Assembly: GCA_017624905.1 (NCBI GenBank) | Contig: JAGAMD010000003.1 | Span: forward strand, 1 to 54,510 | Length of the DNA: 54,510 bases | Direction of reading: 5' to 3' | DNA from: Clostridia bacterium | GTDB taxonomy: Bacteria > Bacillota > Clostridia > Oscillospirales > CAG-272 | Shown here: positions 1 to 54,510 of the stretch, in pieces | Position numbering within the stretch: the stretch's first letter is position 1 | Layout of the letters: each line of letters begins with the position of its first letter | Notes under the pieces: model-generated | What the model was told of the DNA's origin: nothing | What the model saw: the letters and a program-made list of their open reading frames with translations, nothing else | The model's database searches: none | Made by a program: the position numbers and the translations under genes

Positions 1-78
1 CACTTTTACAACAATGACCGTATTCAATTAAAAACAAAACTGACACCATTAGAAAAACGATGCCAGTTTGCTTCTTAA
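1..78 (+). CDS. IS3-family transposase, C-terminal end (partial)
   Basis: The first 78 bases read in frame 1 as 25 codons ending in TAA. The peptide contains FYNNDRIQ and LTPLEKR, which match the C-terminal signature of IS3/IS150-type DDE transposases (usual form YYNNxRIQ...LSPxEYR). The rest of the gene lies left of the window. In the family this protein cuts and joins the IS ends using an rve (DDE) catalytic domain, which is not visible here. The Tyr normally seen in PxEYR is a Lys here, so the copy may be diverged. The identification rests on a short stretch, but the motif order and the stop position fit well. Confidence 0.72.
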   Translation, partial: HFYNNDRIQLKTKLTPLEKRCQFAS

Positions 79-139
79 AATTTAATATTCTACCATAGGG
101 GGTGTTTTTTGTGCTGTCTGCACAAAATGGTTCACTTCA
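1..139 (+). mobile_element. Right end of an IS3-like insertion sequence (partial)
   Basis: The transposase tail is followed by about 60 noncoding bases, including a short inverted repeat (TTTTGTGC...GCACAAAA, about 107-127) and the stretch TGGTTCACTTCA ending at 139. IS3 elements commonly end within 60-100 bases of the transposase stop, and a terminal repeat is expected there. The other end of the element is outside the window, so the right boundary is inferred, not proven. Bases 140-157 hold only the spacer before the symporter gene. Confidence 0.4.
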
Positions 140-157
140 AAGCGGAAGGCTTTTCTT

Positions 158-2059
158 TTATTTTTGAGCGATTGAATACTTATTAGCAAATGCCTCATAT
201 TCTTCTTGGAATGCTTCATCGTTAGTGTTCTTGACGATATTGAGGTATTCGTGTGTTCCAAAGCTGTTGTGAGCTGTTTCGATAATTGCAACCGCAATGT
301 TAGAGCAGTGGTCAGAAATTCTTTCATAGTTGTTTAACAGGTCTGAAAGAACAAAGCCAAGCTCAATAGTACAAGCACCCTTTTGTAGTCTTGTAATGTG
401 ATTTGCCTTAGTTGTAGAAATAAGTTTGTCAATTACTTGCTCAAGAGGTTCAACTCTCTTTGCAATGCTTAAATCATCTTTTATAAAGGCTTCTTCTGTA
501 ATAACTAAAATTTCTTTTATAGCACTTGTAATCGTTGCAATTTCCTTTGTAGCTTCTTCTGAGAATACGATATTCTTAGCCTTGAGCTCCTCGGAAACAT
601 CAAGCACGTTTACTGCGTGGTCGCTAAGTCTTTCAAAATCACCGAGTGTGTGTAATAGCTTGGAGCTCTTTTTACTGTCGGCATCGGAAAGAGAACGGGA
701 AGAAATTTGAACAAGATAAGTACCAATGTGGTCCTCATATTTGTCAATAAGCGTTTCTCTATCTTGAATTAATTGTGCTGTTTTAGATTCAAAAGAATAA
801 AGATTATCAATAGCTAAATCAAGAGTTTCCTTTGAAAGCTTACACATTTCAACTGTCAAGTTGTTACATTCGGAAAGTGCAACTGCAGGGGACTCTGAAA
901 TAAGAATTGGATCGATGTATGCGATTTTTTCTTTTTCCTCTTTGTCCTTAACAAGTACATAAGCGATTTTTTCAAATATCTTAGACGCAGGAAGAAGAAC
1001 AAGTGTTGTAATGATATTGAATGCTGTGTGGAATATTGCAATTGACCATACATTTACACCATGTCTAAACCACATACTGTTAAGAGGTGTGAATGTCATA
1101 ATGTAGAATGGAACAAAGCAAATTGCTACTGCAAATAATTTGATAACAAGGTGAGTAATTGCAACACGTTTTGCATTTCTGTTAGCACCAAGGCTTGAGA
1201 TAACAGCAGTTACACAAGTACCAATGTTAAAGCCAAGAATGATTGGAATCGCAACCTTGAATGAAACAAGAGGATCAGTTTCAGGTGTTGCAACGTTGGT
1301 ATCTATTGCGGCAGTTGCAATAACTATAGCTTGTAAAACACCAACAGAGGCGGATGATGATTGAACTACTGTAGTAAATAGAGTAGCTAATACTAATGCG
1401 AGTATTACACCATACCATGAATCAAAGAACGAAACAACGCTTATAAGAGTATTAACGATTGAGGCGTCCTCTGTATCTGTTAAAAACTCAACAGCGGCAG
1501 ACATAAGCTCCATACCTTGCATAAGAATAGCAAAGCCGAGACAGAGAGTACCAATGTCCTTGTTTAGTCTGTTCTTTTTGCCAAGGAACATTATGAGAAT
1601 AATACCTATAATAGCAATAATGGGAGCAAAGAAGGATGGCTTTAAAAGACTAAGTGCTGAAAACCAACCTGCACCTGAGGAATCGCCACCAAGGTCTGCA
1701 AGACCGGTAATCCATGGAGTGATGGTTGTACCGATATTGGTACCCATAAGCATACCGATAGTTTGTGGCAACGTCATAATGCCTGAGCCTACAAGACCAA
1801 CTATCATAACAGTCGTAGCAGATGATGATTGAATAACAGCAGTAACACCGGCACCAAGAGCCATACCCTTGAATTTGTTAGATGAAGCCTTTTTCAAAAT
1901 AACCTCAAGCTTACCGCCTGCCATTTTTTCAAGACCGCTAGTCATCATGTTCATTCCGTAAAGGAACATAGCAAGTCCACCACCTAATGTGGCAATAGAG
2001 GTAAGAATTTGGACAACAAGAGGCATATTGCCACCAATTGCATCAAGAATCTCTTTCAT
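158..2059 (-). CDS. Na/Pi cotransporter family protein with PhoU-like tail
   Basis: This 633-residue membrane protein is predicted to import phosphate with sodium. The N-terminal half holds two inverted Na/Pi-cotransporter repeats, each with the family QSSS signature (QSSSATTVMIVG near residue 75 and VQSSSASVGVLQ near residue 230), and about eight hydrophobic segments. The last about 200 residues are soluble and helical, like the PhoU domain fused to bacterial NptA/YjbB-type transporters. The start was moved to MKEILDAIGG at 2059 because a GAAAGG ribosome site lies just upstream; an in-frame ATG 15 codons earlier lacks one. It is monocistronic with its own promoter at 2112-2140. Confidence 0.88.
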   Translation of the reverse strand: MKEILDAIGGNMPLVVQILTSIATLGGGLAMFLYGMNMMTSGLEKMAGGKLEVILKKASSNKFKGMALGAGVTAVIQSSSATTVMIVGLVGSGIMTLPQTIGMLMGTNIGTTITPWITGLADLGGDSSGAGWFSALSLLKPSFFAPIIAIIGIILIMFLGKKNRLNKDIGTLCLGFAILMQGMELMSAAVEFLTDTEDASIVNTLISVVSFFDSWYGVILALVLATLFTTVVQSSSASVGVLQAIVIATAAIDTNVATPETDPLVSFKVAIPIILGFNIGTCVTAVISSLGANRNAKRVAITHLVIKLFAVAICFVPFYIMTFTPLNSMWFRHGVNVWSIAIFHTAFNIITTLVLLPASKIFEKIAYVLVKDKEEKEKIAYIDPILISESPAVALSECNNLTVEMCKLSKETLDLAIDNLYSFESKTAQLIQDRETLIDKYEDHIGTYLVQISSRSLSDADSKKSSKLLHTLGDFERLSDHAVNVLDVSEELKAKNIVFSEEATKEIATITSAIKEILVITEEAFIKDDLSIAKRVEPLEQVIDKLISTTKANHITRLQKGACTIELGFVLSDLLNNYERISDHCSNIAVAIIETAHNSFGTHEYLNIVKNTNDEAFQEEYEAFANKYSIAQK

Positions 2060-2111
2060 AAAATACCTTTCTATTTGATGAAATATTATGCGCAAAATAC
2101 GCATTATAATT

Positions 2112-2140
2112 ATTATAACACAAAAAATATAGATTGTAAA
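2112..2140 (-). promoter_or_regulatory. Promoter of the Na/Pi symporter
   Basis: On the minus strand, -35 TTTACA (2135-2140) and -10 TATAAT (2112-2117) are separated by 17 bases, with TGT directly before the -10. A TGCG/CGCA inverted repeat lies between it and the gene. Confidence 0.6.
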
Positions 2141-2174
2141 TTAAATTTTACCAAAAAGGGAAAATTTGTCGAAT

Positions 2175-2216
2175 TAAATAACCACTCCTTCTGCGAATGG
2201 CAAAAAAAGTGGTTAA
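2175..2216 (-). terminator. Weak terminator after the SDR gene
   Basis: AACCACT (2180-2186) pairs with AGTGGTT (2208-2214) around a long loop, just after the SDR stop on the minus strand. The following tract is only moderately T-rich. Confidence 0.4.
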
Positions 2217-2225
2217 TTTATACAA

Positions 2226-2981
2226 TTATGCTTTTGCAAATTTTATTAAAATTGAGTGAGGAACGATTTTTGCAAGAACTCTGCAAAACTTATAAAAAAG
2301 CTTAGGAGTGTATACAGCTCGTCCTTTTTTAGCAGCCTTAATTCCGCCCTTAGCTACCTTTTGAGGATTACAGAAGGGAAGTGAATCTATCTTTTTTGAG
2401 GCACCCTTGGTAGCACCGGCAACATCGAAAAATTCCGTTGCCATAGGACCGGGACAAATTGCAGTGACATTAATTTTTCTTTTCTTAAGCTCTTGCCTTA
2501 ATGCACGGCTGAAGCTCTGTACATAGGACTTTGATGCTGAATAGGTAGCCATTCTTGCGTTTGGTACAAAAGAAACAATAGAGGACGTGTTAATTATACA
2601 AGATCCCTTATTCATATATTGCAAAGAGATGGAAACGATTCTAGTAAGAGCCTTAACATTTAAATCAATCATTAGACCTTGCTTTTCAAAATCAACATCC
2701 TCGACATTACCTAAAAGCCCAAAGCCGGCATTATTAAAAAGATACTTGATGCATGGCTTTTCCTCATCTAAAAGACAAGAAAGCTCCTTTATGCTTTCAT
2801 CTTGAGTAATATCCATAGCTATTACTCTAAAAGCGATTTTTGCGTACTTTTGACAGAGATCTATTAATCTTTGCTCGCGTCGAGCAATTACCCAAACCTC
2901 GTCAAGCGGTTCTTTTTGAATTTCTTTAAAGAATTCAACGCCAAGCCCACTTGAAGCACCGGTGATTATAGCTATATTCAT
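2226..2981 (-). CDS. SDR family NAD(P)-dependent oxidoreductase
   Basis: This 251-residue protein is a classical short-chain dehydrogenase/reductase. It shows the Rossmann cofactor motif TGASSGLG at residues 7-14, the NNAG motif near residue 85, a catalytic Ser in the INTSS segment, and the YSASK catalytic Tyr-Lys pair near residue 147, followed by CPGPMATEF. The length is typical. An Arg-rich turn after the first strand (ARREQR) suggests NADP(H) preference, which is an inference. It is the second gene of a minus-strand pair, 10 bases after the esterase. The substrate cannot be told from sequence. Confidence 0.88.
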   Translation of the reverse strand: MNIAIITGASSGLGVEFFKEIQKEPLDEVWVIARREQRLIDLCQKYAKIAFRVIAMDITQDESIKELSCLLDEEKPCIKYLFNNAGFGLLGNVEDVDFEKQGLMIDLNVKALTRIVSISLQYMNKGSCIINTSSIVSFVPNARMATYSASKSYVQSFSRALRQELKKRKINVTAICPGPMATEFFDVAGATKGASKKIDSLPFCNPQKVAKGGIKAAKKGRAVYTPKLFYKFCRVLAKIVPHSILIKFAKA

Positions 2982-2991
2982 AAATACTCCG

Positions 2992-3765
2992 TTAGAATCC
3001 TAATTTTTTTAGAAATGTACAAGCACAGTCGCTCCAAATTTTGATGTCTTCATGATCATAAGCAAGTCCAAGACCATGACAACCAACAGGAAAAATGTGT
3101 AATTCGAAATATACGTTATTTTTGCTCAAAGCCTCTGCTAAAGCAAAAGAATTCTTCACAGGAACTGCCTCATCTGTTGCTGTGTGCCAAATAAAGCAGG
3201 GAGGAGTGTTTGAATTTATATTCTTTTCATTAGAGAATAAATCAATAAGATCCTTGTTTTCCCACTCGTTTAAAAGCAAGTTTTGTCTTGAACCTAAATG
3301 AGTAAATTCATCTTGAAAGGTTACAACAGGGTAGCAAGGGATAAAAGCATCCGGACGGGCAGAGTAGTTATCAATCTCATCAGATTTTTTATATGCTTCA
3401 AAATCGTATAGAGTAGCACTGGTGCAGGTTAAATGGCCACCTGCTGAAAAGCCACAAACGGCAATTTTTTCATATCCTAAGGAACGTAATAACCTAATTG
3501 CTCTCTGTACGTCGGATAATGGTGCGAATTTGTGACAAGGCATAACATTGTAATCAAGTGTAAAAGCATTAATACCATGCTCGTTATACATTTCGGCTAT
3601 AGGTCCTTTTTCGTGGTCGGCCTTGCAACCATATCCACCACCCGGGCAGACCAAAACAGCGGTTTTGGTTTCATTAATTTCATAGGAGGTAATAGAGGGC
3701 TCAAAGCAGTTATTTGTATATTTGATGTAAGGAGGATTTTCCCAAAGCATAATTCTTTTATTCAT
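2992..3765 (-). CDS. Alpha/beta hydrolase (acetyl-xylan-esterase-like)
   Basis: This 257-residue protein has an oxyanion-loop segment CPGGGYG, the nucleophile elbow GFSAGG, a late Asp in TATDEAVPV and a late His in VGCHGLGLA, which together form a Ser-Asp-His triad. This arrangement is that of the small esterases related to the dienelactone-hydrolase/BD-FAE group, often annotated as acetyl esterases acting on plant sugars. There is no signal peptide, so the enzyme is probably cytoplasmic. The start at 3765 is preferred because GGAGA lies 5-6 bases upstream; the longer ORF start has no ribosome site and overlaps the promoter. It leads a two-gene operon with the SDR. Confidence 0.82.
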   Translation of the reverse strand: MNKRIMLWENPPYIKYTNNCFEPSITSYEINETKTAVLVCPGGGYGCKADHEKGPIAEMYNEHGINAFTLDYNVMPCHKFAPLSDVQRAIRLLRSLGYEKIAVCGFSAGGHLTCTSATLYDFEAYKKSDEIDNYSARPDAFIPCYPVVTFQDEFTHLGSRQNLLLNEWENKDLIDLFSNEKNINSNTPPCFIWHTATDEAVPVKNSFALAEALSKNNVYFELHIFPVGCHGLGLAYDHEDIKIWSDCACTFLKKLGF

Positions 3766-3808
3766 ATCATTCTCCATAGTGATAAAATTAGCCAAATCGA
3801 CTAAAAAT

Positions 3809-3837
3809 AGTATAACACTAAACGATAAAGCTGTCAA
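3809..3837 (-). promoter_or_regulatory. Promoter of the esterase-SDR operon
   Basis: Minus strand -35 TTGACA (3832-3837), 17-base spacer, extended -10 TGTTATACT (-10 hexamer 3809-3814). Confidence 0.75.
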
Positions 3838-3881
3838 TAAAAATCAAATCTAAAAAAAAATCAGATTTTTTGAAAAAAGTA

Positions 3882-3910
3882 TTGACAAAAAAAGCTTTGT
3901 GTGATAATAT
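3882..3910 (+). promoter_or_regulatory. Promoter of tRNA-Lys
   Basis: -35 TTGACA (3882-3887), 17-base spacer, -10 TAATAT (3905-3910) preceded by TGA. The tRNA begins 21 bases after the -10. Confidence 0.7.
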
Positions 3911-3931
3911 AGGTAGGCACGAAATGGAAAT

Positions 3932-4007
3932 GCCCTTGTAGCTCAGAAGGTAGAGCACTTGACTTTTAATCAAGGTGTCCGGAGTTCGAATCTCCGCAAG
4001 AGCACCA
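3932..4007 (+). tRNA. tRNA-Lys (anticodon TTT)
   Basis: A full cloverleaf can be drawn. The D stem is GCTC/GAGC, the anticodon stem is CTTGA/TCAAG around loop CTTTTAA (anticodon TTT), and the T stem is CGGAG/CTCCG with loop TTCGAAT. The CCA end is encoded (4005-4007). The acceptor GCCCTTG/CAAGAGC pairs except for a C-A mismatch at position 3-70, which is unusual. Confidence 0.95.
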
Positions 4008-4010
4008 TTT

Positions 4011-4041
4011 AACCACAGCAATTTATAGCTGTGGTTTTTTT
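4011..4041 (+). terminator. Terminator of tRNA-Lys
   Basis: A 9-bp perfect stem AACCACAGC/GCTGTGGTT is followed by a run of seven T. Confidence 0.9.
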
Positions 4042-4176
4042 ATCCTTGCAAGAAAAACGAGAGCGAAAAATATAGTAAATATGCACAAAAAACAACGCTT
4101 ATGCGACAAAAATGCGGCAATTTATTTGTTGTGATTGCACAATTTGTTAATTATTTGATAAATCTGTTTATGCAAC

Positions 4177-4205
4177 TTGACAAAATAATTATTTTATGAT
4201 ATATT
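4177..4205 (+). promoter_or_regulatory. Promoter of the small lipoprotein
   Basis: -35 TTGACA (4177-4182), 17-base spacer, -10 TATATT (4200-4205) preceded by TGA. The stretch between the upstream terminator and this promoter (4042-4176) shows nothing else. Confidence 0.7.
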
Positions 4206-4263
4206 ATTATATGTAGAATTATATATACTACGATAAATTTCGATATCATTCAAGGAGGAAAAA

Positions 4264-4524
4264 ATGAAAAAGGTTATCGCTCTATTTTTAGTTTTGGCTT
4301 TGACCGTTGCTTTGTTTGTTGGCTGTGGTTGTTTTAAGAGAAACAAAGATACAAACACTGACACTTCTGTAAACACAGAGAGTAACACAAATACAAATGT
4401 TAATACCGGCACAAGCACCAATACAAACACAAATACTAATACAGGTTCAAACCAAACAACAGATACGAACTTGCCTGATGATGCTCAAGACGACACATCA
4501 GTAGATAACGTGGTTGAATTTTAA
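4264..4524 (+). CDS. Small Asn/Thr-rich lipoprotein
   Basis: This 86-residue protein starts with a Lys-rich, strongly hydrophobic signal (residues 1-20) ending in VGCGC, where C21 or C23 would be the lipidated Cys; the residue before VGC is Phe, which is a weak lipobox. The mature part is almost entirely Asn/Thr/Ser with alternating NT pairs, then an acidic tail DDAQDDTSVDN. It has no recognisable domain and probably extends from the membrane as a disordered tether. AAGGAGG sits 5-6 bases before the ATG. Its linker is very like that of the lipoprotein at 40726. The secreted protein at 4554 begins 29 bases downstream, so both may be co-expressed. Confidence 0.75.
   Translation: MKKVIALFLVLALTVALFVGCGCFKRNKDTNTDTSVNTESNTNTNVNTGTSTNTNTNTNTGSNQTTDTNLPDDAQDDTSVDNVVEF
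4370..4455 (+). repeat. Low-complexity ACNAAT repeat encoding (Asn-Thr)n
   Basis: Imperfect 6-base units of the form ACAAAT/ACTAAT run through the linker of the small lipoprotein and encode alternating Asn and Thr. Confidence 0.65.
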
Positions 4525-4553
4525 CCTTTATCAAAAATACGAAAGGAAAGCAT

Positions 4554-7500
4554 ATGAAAAAAGTTATTTCAACACTACTCGCAATAATTATGTTGCTTCC
4601 TGCTATTGCTTCACTTGCTTTTGCAAATGATGTAGTTGCAGTAAATGATGTAACACCGGTAAGCGAGGAAACACATGAGGGTACAAACGTTGCACCATTA
4701 GCAACCTTGAACTATTTCTCTTTAAATGCTACTGGAGAAAAAAGCTATGTTGATATGTCAGTTACCACTCCAAAGGTAGACTATTCAAAGGTAACCGATG
4801 GTAACAAAACAACCGGTACAAACACAGGTTATACAAATGTATATGCATTCGAGCTTAAATATGCTCAAGCATTTTACTTTACCGATATTGTTATTCATAT
4901 CAATGGTGATGGTACTCTTCCAAATGGAACTGCTACTCAAAACAATGTCTCTGTTGACAAAATAACAGTTAAGGCATATAAGGCAGGAGAAGAGGTTATC
5001 TCACAAGAGATTGATACTCTTGATCAGACAACAATTACTGTTGCTGCTAACACAGCTGCAGACTGCATCGAAATTTATCGTGATCAATCAAATATATCAA
5101 CTGGACAACGTGGCAAGGATTTCATTAGAGAAATCGAAACATATAAAGTTGATAAAGAATTCTGTAATGTAGTTAAGTCAAACATTGCATCAGAGGCTCT
5201 TATATCAGCAGCAGGTACTACTGAAGGTGAATATTGTGATACATGGTGGGCTTGGACTCCTAAGGCTCTTGTTGATGGTGACAAAGAGGTAGGAACTCGT
5301 TCCCCAAAGGGATGGAGATATTCCGTTTTTGTTGATTTTACTAGAGACTATCTTATTTCTGAGCTTGTTCTTACACTTAACGGTAAGGGTGAACTTGCCG
5401 GTGGCGGTGGCCGTGTAGATGAAGTTACAATGAACATCTCGCAAATTAGAGTTAAGCTTTTCAACCTTGATGGTGAACAGGTTTATGATTCTAAGGATGT
5501 AAGCGTTGACTCGACAGAAGTAAAGCTAGACCCATTCGTTGAAGCATCTAGAATTAAAATTGAAATTGGTAATGGTAGAGGCGAGGGTAGCGAATTTATG
5601 TGGGAAATCGAAACCTACGTAGAGGAAGGCAACCACATTTTTGAGCAAACTGCTACAAGCAACCCTACATGTAATCGTCCGGGTTATATTGAATATTCTT
5701 GCCACTGTGGTAAGGTTATCAAGAAAACTGTTCCTGCAACAGGCTTCCACCAATGGGATGAGGGCATTATAACAACCGAACCGACAAATGAAGCAAACGG
5801 CGTACGCACTAAGACATGTTCTGCATGTCAAGAAACAACTGAAGTAGATGTTCCTGCTACTGGACATAACTGGGTACAAAGTGAATCACAAGCTCCTGAC
5901 TGCGACACTGATGGATATACAGTATTTACTTGTCAAGATGCAGGTTGTGATGCATCATATACAACAGATGTTGTTTCTGCATATGGACACGACTGGAATG
6001 ATGGCGTAGTTACTAAAAAGGCTAGTGTAACAGAGAATGGAGAAAAGACCTTTACATGTATGCGAGAGGGCTGTGGAGAGGTTGAGGTTCGACAAACAAG
6101 AAAGCTTCAATATACTGACAGTACAACCGGCTTCAAATTTGAAGAAGGTAAATATAGTGTTGATGTATTCTATAATAAAGAAGATGATTTATATTCCGAA
6201 AGCGATTTAACCCACCCATTACTTCAGGGTGATAAGGCTCTAGGACTTGTTGACGACGATATGATGACATATTGGTACGGCCCAACAGGATCTACCTACA
6301 CTATCACACTTGACCGCGAATATATTTTCACAAAAGGTACATTGTTTGCCGGAGGTAACAATGTAACATTAAAGGTTGACTGGATTGATGCTGAAGGAAA
6401 TATATCAGCGACATATACAACAAAATGGAACACTATTAGTAATGGAGCAGACCCAAGCAATCCTGTCAATGTAAATATGACAGAGACAATTTCCAGCGGT
6501 GCTAAGGCAAAGGTAATTAAAGTTACTCTTACCGGTGCTAAATGGGCAAACGGACACGCATTAACACTACACGGATTTGATTTTGTAGTTCATGATTGTT
6601 TAGTTGATGAAAGCGACTATGTATTGGACGGAAGCTCTTATGTAGAACCAACTTGTACTACTGATGGTAGTTGCTTAGCAAAGTGTCCTGTATGTTCAAA
6701 TATGATTCCTGTAACATTGTCAAATGAGAAATATGGACACGATGTACCAAACCCTGTTGTAGATGTTGCTCCAACATGCTCTGATGTTGGTTATGGACAT
6801 GGTACATGTACAAAATGCTCAGAAACAATCCAAAATGTAGAGATTCCAGCACTTGGTACTCACGTATACGACAAGAAAATTGACTATATGCCGGCTAAGT
6901 GTGGCTCAATTGGTATTAGACAAACGGTATGTGCTGGTTGTGGTAGAGTTGGTTCACAAGAGCCAATCCCGGCTACAGAAAAGCATACACCGGCTTGGAC
7001 TGAGGAATACTGTGCAACATACACTGATGAGGGTAAAGAGGTTTATATCTGTACCGGATGTGGCTTACCTGATGAGGATAACGGAATTTCAGAAAGAATT
7101 CTTCCTAAGAAATCTTTGGCAGAAGACTTTGTTACATTTGTTGATTATTCAGTAAGAACAACAGGCTTTGCAGGTATTAGAATTACTTACAGAATAGATC
7201 TTGAAAAACTTGCAGAGATTGAATATGAATGTGATGTAAGAATTATTACAACAGTTAAAAATGCTGATGGCGTTGAAAAGACAATTGAATCATATGGTAA
7301 ATATAGCAATGATCTTTACGATGCTGAAACAGGTGAATTTTCCGTAGTAATTAAGCCATCAACATATTATGATGAGTACGAGGTAACAACTAAGGTAAGA
7401 TTTATGAACTTTAGAGGTATTGAGTACTATGATGTTGAGCTTGGCACACTTTCTACAGATTCCAACAATAAGATAAGCCTATGCGAGGTTGCTGAATATG

Positions 7501-7571
7501 TTCTTGCAACTAATGGTTCACTAGGCAATAATGAAAAAGCCTTCTATGAGGAAATCGTAGCAGGTAAGTAA
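4554..7571 (+). CDS. Large secreted protein with discoidin-like domains and CxxC repeats
   Basis: This 1005-residue protein has a signal peptide (residues 1-24, cut after LAFA). Two beta-rich regions at about 55-195 and 205-355 look like F5/8-type-C (discoidin) domains, with a possible third at about 525-690; such domains usually bind carbohydrate. Between and after them are Cys-rich modules with spaced pairs such as CHCG, CSAC, CPVC, CTKC and CAGC, each followed by a GH or PATG turn (about 358-520 and 692-860). The modules may fold as small metal- or disulfide-stabilised knuckles. No LPxTG or membrane anchor was found. The same CxxC module recurs in the CotH protein at 17742. The cargo or binding target is unknown. 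Confidence 0.8.
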   Translation: MKKVISTLLAIIMLLPAIASLAFANDVVAVNDVTPVSEETHEGTNVAPLATLNYFSLNATGEKSYVDMSVTTPKVDYSKVTDGNKTTGTNTGYTNVYAFELKYAQAFYFTDIVIHINGDGTLPNGTATQNNVSVDKITVKAYKAGEEVISQEIDTLDQTTITVAANTAADCIEIYRDQSNISTGQRGKDFIREIETYKVDKEFCNVVKSNIASEALISAAGTTEGEYCDTWWAWTPKALVDGDKEVGTRSPKGWRYSVFVDFTRDYLISELVLTLNGKGELAGGGGRVDEVTMNISQIRVKLFNLDGEQVYDSKDVSVDSTEVKLDPFVEASRIKIEIGNGRGEGSEFMWEIETYVEEGNHIFEQTATSNPTCNRPGYIEYSCHCGKVIKKTVPATGFHQWDEGIITTEPTNEANGVRTKTCSACQETTEVDVPATGHNWVQSESQAPDCDTDGYTVFTCQDAGCDASYTTDVVSAYGHDWNDGVVTKKASVTENGEKTFTCMREGCGEVEVRQTRKLQYTDSTTGFKFEEGKYSVDVFYNKEDDLYSESDLTHPLLQGDKALGLVDDDMMTYWYGPTGSTYTITLDREYIFTKGTLFAGGNNVTLKVDWIDAEGNISATYTTKWNTISNGADPSNPVNVNMTETISSGAKAKVIKVTLTGAKWANGHALTLHGFDFVVHDCLVDESDYVLDGSSYVEPTCTTDGSCLAKCPVCSNMIPVTLSNEKYGHDVPNPVVDVAPTCSDVGYGHGTCTKCSETIQNVEIPALGTHVYDKKIDYMPAKCGSIGIRQTVCAGCGRVGSQEPIPATEKHTPAWTEEYCATYTDEGKEVYICTGCGLPDEDNGISERILPKKSLAEDFVTFVDYSVRTTGFAGIRITYRIDLEKLAEIEYECDVRIITTVKNADGVEKTIESYGKYSNDLYDAETGEFSVVIKPSTYYDEYEVTTKVRFMNFRGIEYYDVELGTLSTDSNNKISLCEVAEYVLATNGSLGNNEKAFYEEIVAGK

Positions 7572-7576
7572 TAATA

Positions 7577-7610
7577 AAAGGCACTCAATCGAGTGCCTTT
7601 TTTGTTTTTT
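7577..7610 (+). terminator. Terminator of the secreted CxxC protein
   Basis: AAAGGCACTC and GAGTGCCTTT pair around AATC and are followed by a T-rich run. Confidence 0.9.
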
Positions 7611-7614
7611 ATAA

Positions 7615-7650
7615 AAATAACACAGCAAAAGCATCGAGCCTTTGCTGTGC
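7615..7650 (-). terminator. Terminator of rnhA
   Basis: CACAGCAAA (from 7621) pairs with TTTGCTGTG (to 7649); read on the minus strand the hairpin is followed by TTATTTTTAT. Confidence 0.7.
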
Positions 7651-7688
7651 AAGTTAAGTTTCTACATTATATATAATAGGTATAAAAC

Positions 7689-8132
7689 TTATTCAATTAT
7701 ATATTTCCCAGACTCATTTTGAGCCATTTTATCACATCTTTCATTGTAAGGATGACCAGCATGTCCCTTCACCCAAACGTAAGTGATTTTATGCTTTTTT
7801 ATTTCATCAAGCAATATTTCCCAAAGATCAGGGTTGAGTGCATGGGAACGGTCTGCCTTTCTCCAATTGTTTAAACGCCATCCCTCTGCCCAACCATTTG
7901 TAATAGCATCTATGACATATTTTGAATCAGAGGTTAGAGTGATTTCACAGCTTTCTTTTAAAGCCTGTAATGCTTTTATAACGGCTGTTAGCTCCATTCT
8001 GTTGTTAGTTGTGGAGGGTTCACCACCACAAAGCTCTTTTTCAACGCCCTTGTAAACTAAAATAGCTCCCCAACCACCGGGACCCGGGTTGCACCTACAA
8101 GAGCCGTCGGTATATATATCAATATGCTTCAT
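7689..8132 (-). CDS. rnhA: Ribonuclease HI
   Basis: This 147-residue enzyme cuts the RNA strand of RNA-DNA hybrids, including R-loops and primers. The type-1 active site is complete: Asp in IYTDGSC (D8), Glu in NRMELTA (about E47), Asp in TSDSKYV (about D69), and the late His/Asp region WVKGHAGHPYNERCDKMA. Length and motif order match bacterial RNase HI, including the basic GWRLNNWRK handle segment that aids substrate binding. The gene is single, on the minus strand, with a hairpin terminator behind it. The end KYIIE is normal. No clear strong promoter was found in the AT-rich upstream gap. Confidence 0.96.
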   Translation of the reverse strand: MKHIDIYTDGSCRCNPGPGGWGAILVYKGVEKELCGGEPSTTNNRMELTAVIKALQALKESCEITLTSDSKYVIDAITNGWAEGWRLNNWRKADRSHALNPDLWEILLDEIKKHKITYVWVKGHAGHPYNERCDKMAQNESGKYIIE

Positions 8133-8234
8133 AACATCTCCTAAAATCTAGATAACTTATTTTAACATATAAATATAGATAATTCAAGTATTAATAAATA
8201 ATAAGGATAATTTTCAAATTTTTGCAAAAAAATG

Positions 8235-8263
8235 TTGACAAGTACTGTTTTATGTGATAAAAT
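8235..8263 (+). promoter_or_regulatory. Promoter of the rpsF-ssb-rpsR operon
   Basis: Near-consensus -35 TTGACA (8235-8240), 17-base spacer, extended -10 TGATAAAAT (hexamer 8258-8263). The transcript would carry a leader of about 80 bases. Confidence 0.85.
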
Positions 8264-8272
8264 AACGCAGAA

Positions 8273-8318
8273 CGAGTATGCACTATACTCGCTCCTACTA
8301 TCAAAAATTTATATTTGA
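8273..8318 (+). promoter_or_regulatory. Structured 5' leader of rpsF
   Basis: Two hairpins are visible: CGAGTAT/ATACTCG (8273-8291) and a weaker TATCAAA/TTTGATG (about 8299-8321). Bacterial rpsF leaders are often bound by the S6:S18 complex for feedback control, but the known conserved core of that element was not recognised here, so autoregulation is only an inference. Confidence 0.4.
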
Positions 8319-8348
8319 TGGTCATTAAGTCCACAGGAGGTAAAGAAA

Positions 8349-8669
8349 ATGGAAAAGGTTATGAACTCTTATGAAACTTTGTTCGTAGTTGACGCATCAA
8401 TCAGCGAAGATGATGTTAAGGCAACTATTGAAAAGTTCACAGCTCTTATTAGTGAAAATGGTTCCATTGATTCTATTGATGAGTGGGGCAAGAGAAAGCT
8501 TGCTTACCCAATCAATGACAAGAATGAAGGTTACTATGTTCTTGTATACTTTAAGAGTGAAGGCTCATTTACAAGCGAGCTAGAGCGTTTGTTCGGAATT
8601 AACGAAAACATTCTTCGTTCAATTGTAATTCGCCAAATCGAAGACAAAAAAACAAGAAAAGACGCTTAA
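8349..8669 (+). CDS. rpsF: 30S ribosomal protein S6
   Basis: This 106-residue protein binds 16S rRNA with S18 on the 30S platform. The S6 fold is clear from YETLFVVDASISEDDVK at the N terminus, the WGKRKLAYPI strand-turn and the GYYVLVYF strand, followed by FGINENILRSIVIR. The start at 8349 has AGGAGG eight bases upstream; a second ATG four codons later lacks a site. It leads the conserved Firmicutes order rpsF-ssb-rpsR, with 23- and 36-base gaps, so all three are likely one transcript from the promoter at 8235. Confidence 0.97.
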   Translation: MEKVMNSYETLFVVDASISEDDVKATIEKFTALISENGSIDSIDEWGKRKLAYPINDKNEGYYVLVYFKSEGSFTSELERLFGINENILRSIVIRQIEDKKTRKDA

Positions 8670-8692
8670 TTTAAGAAAGGGGCAATATCAAA

Positions 8693-9112
8693 ATGGCAAA
8701 TTTTAATTTAAACAAAGCAATTTTGGGTGGCAGATTAACAGCCGACCCCGAACTTAAACAAACTCCACAAGGGGTACCAGTTGTATCATTCTCAATTGCA
8801 GTAAATCGCAAAGGCAAGGATGCAAGCACAGATTTTATCAACTGTGTAGCTTGGAGACAAACAGCAGATTTTATTTGCAGATTCTTTAAAAAAGGCAGCT
8901 CAATTTGTGTATCTGGTTCAATCCAGACAAGAAACTGGACTGATAATCAAAACAACAAGCGTCAAGCAACAGAGGTTGTAGTAGACGAGGCGTTCTTTGT
9001 TGATACAAAGGGAGAAAATAGCCAAGGTGGTTTTGATGAGCCAGCAGCATTCCAAACAACACAAGCTCCAAAGTTTGAAGAAGTTGCAAGTGACGACGAA
9101 TTACCATTCTAA
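8693..9112 (+). CDS. ssb: Single-stranded DNA-binding protein
   Basis: This 139-residue protein coats single-stranded DNA in replication, repair and recombination. Residues 1-105 form the OB fold, with typical LGGRLTADPELK, SFSIAVNRK, DFINCVAWRQTADF and GSSICVSGSIQTRNW segments. A short Gln/Gly-containing linker leads to the acidic tip EVASDDELPF, the conserved tail that recruits partner proteins. The tail is short but complete. It lies between rpsF and rpsR as in most Firmicutes, with GAAAGGGG ahead of the start. Confidence 0.97.
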   Translation: MANFNLNKAILGGRLTADPELKQTPQGVPVVSFSIAVNRKGKDASTDFINCVAWRQTADFICRFFKKGSSICVSGSIQTRNWTDNQNNKRQATEVVVDEAFFVDTKGENSQGGFDEPAAFQTTQAPKFEEVASDDELPF

Positions 9113-9148
9113 TTTGTGAATGGACAAATTTTATAGGAGGAAACTAAT

Positions 9149-9421
9149 ATGGATAACAATGTTGTTGAAAAAGAGCAAGTTGCTCAACAACGTCCTGCTC
9201 GTCAAGTAATGCGCAAGAAGAAAAAGGTTTGTGCATTCTGCCAAGACAAGGTAGGTCATATAGATTATAAAGATACAGCTCGTTTGAGAAAGTACGTTAC
9301 AGAACGTGCTAAGATTCTTCCAAGAAGAATCACAGGTACATGTGCTCACCACCAAGGTGAACTCACAAAGGCTATCAAGCGTGCTCGTTTCATGGCTCTT
9401 ATGCCTTATATCGACGACTAA
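9149..9421 (+). CDS. rpsR: 30S ribosomal protein S18
   Basis: This 90-residue protein pairs with S6 on the small subunit. The core [21 protein letters not shown] is diagnostic. It is the zinc-binding (C+) version: CAFC near residue 27 and a further Cys-His-His group in GTCAHHQ. A basic KKKK stretch precedes the first Cys pair, and the N-terminal 20 residues are a Gln-rich extension. It is the last gene of the rpsF operon and is followed by a strong terminator. AGGAGG lies upstream of the start. Confidence 0.97.
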
Positions 9422-9428
9422 TAACTGA

Positions 9429-9456
9429 AAAGCAAGCCACACGGCTTGCTTTTTTC
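9429..9456 (+). terminator. Terminator of the rpsF-ssb-rpsR operon
   Basis: AAGCAAGCC and GGCTTGCTT pair around ACAC and run into a T tract. Confidence 0.93.
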
Positions 9457-9462
9457 TTTATT

Positions 9463-9513
9463 AAAAATAAAAGTAAAAAAATAAAAGAGCTATGTGGGTT
9501 AACATAGCTCTTT
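9463..9513 (-). terminator. Terminator of rpsT
   Basis: AAAGAGCTATG (9484-9494) pairs with CATAGCTCTTT (9503-9513); on the minus strand a long T-rich run follows. It faces the rpsR terminator. Confidence 0.9.
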
Positions 9514-9523
9514 ATTTAAAGGC

Positions 9524-9787
9524 TTACGCCATTTTATTGTAGAGAAGTGTGAACTGGCTCTTCTTGTGTGCAGCGTTGTTCTTGTGAAGAATTCCCTTAG
9601 CAACAGCTTGGTCAACTTTCTTAACAGCAGCTACATAAGCAACTTGAGCAGCTCCCTTGTCACCAGCTTCAACAGCAGCCTTGAATTTCTTTATAGCTGT
9701 ATTGAGTTGTGATTTAAGCATCTTATTACGAAGTGTTTTAGTAGCGATAACCTTAACACGCTTCTTCGCAGATTTGATATTAGGCAT
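9524..9787 (-). CDS. rpsT: 30S ribosomal protein S20
   Basis: This 87-residue, Lys/Ala-rich helical protein binds 16S rRNA helices in the body of the small subunit. MPNIKSAKKRVK at the start, the LRNKMLKSQLNTAIKKF helix and the C-terminal HKNNAAHKKSQF loop are diagnostic. AAAGGAGG lies upstream. It is monocistronic on the minus strand and carries a leader of about 80 bases with several short hairpins, suggesting feedback or small-molecule control. Its neighbours, rpsR and rpoB, point away from it. Confidence 0.97.
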   Translation of the reverse strand: MPNIKSAKKRVKVIATKTLRNKMLKSQLNTAIKKFKAAVEAGDKGAAQVAYVAAVKKVDQAVAKGILHKNNAAHKKSQFTLLYNKMA

Positions 9788-9795
9788 GATAAATC

Positions 9796-9873
9796 CTCCT
9801 TTAATATTATAATCCGACAGATGCTATCCGTTGCCTGAGAGGGTGCTTCGAATATAGCCTGTTCGTACAGTTA
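9796..9873 (-). promoter_or_regulatory. Structured leader RNA of rpsT, with glycine-aptamer-like bases
   Basis: The minus-strand leader folds into small hairpins: CTGT/ACAG (about 9859-9870) and GATAG/CTGTC (about 9816-9828). It contains CGAAG (9846-9850) and CTCTCAGGCAACGGATAG (9824-9841), which resemble the conserved 3' half of the glycine riboswitch aptamer (CGAAG...CUCUCAGGCAAAAGGA). The full glycine P1-P3 architecture could not be drawn, and S20 is not a usual glycine-riboswitch target. An S20 autoregulatory site is the main alternative. Confidence 0.35.
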
Positions 9874-9876
9874 CAT

Positions 9877-9905
9877 ATAATATCATACTATTTTTGAAAA
9901 ATCAA
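9877..9905 (-). promoter_or_regulatory. Promoter of rpsT
   Basis: Minus strand -35 TTGATT (9900-9905), 17-base spacer, extended -10 TGATATTAT (hexamer 9877-9882). Predicted transcription begins right at the structured leader. The stretch 9906-10100 is AT-rich and shows no gene. Confidence 0.75.
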
Positions 9906-10100
9906 TAGTTTTTGGAAAAAATTTTTAAAAAAATAGCATAAATTAAATTAAATATTAATTTACAGATTATTTACACGTATTAGAAGCAGAAAAAGAATCT
10001 GTAAACCAGTTCATAAAAAATTTACATATTAAATATTTGTAAAAATTCAAGAAACAAATTGTAAATTTTTTCTAAATTTAAAAAATATTTAAAATAATGC

Positions 10101-10129
10101 TTGACTTTTACACGTGCGAGTGCTAAAAT
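10101..10129 (+). promoter_or_regulatory. Promoter of rpoB-rpoC
   Basis: -35 TTGACT (10101-10106), 17-base spacer, extended -10 TGCTAAAAT (hexamer 10124-10129). The leader of about 70 bases is AT-rich and without an obvious terminator. Confidence 0.75.
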
Positions 10130-10206
10130 CTATTACTGCACAATATTTTTTAAATAATTCTTTTATATTATATAAATATATAAAAGGGAAGTTGGAGTAA
10201 AAAGAT

Positions 10207-13200
10207 ATGGTCAAAGAACAAAAGCTTGGCAAAAACACAAGAATGAATTTCGCTAAAATCAACGAACTTTGTGATATGCCGAACCTCATTGACGTACAAA
10301 AGGAATCTTTTAAATGGTTCTTGGACAAGGGCATTCAAGAGGTTCTAAACGATGTATCTCCGATAACAGATCACTCTGAGGATCTTTCTATTGAGTTTGT
10401 TTCATACACACTCGATGTTAACAATCCAAAGTACCCTGTTGAAGAGTGCAAAATCAGAGACGTAAACTATGCTGCACCTTTGCGTGTTAATGTTCGCCTT
10501 TCAAATAGAGCAACAGGCGAGGTTAAAGAGCATGAGGTGTTCATGGGTGATTTCCCACTTATGACAGACAATGGTACATTCGTTATTAACGGTGCTGAAC
10601 GTGTTGTTGTATCACAAATCGTTCGTTCACCTGGTATGTACTACGACTATACTGTAGATAAGACAGGAACACACAACTATACAGCACAAGTTATCCCATA
10701 CCGTGGAGCTTGGCTTGAGTTTGAAACTGACTCTTCAAATGTGTTCTATGTTCACATTGACAAGAGCAGAAAAATGCCTGTTACCATCCTTATTCGTGCA
10801 CTCGGCGTTGAAACAGCTGAGGATCTTAAGGATATGTTTGGCTCAAAGTTTATCACACCAACTCTTGAAAAGGACGAGTGTGAAGCATTAGCTATGGAAT
10901 TTGGCACAACCATCCAAGAAGAGGCTCTTAAAGAGATTTATAAGAGACATCGTCCCGGTGAGCCTGCAATTGTAGAAAGTGCTGTTCAACTTATTCACAA
11001 CCTATTCTTTGATGGCAAGAGATATGACCTATATCCTGTTGGTCGTTATAAGTTCAACGAGAAGCTTTCAATAGCAAAGCGCATTCTTGGCTTGACACTT
11101 TCCCGTCCGGTTGTAAGCTTGCTAACCGGTGAGGTTATTTGTGAGGTTGGTAAGGTTATAACAGCTGAAGATATTGAGCTTATTGAGGCTAACTGTGTAA
11201 ACGAGGTTTATGTTACAGTTACCGAAAGAGACTCCGGAGAACCGGTTGAGCTTAAGGTGTTTGGTAACGGAACAATCGATCCTAAGTATCTTTTAGGTGA
11301 TGATTGGAGAGATGGCCTTGAGGACTTTGGCGTTAGCGAAAAGCTTCACTATGAAAACCTAAAGACTATTATTGATGAATGTGGTGGCGACAGAGAAGCT
11401 ATAATCGAAAAGATTAAGAGAAGCACAGAAGAGCTTTGTCCAAAGCACATTACAAGAGAAGACATTCTTGCAGCTATTTCATACCTTGTAGGTCTTGATT
11501 ATGGCATTGGCAAGAAGGATGATATTGACCACCTCGGCAACCGTCGTCTCCGTTGCGTAGGTGAGCTTCTACAAAACCAATTCCGTATTGGTATGTCTCG
11601 TATGGAAAAGGTTATTAGAGAAAGAATGAATACACAAGACGTTGAGGAGCTTTCTCCAAAAACACTTGTTAATATTAGACCGGTAGCTACAGCAATTAGA
11701 GAGTTCTTTGGTTCTTCACCACTTTCACAATTTATGGACCAAGGTAACCCACTTTCTGAGCTAACACACAAGCGCCGTGTATCTGCTCTTGGCCCTGGAG
11801 GTCTATCAAGAGATAGAGCAGCATTTGAAGTTCGTGACGTTCACTATACACACTATGGTAGAATGTGCCCTGTTGAGACTCCTGAAGGACCAAATATCGG
11901 TCTTATTTCATCACTCGCAACATATGCTAAAATCGACAAATATGGCTTTATAAAGGCACCTTACCGTAAGGTAATTGATGGTGTAGTTAGTGATGAGGTT
12001 GTATATCTCACAGCTGATGAGGAAGACGGACACGTAATTGCACAGGCTTATGAAGAGCTTGATGAAAACAATCGCTTTGTAAAGTCAAGAATTATTGCTC
12101 GTGAAAGACAAGAAGTATTAGAAACAGATTCTAAGCGCGTAACATATATGGATATTTCACCGAAGATGGTGGTATCTGTTGCAACAGCAATGATTCCATT
12201 TATTGAAAACGACGACAATACTCGTGCACTCATGGGTTCAAACATGCAGAAGCAAGCAGTTCCACTACTCACATCTGATTCACCAATCGTTGGTACAGGT
12301 ATGGAGTATAAGGCAGCAGTTGACTCTGGCGTTGTTGTTCTTGCAAAAGAGGCTGGTGTTGTTGAAAAGGTTGATGCAAATCAAATTATTATTAAGCAAG
12401 ACAGCGGACTTAAGGATAGATATCAGCTTATTAAATTTAAGAGATCTAACCAAAGCACTTGCGTAAACCAAACTCCTATCGTTGTAGTAGGCGAAAGAGT
12501 TGAAAAGGGTCAAGTTATAGCTGACGGACCTGCAACCTCCAATGGTGAAATTTCACTTGGTAAAAACGCTCTTATCGGCTTTATGACTTGGGAAGGTTAT
12601 AACTACGAGGACGCTGTACTACTAAATGAAAAGCTTGTTCGTGATGACGTATATACTTCTATTCATATTGAAGAGCATACACACGAGGCAAGAGATACAA
12701 AGCTAGGTCCGGAGGAAATCACAAGAGAAGTTCCAAACGTAGGTGATGAGGCTCTTAAGAACCTAGATGAAAATGGTATTGTAAGAATAGGCACAGAGGT
12801 TAAGCCTCATAGCATCTTGGTTGGTAAGGTTACACCAAAGGGTGAAACAGAGCTTACTGCTGAAGAGCGTCTACTTCGTGCTATTTTTGGTGAAAAGTCA
12901 AGAGACGTAAGAGATACATCACTTCGTGTTAAGAACGGACAAAACGGTATTGTTGTTGACGTAAAGGTGTTCTCACGTGAAAACGGTGACGAATTAGCTC
13001 CTGGTGTACACAAGGTCGTTAAGGTTTATGTTGCACAAAAGAGAAAGATCTCTGTTGGTGACAAGATGGCTGGTCGTCACGGTAATAAGGGTGTTGTATC
13101 AAGAATTCTCCCACCGGAGGATATGCCTTTCTTGGCAGACGGTACACCACTTGATATCGTTCTTAACCCACTAGGCGTTCCATCTCGTATGAATATCGGT

Positions 13201-14073
13201 CAGGTTCTTGAGGTACATCTTGGTATTGCCGCTAAGAAGCTCGGCTGGAAGATTATGACTCCTGTATTTGACGGTGCAAAGGAAAAGGATATTTTCGAGT
13301 GCCTAAAGATGGCAGGACTTTGGAGAGATGTTCTTCCTAATGAAAATACTGACGGAAAGGATCTCTTTGAAGAGGTTATCCGTGAGGATGGTAAGAAGGA
13401 TATTCAAAAGCTTGATAAAGAAACAAGAAATAATCCGGAAGCAATCAAAAAGCTCCAAGAAGAAGGCAAGCTTAAGATTTGTGATGGTAAAACAATCCTT
13501 TATGACGGTCGTACAGGTGAACCATTTGATAACCCTGTAACCGTTGGTATCATGTACTACCTAAAGCTACACCACTTGGTAGACGACAAGATTCACGCAC
13601 GTTCAAATGGTCCTTACTCACTTGTTACACAACAACCACTTGGCGGTAAGGCACAATTTGGAGGTCAGCGTTTTGGTGAGATGGAAGTTTGGGCACTTGA
13701 GGCGTATGGTGCGGCTTACACTCTACAAGAAATCTTGACTGTTAAGAGTGACGATGTTATCGGTAGAACAAAGGCATTTGAAGCAATTGTTAAGGGACAA
13801 AATATTCCAACTCCAGGTATTCCTGAGTCATTTAAGGTTCTTGTTAAGGAGTTACAAGCTCTTGCACTAGACATCACTGTTCTTGACAAAGAAGGTAATG
13901 AAATTGAGCTTTCTAACATCGGTGAAGAGGATCTTGAACCAATGAATATCGTTACTGTTGCTGAGGAAACTTCAGAAGTGGATAACGAAGAGGAATTAGA
14001 GGAAGATACAGAAGAATACGAAGACGATTATGAAGATAGTCTTCCAAATTTTGACGACTTTGACGAAGAATAA
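10207..14073 (+). CDS. rpoB: RNA polymerase beta subunit
   Basis: This 1288-residue protein is the beta subunit of RNA polymerase. Hallmarks include the rifampicin-pocket segment [20 protein letters not shown] near residue 505, where the residues equivalent to E. coli Q513, D516, H526 and S531 are all unmutated, so rifampicin sensitivity is expected. The segments [14 protein letters not shown] and [15 protein letters not shown] are intact. The last about 45 residues form an acidic Glu/Asp tail, making it longer than the B. subtilis protein (about 1190). The start has only a modest GGAG site. It is not preceded by rplJ-rplL as is usual; it has its own promoter and is followed by rpoC after 39 bases. 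Confidence 0.98.
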
Positions 14074-14112
14074 TGATACTAATCTAAAAATTAAAAAAGA
14101 AGGATAATGCTA

Positions 14113-17100
14113 ATGGAACATACATTTGATTCTATAAAAATTGGTCTTGCATCTCCGGAAAAGATACTTAGCTGGTCATCAGGTGAGGTAACAAAGCCTG
14201 AAACAATCAACTATCGTACTCAAAAGCCGGAAAAGGATGGTCTTTTCTGCGAAAAGATCTTTGGCCCAACAAAGGACTGGGAATGCTCTTGTGGTAAATA
14301 TAAGCGCTCACGTCATAAGGGACACAGATGTGAGAAATGTGGCGTTGAGGTAACAACCAAAAAGGTACGTCGTGAAAGAATGGGTCATATTGCTCTTGCT
14401 TGCCCTGTATCACATATTTGGTACTTCAAGGCTATCCCTTCAAGAATGGGACTCATACTTGATATTTCTCCAAAGGCTCTTGAAAATGTTCTTTACTTCG
14501 TTCAAAGAATAGTTATAGATCCTGGTGAAACACCACTTATGAAATATCAACTCTTGAAAGAGAATGAATATCAAGCATACTATGAAAAGTATGGCGATCG
14601 CTTCGTTGCTGAAATGGGTGCTGAAGCAATCAAAAAGCTTCTTATGGAAATCGATGTTGAGGAGCTTTCCAAAAAGCTTAAGGAAGAGCTTCTTAAGTCT
14701 TCTGGACAAAAGAAGGTTCGTATAATTAAGAGACTGGAAATCGTTGAAGCATTTAGAAAGTCTGGCAACAGACCGGAGTGGATGATTCTCGATGTTCTTC
14801 CTGTTATTCCACCGGATATCAGACCTATGGTTCCGCTTGATGGTGGTAGATATGCAGCATCTGATTTAAACGATCTTTATAGAAGAGTTATTAACAGAAA
14901 CAATCGTCTAAAGAAGCAAATTGAGCTAAGAGCTCCGGAGCTTATCATTAAGAACGAAAAGAGAATGCTTCAAGAGGCTGTTGACTCACTTATCGACAAT
15001 GGTAAGAGAGGAAAGCCTGTTACAGGCCCAAGCTCACGTGAGCTTAAGTCTCTTTCAGAAATGCTAAGAGGTAAGCAAGGTCGCTTTAGACAAAACCTTC
15101 TCGGTAAGCGTGTTGACTATTCAGGACGTTCAGTTATCGTAGTAGGTCCTAACCTTAAGATTTATCAATGTGGTTTACCGCGTGAAATGGCACTTGAGCT
15201 ATTTAAGCCATTTGTTATGAAGCGTCTTGTTGAGACCGGTAAGGCTGCAAATATTAAGGAAGCAAAGAGAAATGTAGAGCAAGTAGTTGATGATGTTTGG
15301 GATGCACTCGAAAACGTTATCAAGGAGCATCCTGTTCTTCTAAACCGTGCTCCAACACTTCACCGTCTATCAATTCAAGCATTTGAGCCTGTACTTGTTG
15401 AGGGTAGAGCTATTAGACTTCACCCACTAGTATGTAAGGCGTTCAACGCTGACTTTGACGGCGACCAAATGCCTGTACACGTTCCACTTTCAAGTGAAGC
15501 ACAAGCAGAGGCTAGATTCCTTATGCTTTCAGCTAACAACCTACTAAAGCCGGTTGACGGTAAGGCTATTGCAGTACCATCACAGGATATGGTTCTTGGT
15601 TCATACTATCTAACTCTTGATAAGGCTGGAGAAAAGGGTGAAGGAAGTGTATTCCGTAACTTTGATGAAGCTATGATGGCTTATGAAACAAAGCAACTTG
15701 AGCTTCATGCACCTATCAAGGTTAGAGTAGAAAAAGAAATCAATGGCGAAAAGAAATCAAAGATTATCGATGCAACACTTGGTAGACTTATATTCAATGA
15801 ATATATTCCACAAGACCTAGGTTATGTTGATAGAGACGTAGATCCATTTGGACTTGAGGTTGACTTTGTAGCAGAGAGTAAGAAGCTTTCTGAAATCGTT
15901 GACCGTACAATTAAGATTCACGGCTTTACAAAGGCTGCTGAGGTTCTTGACCACATCAAGGAAATGGGTTACAAATATTCAACAAGAGCATCACTTTCAA
16001 TTTCAGTTGCTGATATGATTATTCCTGAAAGCAAAGCAGAAATTCTTAAAAAGGCTGATGCTGAGGTTGACCAAATATTTGCTTACTATAATGAGGGTGA
16101 GCTTTCTGATGAAGAAAGATACAACTGCGTAATATCTATTTGGGATAAGGCAACAAACGCTGTAACAAAGGAAATGCTTGGTTCATTCAACCGTTACAAC
16201 CCAATTAAGATGATGGCTGAATCTGGTGCCCGTGGTAGTGAAAAGCAGATGCGTCAGCTTGCTGGTATGCGTGGACTTATGTTCTCAGCTACTGGTAAAA
16301 CAATGGAAATCCCTGTTAAATCTAACTTCCGTGAAGGTATTTCAATACTTGAATACTTTATGGCAGCTAAAAGCTCACGTAAGTCACTTTCTGATACAGC
16401 GCTTAAGACAGCTGACTCTGGATACCTAACAAGAAGACTTGTTGATGTATCTCACGAGGTTATTGTTCGTTCCCACGACTGTGGTACTCGTGACTATATG
16501 GTAATGAGCGATATTAAGGATAACGACGGACAAACAGTTGAAAAGCTACAAGATAGAATTCTTGGTAGATACACTGTTGAGGATATCGTTAACCCACAAA
16601 CAGGCGAGGTTATCGTAAAAGAAAACGAAATGATTCTATCCGGCGATGTTAAGAAAATTGTTGCTGCTGGAATCACAGAGGTTAAGGTTCGTTCAGTTCT
16701 TCGTTGTAAAGCGAAGGGTGGCGTATGTGCACACTGTTATGGTATGGACCTTGCAAGCTCCAAGCCGGTTAATATCGGTGAGGCTGTTGGTGTTATTGCT
16801 GCTCAGTCTATCGGTGAGCCTGGTACACAGCTTACAATGAGAACATTCCATACTGGTGGTGTTGCCGGTGCTAACATTACACAAGGTCTTCCAAGAGTTG
16901 AAGAGCTCTTTGAGGCTAGACGTCCAAAGAGTCCTGCAATCGCTTCAGAGGCTACTGGTGAGGTTAAGATTACTCTTGAGGGCAAGATTAACAAGATCTA
17001 TGTAACTGATGAAGAAACAGGCGTAGAATACACATATGATGTTCCATTCAAGACAACAATGATTGTTCACGATGGCGACAGAGTAGTTAAGGGTCAAGCA

Positions 17101-17655
17101 TTAACTGAAGGCTCTATGGCACCTCTTGACATTCTCAAGATTAACGGAATGGAAGCGGTTTACGACTATATTGTACGTGAGGTACAAAAGGTTTACCGTT
17201 CACAAAACGTTGACGTTGATGATAAGCACATTGAGGTTATTACTCGTCAAATGACAAGAAAGGTTAAGATTGATAACCCGGGTGATACAGACCTAATTGA
17301 GGGCGTTACAGTTGATGTAACAGAGCTTATTGAGGAAAATGAGAAGATTCAAGCAAGAATTGATGCTGGTGAAATTTCACTACGTCTTGCAACATACACA
17401 CCAATTCTTCTCGGTATTACAAAGGCTGCTTCCTCAACCGAATCATTCCTTTCTGCTGCATCCTTCCAAGAGACAACAAAGGCTCTTACAGAGGCTGCAA
17501 TCCGTGGTAAGGTTGACCACCTACTTGGACTTAAGGAAAATGTTATTATTGGTAAGCTAATTCCGGCTGGTACTGGTCTTGCTGAATATAACAACATTGG
17601 AATTAAGAAAGCAGAGAAAAAAGCACAAGAGATAGTAACTCCTATTGCTGAATAA
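14113..17655 (+). CDS. rpoC: RNA polymerase beta' subunit
   Basis: This 1180-residue subunit carries the catalytic NADFDGDQM motif near residue 450. The N-terminal zinc site is seen as CSCGKYK and CEKCGVEV, and the second zinc site as [19 protein letters not shown]. The trigger-loop region [16 protein letters not shown] is intact. Length matches Firmicutes beta'. The start is taken as the ATG at 14113, eight bases after AAGGA; the ATG at 14107 is only two bases from it. The usual downstream rpsL-rpsG genes are absent, and a terminator directly follows the stop. Confidence 0.98.
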
Positions 17656-17658
17656 TAT

Positions 17659-17690
17659 AAAAGCGTGGTGATTGTTTCACCACGCTTTTT
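17659..17690 (+). terminator. Terminator of rpoB-rpoC
   Basis: AAAGCGTGGTGA and TTCACCACGCTTT pair strongly and end in TTTTT. Confidence 0.93.
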
Positions 17691-17700
17691 AATTTAGTAA

Positions 17701-17732
17701 CAAAAAAGCAGTTGATTTCTCAACTGCTTTTG
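17701..17732 (-). terminator. Terminator of the CotH-kinase protein
   Basis: AAAAGCAGTTGA and TCAACTGCTTTT pair around TTTC; on the minus strand TTTTTTG follows. Confidence 0.9.
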
Positions 17733-17741
17733 TAATATTTA

Positions 17742-20700
17742 TTATTGTACGCCGTAAGCCTCTTTTAGCCAATTATGACGGCTTTCTAGCCATTCTCTTA
17801 GGTAGTCTATAGCATTGTTATAGCTGATATCTACTCTTTGGTCAACACCGTATTTTTCTGTGATAGTGTATTTTTCCCAGTTTTTGATACGTGCAGCTGT
17901 ATATGCATCGTCTTCATAGAACTTATCTATAGAATTTACAAGAGTTTCGTTTTTGCTGATTTTAACATCCTTGTAGAGAAGAGTCATTTCTTGATCATAT
18001 TCTTCAAGATATGTTATAACAAGATCCATAAATTCCGGAGAATACTTATATAGGTGTAAGAAATAGCCGGTTGAACCGCTATGCCAAATTGAATTAGCCC
18101 AAAATCCGGTTGTACTATCATCTTTAACACCAAAGCATATATCTGCATATGAACCTGTGTTTATATAAGCACCCCAAGAACCACCATCTTGACCGGTACC
18201 TGTATCCTTGTTACCAATCGCAAAGTCCCAGTCCCAAACAGGTCCGCCATATAACTTTCCATCTTGAATATAGAATTGTGTTGAGTCGTAACCAATATCA
18301 ACAGCTTTTAAATAATCGTGCAATAGATAAAATTTAGCCATAGACTCAACATCTACCCATTTTTGGATTTCTTCCCAGTCACCTGAGTAAATAGCTAAGC
18401 TGATTTGATTGAATGTAGAGACAAGCTTAGAGTATGCCTCGGCACTCATTTCTTCGGGAGCTTCAACTAACATATTAAGACCACCGAATTCTTTGAACAA
18501 GCCATCGTGAGACATAATCAAGCCGGTGTTATCGTCGCCGTGATTAGATTTGATTTCAAGTAAGAAGTCGTTTTCCTCGTCGATTTCTACTCTAGCTTCA
18601 CCAACATCAACGGGGGTGGTTAGCATATAAACGCCATCATATCTGCCGTTGTAATATACTTCAACCATTATATATTTAGATGTGTTTTCAAGTCCAATAG
18701 ATTCTGCAAAATCTATTGCAATTGCATTACGGATAAGAGTTTGGTCATAAAGGTTAGCGAGTAGAGAATACTTTTTACCTGCACCCATACCAAACAAATC
18801 AACCTTTGAGCTGAATTTAATATTATATGGATATTTGATGGAGTTGGCAGTTGAGTTACCTCTAATTTTTATTGTACCGTTATGTTCAATTGCTTCAACC
18901 TTGTATTCGCCGTTTTCTTTATATGCAATAAAGAATTTAGCAGAAGAGTATTCTTTACTTAAATTACCATCTTTTTCTATAAATACAACAGGAATGTCAT
19001 TTACATTGAATTTAAGGTTAGAAAGTAGGTTGCGTAAAAGGTCAACGTTGTAATCAACAGCCTCTTGTGTTAGGTTCATATCCTTGTTTTCAAGAATAGG
19101 CTTAAGCATAGCAACCATATCAGGAGCATAATATGTCTCGTAATACTTAGAAATTTGACCAATTAGCATATTAAATACTGAATAGTCAACCTTTCTGCTT
19201 TCAAATGTACCACAAACACTGCAAGTACTATATTCGTATCCAAAATTACTTTCAACAGTGTACCAGCTGTGCTTGTGAGGAGCAAGCTCTAAAGTTGTAT
19301 ATTTCTTGGTTCCACAAATACTGCATTCATCGATTAATTGACCGTTGACAGAGCAAGTTGAATGGATTACAGTTTGATTGCTTTCTTCAAATACACACTC
19401 TGATTTAGGAGTGTTTTCTTGCTCAATTAACTCACCACAATCTGTGCAATATGTAATAACAAGACCATTTGTTTTACAACCTGCTTCTGAAAGAGTGATA
19501 GATTCTGTATTGGCATGATTTTCACAAGCATCCTTGAACGGGGTGAAGCTTTCAATATATGTTTCACGACATACAAGGCAGTTTCCTATAACATATGAAG
19601 GTGCATTATCACCACCTAAAACAGTTTTGAAATTTGAAATATGACCTTCACATGTTTCTGTGATAATTTTAACTTGCTCGTTACAATTTCTACAATTAAC
19701 TACTGAATATTCATCTGTAGTACAAGAAAGAGCAACCTTTTCAACAATTGGACCTGAGTGACCAAGCTCTTTAACAAATGACAAGCTATCGCAAACTACA
19801 CATTGATTATAGCCATATTCATCACAGCTTGGAGCTAAGTCTAAATAACCATACCTGTGCTCAACACACTTGGTTTCAGAAACCTTGAAAAAGTTTCTAA
19901 CATTTGAAGGAGCAGCAAGCTTATCATTTTTTGTGTAAAGCATAAATGTTGTAGGTGTTCCATCAAATGCACCAACACCGATAGTAGAAATATTAGCATC
20001 AAGAACAACCCATTCCAAAGAAGAACAGTCCTTAAATGTATCAACGCTTATTTGTGAAATTGAATTAGGAATATAAGCGGTTTTTATCTTTGTAGAGCTA
20101 AAGGCTCCATCACTAATGGATGTAACATTGTTAGAAATAATGATTTTTTCAACATGTGCATTGTTTTTAAATGCCTTTGCACCAATAGTAGTTACATGTG
20201 ATGGTACGATATATGTAGTGGCATCCTTTTGATAAGGATAAAATACTAAGGTTTTAAAGTTGTCAGTATACAATACACCATCGGATGAAGTGTATTTTAG
20301 ATTGTTAGTTGCAACAACGGATTCAAGACCGGTGCAACCTTCAAATAAAGGCAAAATATCTACATCTAAATTAGGTATAACAAAGGAGGTTATTCTTGTG
20401 CATTTTTTAAATGCGTCAAGGCTCATAGATTCAACAACTGATAAATCATAAGTGCCATGTAGAGAGTAGCATTGAGAGAATGCAGTGCTACCAATAGAAT
20501 CAACCTTACTTGCAAATCTTATTTCAAGGAGTGATCTACAATCAAAGAAGCAATTTTTACCATAGCTTGTAATGTTCTCAGTGTTTACAGAGGTTAGAGA
20601 ATGACATTTATAGAATGTTCCTTCTTCGATTGTTGTGATAGTGCTAGGTAATTTTACGGAAGTAATACCAAAGCAGTTGTAAAAAGCATTTGCTCCAATA

Positions 20701-21098
20701 GAGGTAACACCTTCAGGAATTACAATATCGCCAACTATATAAGTGCTTTGAAACGCACTGCTGCCAATTGTAGTTACGGAACTGGGGATTGTTACCTTGC
20801 CGAACACCTTTTTGTTGTCTTTGAAAGCGTTGTCGGCAATAGCAGTAACCTTGTAGTCAACAACTCCGGATTTGGTTTCAGCAGGAAAACTTGCAGGAAT
20901 ATCAAATTTAGGAGTTTTTTCTAAGTTTACTGTAGCTTGAGTGATGGTTGCACTCTGAGTTTCATCATCTAAAGTATATTTCCATACTATACCATCAATT
21001 TCAGTTTCAGCAGCAAACACCGTGAATACGGAAAGTGTGGTAAATAAAATTAAAGTTAAAATGGAAGCAAAAAGAATTTTGCCAAGGCTTCTTTTCAT
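17742..21098 (-). CDS. Secreted LRR / CxxC-repeat / CotH-kinase protein
   Basis: This 1118-residue exported protein has three parts after a signal peptide (about 1-29). Residues about 60-400 are BspA-type leucine-rich repeats (LRR_5), recognisable as IPSSVTTIGSSAFQ and IPEGVTSIGANAFYNC. Residues about 400-640 hold CxxC modules (CVVCDS, CRNCNE, CTDCGE, CSICGT, CSVCGT). Residues about 690-1110 form a CotH-type atypical kinase domain, with RGNST...YPYNIKF near the start, a conserved YNGRYDGVYML strand, and the metal-binding WDWDFAIGN motif. CotH kinases phosphorylate proteins outside the cell (spore coat CotB/CotG in Bacillus); here it could modify surface proteins or polysaccharide-bound partners. 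It is monocistronic with a good promoter. Confidence 0.9.
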   Translation of the reverse strand: MKRSLGKILFASILTLILFTTLSVFTVFAAETEIDGIVWKYTLDDETQSATITQATVNLEKTPKFDIPASFPAETKSGVVDYKVTAIADNAFKDNKKVFGKVTIPSSVTTIGSSAFQSTYIVGDIVIPEGVTSIGANAFYNCFGITSVKLPSTITTIEEGTFYKCHSLTSVNTENITSYGKNCFFDCRSLLEIRFASKVDSIGSTAFSQCYSLHGTYDLSVVESMSLDAFKKCTRITSFVIPNLDVDILPLFEGCTGLESVVATNNLKYTSSDGVLYTDNFKTLVFYPYQKDATTYIVPSHVTTIGAKAFKNNAHVEKIIISNNVTSISDGAFSSTKIKTAYIPNSISQISVDTFKDCSSLEWVVLDANISTIGVGAFDGTPTTFMLYTKNDKLAAPSNVRNFFKVSETKCVEHRYGYLDLAPSCDEYGYNQCVVCDSLSFVKELGHSGPIVEKVALSCTTDEYSVVNCRNCNEQVKIITETCEGHISNFKTVLGGDNAPSYVIGNCLVCRETYIESFTPFKDACENHANTESITLSEAGCKTNGLVITYCTDCGELIEQENTPKSECVFEESNQTVIHSTCSVNGQLIDECSICGTKKYTTLELAPHKHSWYTVESNFGYEYSTCSVCGTFESRKVDYSVFNMLIGQISKYYETYYAPDMVAMLKPILENKDMNLTQEAVDYNVDLLRNLLSNLKFNVNDIPVVFIEKDGNLSKEYSSAKFFIAYKENGEYKVEAIEHNGTIKIRGNSTANSIKYPYNIKFSSKVDLFGMGAGKKYSLLANLYDQTLIRNAIAIDFAESIGLENTSKYIMVEVYYNGRYDGVYMLTTPVDVGEARVEIDEENDFLLEIKSNHGDDNTGLIMSHDGLFKEFGGLNMLVEAPEEMSAEAYSKLVSTFNQISLAIYSGDWEEIQKWVDVESMAKFYLLHDYLKAVDIGYDSTQFYIQDGKLYGGPVWDWDFAIGNKDTGTGQDGGSWGAYINTGSYADICFGVKDDSTTGFWANSIWHSGSTGYFLHLYKYSPEFMDLVITYLEEYDQEMTLLYKDVKISKNETLVNSIDKFYEDDAYTAARIKNWEKYTITEKYGVDQRVDISYNNAIDYLREWLESRHNWLKEAYGVQ

Positions 21099-21133
21099 AA
21101 ATAACTCCTTTTTAGGTAGATTTGCACATAATT

Positions 21134-21162
21134 ATTGTACCATATTTAACTTTATATGTCAA
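21134..21162 (-). promoter_or_regulatory. Promoter of the CotH-kinase protein
   Basis: Minus strand -35 TTGACA (21157-21162), 17-base spacer, extended -10 TGGTACAAT (hexamer 21134-21139). Confidence 0.78.
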
Positions 21163-21199
21163 TAATTAATAATAATTATAATAATAAAAAATAAATATC

Positions 21200-21228
21200 T
21201 TGAAAATATCAAATGTCTGTGTTATACT
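21200..21228 (+). promoter_or_regulatory. Promoter of asnA
   Basis: -35 TTGAAA (21200-21205), 17-base spacer, extended -10 TGTTATACT (hexamer 21223-21228). The leader is only about 30 bases, too short for a T-box. Confidence 0.75.
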
Positions 21229-21265
21229 TGAATATATTATTTTTCTCGCAAACAGGAGGATTGTT

Positions 21266-22267
21266 ATGTCGCTTTATATTCCCGACGGCTATAAGTCACT
21301 TTTGGATATTAGACAAACACAGGTGGCAATTAAAAAAGTAAAAGACTTCTTTGAAAGAGATTTGGCAATTGCACTGAATTTAACTCGTGTATCTGCGCCA
21401 ATGTTTGTTTCAAAAAATAGCGGACTTAACGATAATCTTAACGGAGTTGAAAGACCTGTAAACTTCGATGTGTTGGATGGCACAAATCTTGAAATCGTTC
21501 ATTCACTTGCAAAATGGAAAAGAGTAGCCCTAAAGGACTACGGCTTTCAACCGGGTGAAGGCTTATATACAGATATGATAGCTATTCGCCGTGATGAGGA
21601 GCCTGATAATATTCATTCAATGTACGTTGACCAATGGGACTGGGAGAAAATCATCACCAAGGAGCAACGCACAGAGAGAACTCTTAAAAAGACAGTAAAA
21701 ATTATTTATGATACATTAAAGCATACCGAAAACTATATTGCTTATGAGTATGATTTCATCGGTAAAATGCTACCTGATGATATTTTCTTTGTTACATCAC
21801 AAGAGCTTGAAGATATGTATCCGGAGCTTACCGCAAAGGAAAGAGAAAAGGCAATTGCTAAAGAACACGGAGCGGTGTTTATAATGCAAATCGGTGGAAA
21901 GCTAAAGTCCGGTAAAATTCACGACGGACGCGCACCTGACTATGATGACTGGAGCTTAAATGGTGATATTATTGTATATTATCCTGTCCTTGACATTGCA
22001 TTTGAGCTATCCTCAATGGGTATAAGAGTTGACGAGGAAGCATTGAAGAGTCAGCTTCAAGAAAGAGGCTGCGAGGAGAGAATGAAGCTTGATTACCATA
22101 AAGCCCTATTAAATGGTGATTTGCCATACACCATAGGTGGTGGTATTGGTCAATCAAGAATGTGTATGTATTTCTTGAGAAAAGCACATATTGGAGAGGT
22201 ACAATCCTCATATTGGGGAGAAAAAACCTCAAAGGAGTGTCTGGAAAAAGGTGTACACCTACTATAA
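21266..22267 (+). CDS. asnA: Aspartate-ammonia ligase (asparagine synthetase A)
   Basis: This 333-residue enzyme makes asparagine from aspartate and ammonia with ATP going to AMP. It is related to class II aspartyl-tRNA synthetases. Family segments include [14 protein letters not shown] at the start, [48 protein letters not shown] and the C-terminal [17 protein letters not shown]-site motif with its conserved Arg. The start at 21266 has AGGAGG just upstream; the longer ORF adds 22 residues that overlap the promoter. A DMT transporter follows after 3 bases. Confidence 0.96.
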
Positions 22268-22270
22268 AAT

Positions 22271-23161
22271 ATGAAACACACATGGATACTTTTAATCCTG
22301 CTTTACGGTATTTTTAAAGGATTAAGAGAGGCACTTAAGAAAAAATCTATGGAAAAGCATAGCGTAGTAGAGGTTTTGTTCTTCTATACGCTATTTGCTT
22401 TTATAATGACGATTCCTTTTTCAATAAATCAAGGAATTTTAGATGTTAGCTTAAAATACCATATCGCGATTTTCATAAAAGCATTTATCATTTTTGTTGC
22501 GTGGTTGTGTGCCCTTAATTCTATAAAACGACTACCTCTTAGTATTTATGGTGTTATGGATATGGGAAGAATGCTGTTCACCATTGTCCTCGGTGTTGTT
22601 TTCTTGGGTGAAACAATAGGACTTTTCCAAGGCATTGGAATGGCGTTCGTTTTAGTAGGAGTTACGCTTGTAAATTTCTCAACAAAAAAGAAAAGTGGAG
22701 AAAATACAACACTAAAGGTATTGCCACTTGTTCTTGCATCTTGTATTTTAAATGCGACCTCCGGAGTGCTTGATAAATTTTTGTTATCTACCACAACAGA
22801 TAGAATAATTTTTGGCACAGAGATATTAACGCCAACTCAAATGCAGTTTTGGTATATGCTATACCTAACCTCGTTCTATTTCATTTACATATTAATAAAG
22901 AAAGAGAAGATAAATGTAAAAAAATGCGTAAAATCTCCTTGGATATGGATTTTGAGTGCACTTTTTATAACTGCAGACAAGGCGTTGTTCGTTGCAAATG
23001 CGGATCCAAATAGCCAAGTTGTTGTAATGACACTTATAAAACAATGCTCGGTTTTGGTTACAATTGCACTAGGTAGAATAATATATAAAGAGAAGGATAT
23101 CTTCTATCGAGTCTGTTGTGCAATAATAATTATTGCAGGAATTACAATTTCTGTAATTTAG
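22271..23161 (+). CDS. EamA/DMT-superfamily transporter
   Basis: This 296-residue integral membrane protein has about ten hydrophobic segments arranged as two EamA-type repeats of five. The repeat ends are recognisable as LGVVFLGETIGLFQGIGMAFVLVG and LGRIIYKEKDIFYRVCCAIIIIAG-like segments. The drug/metabolite transporter superfamily moves amino acids, sugars or other metabolites. It begins 3 bases after asnA without a clear ribosome site, so translation is probably coupled, which hints at a link with asparagine or aspartate traffic, although that is only an inference. The last gene base precedes the tRNA-Leu promoter by a few bases. Confidence 0.83.
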   Translation: MKHTWILLILLYGIFKGLREALKKKSMEKHSVVEVLFFYTLFAFIMTIPFSINQGILDVSLKYHIAIFIKAFIIFVAWLCALNSIKRLPLSIYGVMDMGRMLFTIVLGVVFLGETIGLFQGIGMAFVLVGVTLVNFSTKKKSGENTTLKVLPLVLASCILNATSGVLDKFLLSTTTDRIIFGTEILTPTQMQFWYMLYLTSFYFIYILIKKEKINVKKCVKSPWIWILSALFITADKALFVANADPNSQVVVMTLIKQCSVLVTIALGRIIYKEKDIFYRVCCAIIIIAGITISVI

Positions 23162-23164
23162 TAC

Positions 23165-23193
23165 TTGACAAACGGAAAAATATGTTGTATAAT
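23165..23193 (+). promoter_or_regulatory. Promoter of tRNA-Leu
   Basis: -35 TTGACA (23165-23170), 17-base spacer, consensus -10 TATAAT (23188-23193). A perfect 9-bp inverted repeat starts 3 bases after the -10. Confidence 0.88.
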
Positions 23194-23195
23194 AT

Positions 23196-23219
23196 GTGCG
23201 TTGTGAAAAAACAACGCAC
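23196..23219 (+). repeat. Inverted repeat at the tRNA-Leu transcription start
   Basis: GTGCGTTGT (23196-23204) and ACAACGCAC (23211-23219) form a perfect inverted repeat around GAAAAA. It covers the predicted start site and ends 8 bases before the tRNA. It could be an operator or a hairpin in the precursor leader. Confidence 0.7.
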
Positions 23220-23227
23220 AATAATAT

Positions 23228-23311
23228 GCGGGTGTAGCGGAATTGGCAGACGCGCTAGACTTAGGATCTAGTGTCTCCGACATGCAGGTTCGACCCCTGT
23301 CACCCGCACCA
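23228..23311 (+). tRNA. tRNA-Leu (anticodon TAG)
   Basis: The acceptor stem GCGGGTG/CACCCGC is perfect. The anticodon stem CTAGA/TCTAG encloses loop CTTAGGA (anticodon TAG), a class II long variable arm follows, and the T arm contains GGTTCGACC. CCA is encoded at 23309-23311. Confidence 0.96.
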
Positions 23312-23312
23312 A

Positions 23313-23346
23313 AAAAGACAAGTTCAATTGAACTTGTCTTTTTTCC
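23313..23346. terminator. Bidirectional terminator between tRNA-Leu and the dehydrogenase
   Basis: A perfect palindrome with an 11-bp arm GACAAGTTCAA is flanked by A and T runs, so it can stop transcription from both sides. Confidence 0.93.
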
Positions 23347-23348
23347 TT

Positions 23349-24296
23349 TTATTTAACTAAATTTTGATCTTTACCATCAAGATAAGCCTCAATGTTTGAA
23401 AGTACGGTGCCAAAGCACCTTGTTCTTGATTCAAAAGAGCCCCAAGCCATATGTGGCGTTAAGATTACATTTTCTTTATCTAAAATCTTATTAAAAGGAT
23501 GCTCCTTTGGTAGTGGTTCGGTGGAAAAAACATCACAAGCCATACCACCAATTGTGCTATTAAGTATAGCATCAGTAACTGCACTCTCGTCCCATATAGC
23601 GCCACGAGCTACATTTATAATTATAGCGTTCTTTTTCATAAGCTCAAGCTGATTTTTACCAATCATCCCACGAGTCTCATTTGAAAGAGGACAATGTATA
23701 GAAATAATATCGGATTTTTTAAGTATTGTTTCAAGGTCTACGCACTCAAAATCAGACACAGGTGTGCGTTTGTTTACTAAAATATTGCATCCAAGTGCTT
23801 CGGCAACTGTGGCTACCTTGCGGCCAATGTTGCCAAATCCAATTATGCCCCAAGTCATTCCTTCTAGCTCATGATAAACCGGTTCAAGCATATTAGCACT
23901 AATGCTTTTTTGATATTTTCCATTATGCACAAAGTTTCTATATTCATTTAAGTGCGTCATAAGTGAGCAAGCCATTGAAATTGTTACCTGAGCGACACAA
24001 GATGTGGAGTAAGCGGGGGTATTGGCTACTTTTATTCCTCGACTGTTACAGTATGCTATATCTATGTTGTCATAGCCGGTTGCAGTTTCACAAATCAACT
24101 TTAAATTGGGTGCGTTTTTAACCACGTCCTCGACCATTTTCACCTTGTTAACTATAACTATATCTGCATCCTTGACTCTTTCCTTTGCCTCTTCTTGTGT
24201 GCTTGTGGGATATTTGATAACTGTACCAAATTTTTCAGCACCGCTAAGATCAAGGTCATCGCCAAGAGTCTTATAATCCAAAACAACAATATTCAT
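23349..24296 (-). CDS. D-isomer 2-hydroxyacid dehydrogenase family protein
   Basis: This 315-residue NAD-dependent enzyme interconverts a 2-keto acid and a D-2-hydroxy acid. The Rossmann motif WGIIGFGNIGR is near residue 147. The catalytic set is visible as Arg in NVARGAIWDE, Glu in VFSTEPLP and His in TPHMAWGS. The substrate could be glycerate, lactate or hydroxypyruvate; GyaR/HprA-like enzymes are the nearest by feel, and this is not decided. The start is MNIVVLDYKT at 24296 with AGAGG upstream; the longer ORF overlaps the upstream gene. It begins one base after the metallopeptidase gene stops, so the two form an operon. Confidence 0.9.
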   Translation of the reverse strand: MNIVVLDYKTLGDDLDLSGAEKFGTVIKYPTSTQEEAKERVKDADIVIVNKVKMVEDVVKNAPNLKLICETATGYDNIDIAYCNSRGIKVANTPAYSTSCVAQVTISMACSLMTHLNEYRNFVHNGKYQKSISANMLEPVYHELEGMTWGIIGFGNIGRKVATVAEALGCNILVNKRTPVSDFECVDLETILKKSDIISIHCPLSNETRGMIGKNQLELMKKNAIIINVARGAIWDESAVTDAILNSTIGGMACDVFSTEPLPKEHPFNKILDKENVILTPHMAWGSFESRTRCFGTVLSNIEAYLDGKDQNLVK

Positions 24297-24297
24297 A

Positions 24298-24810
24298 TTA
24301 ACCTCTTTTAAGTAATTGCTTTCTTGCTTTGTAATTTGGCAATTCTGCTTCAACTATTTGCCAAAATTTTTTTGAGTGGTTCATTTCCTTAAGATGTGCA
24401 AGCTCATGCACACATACATATTCAATTGCCTCGTAGGGATAGAGAGCTAGTCTATAACTAAAATTCAGTGTCTTTTTTGACGAACAGCTGCCAAAACGAG
24501 TTTTAGCCGAATTTATTGAAACTCTTTCGTAAGAAACACCCATTTTGTTTGAATAATATTCTAAAATAGGTTCAATAATTTCTCTTGCACGTTTCTTTAG
24601 CTCTTTAATCTCGTTTTCACTAAAATCCTTGGGGATGTGTGCGTTTTTTACAAGCTCTTGCTTCTTTTTTATCCATTCTAAATGACTGGAAACAAAGTCA
24701 TTTATCAGCTTTTCACTTGCTTTTAAAGGAGCACGTACAACAACCTTGCCATCACGCTTTACTTGTAAACACAAGGTGCGTCTTTTAGAACGAACAACTT
24801 CATATTCCAT
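24298..24810 (-). CDS. YgjP-like (M48/DUF45) metallopeptidase-domain protein
   Basis: This 170-residue protein is of the YgjP family of small zinc-peptidase-like proteins. It shows the SKRRTLCLQVKRDGKVVVRAP N-terminal beta sheet, the TRFGSCSSKKTLNFSYRLALYP family signature, the zinc motif HELAH and the downstream NHSKKFW third-ligand region. Biochemical function in bacteria is not well established. The start at 24810 is chosen because the ORF before it is not conserved in character and AAAGGAG lies 11 bases upstream. It is the first gene of a minus-strand operon with the dehydrogenase. Confidence 0.9.
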   Translation of the reverse strand: MEYEVVRSKRRTLCLQVKRDGKVVVRAPLKASEKLINDFVSSHLEWIKKKQELVKNAHIPKDFSENEIKELKKRAREIIEPILEYYSNKMGVSYERVSINSAKTRFGSCSSKKTLNFSYRLALYPYEAIEYVCVHELAHLKEMNHSKKFWQIVEAELPNYKARKQLLKRG

Positions 24811-24845
24811 AAATGCGTCGTCTCCTTTGTAATCATTATGATATA

Positions 24846-24874
24846 ATTTTACCATACACTTTTATTTTTGTCAA
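24846..24874 (-). promoter_or_regulatory. Promoter of the YgjP-dehydrogenase operon
   Basis: Minus strand -35 TTGACA (24869-24874), 17-base spacer, extended -10 TGGTAAAAT (hexamer 24846-24851). Confidence 0.82.
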
Positions 24875-24892
24875 TTACGACAAAATATGCTA

Positions 24893-24921
24893 TTGAAAAA
24901 TATAAAATATTATGATATACT
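24893..24921 (+). promoter_or_regulatory. Promoter of smpB
   Basis: -35 TTGAAA (24893-24898), 17-base spacer, extended -10 TGATATACT (hexamer 24916-24921), divergent from the YgjP promoter. Confidence 0.75.
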
Positions 24922-24959
24922 TTTAAAGCATAGATGTAAAATTATGAAAGGAGACTGAA

Positions 24960-25427
24960 ATGGCTGAAAAAAGCATTAAAGTAATTGCTCAAAATAAAAA
25001 GGCTTATCACGATTATTTTATTGAAGAAAAATATGAAGCCGGTATTGAGCTTTTTGGCACAGAGGTTAAATCCTTGCGTGCTGGCAAGGTCAATTTAAAG
25101 GACTCCTTTTGTAAGGTGTATGGAGGTGAGCTTCTAGCACTTGGAGTTCATATTAGTCCATATGAGCAAGGCAATCTCTTTAATAAGGATCCACTTCGTC
25201 ATAAGCGTCTGCTAATGCACAAAAAAGAAATAATGAAGCTTAATGGCCTTTTGACACGAGATGGCTATTCTTTGATTCCTTTGTCCCTTTATTTTAAAGG
25301 TTCACGAGTAAAAATGGAAATAGGACTATGCAAAGGCAAAAAACTTTATGACAAGCGTGAGAGCGATGCTAAGCGTGATGCAAACAGAATGATTGAAAGA
25401 ACAATGAAAGGTGCGCGTGAGGACTAA
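24960..25427 (+). CDS. smpB: SsrA-binding protein SmpB
   Basis: This 155-residue protein carries tmRNA to stalled ribosomes. Family segments are complete: [15 protein letters not shown], the [23 protein letters not shown] core, [31 protein letters not shown] and the basic C-terminal tail [16 protein letters not shown], which enters the decoding centre. GAAAGGAG precedes the start. An acyltransferase gene overlaps its stop by one base (TAATG), and the tmRNA gene lies 0.9 kb downstream, so the rescue pair is almost adjacent. Confidence 0.97.
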
Positions 25428-26320
25428 TGAAGAAATATCTTGAACAATTTTTAAAGGATTTTGAATATAAAGACAGTGATGCACAGTTCTTGCTCGGCGA
25501 GTATGATAAAATTGCAGGTAACTGGAGTTCAAATGATCAATTCAATAAAATTATCGCTGAATATGAAAAATCAATTAAAATCGACTATTATAATGATGTT
25601 TTAGTAAAAGCTCAAAATGCTGGTAATAATGTAGGTGTTCATCCTTACACATCAGGACTTCTCATTTTTATGTGTCTTTCAAAGCATTTAAAGAAGCTTT
25701 ATTTAGAAAAAGGCATTTCCGAGGAAATATATCATAACTCAATGCTTGATTTAAGATACAAGCTTGAGGAATGTAAGCTTGTTAAGAATATCATTGGTTC
25801 ATTTGTTGCTTGGTGGTTCCCGGGATTTTTTGACATGACAAGATTTGCTCTTGGCAGACTTCAGTTTGAGCTTTCCACCTACAATGGAGAGGATTACGAA
25901 AAGAATGGCAAAAAGGTAACAAAGGGTGATATTGTTATTGGTGTACATATTCCAAGAAGTGAAACACCAATTACAAAGGAAGCAACAGATGATGCTTACG
26001 AACAAGCTGCAAAATTCTTTGCTGATCAAATACCAAACAAGCAAATCGTGTTTGTTTGTCACAGCTGGCTACTTTACAAAGCGACACTTGAGGTGTTCCC
26101 AAAGCATACAAATACATACAGATTCATTCACGAGTTTGATGTAACTTGGGAAACTCACGATAAAGAGGGCGAATACAATGATGCTTGGCGTCTGTTTGAT
26201 ATGGACTATACGGGCAAGGTAGAAGACTATCCGGAAAATTCAAGTATGCGTCGTGCATATAAGCAATACCTACTTGACGGTGGTAAAACAGGCGAAGGCT
26301 TTGGAATTATAATGTATTGA
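25427..26320 (+). CDS. Acyltransferase-domain protein (NAT_N / GNAT_C-like)
   Basis: This 297-residue soluble protein has no signal or membrane segment. It resembles the two-domain acyltransferases seen in Clostridia, in which an N-terminal helical domain is followed by a GNAT-type fold; motifs such as GVHIPRSETPITKEATDDAYEQA and VFVCHSWLLYK support this. The substrate is unknown. Its start overlaps the smpB stop (TAATG), so it is translationally coupled to smpB. Its stop is 32 bases before the tmRNA. Position between the two ribosome-rescue genes is suggestive, but a role in rescue is only an inference. Confidence 0.7.
   Translation: MKKYLEQFLKDFEYKDSDAQFLLGEYDKIAGNWSSNDQFNKIIAEYEKSIKIDYYNDVLVKAQNAGNNVGVHPYTSGLLIFMCLSKHLKKLYLEKGISEEIYHNSMLDLRYKLEECKLVKNIIGSFVAWWFPGFFDMTRFALGRLQFELSTYNGEDYEKNGKKVTKGDIVIGVHIPRSETPITKEATDDAYEQAAKFFADQIPNKQIVFVCHSWLLYKATLEVFPKHTNTYRFIHEFDVTWETHDKEGEYNDAWRLFDMDYTGKVEDYPENSSMRRAYKQYLLDGGKTGEGFGIIMY
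26308..26313 (+). promoter_or_regulatory. Possible -10 element for the tmRNA
   Basis: A TATAAT sits inside the end of the acyltransferase gene, but the -35 position (about 26285-26290) is poor. The tmRNA may instead be processed from the smpB transcript. Confidence 0.3.
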
Positions 26321-26352
26321 AATTAACCGACGGCATTCGTCGTCGGCAATAT

Positions 26353-26743
26353 GGGTACGTAATGGTTTCGACGGGGACTGTAAGATATGATAAGCGTAGC
26401 GGGCTGGCTAATCCCGTATAATGGCTAAACTTAAATAATAAACGACAACAGAAAAGTTGCTATGGCTGCCTAACTAATTGCCCCTCGGGGCGATTAGTGG
26501 CAGTGCCGTGGACATAAGCTCCACCCGTTCCTCTGGGGAGTACCTCGACCCCGGACTGAGCGTAAAATGAGAGGTGAACATGAACCGAGAGTTGCCTTTG
26601 TATCGGTCATGCATAAAAAGGCTACCCGAATAAGAGCCTGTTAATCGGCGCTTTGTAGGGGAATTTTAATAGATTAACTGCCTACGGAGAAATTTATATC
26701 AAGTGGTTTTCGGACGCGGGTTCGACTCCCGCCGTATCCACCA
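26353..26743 (+). ncRNA. ssrA: Transfer-messenger RNA (tmRNA)
   Basis: The 5' end GGGTACG pairs with CGTATCC before the discriminator and encoded CCA (26741-26743), forming a tRNA-Ala-like acceptor with one G-U pair. GTAATGGTTTCGACGGGGA at the start and the T-arm GGGTTCGACTCCC at the end are diagnostic. The tag frame reads AAC GAC AAC AGA AAA GTT GCT ATG GCT GCC TAA (26441-26473), giving NDNRKVAMAA with the usual small hydrophobic end. The codon before AAC is ATA (26438-26440), not the usual GCN or GGN resume codon. The length of about 391 bases is typical of one-piece tmRNA. SmpB is encoded 0.9 kb upstream. Confidence 0.96.
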
Positions 26744-26750
26744 AAAACAA

Positions 26751-26786
26751 AAAGGAAACGCAACGACGTTTCCTTTTTTGTTTTTA
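26751..26786 (+). terminator. Terminator of tmRNA
   Basis: AAAGGAAACG and CGTTTCCTTT pair around CAACGA and end in a T-rich run. Confidence 0.92.
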
Positions 26787-27153
26787 ACGAGTGCTAACGA
26801 AATGTGAGAGTCGAACCCTAGCCGTTAAGAAAGCTTCCGGCGAAAGGCTTTAGGCGATAACCGAAGATTTTTTCAAGGTACAAGCAATAAATGTAGAAAA
26901 TTACCTTGAAAAAATAAAGAGGAGAACTCCCCCCTTGAAAATATAGTAAAGAAGAGCACCCTTGTGATGATTATTTATTTGCTTTTCTTAAAAATAAATC
27001 AAAAATCTACTGAATCAAGCCATAATTATTACAAAATGCACTTAAATATATATGAATAAATTAACATATGTGCATATATTCTGCAAAAATCGACACTTTT
27101 TTACAATTCAAAAGTAGCAAATATTAAATTTGTGTTAATTATTTAAATAATCG
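26787..27153. other. Gene-free stretch after tmRNA with inverted repeats
   Basis: No gene is supported here. The first part contains GAGTCGAACCC (26808-26818), an 11-base inverted copy of the tmRNA T-arm GGGTTCGACTC. Next comes a hairpin AAAGC...GCTTT (about 26830-26851). A perfect 14-bp inverted repeat ATTTTTTCAAGGTA (26867-26880) / TACCTTGAAAAAAT (26902-26915) has a 21-base loop. From 26950 to the promoter at 27154 the DNA is simply AT-rich. tmRNA genes are common phage and island attachment sites, so this may be an integration scar. Confidence 0.55.
26867..26915. repeat. Perfect 14-bp inverted repeat
   Basis: Arms at 26867-26880 and 26902-26915 are exact reverse complements around 21 bases. 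It may be a terminator for an unseen transcript or a remnant end of a small element. Confidence 0.8.
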
Positions 27154-27182
27154 TTGTCTAAAAAACTAAAGTATGTTAGAAT
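27154..27182 (+). promoter_or_regulatory. Promoter of the YwaF-like / YhhN-like pair
   Basis: -35 TTGTCT (27154-27159), 17-base spacer, extended -10 TGTTAGAAT (hexamer 27177-27182). The leader before the ATG is about 55 bases. Confidence 0.6.
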
Positions 27183-27242
27183 ACAGGTGTATTTAATGTT
27201 TTTTAACATTGTTTACAAATTATTCATTTTTGGATAGGTTTT

Positions 27243-28064
27243 ATGGAGTTTATAAGAAAATTTTTATCTATTTTATCTGCTGAGATGACCGAGCCGCAAA
27301 GCTATCATTGGTTTCACCTTATGTTTGTTGCAATAATGATAGGATTAACTGTCTTTTTATGCATAAAATTTAGAGATACTAATGATAAAACATTTAGACG
27401 AATTGTTTTAATTTGTTGGATAACAATGGTTGTATTAGAGCTTTACAAGCAATTTGAATATAGCTATAGCCTTGATACACCAACAATCGAGTGGGATTAC
27501 CAATGGTACGCTTTCCCATATCAGCTTTGCTCAACACCACTTTATGCTTTACCTTTCATAGCATTTATGAAGGATTGCAAATTTAGAGATGCAATTATTG
27601 CTTATATGGCAACATTCTCAATATTCGGTGGTCTTGCTACATTCTGTTATCCTGAACAAGTATTTATTAGTACGATAGGTATTAATATTCAGACTATGGT
27701 TCACCATGGTTTGCAAATAGTTCTTGGTGTATATTTCATATCGTATGTTAGAAAAAAATTCTCAATTAAATACTATTTATGGGGAATTCCTGTATTTGCA
27801 TCCTTTATGGCATTAGCAATAATTGTAAATGAGCTATATGTTATGATTTTAGGAACGGGTGAAACCTTTAATATGTTCTATGTTAGCCGTCATTTTGAGT
27901 GCACATTGCCAATATTAGATGGAATTTATGATGAGGTAACATACATACCTTTCCTACTTATTTATATTTTTGGATTTGTTTTAATTTCCGCAATAATTTA
28001 TTTTACATCAAAATTAATTCTATTTATAATACATAAGGTTAAGGATAAAAAACAACATGCTTAA
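27243..28064 (+). CDS. YwaF-like multispanning membrane protein
   Basis: This 273-residue protein has about seven hydrophobic segments. The order of features (HLMFVAIMIGL first helix, WYAFPYQLCSTPLYALP motif, HHGLQIVLGVYF helix, MFYVSRHFECTLPILDG loop) resembles the YwaF/TIGR02206 family of membrane proteins with unknown function. A His pair (HH) sits in the membrane near residue 160. The ribosome site is weak (GGATAGG). It overlaps the next gene by 8 bases, so the two are an operon. I am only moderately sure of the family. Confidence 0.6.
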   Translation: MEFIRKFLSILSAEMTEPQSYHWFHLMFVAIMIGLTVFLCIKFRDTNDKTFRRIVLICWITMVVLELYKQFEYSYSLDTPTIEWDYQWYAFPYQLCSTPLYALPFIAFMKDCKFRDAIIAYMATFSIFGGLATFCYPEQVFISTIGINIQTMVHHGLQIVLGVYFISYVRKKFSIKYYLWGIPVFASFMALAIIVNELYVMILGTGETFNMFYVSRHFECTLPILDGIYDEVTYIPFLLIYIFGFVLISAIIYFTSKLILFIIHKVKDKKQHA

Positions 28065-28836
28065 AAATAAGAAAGCTAAATTTATCGCATTGGCTGTTTT
28101 TTTAGCCTTGCAATTAACATATTTAGTATTAGTAATAGTAACAGGCAAGGAATATTTTACATCAATTTGCTTATCCGCTTTGTTTTTAGTTTTATGTTTC
28201 GAGAAAAATAAAACCTATTTAGTAATGCAAATAGGATTAATATGTACGGTTTTCGCTGACATTTTTTTGGTAGTTTTAGAACCGATTAAGCAAATACCGG
28301 CAATGATTTTCTTTTCGTTTACTCAAATTTGCTACTTTTTAAGGCTATATTTTAACACTAAAAGCAAAAAAGAGAAGCTGATACACTTAATTTTAAGGGT
28401 AAGTTTGACTCTAATAGTGCAAATAATCACTATTGTTGTTTTGAAGGAAAAAATAGATGCCTTGAGCCTTGTATCAATGTTTTATTATACAAATCTCATT
28501 TTAAATATGATTTTTGCCTTCATTCATTTCAAAAAATCGCCTGTTTTTGCAATAGGGCTCTTACTATTTTTGCTTTGCGACACTATAATTGGACTTGATA
28601 TTATGGCAAGCAGCTATATTTCCGGCACTCTACTTGAAGCAATCAATAGCTTCGTTTCAGGTGCTAATTGGGCTTGGATATTCTATGTTCCATCACAGGC
28701 TTTAATAGCAATTAGTTTAGTAAGAATTAAAGAGAAAAAATCCTCGATTAAATCGAGGATTTTTTGCATAAAAACACTAAATGAGAGTTATAAGATAGCC
28801 AACAATAGGGCCAATAAAAATTGCAAGATATATTAG
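28057..28836 (+). CDS. YhhN/lysoplasmalogenase-like membrane protein with a read-through tail
   Basis: This 259-residue protein has eight predicted membrane helices. Asp-containing motifs VFADIFLVVLEP and LLCDTIIGLDI and the late PSQALIAISL helix recall the YhhN (TMEM86-like lysoplasmalogenase) family, which hydrolyses lysoplasmalogens. The frame runs through the rho-independent terminator at 28735-28765 and ends 60 bases inside the convergent gene, so the last about 32 residues (from KKSSIKSRIF) are encoded by the terminator and beyond. A stop codon just before the hairpin was probably lost. Family assignment is moderate. Confidence 0.55.
   Translation: MLKNKKAKFIALAVFLALQLTYLVLVIVTGKEYFTSICLSALFLVLCFEKNKTYLVMQIGLICTVFADIFLVVLEPIKQIPAMIFFSFTQICYFLRLYFNTKSKKEKLIHLILRVSLTLIVQIITIVVLKEKIDALSLVSMFYYTNLILNMIFAFIHFKKSPVFAIGLLLFLLCDTIIGLDIMASSYISGTLLEAINSFVSGANWAWIFYVPSQALIAISLVRIKEKKSSIKSRIFCIKTLNESYKIANNRANKNCKIY
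28735..28765. terminator. Bidirectional terminator inside a reading frame
   Basis: AAAAAATCCTCGAT (28735-28748) and ATCGAGGATTTTTT (28752-28765) are perfectly complementary around TAA. It lies inside the 3' end of the YhhN-like frame and just past the stop of the convergent gene, so it serves both. Confidence 0.9.
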
Positions 28837-29205
28837 TGATATCCAAGGCTGATAATCAATATAAAATCCTTTAAAGGTTAGGCTCCATGGGTGTTTTATA
28901 AGAACCCAGCCAAATACATCAAAAACAACGCATATTCCTGTCCAAATTGCTCCTGTAATAAGAGCTTCTTTAAATGTTGGTATTTCTAGACCATTCATAT
29001 AAATAAAGCCAAAAAGCGAGAATAGAATAATGTTGTATAAAGGATGCCAAGGCTTAGTTTTTTCATAACCTTCACCCATACTTTCTTTATCCATCGGTTT
29101 CATTTTCAAAACATAAATATTAAAAATCGTGTGTAGAATTCCAACACATGTAACAAGTATATAGCATATCCAAAACCATAACATTGACAATGCAAAATTT
29201 TCCAT
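28777..29205 (-). CDS. Small membrane protein of unknown function
   Basis: This 142-residue protein has four hydrophobic segments. Distinct segments are EGYEKTKPWHPLYNI between helices one and two and HPWSLTFKGFYIDYQPW before the last helix. I do not recognise a characterised family. The start was set at 29205 because GAGGTG lies just upstream; the ORF extends 16 residues further without a site. Its end overlaps the convergent YhhN-like gene by 60 bases. Confidence 0.65.
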   Translation of the reverse strand: MENFALSMLWFWICYILVTCVGILHTIFNIYVLKMKPMDKESMGEGYEKTKPWHPLYNIILFSLFGFIYMNGLEIPTFKEALITGAIWTGICVVFDVFGWVLIKHPWSLTFKGFYIDYQPWISLIYLAIFIGPIVGYLITLI

Positions 29206-29245
29206 AAACACCTCGTGATAAAGATATAAAATAATTATATTAAAA

Positions 29246-29270
29246 GAGCACACTCAAAAGTGTACCCTTG
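29246..29270 (-). terminator. Probable terminator of tRNA-Arg
   Basis: On the minus strand ACACT/AGTGT with flanking bases forms a short hairpin followed by TCTTTTAA. Confidence 0.5.
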
Positions 29271-29275
29271 TATTT

Positions 29276-29350
29276 TGGCACCCGCAACGGGAATCGAACC
29301 CATAACTAACCCTTAGGAGGGGTTTATTATATCCATTTAACTATGCAGGC
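29276..29350 (-). tRNA. tRNA-Arg (anticodon CCT)
   Basis: The anticodon stem AACCC/GGGTT encloses loop CTCCTAA (anticodon CCT). The acceptor GCCTGCA/TGCGGGT pairs with two G-U wobbles, the T arm is GGGTTCGATTCCC, and CCA is encoded. No promoter was found between it and radC, so it may be cut from the radC transcript. A GCCGAG/CTCGGC hairpin lies just upstream. Confidence 0.93.
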
Positions 29351-29379
29351 GTGTGCCGAGGCTTAACTCGGCTATTTTA

Positions 29380-30120
29380 TTATTTGTTTTCTGAAAGTGA
29401 TCTTCTGAAAAAATCACGATTATCTTTGCTATGGCATCTTAATGAATCTGTTGAGTGGATTATTGTGTAATAATCATTGTTTGACACAACATAGTGCTCA
29501 AGCAGTCTGACATCAACCATATTAAAGGTTGACATTAAATCAACTGTTGTTTCAATGTCCTCCATAGATGGATAAGCATTGCCGTCAGGATGGTTATGTG
29601 CTAAAACTATCATTGATGCGTTGTATTTTACAACTAAATCAAGTATCTTTCTTGGTGAAATTTGTGCTGAATTAACACTACCCTCATGCAATTTAACAAT
29701 ATCGAGCATTTCATAGCGATTGTTTAGCAAAAGTAGGTAAATAATTTCGTTCTTTTCACCAATATACTTATCTAGGAAAAATTCACCAATCTTTTCAGCA
29801 GTATCAAATATGTGATTTGATGAATATTTGTCGGTTGCATAGGCTCTGGCAATGGCAGGTATTAGCTTTAAAAGAGTAGCACTGTTTTCTTTAATTCCAT
29901 CAACCTTAATTAGGTCATTAAAGTCAGCATCAAAAACACCCTTTAGTGTGCCAAAGTTCTTGAGTAAATCGTGAGCGATTTCGTTTGTGTCTTTTCTAGG
30001 TATTGAATAAAAGAGAAGTAATTCAAGAATATTGTGTGGCTCGAAGTTGTCAATGCCTTGCTCTAAAAAGCGCTCCTTCAAGCGACCTCTATGTCCTTCG
30101 TGAACGTTATTGTCTTTCAT
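29380..30120 (-). CDS. radC: RadC/YeeS-type JAB-domain protein
   Basis: This 246-residue protein has an N-terminal helix-hairpin-helix region (VDGIKENSATLLKLIPAIARAY) and a C-terminal JAB/MPN domain. The JAMM set is complete: Glu in LHEGSVN, His-x-His in LAHNHPDG, and Ser/Asp in PSMEDIETT. The family is widespread; the old link to DNA repair is not established and its role is unclear. The Ser-Gly usually seen after HNHP is Asp-Gly here. Its ATG overlaps the stop of the upstream glycosyltransferase by ATGA, so the two are coupled, and tRNA-Arg lies downstream. Confidence 0.9.
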   Translation of the reverse strand: MKDNNVHEGHRGRLKERFLEQGIDNFEPHNILELLLFYSIPRKDTNEIAHDLLKNFGTLKGVFDADFNDLIKVDGIKENSATLLKLIPAIARAYATDKYSSNHIFDTAEKIGEFFLDKYIGEKNEIIYLLLLNNRYEMLDIVKLHEGSVNSAQISPRKILDLVVKYNASMIVLAHNHPDGNAYPSMEDIETTVDLMSTFNMVDVRLLEHYVVSNNDYYTIIHSTDSLRCHSKDNRDFFRRSLSENK

Positions 30121-31073
30121 TTTTTAACTATATCCTTTTTATTAGTTTGTGCAACAATATAATGCGGTCGACCCTTGACCTCACCATAAATTTTAGATAC
30201 GTATGAGCCCAAAAATCCTATAAATAGCGAAAGCGCTGAGCCAATAGCAAGTACTGCAAATAGTATAAGAGAAGCTGTCAGTGCAGGATAACCCATCCAA
30301 AAGCTGTGAGTTGCCCAGTAGTAAATAAAGTAGGCAAGAGGTGCAGTTGATGCAAGTGCTAAAAATCCACTAAAATAGAAGGGCAAATTAAGAACCTTAT
30401 CTGAAAATGCATAAATACCGTCAAATGAGTATTTAAGTAGCTTCCAAAAGCTCCATTTACTGTGTCCCGCAACGCGTTCAACATTCTCAAATGGCAGCCA
30501 GTAGGTTTTAAATCCAATCCAACCGAAAATTCCCTTTGAAAAACGATTGTGCTCACACATAGAAACAATGGCATCAACCATTTCACGCTTCATAAGTCTA
30601 AAATCACGAGCACCACTGACTATACTAACATTTGATACATGCTTGAAAATTCTATAAAACATATTAGCAAAAAACGAACGTACAGGAGGCTCACCCTTAC
30701 GATCAAGACGTCTTGTAGCGACACTATCATATTCGCCCGACTCAAGAATTTCAACCATTTTGGGAAGCAAGGAAGGTGGATCCTGCATATCAGCATCCAT
30801 AACAGCTACATAGTCACCGGTTGAGTTGCAAAATCCAGCATACATGGCAGATTCCTTGCCAAAATTCTTTGAGAAAGCGATGTAGGTAACATTTTCATCT
30901 TCTTTAGATAGGTCTTTAATTATTGAAAGGGTATTGTCCTTAGAGCCATCATCAACAAAAATGTACTCGAAATCATAGCTTGACATCTCATCACGTACAC
31001 GTACAAGCTCGTTATATAAAGGCATCAAGGAATCTTCCTCGTTGTAACAAGGGATTATTAGAGAAAGCTTCAT
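30117..31073 (-). CDS. Family 2 glycosyltransferase (GtrB/DPMS-like)
   Basis: This 318-residue enzyme transfers a sugar, typically onto polyprenyl phosphate at the cytoplasmic face. The GT-A start LSLIIPCYNEEDSL, the YIFVDDGSKDNT strand and the metal motif AVMDADMQDPP are clear. A cluster RWGF-like region is represented by GIFGWIGFKTYW, and two C-terminal membrane helices (about 230-255 and 265-295) are typical of YkcC/GtrB-type proteins. The start at 31073 has GGAGG upstream. It overlaps radC by four bases. It could feed a wall or capsule polymer, but no partner gene is adjacent. Confidence 0.92.
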   Translation of the reverse strand: MKLSLIIPCYNEEDSLMPLYNELVRVRDEMSSYDFEYIFVDDGSKDNTLSIIKDLSKEDENVTYIAFSKNFGKESAMYAGFCNSTGDYVAVMDADMQDPPSLLPKMVEILESGEYDSVATRRLDRKGEPPVRSFFANMFYRIFKHVSNVSIVSGARDFRLMKREMVDAIVSMCEHNRFSKGIFGWIGFKTYWLPFENVERVAGHSKWSFWKLLKYSFDGIYAFSDKVLNLPFYFSGFLALASTAPLAYFIYYWATHSFWMGYPALTASLILFAVLAIGSALSLFIGFLGSYVSKIYGEVKGRPHYIVAQTNKKDIVKK

Positions 31074-31107
31074 AATTAATCCTCCATTTTTCATTGTAAA
31101 CAAGGAT

Positions 31108-31136
31108 ATTTTATCATATTAAAAGCCCAATGTCAA
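31108..31136 (-). promoter_or_regulatory. Promoter of the GT2-radC operon
   Basis: Minus strand -35 TTGACA (31131-31136), 17-base spacer, extended -10 TGATAAAAT (hexamer 31108-31113). Confidence 0.83.
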
Positions 31137-31164
31137 CTTTAAAATATATAATAATATTCAACTA

Positions 31165-31193
31165 TTGACAAAGAAATTTAATTATGTTAAAAT
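31165..31193 (+). promoter_or_regulatory. Promoter of the kinase-PqqD-peptidase cassette
   Basis: -35 TTGACA (31165-31170), 17-base spacer, extended -10 TGTTAAAAT (hexamer 31188-31193), divergent from the GT2 promoter. Confidence 0.83.
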
Positions 31194-31223
31194 CTATGTG
31201 TGAATTTTTTTGCGAAAGGCTTT

Positions 31224-31955
31224 ATGGTGAAAGAGATGTTTAAAATCAAAATTGCCGACACAGTGGTTGAAATTCATAACATTTATTCATTTGTAGAGAC
31301 ACTTTGCAAGGATTACATTTACAATGGTGATGATTCTGATATAATAGTGAAATCTACTCAAGATATGATAGAAGAAGAACGCTTGGTTTCCACCGAAGAG
31401 CAGTCAAATGATCCATATCTTGAGAACATTTGTGTGTACCGACAAATTGCACTTGAGCTTATAAAAAGAGATACATTTGTTATGCATGCCGCTACTGTTG
31501 GAATTGGCAATAAGGCATATGCGTTTACAGCTAAAAGTGGCACAGGAAAAAGCACGCATATAGCTCTTTGGAAACGTTTGCTTGGCGATAAGGTGTATGC
31601 AATTAACGGAGATAAGCCGATAATTAAAATTATTGATGGCAAAGCCTATGCATATGGCTCTCCTTGGTGTGGAAAAGAATTTTGGAACTCAAATGTTAAA
31701 GCGGAGTTAAATGGAATTTGTTTTCTTGAAAGAGGGGAAGAGAATTCTATTGAAAAATTAGATATTTCAGAGGCTGCATCTAAGATAATGAAACAAATTT
31801 TGATTCCAAAGGATGCAGAAGGTGTTATAAAAACCTTTGACTTAGTAGATCAAATGCTTAGAGCCACAAATTTGTGGAAATTGAAATGTAATATTTCAAT
31901 GGAAGCTGCGCAGCTCTCGTATAAAACAATGCACGGAGGAATTTATGAAGATTAG
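31224..31955 (+). CDS. HPr-kinase-like P-loop protein of a PqqD cassette
   Basis: This 243-residue protein has a Walker A SGTGKSTH (about residues 105-112) and a following INGDKP segment that fits the HPr kinase C-terminal (HprK/PEPCK-type) fold. A conserved MHAATVG strand precedes the P loop. True HprK N-terminal and HPr-binding parts are absent. Such HprK-like proteins are known in ribosomal-peptide clusters (for example lasso peptides such as paeninodin, where one phosphorylates the precursor). The start is uncertain among ATG 31224, GTG 31227 and GTG 31200; GAAAGG at 31214-31219 favours the first two. It overlaps the PqqD gene by 11 bases. Confidence 0.78.
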   Translation: MVKEMFKIKIADTVVEIHNIYSFVETLCKDYIYNGDDSDIIVKSTQDMIEEERLVSTEEQSNDPYLENICVYRQIALELIKRDTFVMHAATVGIGNKAYAFTAKSGTGKSTHIALWKRLLGDKVYAINGDKPIIKIIDGKAYAYGSPWCGKEFWNSNVKAELNGICFLERGEENSIEKLDISEAASKIMKQILIPKDAEGVIKTFDLVDQMLRATNLWKLKCNISMEAAQLSYKTMHGGIYED

Positions 31956-32214
31956 AAACGGTTTTGTTGCACGTGATGTAGGAAATAGAACGTTTGTCGT
32001 AGCTGTTGGTGAGCTTAGTAAATCATTCAATGCAATGATTACTTTAAATGAAACAGGAAAAGCTATTTGGCAAGCTCTTAAAACGGATACATCAATAGAT
32101 GAAATAGTAGAGAAGCTTCTTCTTGAGTTTGAGGATGCAGAAAAGGAATTAGTCAAGCGTGATGTTATTGCATTTGTAAACAAGCTTGATGAAGCGAATG
32201 TACTTGAAAAATAA
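31945..32214 (+). CDS. PqqD-family protein (peptide recognition element)
   Basis: This 89-residue protein fits the PqqD family: RNGFVARDVGNRTFVVAV strands, the LNETGKAIWQALKTDTSIDEIVEKLL winged-helix segment, and a final helix DVIAFVNKLDEANVL. PqqD folds bind the leader of a ribosomally made precursor peptide and present it to modifying enzymes. GGAGG precedes the start. It overlaps the kinase upstream and the peptidase downstream, so the three genes are a tightly coupled operon. No precursor peptide or radical SAM enzyme lies next to it. Confidence 0.85.
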   Translation: MKIRNGFVARDVGNRTFVVAVGELSKSFNAMITLNETGKAIWQALKTDTSIDEIVEKLLLEFEDAEKELVKRDVIAFVNKLDEANVLEK

Positions 32215-32656
32215 GCAAGAATTGAAGGATATATGGCCTCTGATTAACGAGGTGATATCTAGTGGTGGTGAATTCCAAATATACCCAAACGGTGTGAGTA
32301 TGTTGCCACTGATAAGACCAAGCGTTGATATGGTTACATTGGTTTCTCCAAAAGAGCTACAAAAAAATGACATAGTTTTATATCAAAGAGCATCAGGTCA
32401 GTTCGTTTTACATCGTCTTATAAAAGTGGATAAAAAAGGCAATTGCACTATGTTTGGAGACAATCAAAAAGCACTTGAGCGCGGAATACCACTAGATAAT
32501 GTACTTGCAAAAGTAAAAAGCATACAAAGAGACGGTGAAACCGTGGATTTTTCGAGTAAAAAGTATAAAAAATATCTTAGAAGAATACATCGCAGGATAA
32601 ATTTTTACAGATTTCCGGTGCTTCTAAGTAAAATAAAGCATAAAATTTTCAAATGA
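32198..32656 (+). CDS. S24/S26-family peptidase, SipW-like
   Basis: This about 152-residue protein has the Ser nucleophile motif GVSMLPLI near residue 34 and the motif FVLHRLIKV near residue 70, with His in place of the Lys of classical signal peptidases, as in the S26B/SipW group. GDNQ and the DNVLAKVKSI strand complete the family pattern. It has no N-terminal membrane helix, so it is probably soluble or peripheral, unlike ordinary signal peptidases; the C terminus is strongly basic. The start is ATG 32198, within the end of pqqD; no good ribosome site exists, so it is translationally coupled. It likely cleaves a modified peptide. Confidence 0.75.
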   Translation: MYLKNKQELKDIWPLINEVISSGGEFQIYPNGVSMLPLIRPSVDMVTLVSPKELQKNDIVLYQRASGQFVLHRLIKVDKKGNCTMFGDNQKALERGIPLDNVLAKVKSIQRDGETVDFSSKKYKKYLRRIHRRINFYRFPVLLSKIKHKIFK

Positions 32657-32690
32657 AAAAGCACTTCAAACGAAGTGCTTTTCTTTTGTT
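32656..32690. terminator. Terminator shared by the cassette and the convergent membrane gene
   Basis: AAAAGCACTTC and GAAGTGCTTTT pair around AAAC, with T-rich flanks on both strands. Confidence 0.88.
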
Positions 32691-32692
32691 TG

Positions 32693-33349
32693 TTATTGAT
32701 TTGTTGTTTGCTTTTTTTGCATAGCATCGTCAATCTTGTTTCTTACCTTTACTATGTGTAAGAATGCAAGGTTGGCAATTACCATTAGATAAAGTGCAAA
32801 CATAACTACGCTCAGAACAAATGATACATCAGAGTAGATTGTGTAGCGTTGTGTTACTGCAAAAATGAATACACCAGTAACTTGTGGAAGCATAAGTGAT
32901 GTAGCAACCAAAAGATTTAAAAGTGTAACTGTTTTAAAGAATGCAGTGCCGAGAACAACAAATAATGAAATGATCAATATGATTGGAAGAATCCATTCAT
33001 AAGCTACTAATGGGTGTGAATTAAAGCCGTCAGCATCAAAGCCTGTTGTTAACCAGTGAATAAGGGCAATGATTGTGAATAACAGATTCAATATAAATGT
33101 ACCATTTCTAAATCTTGAAAGGAACTTTTTAGCAGTTCCGGCGAAGGATGCATAGACAATAATATATGCATAATATGAACCTAAAATAGGGTAGTAGCAC
33201 CAAAATCCCGATTTATTTAAAATGGCATTAATAATTACCATTATAACAGCAGCATTGCTGAGAATTATAAAAATGAAGTCCGGCCAAGAAAGATTGACAT
33301 CGCCAATTTTTAATGGGCGTTTGTTTAAGGGTGTGATTTGCATATTCAT
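32693..33349 (-). CDS. Six-helix membrane protein of unknown function
   Basis: This 218-residue protein starts with a short polar segment containing a LNKRPLKIGDVNLSWPDF motif, followed by six hydrophobic helices and a basic, Gln-rich tail. It resembles the DUF6320-type membrane proteins of Clostridia, but I am not sure. The ribosome site is odd: AAGGAGG lies 31 bases before the ATG (33381-33387), with a 7-bp hairpin GAAAAAG/CTTTTTC between them that would bring it to about 11 bases. No other in-frame start lies closer. It has its own promoter at 33422-33450. Confidence 0.6.
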   Translation of the reverse strand: MNMQITPLNKRPLKIGDVNLSWPDFIFIILSNAAVIMVIINAILNKSGFWCYYPILGSYYAYIIVYASFAGTAKKFLSRFRNGTFILNLLFTIIALIHWLTTGFDADGFNSHPLVAYEWILPIILIISLFVVLGTAFFKTVTLLNLLVATSLMLPQVTGVFIFAVTQRYTIYSDVSFVLSVVMFALYLMVIANLAFLHIVKVRNKIDDAMQKKQTTNQ

Positions 33350-33358
33350 TGATGATTT

Positions 33359-33387
33359 GAAAAAGTAAAGTCTTTTTCTACCTCCTT
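33359..33387 (-). promoter_or_regulatory. Ribosome site separated from its start by a hairpin
   Basis: On the minus strand AAGGAGG (33387-33381) is followed by a 7-bp stem GAAAAAG/CTTTTTC (33378-33359) and then nine bases to the ATG at 33349. The stem could shorten the effective distance. Confidence 0.55.
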
Positions 33388-33421
33388 AAAATGTATTCAA
33401 GTTTTACACTTGTCGAATATT

Positions 33422-33450
33422 ATAATACCAAATAAATTGACTAAAGTCAA
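33422..33450 (-). promoter_or_regulatory. Promoter of the six-helix membrane protein
   Basis: Minus strand -35 TTGACT (33445-33450), 17-base spacer, extended -10 TGGTATTAT (hexamer 33422-33427). Confidence 0.68.
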
Positions 33451-33470
33451 TATTTCGATAGAAAATTGTC

Positions 33471-34283
33471 CTAAATTTTTTTGTAAATGGCAAAATTAAC
33501 CTCTATAATAGTACTTATTGATTCAAGGCAAGATAGCTTGTCCTTGTCAACTTGACTAGTTCTGTGAAAATACGGAGTCATAGTAAATAAAGAATAAATA
33601 ACGTCATTTCCGTTGATTTCAACCGAGTATTTTAAATTTTCTACATTTACAAGCTCAAATCCGTCGTATTTTAAGAACTTTTCTTCGTTGGGATAGATAT
33701 TGTCATAAATCGCTTTTTTGAGCCCGTTTAAGTGGTCTATGCCTGCTGAAGCAACAATTAAATGACCATTTGGCTTTAAAATTCTCAAAAATTCTTCGTT
33801 TGCAACGGGAGCAAATAGGTTCACAATTACGTCTGCATAGTCATTTTTTATTGGCAGGTCAAAAATATTTGCAACTGAATAGTGTAGCTGATTTAGTCCA
33901 TCGCGTCTCGCCATTTTAGCTCCATGCTCACAGCCAAACTTAGACATATCAAAGCCAAAAACCTTAGACTCTGTGTACGTTTTTGCGAGATTGTGTGTGT
34001 AATACCCCTCTCCACAACCGGCATCTACAATAATACCATGGTCAACGGAAGAAACTATACTATTTAGCTTATCTGAAATACTTTTATAAGCACCACATTC
34101 AAAGAATTTAGTACGAGCACGTATCATTTCCTTTGAATCTCCTGCTTTCTTATTGTTCATTTTGCCCGGATTAAGTAAATTTATATAGCCACTAGAGGCA
34201 AAATCAAATGAATGTCCTTTCTCACATTTTAAAGAGTTGTCGCATTTAGTTAATGAATTTTTGCATATAGGACATAAAAACAC
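33471..34283 (-). CDS. RlmA-type 23S rRNA guanine-N1 methyltransferase
   Basis: This 270-residue SAM-dependent enzyme carries a zinc ribbon near residues 4-25 (CPIC, CEKGH) and the GDSKEMIRARTKFFE segment typical of RlmA. The SAM motif is VDAGCGEGYYT near residue 86. RlmA methylates a G in helix 35 of 23S rRNA (G745 in Gram-negatives, G748 in Gram-positives, where it can confer tylosin resistance). The Gram-positive (TlrB-like) class is likely, but cannot be decided. The start codon is GTG, with GGAGGTGAT upstream. It is divergent from the rumA-like gene and shares an overlapping promoter region. Confidence 0.85.
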   Translation of the reverse strand: MFLCPICKNSLTKCDNSLKCEKGHSFDFASSGYINLLNPGKMNNKKAGDSKEMIRARTKFFECGAYKSISDKLNSIVSSVDHGIIVDAGCGEGYYTHNLAKTYTESKVFGFDMSKFGCEHGAKMARRDGLNQLHYSVANIFDLPIKNDYADVIVNLFAPVANEEFLRILKPNGHLIVASAGIDHLNGLKKAIYDNIYPNEEKFLKYDGFELVNVENLKYSVEINGNDVIYSLFTMTPYFHRTSQVDKDKLSCLESISTIIEVNFAIYKKI

Positions 34284-34303
34284 TTAAATATCACCTCCAA
34301 CTG

Positions 34304-34332
34304 TTGAATTTCATATTTGAATATATTATAAT
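34304..34332 (+). promoter_or_regulatory. Promoter of the RNA methyltransferase gene run
   Basis: -35 TTGAAT (34304-34309), 17-base spacer, -10 TATAAT (34327-34332). A minus-strand promoter (-35 TTGCAA 34348-34353, -10 TATAAT 34325-34330) overlaps the same -10 and would drive the RlmA-type gene. Confidence 0.6.
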
Positions 34333-34368
34333 ATATTTGTCAAATATTTGCAAGAGAGGAGTAAAAAT

Positions 34369-35643
34369 ATGGTGAAAATCGGTGATATATATACTGTTAG
34401 AATAGAAGATGTCAATATTTTTGCAAACGGTGTTTGCCATATTGACGGCTTGGTTGTTTTTGTAAAGGGTGCATTAACTAACGAGGAATGTGTAATCAAA
34501 ATAACTGAGCTTCACTCTAAATTTGCTTATGCAATCATAACTGATTTTATAAAAAAATCAAGTAAAAGATTAGGGCCATCTTGTCAAGCATATGGAGCTT
34601 GTGGTGGCTGTAGCTTTTTACATACAGATATATCAAAAGAAAACGAAATAAAGGAAAATTATTTAAAAGCAATAGTCAAAAAGAATTATCTTGATATAGA
34701 AGTAGAGAATATACAAACACCGACCTCTCAAAATTGCAGAAATAAGGTTGTTTTATTCTTTGAAAATGGCAAATATGGCTATATGGCGAATGGCACAAAT
34801 AAAATAGTTGAGCATACAAGCTGTATGCTAAATGAAGATATATTTGATAAAATTGCTACATTTACAAGTGTAAAATTAAAAGGGACAAGCATACGTGCCT
34901 TATATATGAGAAAATCATCAAAATATGATGAAATAATGGTTTGCCCGATTTTCTATGATAAGGCTGATATTGTAAGCTATACAACAGAGCTGGTTGCCAA
35001 CTTCCCAAGTGTAAAAACAGTGCTTTATTCCATATACAAAGAAAAAGATTTTGCACTTGAAAAAGCAAAGTTTAAAACAATATATGGTGATGGTTATATT
35101 TATGATGAGCTTTGCGGATTGAAATTTAGAATATCGCCAAGCTCATTCTATCAGGTTAATCCAGCGTGTGCAGAGCTGCTTTATAATAAAACTATTGAAT
35201 TAGCTGATTTGACTGATAGCGACACCTGTGCCGACCTCTTTTGCGGAACAGGTACAATAGGGCTGATTTGTGCCAAGAAAACAGGCGCAAATGTCTATGG
35301 TGTAGAAATAAACGAGGATGCTGTAAAAGACGCAAAATTCAACGCTAAATTGAATGATATAAGCAATATCAGCTTTGAATCAACGGATGCAAAAAATTTC
35401 AATAAAAATGTAGATGTGTGTATAGTTGATCCACCACGCAAGGGGTGTTCACAATTTATGATAGAAACACTTTTACGTTTAAAACCAAAGCGCATAGTAT
35501 ATGTTTCTTGCAACGCAGACACGCTTATGCGCGATTTAAAAGCATTGCAAAACGAATATAATATAGCATCTCCGCTATACCCATTTAATATGTTTCCTAA
35601 AACAAGCCATGTAGAGAACGTGATTTGTCTAAATCACAAATAA
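34369..35643 (+). CDS. RumA/RlmD-type 23S rRNA (uracil-5)-methyltransferase with TRAM domain
   Basis: This 424-residue SAM enzyme methylates C5 of a uridine in 23S rRNA. It has an N-terminal TRAM/OB domain (residues 1-60) and Fe-S-type Cys motif CQAYGACGGCSF. The catalytic half has DLFCGTGTIGL (SAM), VDPPRKGC and the catalytic Cys in VYVSCNADTL. The start at 34369 is chosen because GGAG lies upstream; the longer ORF lacks a site. It is followed 15 bases later by a paralogue without the TRAM domain. RlmCD of Firmicutes does two positions; here the work may be split between two genes. Confidence 0.88.
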   Translation: MVKIGDIYTVRIEDVNIFANGVCHIDGLVVFVKGALTNEECVIKITELHSKFAYAIITDFIKKSSKRLGPSCQAYGACGGCSFLHTDISKENEIKENYLKAIVKKNYLDIEVENIQTPTSQNCRNKVVLFFENGKYGYMANGTNKIVEHTSCMLNEDIFDKIATFTSVKLKGTSIRALYMRKSSKYDEIMVCPIFYDKADIVSYTTELVANFPSVKTVLYSIYKEKDFALEKAKFKTIYGDGYIYDELCGLKFRISPSSFYQVNPACAELLYNKTIELADLTDSDTCADLFCGTGTIGLICAKKTGANVYGVEINEDAVKDAKFNAKLNDISNISFESTDAKNFNKNVDVCIVDPPRKGCSQFMIETLLRLKPKRIVYVSCNADTLMRDLKALQNEYNIASPLYPFNMFPKTSHVENVICLNHK

Positions 35644-35658
35644 AGCAGAGAGGTAAAA

Positions 35659-36801
35659 ATGAGAGCTTGCCCATATTCAAGAAAATGCAGTGGATGTCAA
35701 CTGCAAAATTTAACATATGCTGAGCAGTTGAAAATGAAGCAGGTTAAGCTCATTCGTTTGCTCGGTAGGTATTGCCATGTTGAAGAAATAATAGGTATGA
35801 ATAACCCATTAAATTACAGAAACAAGGCACAGTCAATGTTCGGCTTCAAAAATGGTAAAATAATATCTGGCATTTACCAGTCAACGACTTGCAAAATTGC
35901 AGAGGTTGACTCATGTATGTTAGAAAGTGAGAAATCTCAACAAATTGTAAAAACTATAAAGAAGCTTGCAATAAAGCATAAAATAAAGGCTTATGATTTA
36001 GAAACAAGAACAGGCTTTTTAAGGCATGTTCTAATAAGAGAAGGCTTTAAAACAGGCGAGATTATGGTTGCTTTAGTTAGTGCCAACGAAAGCTTTATAA
36101 ACAAAGAATTATTTATCAAAGATTTATTAAATGCTCATAACGATATTACTACAATAGTATGGAATATAAATCCAACCTCGACACCATTGTTTCTTGGTAA
36201 AAAAAGCGAGGTCTTATATGGCAAGGGATACATAAATGACATCCTTTGTCAGCTTGAATTTAGAATTAGCCCAGCATCATTTTATCAAGTAAATCCGGTG
36301 CAAACAGAAATACTATATTCTTTAGCTAAGGATTATGCAAATCTACAAGGAAATGAAACTGTGCTTGACGCATATTGTGGCACCGGTACAATAGGACTTA
36401 CGGTTGCAAAAGAAACAAAAAAGGTAATAGGTGTTGAAATAAATTCGGATGCTATAAGGGATGCAAAGGAAAACACAATCCTTAATGGTATAAACAATAT
36501 TGAGTTCTATAATGAGGACGCAGAAAAATATATTTACAATCTAGCATTAAAAAAAGAAAAAATAGACGTTGTAATTACGGATCCGCCACGAGCCGGTTGT
36601 AGTATGAATTTTCTCAAAAGCTTAATTAAGCTGTTTCCTAAAAAGGTTGTATATATTTCTTGTAATCCAGAAACATTAGCAAATGATTTAAATGTTCTTG
36701 TTAGAGCAGGATATAGAGTTAAGAAAATTCAACCGGTTGATATGTTCCCATATACAAATCACGTAGAATGCGTATGCTTACTGTCGAGAAGACAATTATA
36801 A
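35659..36801 (+). CDS. Second RumA/RlmC-type (uracil-5)-methyltransferase, no TRAM domain
   Basis: This 380-residue protein starts directly with the Cys motif CPYSRKCSGCQLQ and lacks the N-terminal TRAM domain of its neighbour. Catalytic motifs are intact: DAYCGTGTIGL, TDPPRAGC and YISCNPETLAND. It is clearly a paralogue of the upstream gene, 15 bases away. The target uridine may be different (U747 versus U1939), which is inference. A GTG-starting lipoprotein gene follows 25 bases downstream. Confidence 0.86.
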   Translation: MRACPYSRKCSGCQLQNLTYAEQLKMKQVKLIRLLGRYCHVEEIIGMNNPLNYRNKAQSMFGFKNGKIISGIYQSTTCKIAEVDSCMLESEKSQQIVKTIKKLAIKHKIKAYDLETRTGFLRHVLIREGFKTGEIMVALVSANESFINKELFIKDLLNAHNDITTIVWNINPTSTPLFLGKKSEVLYGKGYINDILCQLEFRISPASFYQVNPVQTEILYSLAKDYANLQGNETVLDAYCGTGTIGLTVAKETKKVIGVEINSDAIRDAKENTILNGINNIEFYNEDAEKYIYNLALKKEKIDVVITDPPRAGCSMNFLKSLIKLFPKKVVYISCNPETLANDLNVLVRAGYRVKKIQPVDMFPYTNHVECVCLLSRRQL

Positions 36802-36826
36802 AGGATTGTACTATAAGGAGAAATTA

Positions 36827-37846
36827 GTGAAAAAAAGTATAGCAATTGCTTTGATGGTGTTAGTTTTAATTTGTATTACATCATGTACAAATGGAAAAAA
36901 CAAAAATGAAACCAACACCAACTTTGATGAAAAAATCGAACTTATTTTAGACACAGATGTTGGAGCAGATTGTGATGATATGCTTGCTTTAGCATATATT
37001 GCATATGCAGAGAAGAATATGAATGTAGATTTAAAAGCTATTACATGCTCAAGCTCAGCTGATTATGGAATTTCTGCAATTAAAACGTTTTATAAAGATT
37101 TGGGAATGATTCCACCATCAATAGGCTATGCAAGCAAATCTATGCCTAAATACGATAATTATTGCAAACAAATAGTTGAAAAATTTGGAACAGAGAATGA
37201 ATATACAAAAGACAATGACGCGATTTCTGTATTAAGACAAGCTCTTGTTGAAAGTGAAAAGGCAACAATATGTGCAATAGGGCCACTATCGAATATTTCT
37301 GCACTGTTAAATAGTCAGCCAGATGAAATAAGTGCGCTTGATGGCAAGACACTTCTAAAAGAAAAATGTGAAAAAATAGTTATTATGTCAGGTAAGTTTG
37401 AAAATCAAGAATCACTAACTCCGGAATGGAATACTAGCTTAGATATTGAAGCGTCTCAAAATGTCGTTAATAATTTCCCTGCACCAGTATATTTTGTTTC
37501 ATATGAACTAGGAAATTCTTTGTTTACCGGCAAGGCCATAATGGATAAATATCAATATGATAACCCTGTATCAATGGCATATATGCTATATCCAGGAGTA
37601 ATAGAAGCAGGAGGGCGTCCTTCTTGGGATCCGTTGTCTGTATACTTCGCAATTGGCGACAGCAAAGAATACTTAAAACTCAGTCAAGAACTCACAGTTA
37701 CAATTAATGACGATGGAAGAAGTTATATAAATAACGAGATAAAAAGCAATCATTATATAATTTATTTTAAAGATGAAAGTATAAAGGACGAAATTTCAAA
37801 ATATTTTGACGACTGCGTAATAGCCTTATATAAAAGTAAAGGATAA
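36827..37846 (+). CDS. Nucleoside-hydrolase-like lipoprotein
   Basis: This 339-residue protein has a lipoprotein signal with ITSC lipobox (lipidated Cys about residue 20), then a short Asn/Thr linker, then a nucleoside-hydrolase-type domain. The metal-binding signature appears as DTDVGADCDDMLAL, and a late IEAGGRPSWDPLSVYFA segment carries further Asp. Such enzymes split purine or pyrimidine nucleosides; most are cytosolic, so an exported, membrane-anchored form is notable and may salvage nucleosides outside the cell. The start is GTG at 36827, seven bases after AAGGAG; an upstream TTG is in frame but poorer. The Asn/Thr linker is like those at 4264 and 40726. Confidence 0.85.
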   Translation: MKKSIAIALMVLVLICITSCTNGKNKNETNTNFDEKIELILDTDVGADCDDMLALAYIAYAEKNMNVDLKAITCSSSADYGISAIKTFYKDLGMIPPSIGYASKSMPKYDNYCKQIVEKFGTENEYTKDNDAISVLRQALVESEKATICAIGPLSNISALLNSQPDEISALDGKTLLKEKCEKIVIMSGKFENQESLTPEWNTSLDIEASQNVVNNFPAPVYFVSYELGNSLFTGKAIMDKYQYDNPVSMAYMLYPGVIEAGGRPSWDPLSVYFAIGDSKEYLKLSQELTVTINDDGRSYINNEIKSNHYIIYFKDESIKDEISKYFDDCVIALYKSKG

Positions 37847-37850
37847 AGGC

Positions 37851-38336
37851 GTGGAATTATATATGAATTACATAATAAGAGAGATAGAACAAAAGGATAA
37901 CAAGGCTGTTGAGAGTGTCATTAGGTCTTGTCTAATAGAATATGGTGGCAATCACGAGGGTACTGCTTGGGCTGATCCTGATCTTGGTAGATTTTCAGAA
38001 ATATATAATAGCGAAGGCAATAAATATTGGGTTGCCGAGGATGAAAATGGTAAAATAGTTGGTGGCACAGGAATTGGCTATTTAACTAAAGATGTTTGTG
38101 AATTACAAAAAATGTATTGCTTACCGAATGCAAGAGGCACGGGCGTTGCACATCAATTGATGCAAACAGCACTAGAATATGCTAAACAATACTATAAAAG
38201 CTGTTATCTAGAAACTCTTGACAATATGACAAGGGCACAAAGGTTTTATGAAAAATACGGCTTTAAAAGAGTAGATAAGCCTGTCGTTATAACAGAGCAT
38301 TTTGCCTGCGAGGTAAAATATTTGAAGGAGCTATAA
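37851..38336 (+). CDS. GNAT-family N-acetyltransferase
   Basis: This 161-residue (or 157 if started at 37863) acetyl-CoA-dependent transferase has the acetyl-CoA loop NARGTGVAHQLM, flanked by a VGGTGIGY strand and the RAQRFYEKYGFKRVDK C-terminal signature. The substrate is unknown. The GTG at 37851 has AAAGGA seven bases upstream; an ATG at 37863 gives the more canonical N terminus MNYIIREIE. It follows the lipoprotein by four bases and precedes the Nif3-like gene by one base, inside a plus-strand run of tightly packed genes. Confidence 0.9.
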   Translation: MELYMNYIIREIEQKDNKAVESVIRSCLIEYGGNHEGTAWADPDLGRFSEIYNSEGNKYWVAEDENGKIVGGTGIGYLTKDVCELQKMYCLPNARGTGVAHQLMQTALEYAKQYYKSCYLETLDNMTRAQRFYEKYGFKRVDKPVVITEHFACEVKYLKEL

Positions 38337-38337
38337 T

Positions 38338-39123
38338 ATGAAAGCACACGAATTATTTGAAGAAATAATCAATGGTGGACATGCAAAAGAGAAAACCTGC
38401 GACGTTATAAAAGCCGGCGATCCTAACAAAGAATTAAAAAAAGTTGCTGTTACAATGTTTGCAACTGTTGATACAGTGAAGAAGGCGCAAGAATGGGGAG
38501 CAGATATGATTATCGTTCATGAGCCTACATATTATGATCATTTTGAAGAGATAGAAGATTTGCCGGTAGTCGTAGCAAAAAGAAAACTAATAGAGAATAG
38601 CGGCATAACTATTTACAGATATCACGACTATATGCATGATAGAGAGGTAGACCAAATCCCAGAGGGCGAGATTTACTATCTTGGTCTAAAGGGAAAGATT
38701 GAGAAAACTCCATATAGTGCATCATACTTTTTTAAAGCAGATGAACCTATTACAGCACTTGAGTTGGCTAATAAAATGGAAAAAGAGCTTGGTATAAAAA
38801 GAGTACGCATTGCTGGTACAAGAGACAAAAAATCAACTAAAATAGCGCTTTGCTTTGGTACACCCGGTGGCGTTTTCGAATTGCTCTGTGATGAAAATAT
38901 CGAAATGGTTCTTACAGGCGAGGCTTGTGAGTGGAGGTTGGCTGAATATGCAAGAGATGCTGATGCTTTAGGTATGAACAAAACTCTTATAGTAATGGGT
39001 CACATCGGCTCAGAAAGAGATGGTATGCGCTTACTTGCGAAAAGACTGAGTGAAAACCATACTGATTTTGAAACTCGCTATATAGAATGTGGTGAGGTTT
39101 ATACTTATACTGATGAGGAATAG
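38338..39123 (+). CDS. Nif3-like dinuclear metal-centre protein
   Basis: This 261-residue protein fits the Nif3/YbgI/DUF34 family. Metal-binding segments are IVHEPTYYDH near residue 60 (most members have HHP, here HEP), YRYHDYMHDR, and the late GHIGSERDGM. Family members form toroidal hexamers with a pair of metals; their reaction is unsettled. It sits between a GNAT and an MBL-fold gene with 1-base spacing, so all are probably translated together. Confidence 0.87.
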   Translation: MKAHELFEEIINGGHAKEKTCDVIKAGDPNKELKKVAVTMFATVDTVKKAQEWGADMIIVHEPTYYDHFEEIEDLPVVVAKRKLIENSGITIYRYHDYMHDREVDQIPEGEIYYLGLKGKIEKTPYSASYFFKADEPITALELANKMEKELGIKRVRIAGTRDKKSTKIALCFGTPGGVFELLCDENIEMVLTGEACEWRLAEYARDADALGMNKTLIVMGHIGSERDGMRLLAKRLSENHTDFETRYIECGEVYTYTDEE

Positions 39124-39124
39124 T

Positions 39125-39904
39125 ATGAAAAAAATAAAAATACAGTTTTTAGGCACTTGTGCCTGTGATTATTCGCCTAAGCTAGAAAATGAGTTTAAAA
39201 AGAAATTTGACTTTGATGCTCGGCGTTCTTCTGCATTATTAGTCGAAGATACAATTTTAATTGATTGTGGTGAGCACACACTCGATTCACTCGATATTTT
39301 AGGAATTGACTACAATCAAATAACAGATATATTAATAACCCATACGCACGATGATCATTTTAACGAAAAGCATATTGAAAAAATAGCAAAAAACAGACAC
39401 GTCCCCTTGCGTTTGTGGTTAAGAGAGGATGCTGAAATTTCTGATATTTCCAACACAGAACTCATAAAAATGAAGCCTTTTGAAAAATACGAGCTATCAA
39501 ATGGATTATTTGTTTCACCCTTGATTTCAAATCATGATCCTAAGGCTTTTCCACAGCATTTTTTGTTAGAAAAAGATGATAAGAAAATCTTTTACGGCTG
39601 TGATGGTGCTTGGTTTTTAACTGATACATATAATTATTTGAATAATAAAAATCTTGATTTGATGATTTTAGATGCTACAGTTGGTGATTATGAGGGAGAT
39701 TATCGTATGTCAGAGCATAATTCTATCCCAATGATACGATTGATGCTTCCATCTCTTAAAAACAACCACACAATAAACAAAAAAACAAAAATTGTCCTTT
39801 CTCATATAGCTCCATCGTTGCACAAATCTCATTCTGAAACAGTAGAGATAGCAAAAGGCTTTGGAGCAGAGGTGGCATATGATGGACTTATAATGGAGCT
39901 TTAA
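39125..39904 (+). CDS. MBL-fold metal-dependent hydrolase
   Basis: This 259-residue protein has the metallo-beta-lactamase signature THTHDDHF near residue 75, an early LIDCGEHT strand, and a late DATVGDY and LSHIAPSLH. It resembles PhnP-type phosphodiesterases, yet the substrate cannot be fixed. An early CACDY pair of Cys lies in the first loop. The start at 39125 follows the Nif3 stop by one base; the longer ORF overlaps that gene. Confidence 0.88.
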   Translation: MKKIKIQFLGTCACDYSPKLENEFKKKFDFDARRSSALLVEDTILIDCGEHTLDSLDILGIDYNQITDILITHTHDDHFNEKHIEKIAKNRHVPLRLWLREDAEISDISNTELIKMKPFEKYELSNGLFVSPLISNHDPKAFPQHFLLEKDDKKIFYGCDGAWFLTDTYNYLNNKNLDLMILDATVGDYEGDYRMSEHNSIPMIRLMLPSLKNNHTINKKTKIVLSHIAPSLHKSHSETVEIAKGFGAEVAYDGLIMEL

Positions 39905-39905
39905 G

Positions 39906-40610
39906 ATGAAAATAGGGATATTCACAGATCCACACTATTCAAACAAAATTGAGCCGTCAGGTAACAGACTTCACGCTCTTTCTTATGACAAAATAAGAGA
40001 GGCAATGGCTCATTTTAAAAAGGAAAAAGTTGATTTAGTAATCTGCCTCGGCGATTTAACCGATGATTGCTATGATATAGCTGATAACGCGAAAGAACTA
40101 AAGAAGCTTGCCGATATGATTAATTCTTTTGGAATTAAATTCTACTCATTAATGGGGAATCACGATTGCTTGAGCTTTACTAAAGAAGAGTTTAATGAGC
40201 TTACAAACGGAGTCTATCCACCATTTAAAATCGAATTTGAAAGCAACATTTTGATATTTCTTGACTGTAATTATAGTAACGATGGAGAAGCCTATAAGGT
40301 AAGAAAAGTAGATTGGACCAATACCTTTTTACCTGCTGATCAGTTTGATAAGCTTAAAAAAGTGTTGGAAAATTCCAAAAATAAATATGTTTTTTTACAT
40401 CAAAATCTTGACAAAGATGTCGATGCAAATCATATTGTTCATAATGCTGAAAGAATAAGAAAAGAACTTGAACAAGCAGAGAATGTAAAGATGGTTATAC
40501 AAGGACATTATCATTTGGGAAATGACAATGAAATTAATGGTATTAAATATCATACATTGCCTGCTATGTGTACAGGAGAAGAAAACTATTATGAAGTAAT
40601 AGTAATATAA
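39906..40610 (+). CDS. Calcineurin-like metallophosphoesterase
   Basis: This 234-residue protein has all metallophosphoesterase blocks: FTDPHYS, CLGDLTDD, MGNHDC, FLHQN and QGHYHLG. It would hydrolyse a phosphate ester with two metal ions in the cytoplasm. The target is unknown. It begins one base after the MBL gene stops and ends the plus-strand gene run with a hairpin terminator. Confidence 0.92.
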   Translation: MKIGIFTDPHYSNKIEPSGNRLHALSYDKIREAMAHFKKEKVDLVICLGDLTDDCYDIADNAKELKKLADMINSFGIKFYSLMGNHDCLSFTKEEFNELTNGVYPPFKIEFESNILIFLDCNYSNDGEAYKVRKVDWTNTFLPADQFDKLKKVLENSKNKYVFLHQNLDKDVDANHIVHNAERIRKELEQAENVKMVIQGHYHLGNDNEINGIKYHTLPAMCTGEENYYEVIVI

Positions 40611-40641
40611 AAATACGCCTATATAATGTAGGCGTATTTTA
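40609..40641 (+). terminator. Terminator of the phosphoesterase gene run
   Basis: AAAATACGCCTA and TAGGCGTATTTT pair around a short loop. Confidence 0.85.
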
Positions 40642-40650
40642 AAATTTATA

Positions 40651-40679
40651 TTGACTAATATAGTTAAATGTGATAAAAT
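40651..40679 (+). promoter_or_regulatory. Promoter of the carbohydrate-binding lipoprotein
   Basis: -35 TTGACT (40651-40656), 17-base spacer, extended -10 TGATAAAAT (hexamer 40674-40679). Confidence 0.8.
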
Positions 40680-40725
40680 ATATTCATAAAAAAATATTTT
40701 TTTGTGCATTTTCTAGGAGGTATGT

Positions 40726-42693
40726 ATGAAAAAGATCATAATAATGCTACTTTCCATATTAGTGGTTTTATCTTTAGTTGCGTGTGGAAACAACAAAAAC
40801 ACCGATACAAATACAAACACTAATACAAACACTAATACAAATACTAATACAAGTAGCAATACAGAAAGTAATACTAATACTAGCTCAAGCAATACTCAAA
40901 CAAATACTAATACAAGTTCTACCAATAAGGACACAAACTCAAATACAAACAGTGGTGGTGAAGAGGTTGTTCCACCGGTTTCTGATTATGAATCAACAAC
41001 TGTTGAGGAAGAACTAAAGACAGAGCTTGAGGTTTTTGATAAAGAAGATACCTTTGGTGTTGGTGGCACTATGAATGACTATACAACAGAAACTGTTGTT
41101 GATGTATCCAAGGTTGCTTCTAACGCGAAATATTTAATTGCATCAGGCGGCACATATAGATTGACCGGTACATCCACCGATGGTCAAATTTATATTCAAG
41201 CTAAGGATCAAGAAGTTGTTTTAGTTTTAGATAACGTATCTCTTACAAACAAAAACTTCGCAGCACCTGCGATTTATGCTGAGGATTGTTCTTCGGTAAT
41301 AATTATTTTAGTTGGTGATAACTATTTAGAAGACAGCAAAACCAATGACGGAGAAGGCGCAGTTCTACGCGTAAGATCCTGTAATTTAACAATTGACGGT
41401 CAAGGTACACTTAATGTCAAAGCCAATGCAAAGCACGGCATTTCGAACACTAAGGAAACAACAATTAATGGTGGTACATATAATATTACTGCTCCAAATC
41501 AAGGTATATATGGAAAGCTTGGCTTAACAATTAATGGTGGTAGATTTAATATTGAAGCCGGAAAGAGTGCATTGAAGAGTGGCGATATTGAAGATCTTGC
41601 AGATGGATATATAGATATCAATTCTGGTAGCTTTGAATTCAAAGCTGGTACAAATGGTTTGAATTGCAATGGTCAAGTTGATATTAGTGATGGAAGAATA
41701 GTTGTAAATTCAACCAGTGGCAACGCAATAGATGCAACAAAAAACATTTCAATCACCGGCGGTACAATGCTTTTCAACTCCTATAAATCAGCTATCACAA
41801 CAGATGAAAATGTTATTCTCGGTGGAACTGCTAACTTAAAGATCGAAACAAATGGCAATGGTGTTTCTGCAAAAGATTTAACTATTGAAACGAGTGGAGT
41901 AATATTTATAAAAACTGCACCGGTATACGAGCTTGTAAATGCTGAAACTCCGGCAGATGAAACAGTATTTGTTTTCGTTGATGGTTCATATGTAAAATTT
42001 GATTCCAATGTTCATGCAGTTGATATGCTAAAATACACACGCAGAGATTGCAGAGGCTTTGAAGCTGATGGTACTATAACTATTAATAGTGGAGTTATTG
42101 GTATTGACTCATATGAGGACGCTATGAATGTTGGTTATGCTGTAATTTCAGGCGGCACGCTCGTTCTAAATACAACGAAGGACGCATTCGACGGAATAAG
42201 TGTTGAGTTTGGAACAAATGCTACAATTACAGTTCTCAATTCCGAAAAGGGCGTTAATGCTACAACTGTAACAGTAAATGGCGGATTGATCAGCATAAAT
42301 GCTTTAACTGATGCTATAAAGGCTGAAACAACAATATTTAATGGCGGTAAGACGTATCTATTTGACAAAATTGACGCAGGTACAACAGGAACAGTTTCAG
42401 TAAATGGTGGCACGATATTAATGATAGCCACAACAAACAATGAACAATCTACAGTTGGTTCATCAAAATATATTTCAACAGTTGTCCAAAACAATGACAT
42501 TGCTGTTGCAGGAAAATGGATTGAAATCAACTGTGGAAGTAACACAATTACACTTGAGTTACCTAAGGATTATACCGAAAAGATGACTGTATATTTTACA
42601 TCAAATACGATGGGCGTTGATTTAATTGTTTCAATTGGTTCACTAGATGAAAACGGCGATTTTGTCGCTGAAAAGACTGAAATGTATAAATAA
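40726..42693 (+). CDS. Carbohydrate-binding (Cthe_2159-type) lipoprotein
   Basis: This 655-residue lipoprotein has a signal ending in the lipobox LVAC (lipidated Cys 20) and then about 70 residues of Asn/Thr/Ser repeats as a tether. The mature part is a long run of parallel-beta-helix turns, with typical strings such as YRLTGTSTDGQIYI and LTINGGRFNIEAGKSALKSG. This is the pattern of Cthe_2159-type domains, which bind acidic plant polysaccharides or cellulose. It should display a glycan-binding helix on the cell surface. AGGAGG precedes the ATG. It is monocistronic. Confidence 0.85.
   Translation: MKKIIIMLLSILVVLSLVACGNNKNTDTNTNTNTNTNTNTNTSSNTESNTNTSSSNTQTNTNTSSTNKDTNSNTNSGGEEVVPPVSDYESTTVEEELKTELEVFDKEDTFGVGGTMNDYTTETVVDVSKVASNAKYLIASGGTYRLTGTSTDGQIYIQAKDQEVVLVLDNVSLTNKNFAAPAIYAEDCSSVIIILVGDNYLEDSKTNDGEGAVLRVRSCNLTIDGQGTLNVKANAKHGISNTKETTINGGTYNITAPNQGIYGKLGLTINGGRFNIEAGKSALKSGDIEDLADGYIDINSGSFEFKAGTNGLNCNGQVDISDGRIVVNSTSGNAIDATKNISITGGTMLFNSYKSAITTDENVILGGTANLKIETNGNGVSAKDLTIETSGVIFIKTAPVYELVNAETPADETVFVFVDGSYVKFDSNVHAVDMLKYTRRDCRGFEADGTITINSGVIGIDSYEDAMNVGYAVISGGTLVLNTTKDAFDGISVEFGTNATITVLNSEKGVNATTVTVNGGLISINALTDAIKAETTIFNGGKTYLFDKIDAGTTGTVSVNGGTILMIATTNNEQSTVGSSKYISTVVQNNDIAVAGKWIEINCGSNTITLELPKDYTEKMTVYFTSNTMGVDLIVSIGSLDENGDFVAEKTEMYK
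40798..40955 (+). repeat. ACNAAT hexamer repeat encoding (Asn-Thr)n
   Basis: At least a dozen imperfect copies of ACAAAT/ACTAAT/ACAAAC follow one another in the tether of the lipoprotein. Similar units occur at 4370-4455. Confidence 0.8.
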
Positions 42694-42696
42694 TTA

Positions 42697-42728
42697 AAAG
42701 GCTGTTGCCAAAAGCAACAGCCTTTTTT
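42697..42728. terminator. Bidirectional terminator of the lipoprotein and ligase genes
   Basis: AAAAGGCTGTTGC and GCAACAGCCTTTT pair around CAAAA, with T runs beyond. Confidence 0.92.
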
Positions 42729-44134
42729 TATTTTTCTTCTATTGATTTTTCAATGCCTAATAAGAATATTGTATATGCAAATGTAGGATAAATATTGAAT
42801 AAATGATTGTCAAACATACTTGCAAAAAGCATTGTACCAATTGCTAAAGCAACAAATGCTGTAGAAAGTCGTTTGCTTGATAAGAAAAGCTTGACAGTTT
42901 GATATCTGTGAAACAAATACGCCATAATACCAACAGAACCACACGTCGCCATCATCTGAATAAAGGTGTTATGGTATCTATATGGTAAAAAGACATTGAA
43001 TTTGAAGTCGGTAGCATATGAAGAAGAGAAGCCACCACCGAATACAGGATTAGCAAGATAGTTGAATATACCATGCTCATACATTTCAAATCTACCATTG
43101 TCGTTGAAAAATGCAATCAAATAATCGTCAAGCGAAGCCCATTTTTTATAAACGATTATTATAGCTCCTAAAACGCCAATAGAACCAAGAATAATAGTGA
43201 TTATACGGCAGAATTTTTTGTTGTTACCCTTGAAGCATGTGATTAACATAGCTATAACTAATGTTATACTTCCTGCTAACAGGGAGGAACGACTTTGCGT
43301 TAAAACGATTGCCACATATGAGATGAGTCCTGTAATGTAGAACACCCAACCATATTTTTTTGAGCTAGCAGCATAATAAAAATGAATAGGGAGCAAAAAT
43401 GCTAAATATCCACCGATGTTATTCCACATTCCCCAACCGAGCTTAACGGATTCCTTTACTATTTCACCATTAACTATTTCTATTTGATTAGTAAATCCAA
43501 TGAATAATTCTAAGGTTATTAAAATGGACATCAAATAAAAAATATAAATAATATATTTGATAAGGTTTTTATCTTTCTTTAGGTTAGTTGCAAATATAAA
43601 GAAAATGCCAATAATTCCTAGATTGAATACCAAAGAATATGTGAAATTACTTATATGATATTCATTGATGCTCAAAAAGCCATTAAGGAAAACCGCACAA
43701 GCTAAAGCTACCATGCCCCATAATAGCTTAGATTTTATAAAGCCTTTGATGTCAAAAAGCTTTTTATATATGATGTAATGAGCGACGATTAATACAGCTA
43801 AAACTATAACACCACAAATGATCGCTGTTACATAAGGAGTATCGTAATATTTTCCGGTAGCAACGCTTTTTTCTGAGAACATTAGTGGAGATATTATTAC
43901 AGGAGTGATTAAAAACTTAAAATTATCGCATACAAATAGAGCAATAGCGGTTGAAAGCAGAACAGCCACAATTCCAAAAATTTCAACGGAAAATGTATGA
44001 GAAATCAAACCTGCCAGAAATAAAACAAAGGGATAGTATTTGCTCTCGAAAAACCAACGTAGCTTTTCAAATATTGTTTTAGGAGTTAGTTTAATGATTT
44101 TGCCTTTTTCGTTTGAAGAAAACAATATGTTCAT
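42728..44134 (-). CDS. O-antigen ligase / polymerase-family membrane protein
   Basis: This 468-residue membrane protein has about eleven hydrophobic helices. The signature VLTQSRSSLLAGSI and a large external loop with FGGGFSSSYATDF and YRYHNTFIQMMATCGSVG match the Wzy_C (O-antigen ligase/polymerase) family, which joins polysaccharide units outside the membrane. It lies behind the CpsB-Wzz-CpsD genes on the same strand, so it probably polymerises or attaches the same surface polymer. AGGAGA precedes the ATG. An intervening hairpin separates it from the kinase gene. Confidence 0.88.
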   Translation of the reverse strand: MNILFSSNEKGKIIKLTPKTIFEKLRWFFESKYYPFVLFLAGLISHTFSVEIFGIVAVLLSTAIALFVCDNFKFLITPVIISPLMFSEKSVATGKYYDTPYVTAIICGVIVLAVLIVAHYIIYKKLFDIKGFIKSKLLWGMVALACAVFLNGFLSINEYHISNFTYSLVFNLGIIGIFFIFATNLKKDKNLIKYIIYIFYLMSILITLELFIGFTNQIEIVNGEIVKESVKLGWGMWNNIGGYLAFLLPIHFYYAASSKKYGWVFYITGLISYVAIVLTQSRSSLLAGSITLVIAMLITCFKGNNKKFCRIITIILGSIGVLGAIIIVYKKWASLDDYLIAFFNDNGRFEMYEHGIFNYLANPVFGGGFSSSYATDFKFNVFLPYRYHNTFIQMMATCGSVGIMAYLFHRYQTVKLFLSSKRLSTAFVALAIGTMLFASMFDNHLFNIYPTFAYTIFLLGIEKSIEEK

Positions 44135-44157
44135 AAGAATCTCCTTCGAATATAAAT

Positions 44158-44196
44158 TTTAAAAGGAATCCGGAATTATTATTCCGAATTCCTTCT
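44158..44196 (-). terminator. Hairpin between the kinase and ligase genes
   Basis: Minus-strand GGAATTCGGAAT pairs with ATTCCGGATTCC (one G-U) and is followed by TTTTAAAATTT. It may partly lower ligase expression. Confidence 0.75.
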
Positions 44197-44204
44197 TTAT
44201 AAGT

Positions 44205-44963
44205 TTATTTTTTCTTCTTTTTCTTTTCATCGCCGTATCCGTATGTTCCGTAGTGTCCATAGCCATATTTTGCGCCATTTTTACTTCTTCCATAATACTT
44301 TCTGTAATAAGTATCATAGTAAGATCCTGACTTCATAGGAATACGGTTGAGAATAGCACCGAGAACCTTGCAGTTACTCTTTTCTAGCTGTTCTTTAACA
44401 TCTTGTGCTAAACGAGTGCGGATTTCGTTAGCGGCAATTACCATAATTGCACCATCACAAAAAGCAGCCATAGCAGCGGCATCAATAACAGCACCTAGAG
44501 GAGCGGCATCGATTATGACATAATCATATTCTTCGCGTTTTTGCTTTACCAATTCCTCAAATTTTGTTGAACCAAGAAGTTCAACAGGGTTTGGTGGAAC
44601 AGCTCCTGCGAAAATTAGTGAAAGGTTTTCAAATTGAGTAGAGTATAGTATTTGCTCATAATCAGTTTGTCCGGAAAGAAATTCACTTAAACCAACAACC
44701 TCTTGAGTATTAGTTGTATATGAGGTTGCATATACAGATTTTCTTAGGTCAGCATCTATGAGTAATACTTTTTTGTCAGCCACGGCTAAGGACTTGGCAA
44801 GCTCGATTGAAATGGTACTTTTTCCTTCATTTTTTACAGAGCTGGTGATAATAATTGTCTTGAATTCGTCGCCACAGAAAAGGAAATTAGTACGTAGTGA
44901 TTTGAAAGCTTCACGTGCTGAATAATCAAGCTTTTTGGTTTCATTAATTGTAGTTACATTCAT
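44205..44963 (-). CDS. BY-kinase CpsD/CapB-type tyrosine kinase
   Basis: This 252-residue protein is a bacterial tyrosine autokinase controlling capsule polymerisation. It shows Walker A SVKNEGKSTIS (about residues 43-53), Walker A' LLIDADLRKS and Walker B YVIIDAAPLG. The C terminus has a dense Tyr/Gly cluster (YYDTYYRKYYG and later YGYGHYGTYGYG) which is the autophosphorylation tail, and ends in a Lys run. Its activator is the Wzz-like protein encoded just upstream (one-base overlap). It opposes the CpsB phosphatase. Confidence 0.92.
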   Translation of the reverse strand: MNVTTINETKKLDYSAREAFKSLRTNFLFCGDEFKTIIITSSVKNEGKSTISIELAKSLAVADKKVLLIDADLRKSVYATSYTTNTQEVVGLSEFLSGQTDYEQILYSTQFENLSLIFAGAVPPNPVELLGSTKFEELVKQKREEYDYVIIDAAPLGAVIDAAAMAAFCDGAIMVIAANEIRTRLAQDVKEQLEKSNCKVLGAILNRIPMKSGSYYDTYYRKYYGRSKNGAKYGYGHYGTYGYGDEKKKKKK

Positions 44964-45826
44964 TATTTAGCACCTCTCTTATCCTCAAAATCAGGAATTG
45001 TACCTAAAATATTAAGTCCTAGATGCTTTTGAATGTCATCCGGAGTTTTTATTCTGTCATCAAATATAAATACAATTATTAGAACAACAGCTGCAACGAG
45101 AGCACCTGCAATAGCAGCAATGACTGAATTGCTTGCAAAATTCTTGTTTGAAGGAGCAGAAGCAACCGCACCTGTATCGTTGATTTCGTATGTTAATGTT
45201 TGAATAGGCTCTGAAAGATCGTTAGTCATAGCAGCGCATATATATGTTTTGTAATGTGATGTTGCAACATTTGCAACAAGATATGAAAGAGCCGGATCTT
45301 TTGTTTCTGCTGTAATGGTAAATGTATTCAAATCTTTTCCTGTTACTTCAGCTTTAATCCAACCAATGACATCTCCCTCAGTGACCTTTTTACCTTCGTT
45401 AAAATGTGTTATATTTGAATTATCAACACTTGCACGACCGTTTTGGACAAGATATGCATTTAACTTTTCCTTGATCTGGGCATTGTTTTTGTCATCAAGA
45501 AATTGATGCAATTTTCCATCATCATTAAGAATATCTCTAACCTCTGCACAGAAAGCATTACCATCAATAAGAGTAGGTGTGTTTTCAACGGTACGCTCAC
45601 CAATTGCCCATGCGTTACTGCTATCTCCGTTACCTGCAATTAAGAATGTTCTTGTGTTTGTTACAAACTTTTCAGGGATTAGAGCAGTGTAGCCAAGAGC
45701 AAATACTAAGCATACAAATGCAGCAATAGCAATAATCCAAGATTTTTTAAGCAAAAAGTAACCGACATCTCTGACGTCGAATTCCTTCAAGCCTTTCTTT
45801 TTAACAATCTCATTTTGTGAATTCAT
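44963..45826 (-). CDS. Wzz/YveK-type chain-length regulator
   Basis: This 287-residue membrane protein has one helix near residues 30-50 and a second near 232-256, with an external region between, as in Wzz/CapA-type proteins. A cytoplasmic tail FDDRIKTPDDIQKHLGLNILGTIPDFE follows the second helix and matches the activator segment that stimulates the CpsD kinase. It controls polymer length together with that kinase. The stop overlaps the kinase start (TAATG). It is 18 bases behind the CpsB gene. Confidence 0.92.
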   Translation of the reverse strand: MNSQNEIVKKKGLKEFDVRDVGYFLLKKSWIIAIAAFVCLVFALGYTALIPEKFVTNTRTFLIAGNGDSSNAWAIGERTVENTPTLIDGNAFCAEVRDILNDDGKLHQFLDDKNNAQIKEKLNAYLVQNGRASVDNSNITHFNEGKKVTEGDVIGWIKAEVTGKDLNTFTITAETKDPALSYLVANVATSHYKTYICAAMTNDLSEPIQTLTYEINDTGAVASAPSNKNFASNSVIAAIAGALVAAVVLIIVFIFDDRIKTPDDIQKHLGLNILGTIPDFEDKRGAK

Positions 45827-45844
45827 ATATTGACTCCTTGTATA

Positions 45845-46582
45845 TTAATCGTTGTTGATAATAGAAAAAGCATTATCGTGAAATAACTTCTTTGCGTAAT
45901 CCTTACCATAAAGCTTTTCGACTTTTTTATGTGCTTTTGATAAGCACGGAATAATTACTTTATCATCGTGAGCATCTGTTGAAATGATATCAACAAGTTG
46001 ATGCTTTAAAGCTTTTTTAATTAGTCTAGCCGTTTTGCCTATTTTAAATTTTGTGATTGATCCGGCATTTATTTGCAGGCTAGCTCCCAATTCTTTTATT
46101 TCTCTGAGAAACGAAAAACTATTTGCAAAAGCTGTGTATCTTTCAATGTGAGCGATAATTGGCTTGTAACCTTTTCTTGTAAGTCTAGAAATAGAATTTT
46201 GAATATCAAATTTACTTGTATTAGGGCGAAATTCTATTAATGCATATGTACCTTGATTTATAGTACGACATTTTTTTGAAGAAATTGATGATGAGATATC
46301 ACTGTGGAACATAATTTCGTTGCCAAGCAATAGAGTCATATCCGGTAATGCTTCTTTTGTGTACTCTTTAAGACGTTCAAGGTTTTGAACGAGCCTATCA
46401 TTATATTCTTCAATATCATTATCATCTTCGAATTTGTGTATTTTAAAATGAGGTGTAAAGCATATGGTTTTAATGCCATCATTATATGCAATTTGAAGCA
46501 TCCTTTTCGATGTGTCAAAATCATTTGCACCATCATCAACACCAAAAAGAGCATGACAATGTAGATCAATAAAATTGTACAA
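45845..46582 (-). CDS. CpsB/YwqE-type PHP tyrosine phosphatase
   Basis: This 245-residue manganese-dependent phosphatase removes phosphate from the CpsD kinase. PHP motifs are intact: DLHCHALFGVDDG at the start, FTPHFKIH, NEIMFHSD, AHIERYTA and STDAHDDK near the end. The start codon is TTG at 46582: AAGGGG lies eight bases upstream and the codon gives the correct family N terminus, with no ATG nearby. It leads the operon CpsB-Wzz-CpsD-ligase. No glycosyltransferase is in this cluster. Confidence 0.93.
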   Translation of the reverse strand: MYNFIDLHCHALFGVDDGANDFDTSKRMLQIAYNDGIKTICFTPHFKIHKFEDDNDIEEYNDRLVQNLERLKEYTKEALPDMTLLLGNEIMFHSDISSSISSKKCRTINQGTYALIEFRPNTSKFDIQNSISRLTRKGYKPIIAHIERYTAFANSFSFLREIKELGASLQINAGSITKFKIGKTARLIKKALKHQLVDIISTDAHDDKVIIPCLSKAHKKVEKLYGKDYAKKLFHDNAFSIINND

Positions 46583-46621
46583 AACAATTACCCCTTGTGT
46601 GTATTTTAAACAACAAATATA

Positions 46622-46650
46622 ATTTTAGCACACGCAAATAAATTTGTCAA
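46622..46650 (-). promoter_or_regulatory. Promoter of the polysaccharide control operon
   Basis: Minus strand -35 TTGACA (46645-46650), 17-base spacer, extended -10 TGCTAAAAT (hexamer 46622-46627). Confidence 0.83.
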
Positions 46651-46685
46651 TAGTAATATTTAATATAGGTATACATTGATTAAAG

Positions 46686-46714
46686 TTGACAAAACGAAGA
46701 AAATTTGATAAAAT
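46686..46714 (+). promoter_or_regulatory. Promoter of the B12-binding radical SAM gene
   Basis: -35 TTGACA (46686-46691), 17-base spacer, extended -10 TGATAAAAT (hexamer 46709-46714). Confidence 0.83.
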
Positions 46715-46737
46715 GAACAGGATAAGGAGGTGTGAAA

Positions 46738-48423
46738 ATGAATATTTTATTTTGTGCTTTAAATAGTAAATTCATACATTCATCACTTGCACCTTGGTAC
46801 TTAAAGGCATCTGTTGAAAAAAATAATAAAATTAGCGCACAGATTCTTGAAGGAACTATTAATGAAAGCGAAGACGTACTTCTAAATAGAATCCTATGTT
46901 GCGATTTTGATATGATAGGATTTTCAACATATATTTGGAATAAGGATGTTGTTTTATCACTTGCTAAAAAGGTGAAAGAGTCGAAAAGCAATGTTAAAAT
47001 TCTTTTAGGAGGTCCTGAGGTTAGCTACAATGCTGAAGAAATATTGAGTGAGAATTTGTTTGTCGATTACATAATCTCAGGTGAAGGTGAGGAACCGATT
47101 GCAAAATTGGTGAATGGAGAAAACGAAGAAACAATAGAAGGGCTTTGTTATAGAAACAGCGAAAAAATATTAATAAAACCCCCATACGTATCTAAGTTTG
47201 ATCCACCGTTTCCTTATTCAAATGAGTATTTTAATGCACTAAACGGAAGAATTACATACATAGAGACAAGCAGAGGGTGTCCGTTTAATTGTGCGTTTTG
47301 TCTTTCGGGAAGATGTGGGAGTGTGCGCTTCTTCGATTTGGAAGAAAGCAAGAAAAAAATATTACTTCTTGCAAATAGTGGAACGCAAACAGTAAAATTT
47401 ATTGACAGAACATTTAACGCAAACAAAAAAAGAGCAATTGAGCTTTTTAACTTCATTATTGATAGTTATAATGACAAAAAAATCCCACACAGTGTCTGTT
47501 TTCACTTTGAAATAGAAGGTGAGCTTGTTGACGATGAAACAATAGAGGTTTTAAAAAAAGCACCGGTTGGCTTGTTCCAATTTGAAATAGGCTTACAGAG
47601 CTTTAATGAAAAAACTCTTGAATACATAAATAGAAAAGCAAATCTTGAAAAACTTGCAAATATCATAAAAGAAATAATTTCGCTTGGAAATATTCACGTA
47701 CACATTGACTTGATTGCCGGGATGAGCTACGAGGATATAAATAGCTTTAAAAATAGCTTTAATTCCGCAATCAAATTAAGACCTCATATGCTTCAAATAG
47801 GATTTTTAAAGCTGCTTCATGGTGCGGAAATGAGAGAAAATAAAGAGAAATTTGTACTTGAGTATTCAAATGAGCCACCGTATGAGGTGACTTCTACCGA
47901 ATGGATAACCGAAGAAGAGTTGAAAAAACTACATATTTTCGAAGATGCATTTGAAAAAATATACAATTCGTCAAGGTTTAATAACACCTGTGAATATATT
48001 TTTTCCAAATATGACAATGTATTTGATGCTGTTATGAATTTCGCTTTGTATTGTGAAGAAAACAAGGTTAAAAACAACTTGGATGATTTCACAGAAGCTA
48101 TACTTAATTATTTTGCTGATAATCAATATATAAATAGAAGAAAATTGCGAGATTTTTTGGCACTTGATCGCCTTTTAACCAATAGAATGGGTACTCTGCC
48201 CGAATTCTTGAAAATCCACTCTCCAACAATCAAAAAAATGCTAAACGAGTTGGAAAAATGCGAAGAAACCAAACGTGAAAAAAACGTAAAAAGAGCAGCG
48301 ACGATTTTGCCGACTATGAATAAATTTGTTTATGTTGATTATAAAAATTTTAATAAGGTTCAAAAAACATATCAAATGCACGAATTTTTTATAAAATTTG
48401 ACGAAAATCAATTAATATTTTAA
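46738..48423 (+). CDS. B12-binding radical SAM protein (DUF4080 type)
   Basis: This 561-residue protein has an N-terminal B12-binding-type Rossmann domain (residues 1-130; the usual DxHxxG Cys/His is not seen, so cobalamin may not be His-ligated) and a radical SAM domain. The [4Fe-4S] motif is RGCPFNCAFC near residue 180. The helical C-terminal part (about 400-561) fits DUF4080 proteins. The substrate is unknown; relatives modify peptides, lipids or tRNA. The start ATG 46738 has AAGGAGG seven bases before it. It stands alone on the plus strand, far from the PqqD cassette. Confidence 0.87.
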   Translation: MNILFCALNSKFIHSSLAPWYLKASVEKNNKISAQILEGTINESEDVLLNRILCCDFDMIGFSTYIWNKDVVLSLAKKVKESKSNVKILLGGPEVSYNAEEILSENLFVDYIISGEGEEPIAKLVNGENEETIEGLCYRNSEKILIKPPYVSKFDPPFPYSNEYFNALNGRITYIETSRGCPFNCAFCLSGRCGSVRFFDLEESKKKILLLANSGTQTVKFIDRTFNANKKRAIELFNFIIDSYNDKKIPHSVCFHFEIEGELVDDETIEVLKKAPVGLFQFEIGLQSFNEKTLEYINRKANLEKLANIIKEIISLGNIHVHIDLIAGMSYEDINSFKNSFNSAIKLRPHMLQIGFLKLLHGAEMRENKEKFVLEYSNEPPYEVTSTEWITEEELKKLHIFEDAFEKIYNSSRFNNTCEYIFSKYDNVFDAVMNFALYCEENKVKNNLDDFTEAILNYFADNQYINRRKLRDFLALDRLLTNRMGTLPEFLKIHSPTIKKMLNELEKCEETKREKNVKRAATILPTMNKFVYVDYKNFNKVQKTYQMHEFFIKFDENQLIF

Positions 48424-48429
48424 AAACTC

Positions 48430-48458
48430 TTGAATTTATACATAAAATGTAGTATAAT
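48430..48458 (+). promoter_or_regulatory. Promoter of mrp
   Basis: -35 TTGAAT (48430-48435), 17-base spacer, consensus -10 TATAAT (48453-48458), without a TG extension. Confidence 0.75.
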
Positions 48459-48489
48459 ATGTGCGAAATAATTTAAGGAAGTGAAATAA

Positions 48490-49314
48490 ATGTCAGAATG
48501 CTCGCACGATTGTGCAAATTGTTCATCTAAATGCTCACAGGCTATTCCAAAGGAACAATTAAATCCTTTGAGCTCTGTCAAGCATGTTATTGGTGTTGTG
48601 AGTGGTAAAGGTGGCGTTGGTAAATCAATAGTTACCTCGATGCTCGCTGTTTTAATGCAGAGAAAAGGATACAAAACAGCAATATTGGATGCAGATATTA
48701 CCGGTCCTTCAATTCCAAGAAACTTTGGAATTAAGGAAAGAGCGATGTCGAATGGTGAATATTTATTGCCGGTTTCTTCAAAGACAGGCATTGATATTAT
48801 GTCAGTCAATCTATTGCTTGAGGATGAAACTAGACCGGTTGTATGGCGTGGTCCGGCAATTGCCGGTACGGTTAAACAATTTTGGACAGATTGCGTTTGG
48901 AATGATGTTGACTATATGTTTGTTGATATGCCTCCGGGAACAGGAGATGTACCGCTTACAGTATTCCAATCTTTGCCACTTGATGGTATAGTTGTGGTAA
49001 CAACTCCACAAGATCTTGTTTCAATGATTGTTGAAAAGGCAACTAAAATGGCACAAATGATGAACGTTCCAATCATAGGTATAGTAGAGAATATGAGCTA
49101 TATTGTATGTCCTGATTGCGGAAAGAAAATTCATATATTTGGCGAAGAAAAAATAAATAAGGTTGCTTCCAAGTATGGCTATGAGCTACTTGGCAATCTA
49201 CCAATGGATGGTAAACTTGCTTCACTTTGCGACAAGGGAATTATTGAGCTTATGGAAAATGATTTTCTTGATAAAGCAATAGAAACCATCGAAAATAAAT
49301 TTGATCAAAAATAA
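48490..49314 (+). CDS. Mrp/NBP35-family Fe-S carrier ATPase
   Basis: This 274-residue P-loop ATPase has the deviant Walker A SGKGGVGKS near residue 40, a DMPPGTGDVPLT Walker B region, and the CPDCGKK Fe-S Cys pair near residue 205. The N-terminal tail carries extra Cys (CSHDCANCSSKCSQ). Mrp/ApbC proteins hold and deliver Fe-S clusters to target enzymes. The gene lies 24 bases before hydC with no terminator between, so it may be transcribed with the hydrogenase, whose subunits need many clusters. Confidence 0.93.
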   Translation: MSECSHDCANCSSKCSQAIPKEQLNPLSSVKHVIGVVSGKGGVGKSIVTSMLAVLMQRKGYKTAILDADITGPSIPRNFGIKERAMSNGEYLLPVSSKTGIDIMSVNLLLEDETRPVVWRGPAIAGTVKQFWTDCVWNDVDYMFVDMPPGTGDVPLTVFQSLPLDGIVVVTTPQDLVSMIVEKATKMAQMMNVPIIGIVENMSYIVCPDCGKKIHIFGEEKINKVASKYGYELLGNLPMDGKLASLCDKGIIELMENDFLDKAIETIENKFDQK

Positions 49315-49338
49315 TATTTTACATAAAGGAGTTCCCCT

Positions 49339-49836
49339 ATGAAAAAGAAAATGACAACCGTTGCTTTCAATGGCACAGCTGAGCAACTTGCAAAGCTAGA
49401 CGAACTCATTGCAAAGCACAAAGGTGAGAAGGGCGCACTTATGCCAATTCTTCAAGGAGCACAAGGTATCTACGGATATTTGCCAATTGAAGTTCAAAAG
49501 CATATTGCACTTTCTATGGATGTTCCACTTTCCGAGGTTTACGGAGTTGCAACATTCTACTCTCAATTCATTTTGAACCCAAAAGGCGAGTATGCAGTTG
49601 CTGTATGTCTTGGTACTGCTTGCTACGTAAAAGGTGCCGGCTTACTAATGGACAAGCTTGAATCCTTACTTGGAATCAAGAATGGTGAGATTTCAGACGA
49701 CAGAAAATTCAGCCTAGATGCTACACGTTGTATCGGTGCTTGCGGTCTTGCTCCCGTACTTACCGTAAACGAAGAGGTATATGGCAGACTTACTCCAGAT
49801 ATGATCAAGGGAATCCTTGATAAGTACAACAAATAA
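49339..49836 (+). CDS. hydC: Bifurcating [FeFe] hydrogenase subunit HydC (NuoE-like)
   Basis: This 165-residue protein is the thioredoxin-like [2Fe-2S] subunit. Its cluster ligands are the four Cys C90, C95, C131 and C135 in VCLGTACYVKGAG and TRCIGACGLAP. It pairs with the NuoF-like subunit for NADH handling. AAAGGAG precedes the ATG. It leads the three-gene hydrogenase set, with 19- and 15-base gaps. The same architecture occurs in HydABC of Thermotoga and HndABCD of Desulfovibrio. Confidence 0.93.
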   Translation: MKKKMTTVAFNGTAEQLAKLDELIAKHKGEKGALMPILQGAQGIYGYLPIEVQKHIALSMDVPLSEVYGVATFYSQFILNPKGEYAVAVCLGTACYVKGAGLLMDKLESLLGIKNGEISDDRKFSLDATRCIGACGLAPVLTVNEEVYGRLTPDMIKGILDKYNK

Positions 49837-49855
49837 GAAAGGACGGAAATAAAAG

Positions 49856-51766
49856 ATGATTAAGAATGTCGCAGAATTAACAGCAATAAGAGATACTTAT
49901 GCTAATAAAATTCATTTCCGTAAACATGATGCTGGAGCAGAGGTATCTGATGGAAACATCAAAAAGCACGTTCTGATTTGTGGTGGTACAGGTTGTACAT
50001 CATCAAAGAGCGTTCAAATTAAAGCTAAGATGGAAGAGGCAATCAAAGAAGCCGGTATCCAAGATGAGGTACAAGTAGTACTCACAGGATGCTTTGGTCT
50101 TTGTGCTCTTGGTCCAATTGTAATAGTATATCCTGAAGGAACATTCTATTCAAGAATTGAAATTAAGGATGCAGAAACAATCGTTAAGGAGCACCTTGTT
50201 GGTGGAAATCCAGTAAAGAGCCTTCTTTACTCAGAAACAGTTAAGGGTGATGAAATTCTTTCACTTAACGAGACAGCTTTCTATAAGAAGCAAAAGCGTG
50301 TTGCTCTCCGTAACTGTGGTGTTGTTGACCCTGAATGTATCAACGAGTACATTGGTACAAACGGTTATATGGCACTTGCTAAGGTTGTTACAGAGATGAC
50401 ACCAGACGAAGTTATCAATACAATCCTTGAGTCTGGTATTAGAGGTAGAGGTGGTGGAGGATTCCCAACCGGTAGAAAGTGGATGTTCGCTGCTGCTCAA
50501 CCTAAGGGTCAAAAGTATGTTGTATGTAACGGTGACGAGGGTGACCCAGGTGCATTTATGGACCGTTCAATCCTTGAAGGCGACCCACATGCTCTTATCG
50601 AGGCTATGACTATCGCTGGTTATGCTATCGGTGCTAACCAAGGTTATGTTTACGTTCGTGCTGAGTATCCAATCGCTGTAAACAGACTACAAGCAGCTAT
50701 TGATGCAGCAAGAAGAGAAGGTCTACTAGGTAAGAATATTTTCGGTACAGACTTTGAATTTGATATGCAAATCAGACTTGGTGCTGGTGCTTTCGTATGT
50801 GGTGAGGAAACAGCTCTTCTCACATCTATTGAGGGTAACAGAGGTGAGCCACGTCCACGTCCACCATTCCCAGCAGTTAAGGGTCTATTTGGCAAACCAA
50901 CCATTATCAATAACGTTGAAACATATGCTAACATCCCACAAATCATCCTTAAGGGTGCTGACTGGTTCAAGTCCATGGGTACAGAAAAATCCAAGGGAAC
51001 AAAGGTATTTGCTCTTGGTGGTAAGATCACAAACACCGGTCTTGTTGAAATCCCAATGGGTACAACTCTACGTGAAGTAGTTGAGGAAATCGGCGGTGGT
51101 ATTCCTAACGGTAAGAAGTTTAAGGCAGCTCAAACAGGTGGTCCTTCAGGTGGATGTATCCCAGCTTCTAAGTACGATGTAGAAATCGACTATGATAACC
51201 TTATTGCACAAGGCTCAATGATGGGTTCAGGTGGTCTTATCGTTATGGACGAGGACACATGTATGGTTGACTTGGCTAAGTTCTTCCTTGAGTTCACAGT
51301 TGATGAGTCATGTGGTAAATGTGCACCATGTCGTATCGGTACTGTAAGACTTCTTGAAATTCTTACAAAGATTACTGAGGGTAATGGTGAAATGGAAGAC
51401 CTTGATAAGCTTGAAGAACTTGCAAATTACATTAAGAGTGCTTCACTTTGTGGTCTTGGACAAACAGCTCCAAACCCAGTTCTTTCAACACTTGCAAACT
51501 TCCGTGACGAGTATATTGCTCACATTGTAGATAAGAAGTGTCCGGCAGGCGTATGTAAGAATCTCTTTACATACAAAATCGACCTTGATAAGTGTATGGG
51601 TTGTGGCCTATGTGCTAAACAATGTCCAGCTGATGCTATTTCAAGAACAGATTATGTAGCTGAGGGCCATAAGCTCGCTTCAATGCAAATCGATGCATCA
51701 AAGTGTGTTAAGTGTGGTGCTTGTCTACCAAGCTGTAAGAAATTCAACGCAATTTATAAAGGTTAA
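49856..51766 (+). CDS. hydB: Bifurcating [FeFe] hydrogenase subunit HydB (NuoF-like)
   Basis: This 636-residue subunit oxidises or reduces NAD(H) and is the likely electron-bifurcation site. Domains in order are an N-terminal thioredoxin-like [2Fe-2S] region (VLICGGTGCTSSK), the NuoF core with the NADH/FMN motif GRGGGGFPTGRKW near residue 200, the [4Fe-4S] site ESCGKCAPCR near residue 487, and a C-terminal ferredoxin-like pair CMGCGLCAKQCP and CVKCGACLPSC. Length matches HydB. Lies between hydC and hydA. Confidence 0.95.
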   Translation: MIKNVAELTAIRDTYANKIHFRKHDAGAEVSDGNIKKHVLICGGTGCTSSKSVQIKAKMEEAIKEAGIQDEVQVVLTGCFGLCALGPIVIVYPEGTFYSRIEIKDAETIVKEHLVGGNPVKSLLYSETVKGDEILSLNETAFYKKQKRVALRNCGVVDPECINEYIGTNGYMALAKVVTEMTPDEVINTILESGIRGRGGGGFPTGRKWMFAAAQPKGQKYVVCNGDEGDPGAFMDRSILEGDPHALIEAMTIAGYAIGANQGYVYVRAEYPIAVNRLQAAIDAARREGLLGKNIFGTDFEFDMQIRLGAGAFVCGEETALLTSIEGNRGEPRPRPPFPAVKGLFGKPTIINNVETYANIPQIILKGADWFKSMGTEKSKGTKVFALGGKITNTGLVEIPMGTTLREVVEEIGGGIPNGKKFKAAQTGGPSGGCIPASKYDVEIDYDNLIAQGSMMGSGGLIVMDEDTCMVDLAKFFLEFTVDESCGKCAPCRIGTVRLLEILTKITEGNGEMEDLDKLEELANYIKSASLCGLGQTAPNPVLSTLANFRDEYIAHIVDKKCPAGVCKNLFTYKIDLDKCMGCGLCAKQCPADAISRTDYVAEGHKLASMQIDASKCVKCGACLPSCKKFNAIYKG

Positions 51767-51781
51767 TGGAGGGAACTAACG

Positions 51782-53521
51782 ATGGAAAATATGGTAAATG
51801 TTAAAATTAACAACAGAGAATACTCAGTTCCTGCTAATTCAACCATTTTAGAGGCTGCAAGATATGCAGGCATTGATATTCCTACACTTTGCTATCTTAA
51901 AGATATAAATGAAATCGGCGCTTGTCGTCTATGCCTTGTAGAGGTTAAGGGTGCAAGAGGCCTATGTGCTGCGTGTGTATATCCTGTAAATGAGGGTATG
52001 GAAATCCAAACAAACACACCTGCAATTAGAAAAGCAAGAAAGACAAACCTTGAGCTTGTTCTTTCTGCTCACAAAAAGAAATGCTTAACTTGTGTACGTT
52101 CAACTAGCTGTGAGCTTCAAAAGCTCTGCCTTGAGTATGGTGTTGATGAAGATCATTTCCAAGGAAATAACAACGAATATCCAATCGATTGTTCAACAGC
52201 TTCTGTTATCAGAGATAACGAGAAATGTATTCTTTGCCGTCGTTGCGTAGCTGCTTGTAAGAATATGCAAGGCATTGGCGTTATCGGTGCTAACGACCGT
52301 GGATTTGATACACATATCGCATCAGCTTTCGAGCTAAAGCTTGGTCAAACATCTTGTATTGGTTGTGGTCAATGTATCGTTGCTTGTCCGGTTGGTGCAA
52401 TCTACGAAAGAGATGACACACAAAAGGTATTTGATGCTATCTCAGATCCAACAAAGCACGTTGCAATTTGTGCAGCTCCATCTATCCGTGCTACACTTGG
52501 TGAGTGCTTCGGTTACGAACCTGGTACAGATGTTGAGGGCAAGATGGTTGCAGCATTGAAGGCTCTTGGCTTTGATGGTGTATACGATATGAACTTAACT
52601 GCTGACCTCACAATTATGGAAGAGGCAACAGAGTTCCTTGGCAGATTTAAAGAAGGAAAGAACCTCCCACTTATCACATCTTGTTCACCAGGATGGGTTA
52701 AGTACTGTGAGCACTACTTCCCAGAATTTACTGACAATATTTCATCCTGCAAGTCACCACAACAAATGTTTGGTGCTATGTATAAGACATACTACGCACA
52801 AAAGGTTGGACTTGATCCAAAGGATATCGTATTTGTTTCTGCTATTCCTTGTACAGCTAAAAAGTTCGAGGTTAAGAGAGACTTCCAAAATGCAGCAGGT
52901 GTTCCTGACGTTGACGTTGCAATCACAACACGTGAGCTCGGCAGAATGATTCAACAAGCTGGTATCGACTTTAAGGCTCTTAAGGACGAGAAGTTTGATG
53001 ATCCATTTGGTATCGGTTCAGGTGCTGGTGTTATCTTTGGTGCTACAGGTGGTGTTATGGAGGCAGCTCTACGTACAGCAGCCGAGGTTATCGAGGGTAA
53101 AGAGCTTGAAAAGCTTGAATTCGACGATGTAAGAGGAACAGAAGGCATTAAGAAGGCAATATACAAGATTGGTGATGTAACTGTTAGAGTAGCAGTAGTA
53201 AGCGGAACAGCAAATGCTAAGAAGCTTCTCACAGCTATTAAGAATGGTGAAGAAGAGTATGACTTCATCGAGGTTATGGCTTGTCCAGGTGGCTGTGTAA
53301 ACGGTGGTGGACAACCAACACAACCGGCAGTTGTTCGTAACAATGTTGACCTTAAGGCTCTCCGCGCAAGCGTTCTTTACACAGCAGATAAGAAGATGGA
53401 TTTAAGAAAATCACATGAAAACTCTGCAGTTAAGATGCTTTATGATGAGTACTTTGGTGCTCCAAATAGCCACAAGGCTCATGAAGTACTTCACACTAAG
53501 TACGTTAAGCGTGGTCTTTAA
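51782..53521 (+). CDS. hydA: [FeFe] hydrogenase catalytic subunit HydA
   Basis: This 579-residue subunit makes or consumes H2 at the H-cluster. The N terminus has a plant-type [2Fe-2S] domain (C37, C48, C51, C65) and a His/Cys [4Fe-4S] segment, then two ferredoxin clusters (CILCRRCVAAC and CIGCGQCIVAC). H-cluster motifs are TSCSPGWVKYCE near residue 298, KSPQQMFGAM near 323 and EVMACPGGCVNGGGQP near 498. Length and order match the HndD/HydA group A3 enzymes, without the extra C-terminal domain of Thermotoga. It is the last gene of the operon. The HydEFG maturases are not in the window. Confidence 0.96.
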   Translation: MENMVNVKINNREYSVPANSTILEAARYAGIDIPTLCYLKDINEIGACRLCLVEVKGARGLCAACVYPVNEGMEIQTNTPAIRKARKTNLELVLSAHKKKCLTCVRSTSCELQKLCLEYGVDEDHFQGNNNEYPIDCSTASVIRDNEKCILCRRCVAACKNMQGIGVIGANDRGFDTHIASAFELKLGQTSCIGCGQCIVACPVGAIYERDDTQKVFDAISDPTKHVAICAAPSIRATLGECFGYEPGTDVEGKMVAALKALGFDGVYDMNLTADLTIMEEATEFLGRFKEGKNLPLITSCSPGWVKYCEHYFPEFTDNISSCKSPQQMFGAMYKTYYAQKVGLDPKDIVFVSAIPCTAKKFEVKRDFQNAAGVPDVDVAITTRELGRMIQQAGIDFKALKDEKFDDPFGIGSGAGVIFGATGGVMEAALRTAAEVIEGKELEKLEFDDVRGTEGIKKAIYKIGDVTVRVAVVSGTANAKKLLTAIKNGEEEYDFIEVMACPGGCVNGGGQPTQPAVVRNNVDLKALRASVLYTADKKMDLRKSHENSAVKMLYDEYFGAPNSHKAHEVLHTKYVKRGL

Positions 53522-53530
53522 TTAAATATT

Positions 53531-53561
53531 AAACCGACCTGAATTTCAGGTCGGTTTTTTT
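53531..53561 (+). terminator. First terminator after hydA
   Basis: AAACCGACCTGAA and TTCAGGTCGGTTT pair, followed by a T run. Confidence 0.93.
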
Positions 53562-53613
53562 AATACGCATAAGCACACAGTGTAAACAAATTGGTGCTTA
53601 TGCGTATTTTTTT
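53562..53613 (+). terminator. Second terminator after hydA, long stem
   Basis: AATACGCATAAGCAC (53562-53576) and GTGCTTATGCGTATT (53594-53608) are exactly complementary over 15 bp around a 17-base loop, ending in five T. It begins where the first terminator ends. Confidence 0.8.
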
Positions 53614-53631
53614 CAAACGCGTGTTCGTATA

Positions 53632-53660
53632 TTGACAACTTTGAGAAAATATGTTAATAT
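53632..53660 (+). promoter_or_regulatory. Promoter of the DUF2500-like gene
   Basis: -35 TTGACA (53632-53637), 17-base spacer, extended -10 TGTTAATAT (hexamer 53655-53660). Confidence 0.75.
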
Positions 53661-53693
53661 AATAGTAGGAAAAGAACAATAGGGAGTATATAT

Positions 53694-54188
53694 ATGTTAT
53701 TTATGTCATTTATTTCAAATTTTGAAAAATTAACGGTAAAATTTTATGACTATATGTTTGAAATAATGAGATTTATATTTATTTTTGGAATACCTTTAAT
53801 TATAATATGTATAGGTGTAATTTTTCTTCTGAAAATTTTTGTTTTTCCTGCTTTTTTTAGTGGAAGAAAAAAGCAAACATTAACAGTAATAGCAAACGTA
53901 GTTGATAAGCGAGAAGAGATGCTTATGAATCCGTCAGGTATATACTATTTATATTATGTTATGTTTACCTTTGGCGAAAATGAAAAAATTGAGCTTAAGG
54001 TAACTAAAGGCGAATATAAATCTCTAAACTATATGGATAAGGTTGAATTAACACACAAGGGCGACAAAATAGTAAATCTTATCGTGCTTGAAAAGTCCAA
54101 AGAAGAAACCAAGGGCGAAACTAAGTATGCTGGAAGCACAATGCGTTCGTCGCTTAATGAATTAGCACAAAAGAAAAGAGAAGAATAA
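53694..54188 (+). CDS. DUF2500-like membrane-anchored protein
   Basis: This 164-residue protein has one hydrophobic segment near residues 25-55, which should anchor it in the membrane. The following domain has short strands: VIANVVDKREE, YYLYYVMFTFGENEKIELKVTKGEYKSL and DKVELTHKGDKIV. This pattern fits DUF2500, a domain of unknown function. A Lys/Glu-rich tail follows. GGGAG precedes the ATG by seven bases. It is the last ordinary chromosomal gene before transposon sequence. Confidence 0.68.
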   Translation: MLFMSFISNFEKLTVKFYDYMFEIMRFIFIFGIPLIIICIGVIFLLKIFVFPAFFSGRKKQTLTVIANVVDKREEMLMNPSGIYYLYYVMFTFGENEKIELKVTKGEYKSLNYMDKVELTHKGDKIVNLIVLEKSKEETKGETKYAGSTMRSSLNELAQKKREE

Positions 54189-54265
54189 AAAATCGCAAGC
54201 AAATGCGGTGGCTTCTTAAGGACAGTTTCTGAGAATTAAGAACTACGAGCATTGCGAAGGCTAAG

Positions 54266-54310
54266 AAAAATACGAGAACATTTCGGTGTTTCTCGTATTT
54301 TTCTTTTTTG
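54266..54310 (+). terminator. Terminator in front of the TnpV gene
   Basis: AAAAATACGAGAA (54266-54278) and TTCTCGTATTTTT (54290-54302) pair and are followed by CTTTTTTG. The bases 54189-54265 hold no visible gene. Confidence 0.8.
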
Positions 54311-54510
54311 CACATTTGCAGATTTTCTATTCTTATAGTACACTTAAAGCACCAAAGGAAAGGAAGGTGCAATAAGATGAAAAAGTACATTGAACAGAAC
54401 GGAATTACCTACGAACTCAGAGGCGAGCAATATTACCCCTTGCTTGAACTTCCCAAACAAAAGGAGATCGGCAAGTACGGAAGATTGCACCTTGAATATC
54501 TCAAAGCGCA
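54311..54510 (+). mobile_element. Left part of a TnpV-carrying transposon or integrative element
   Basis: Bases from about 54311 to the window end have more GC-ending codons than the rest of the window and encode the first codons of a TnpV-like protein. The element end is not visible. The boundary with the chromosome is probably in 54189-54311. Confidence 0.45.
54377..54510 (+). CDS. tnpV: TnpV-like transposon-encoded protein (partial, N terminus)
   Basis: The reading frame starts MKKYIEQNGITYEL, then a GEQYYPLLELP segment and IGKYGRLHLEYLKA before running off the window. This matches the start of TnpV-type proteins encoded by Tn4451-like mobilizable transposons and other integrative elements in Clostridia. 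Their exact function is unclear. The gene has a Shine-Dalgarno-like GGAAGG upstream. Codon use (CTC, GGC, CCC, GCG) is richer in GC than the chromosomal genes, as expected for transferred DNA. Confidence 0.8.
   Translation, partial: MKKYIEQNGITYELRGEQYYPLLELPKQKEIGKYGRLHLEYLKA

Follow-up and report, generated by a model that had tools for sequence, protein, structure and literature searches.

What does a small operon do that encodes a kinase, a peptide-recognition protein and a peptidase, with no gene for a peptide beside it? The question is raised by a 54,510-nucleotide stretch of DNA from a gut-type bacterium of the Clostridia (the window), on which three such genes stand together. An earlier note, made from the sequence alone, proposed either a minimal independent peptide pathway or one whose substrate is encoded elsewhere. 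Our analysis supports both, the second more than the first, and the kind of pathway turns out to be known already, from the Linear Polyphosphorylated Peptides (LPP) published in May 2026 for the lpp cluster of Paenibacillus alginolyticus, a member of the Bacilli (PMC13381572). According to that paper, LppK places one to several phosphates on Ser3 of the core, LppB is a RiPP recognition element (RRE) to which a YxxP leader binds, and removal of the leader falls to the SipW-like LppS, which requires S29, H68 and D93 and works only together with LppB. Precursor without phosphate is poorly processed, LPP are reported in association with capsule, and the role of the phosphopeptides is left open there. 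We consider it probable that the cassette in the window supplies the shared maturation enzymes of a fragmented LPP-like RiPP pathway, with its precursors encoded at distant loci. An orphan three-gene unit would thereby become a pathway whose candidate substrates can be named within its own genome, so that the function of the cassette is directly testable.

The cassette and its recurrence

The description of three overlapping genes behind one good promoter holds. The three ORFs are all there, overlapping by 11 nt and 17 nt with the preferred starts, and the region 31165-32682 is confirmed as a compact unit running from promoter through the kinase, PqqD and peptidase genes to a terminator (Table 1). 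The promoter agrees with the consensus at 11/12 positions; the consensus scan found 14 promoter-like sites in the scanned region against 8.5 expected, and the promoter call is consensus evidence only. The listed start of the kinase ORF, GTG 31200, lies 7 nt past the -10 box and is therefore disfavored. Judged from the sequence, ATG 31224, with AAAGG immediately 5' of it, or ATG 31236 is likelier, as is ATG 32198 over the listed TTG 32186 for the peptidase.

Table 1. Features of the cassette in the window and candidate precursors elsewhere in the same genome
Feature	Position	Strand	Remarks
Sigma-70-type promoter	31165..31193	+	TTGACA, 17 nt, TAAAAT; TG ahead of -10
HprK-like P-loop kinase (LppK-like) gene	31224..31955	+	Walker A SGTGKSTH
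PqqD-type RiPP recognition element (LppB-like) gene	31945..32214	+	PF05402 E 6.7e-17
SipW/S26-like peptidase (LppS-like) gene, Ser-His-Asp	32198..32656	+	Weak profile matches, conserved triad
Intrinsic terminator	32657..32682	+	11-pair stem, T tail, directly 3' of peptidase gene
Candidate precursor, 80 aa	C7:49148-49390		Own genome, leader profile
Candidate precursor, 55 aa	C23:106040-106207		Own genome, leader profile
Candidate precursor, 57 aa	C23:27718-27891		Own genome, leader profile

The first protein had been read as a P-loop protein like the C-terminal domain of HPr kinase. Its relatives bear this out, with 30 of the 34 aligned matching ScmC, 19 HprK_rel_A and 2 Hpr_kinase_C (E<=0.01), but the window protein itself stays far below the cutoffs, both for ScmC (E 0.0013, 18 bits, cutoff 125) and for the NCBIfam models HPr-rel-A, HPr-rel-B and SynChlorMet (13-18 bits, cutoffs 125-200). 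From these profile matches, the likeness to HprK is judged real but remote. The single kinase sequence used as query found no relative in the genome_contigs collection. A plasmid or phage origin was considered and rejected: tblastn with the kinase returned three partial plasmid and two partial phage matches, with less than 80% coverage and less than 40% identity, and none of five proteins matched PHROGs at E<=0.01.

The identification of the second protein as PqqD-type is secured by its Pfam match (Table 1). It scores below cutoff against the HPr-rel and SynChlorMet PqqD models of NCBIfam (13.8-15.4 bits, cutoffs 35-100) and against the PQQ-biosynthesis PqqD model TIGR03859 (35.3 bits, cutoff 46), and a profile of its relatives matches the solved LppB (9X8Z) at 4.6e-7, ranked behind TbiB1 and TfuB1. 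When the leader-holding residues of the RRE and its tyrosine pocket are mapped by reading of the alignment, the equivalent of Asn33 is present in 39/39 relatives, that of Asp70 in 32/39 and that of Tyr60 in 38/39, a position at which the window protein carries F. As for the third protein, announced as an unusual soluble SipW-like peptidase with a Ser-His motif, no N-terminal membrane segment is seen when the sequence is read by eye, and Ser34 and His72, joined by Asp88, are invariant in all 34 aligned relatives. It matches SipW (4.9e-6) and the archaeal-type signal peptidase I model (1.1e-7) only weakly, below cutoff, and 12/34 of the relatives match Peptidase_S24. The draft genome (1.5 Mb, ~75% complete) holds one PqqD and one kinase of the cassette type.

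The triplet is not a chance assembly, because the same gene order recurs in many genomes. A kinase homologue is found at E<=1e-5 in 145 of the 246 genomes of the family. We fetched 60 stretches around such homologues, a non-random choice from the match list, which with the window make 61; profile searches place a PqqD gene in 46 and a peptidase gene in 35 (one a fragment), and kinase, PqqD and peptidase follow in direct succession in 25/61 by reading. A second, peptidase-centered set comprised the best 80 of 542 confirmed relatives in a named collection, some of them on short contigs, all titled Clostridia-type or Bacillota MAGs and many from herbivore gut samples. Here a PqqD gene lies on the same strand within 2.5 kb in 71, a kinase gene in 56 and both in 54, so the three genes do co-occur beyond the window. 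Within the genus, all 12 loci read, the window's included, have the gene order kinase-PqqD-peptidase-methyltransferase, always with the same methyltransferase as flank; in the window this RlmA-like gene occupies 33471-34283. In four loci (L036, L038, L041 and L054) a kinase gene lies directly 3' of the gene for a large protein (1303-1392 aa) that begins like a lipoprotein, the four proteins forming one family; two of these kinases come with PqqD, and none with a peptidase by profile.

The earlier note also stated that no B2-type protease, lasso cyclase or radical SAM enzyme adjoins the cassette, and this proved correct. A Pfam scan of the 23 flanking ORFs (17.7-44.1 kb) gave no ABC transporter or exporter, no NTP_transf_5, no radical SAM domain, no lasso B2 and no lasso-type asparagine synthetase; the nearest name to the last is AsnA (PF03590), a different family. 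Nor do the homologous triplets mostly sit next to such systems. By a crude motif test, 4 of the 80 peptidase loci may have a radical SAM gene, two of these matches being probably spurious because they stand at the position of the window's tRNA methyltransferase, and 7/80 have a putative asparagine-synthase-like gene, at least 5 kb away. In one locus (L084, 8223-5135 on the minus strand) the kinase gene is separated by a leader-like peptide gene from that of a radical SAM-like protein of 448 aa, behind which come PqqD and peptidase, possibly a version of the cassette with an extra modifying enzyme. The window's other contents include an ordinary tmRNA gene (26353-26743) adjoining smpB.

Could the window nevertheless hold what was once a full LPP or lasso cluster, or one cut by an adjacent assembly gap, so that precursor, exporter, NTP transferase or cyclase is missing from it? 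The incompleteness of the draft speaks for such a loss, as does the fact that elsewhere a precursor (11/80 peptidase-centered stretches) or an NTP transferase (18/80) does lie near the cassette. However, the cassette sits inside a 54.5-kb contig, with no exporter, NTP transferase or lasso gene among the 23 flanking ORFs scanned, the same methyltransferase borders it in every genus locus read, and no precursor was seen in those 30 of the 80 loci that match best, some of them short stretches. In addition, lasso B2 (PF13471) has no match in the window's own genome and passes its cutoff in just 1/246 family genomes, inside a 1070-aa frame, which makes lasso chemistry unlikely in this family; a lasso peptide pathway was set aside for this effective absence. 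We regard the loss or gap explanation as very unlikely.

Candidate precursors at distant loci

The claim that no precursor lies nearby stands for the window, yet the same genome carries candidates on other contigs. Small ORFs with a Shine-Dalgarno sequence near distant cassettes share a recurrent leader, YxxPxxExxxxxxxDIxxxS, and a first profile was built from six such ORFs adjoining distant cassettes; later profiles had 8 and 28 rows. Against the window's own genome (E<=10) the six-row profile gives two matches, at C7:49148 (E 1e-4) and C23:106207 (E 1e-3), and the eight-row profile adds a third at C23:27805-27873 (E 7.7e-5; 0.08 under the 28-row profile). The contig of the window has no match, and a weak match on contig C22 is a frame of 19 residues. 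Cluster-based RiPP mining misses substrates that are encoded in trans, and it is the leader profile that finds these candidates.

The leader is well defined across genomes. From the fetched loci 62 distinct leader peptides were read, 58 of them preceded by a Shine-Dalgarno sequence; 61 were long enough and 60 could be anchored, the rule being Y/F/H at position 0 with D/N at +14, so that Y at 0 and D at +14 are conserved partly by construction. Among these 60, Y stands at 0 in 56, P at +3 in 51, E at +6 in 50, I/V at +15 in all 60 and S at +19 in 59. Behind the +19 serine follow a median of 26.5 residues, whose net charge has a median of -4. Ten column-shuffled profiles give no match on 2.05 Mb, where the real profile gives 24 in 20 loci, including some rows used to build it, and pN/pS is 0.09-0.61 in 10/10 pairs among five leader orthologs, with few differences per pair. 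Ten leader peptides have no match in Pfam; as for a known NCBIfam family, the two weak matches obtained, both to one of the ten peptides, lay below cutoff and were rejected. No description of the leader family turned up in PMC open-licence full text, and the family may be described elsewhere.

Leader genes are dispersed, with up to ten matches per genome (E<=0.01), and reach across the order, where 83/394 sampled genomes in 50/168 genera have a match (E<=0.001). In the MAG loci L187 and L202 they lie close to the cassette. Prochlorosin-type systems, in which one lanthipeptide synthetase serves many distant precursors, resemble this arrangement in that one set of maturation enzymes would act on many precursors in trans, but the cassette would use a kinase, an RRE and a peptidase instead.

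Leaders co-occur with the cassette. In the family (n=246; leader threshold E<=0.01; counts uncorrected for phylogeny) the kinase is present in 84 of 87 leader-positive genomes versus 61 of 159 leader-negative ones (Fisher 8e-22), the three leader-positive genomes without it being G176, G177 and G187. PqqD is likewise found in 81/87 versus 67/159, and among PqqD-positive genomes leaders occur in 80/131 with the kinase versus 1/17 without. The 61 of 145 kinase-positive genomes that have no leader match may reflect the insensitivity of a 26-residue profile.

Within the genus (n=29, E<=1e-3) the raw association with the peptidase is weak, with leaders in 16 of 17 genomes that have a strong peptidase match versus 7 of the 12 others (p 0.056). 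Many of these 12, however, appear to lack the locus through incomplete assembly. When the RlmA-like methyltransferase was sought in them at E<=1e-30, it was not found in seven, and in G176 the contig ends inside it on the cassette side; the cassette locus is thus taken to be unassembled in eight genomes, all of which have leaders (that of G260 by eye, E 0.03). The remaining four (G241, G251, G258 and G261) have an intact flank but neither the cassette at that place nor a visible leader; weak matches in G251 (E 0.38) and G241 (E 0.51) were rejected, since the longer frames that contain them (275 and 201 aa) lack the D and S positions. G027, peptidase-positive without a profile match, has a leader gene with a Shine-Dalgarno sequence by eye (E 0.36). 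With the eight unassembled loci set aside, leaders occur in 17/17 genomes with the cassette and 0/4 without it (p 1.7e-4), a comparison that depends on a post hoc reading of contig ends and on accepting G027 and G260 and rejecting G251 and G241 by eye. Kinase and PqqD genes were read beside the peptidase gene in 12 of the 17 loci, and were present in all 12. The cassette-free G241 carries a different operon (L312, 6904-9462), encoding an HprK-like kinase, a radical SAM-like protein with CNLNCKTC and a 238-aa protein, possibly a fusion, with a match to the PqqD profile and a GVSM motif like that of a peptidase.

This agreement bears on the possibility that the cassette acts on some other substrate, for instance a protein of a capsule locus, and that leaders accompany it through shared lineage or lifestyle. 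Leaderless HprK genes, some with PqqD, do lie beside large secreted-protein and exopolysaccharide genes, and the kinase-positive genomes without a leader match fit such a role. Against it stand the genome-by-genome agreement that one genus shows when the unassembled loci are left out, the leader genes near the cassette in some of the peptidase-centered stretches, and the presence in the leader of the YxxP motif to which, according to PMC13381572, PqqD proteins of this kind bind. We therefore hold another substrate to be unlikely and favor the scattered leader peptides as substrates of the cassette.

Relation to LPP and the proposed pathway

Comparison with LPP, as described in PMC13381572, suggests how such peptides might be processed. 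Both systems have an HprK-like kinase, a discrete PqqD-type RRE and a SipW-like Ser-His-Asp peptidase; both leaders carry YxxP and a conserved serine, at Y+18 in LPP and at Y+19 in the present leader family; and in both the product is presumably linear. Because the three enzyme types of LPP occur together with a kept catalytic triad and kept RRE residues, we infer an LPP-like processing of the scattered peptides. By analogy, the PqqD protein would bind the YxxP leader of the scattered precursors, the HprK-like kinase would phosphorylate a serine, for which the near-invariant Y+19 position is the likeliest candidate, although the exact site is speculative, and the SipW-like peptidase would cut off the leader close to this serine. 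The cut probably falls between Y+16 and Y+19; as a guess, cleavage after Y+18 would mimic the F-x-T rule of LPP as I-x-T/A. The product would be an acidic linear phosphopeptide, perhaps destined for the cell surface, with export and a surface role being speculative.

The differences are nevertheless substantial. Where LppS spaces His and Asp by 25 residues, the window peptidase has 16. The LPP leader reads YxxPxVLxHQxIxFETxxS, whereas the present leader has no F at the LPP position, and the LPP cleavage motif Px9Fx[T/A] occurs in 0/60 anchored leaders. The LPP cluster, as the same text sets it out, contains one to three precursors, an NTP transferase and an MsbA-like exporter, in contrast to the window cassette, which has its leaders on contigs C7 and C23 instead of its own and neither an NTP transferase nor an ABC transporter domain among its flanking ORFs. 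Moreover, LPP are known from Bacilli, while the present cassette comes from Clostridia and many of its presumed precursor genes lie behind secreted-protein genes. The whole words 'Clostridia', 'in trans' and 'dispersed' are absent from the main text of PMC13381572, which is the only paper in PMC open-licence full text to use the LPP term. Because an adjacent precursor, the LPP leader motif, an adjacent NTP transferase and an adjacent exporter are all missing, the cassette is better described as a variant that would work like LPP than as a member of the class as defined. By this comparison it would be a new, fragmented variant of a pathway that is not new in kind.

A gene of the LppN type (NTP_transf_5, PF14907) does lie elsewhere in the same genome, at G000:C23:65107-65826, and 23 of the 29 genus genomes have one. 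Several of the genus genes stand among polysaccharide-like genes when read by eye, which fits the capsule association reported for LPP. The phosphorylated lasso peptides of the paeninodin type, as described in PMC7533575 and PMC13381572, also combine an HprK-like kinase, a PqqD RRE and a [Y/W]xxP leader. Unlike them, the cassette has neither a B2 protease nor a cyclase among its 23 flanking ORFs, and its leader is of the Y-type, not the W-type.

Secreted-protein genes beside the leader genes

The neighbors of the leader genes were scanned in 47 loci (20 genus, 20 family, 7 cassette) drawn from match lists and not all independent, three of them coming from the one genome G157. Of the 51 leader starts listed, three are second starts of the same gene, and 48 have a complete upstream gene. 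In 28 cases this gene is on the same strand and within 150 nt of the leader start, and by a crude test a signal peptide, as in Sec-secreted proteins, is present in 23 of these 28, compared with 110 of 400 genes of those loci, a background that includes the partner genes themselves (p 2.7e-9). All but one of the 23 signal-peptide partners are at least 300 aa long. At gaps of at most 20 nt the upstream gene has a signal peptide in 16/16. In the window's own genome two leader genes follow genes for secreted proteins (351 and 625 aa), and the third lies 222 nt past an ABC permease gene.

Such close spacing invites the reading that the short ORFs are not precursors at all, being instead translation-coupled regulatory or stability elements of secreted-protein operons. 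The gaps of -4 to 20 nt in those 16 cases speak in its favor: several leaders begin at the very stop codon that ends the secreted-protein gene or only a few nt from it. What it leaves unexplained is a conserved amino-acid leader under purifying selection, with its own Shine-Dalgarno sequence in nearly every case, found in some places apart from secreted-protein genes and co-occurring with PqqD and the kinase. We give this explanation next to no weight and continue to treat the short ORFs as candidate precursors.

The partners themselves are varied. Nine partner or neighbor proteins searched against Pfam comprise four with BspA-type LRR, two with DUF4886 and three without a match above cutoff, and two sets of C-terminal domains (A and B) are common to otherwise different partners. 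These domains mark a precursor operon imperfectly and were rejected as a strict sign of one, since a leader lies within 250 nt downstream in only 2/6 proteins of set A and 4/8 of set B, all outside profile building but mostly from stretches that had been chosen for leaders. In genome G157 near-identical 43-aa peptides are encoded behind three different secreted proteins of 954-1325 aa (L278, L279 and L282). Tentatively, and with considerable doubt, one cassette might mature acidic phosphopeptides from many dispersed genes across the genome, each peptide being produced along with a large secreted protein and acting with the C-terminal domain of that protein at the cell surface or glycan coat, as a partner in attachment, assembly or display rather than as a free antibiotic or signal. 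That LPP-like peptides are linked to large secreted proteins gives a first concrete clue to the function of such phosphopeptides.

Three individual loci complete the picture of these neighborhoods. The window encodes at 17742-21098, on the minus strand, a 1118-aa protein that combines BspA-type LRR repeats with a CotH domain, the surface-protein type of several leader partners, on a contig without a leader match. Stretch L193 has ORFs of 1859 and 653 aa that both end in a set-B domain, each with a leader match within 156 nt downstream, and it also holds PqqD, peptidase and kinase genes. Finally, in four members of the genus (L232, L247, L248 and L251) the leader gene lies behind an ABC permease-like gene that is much alike in all four; this is a conserved leader site with no secreted protein upstream.
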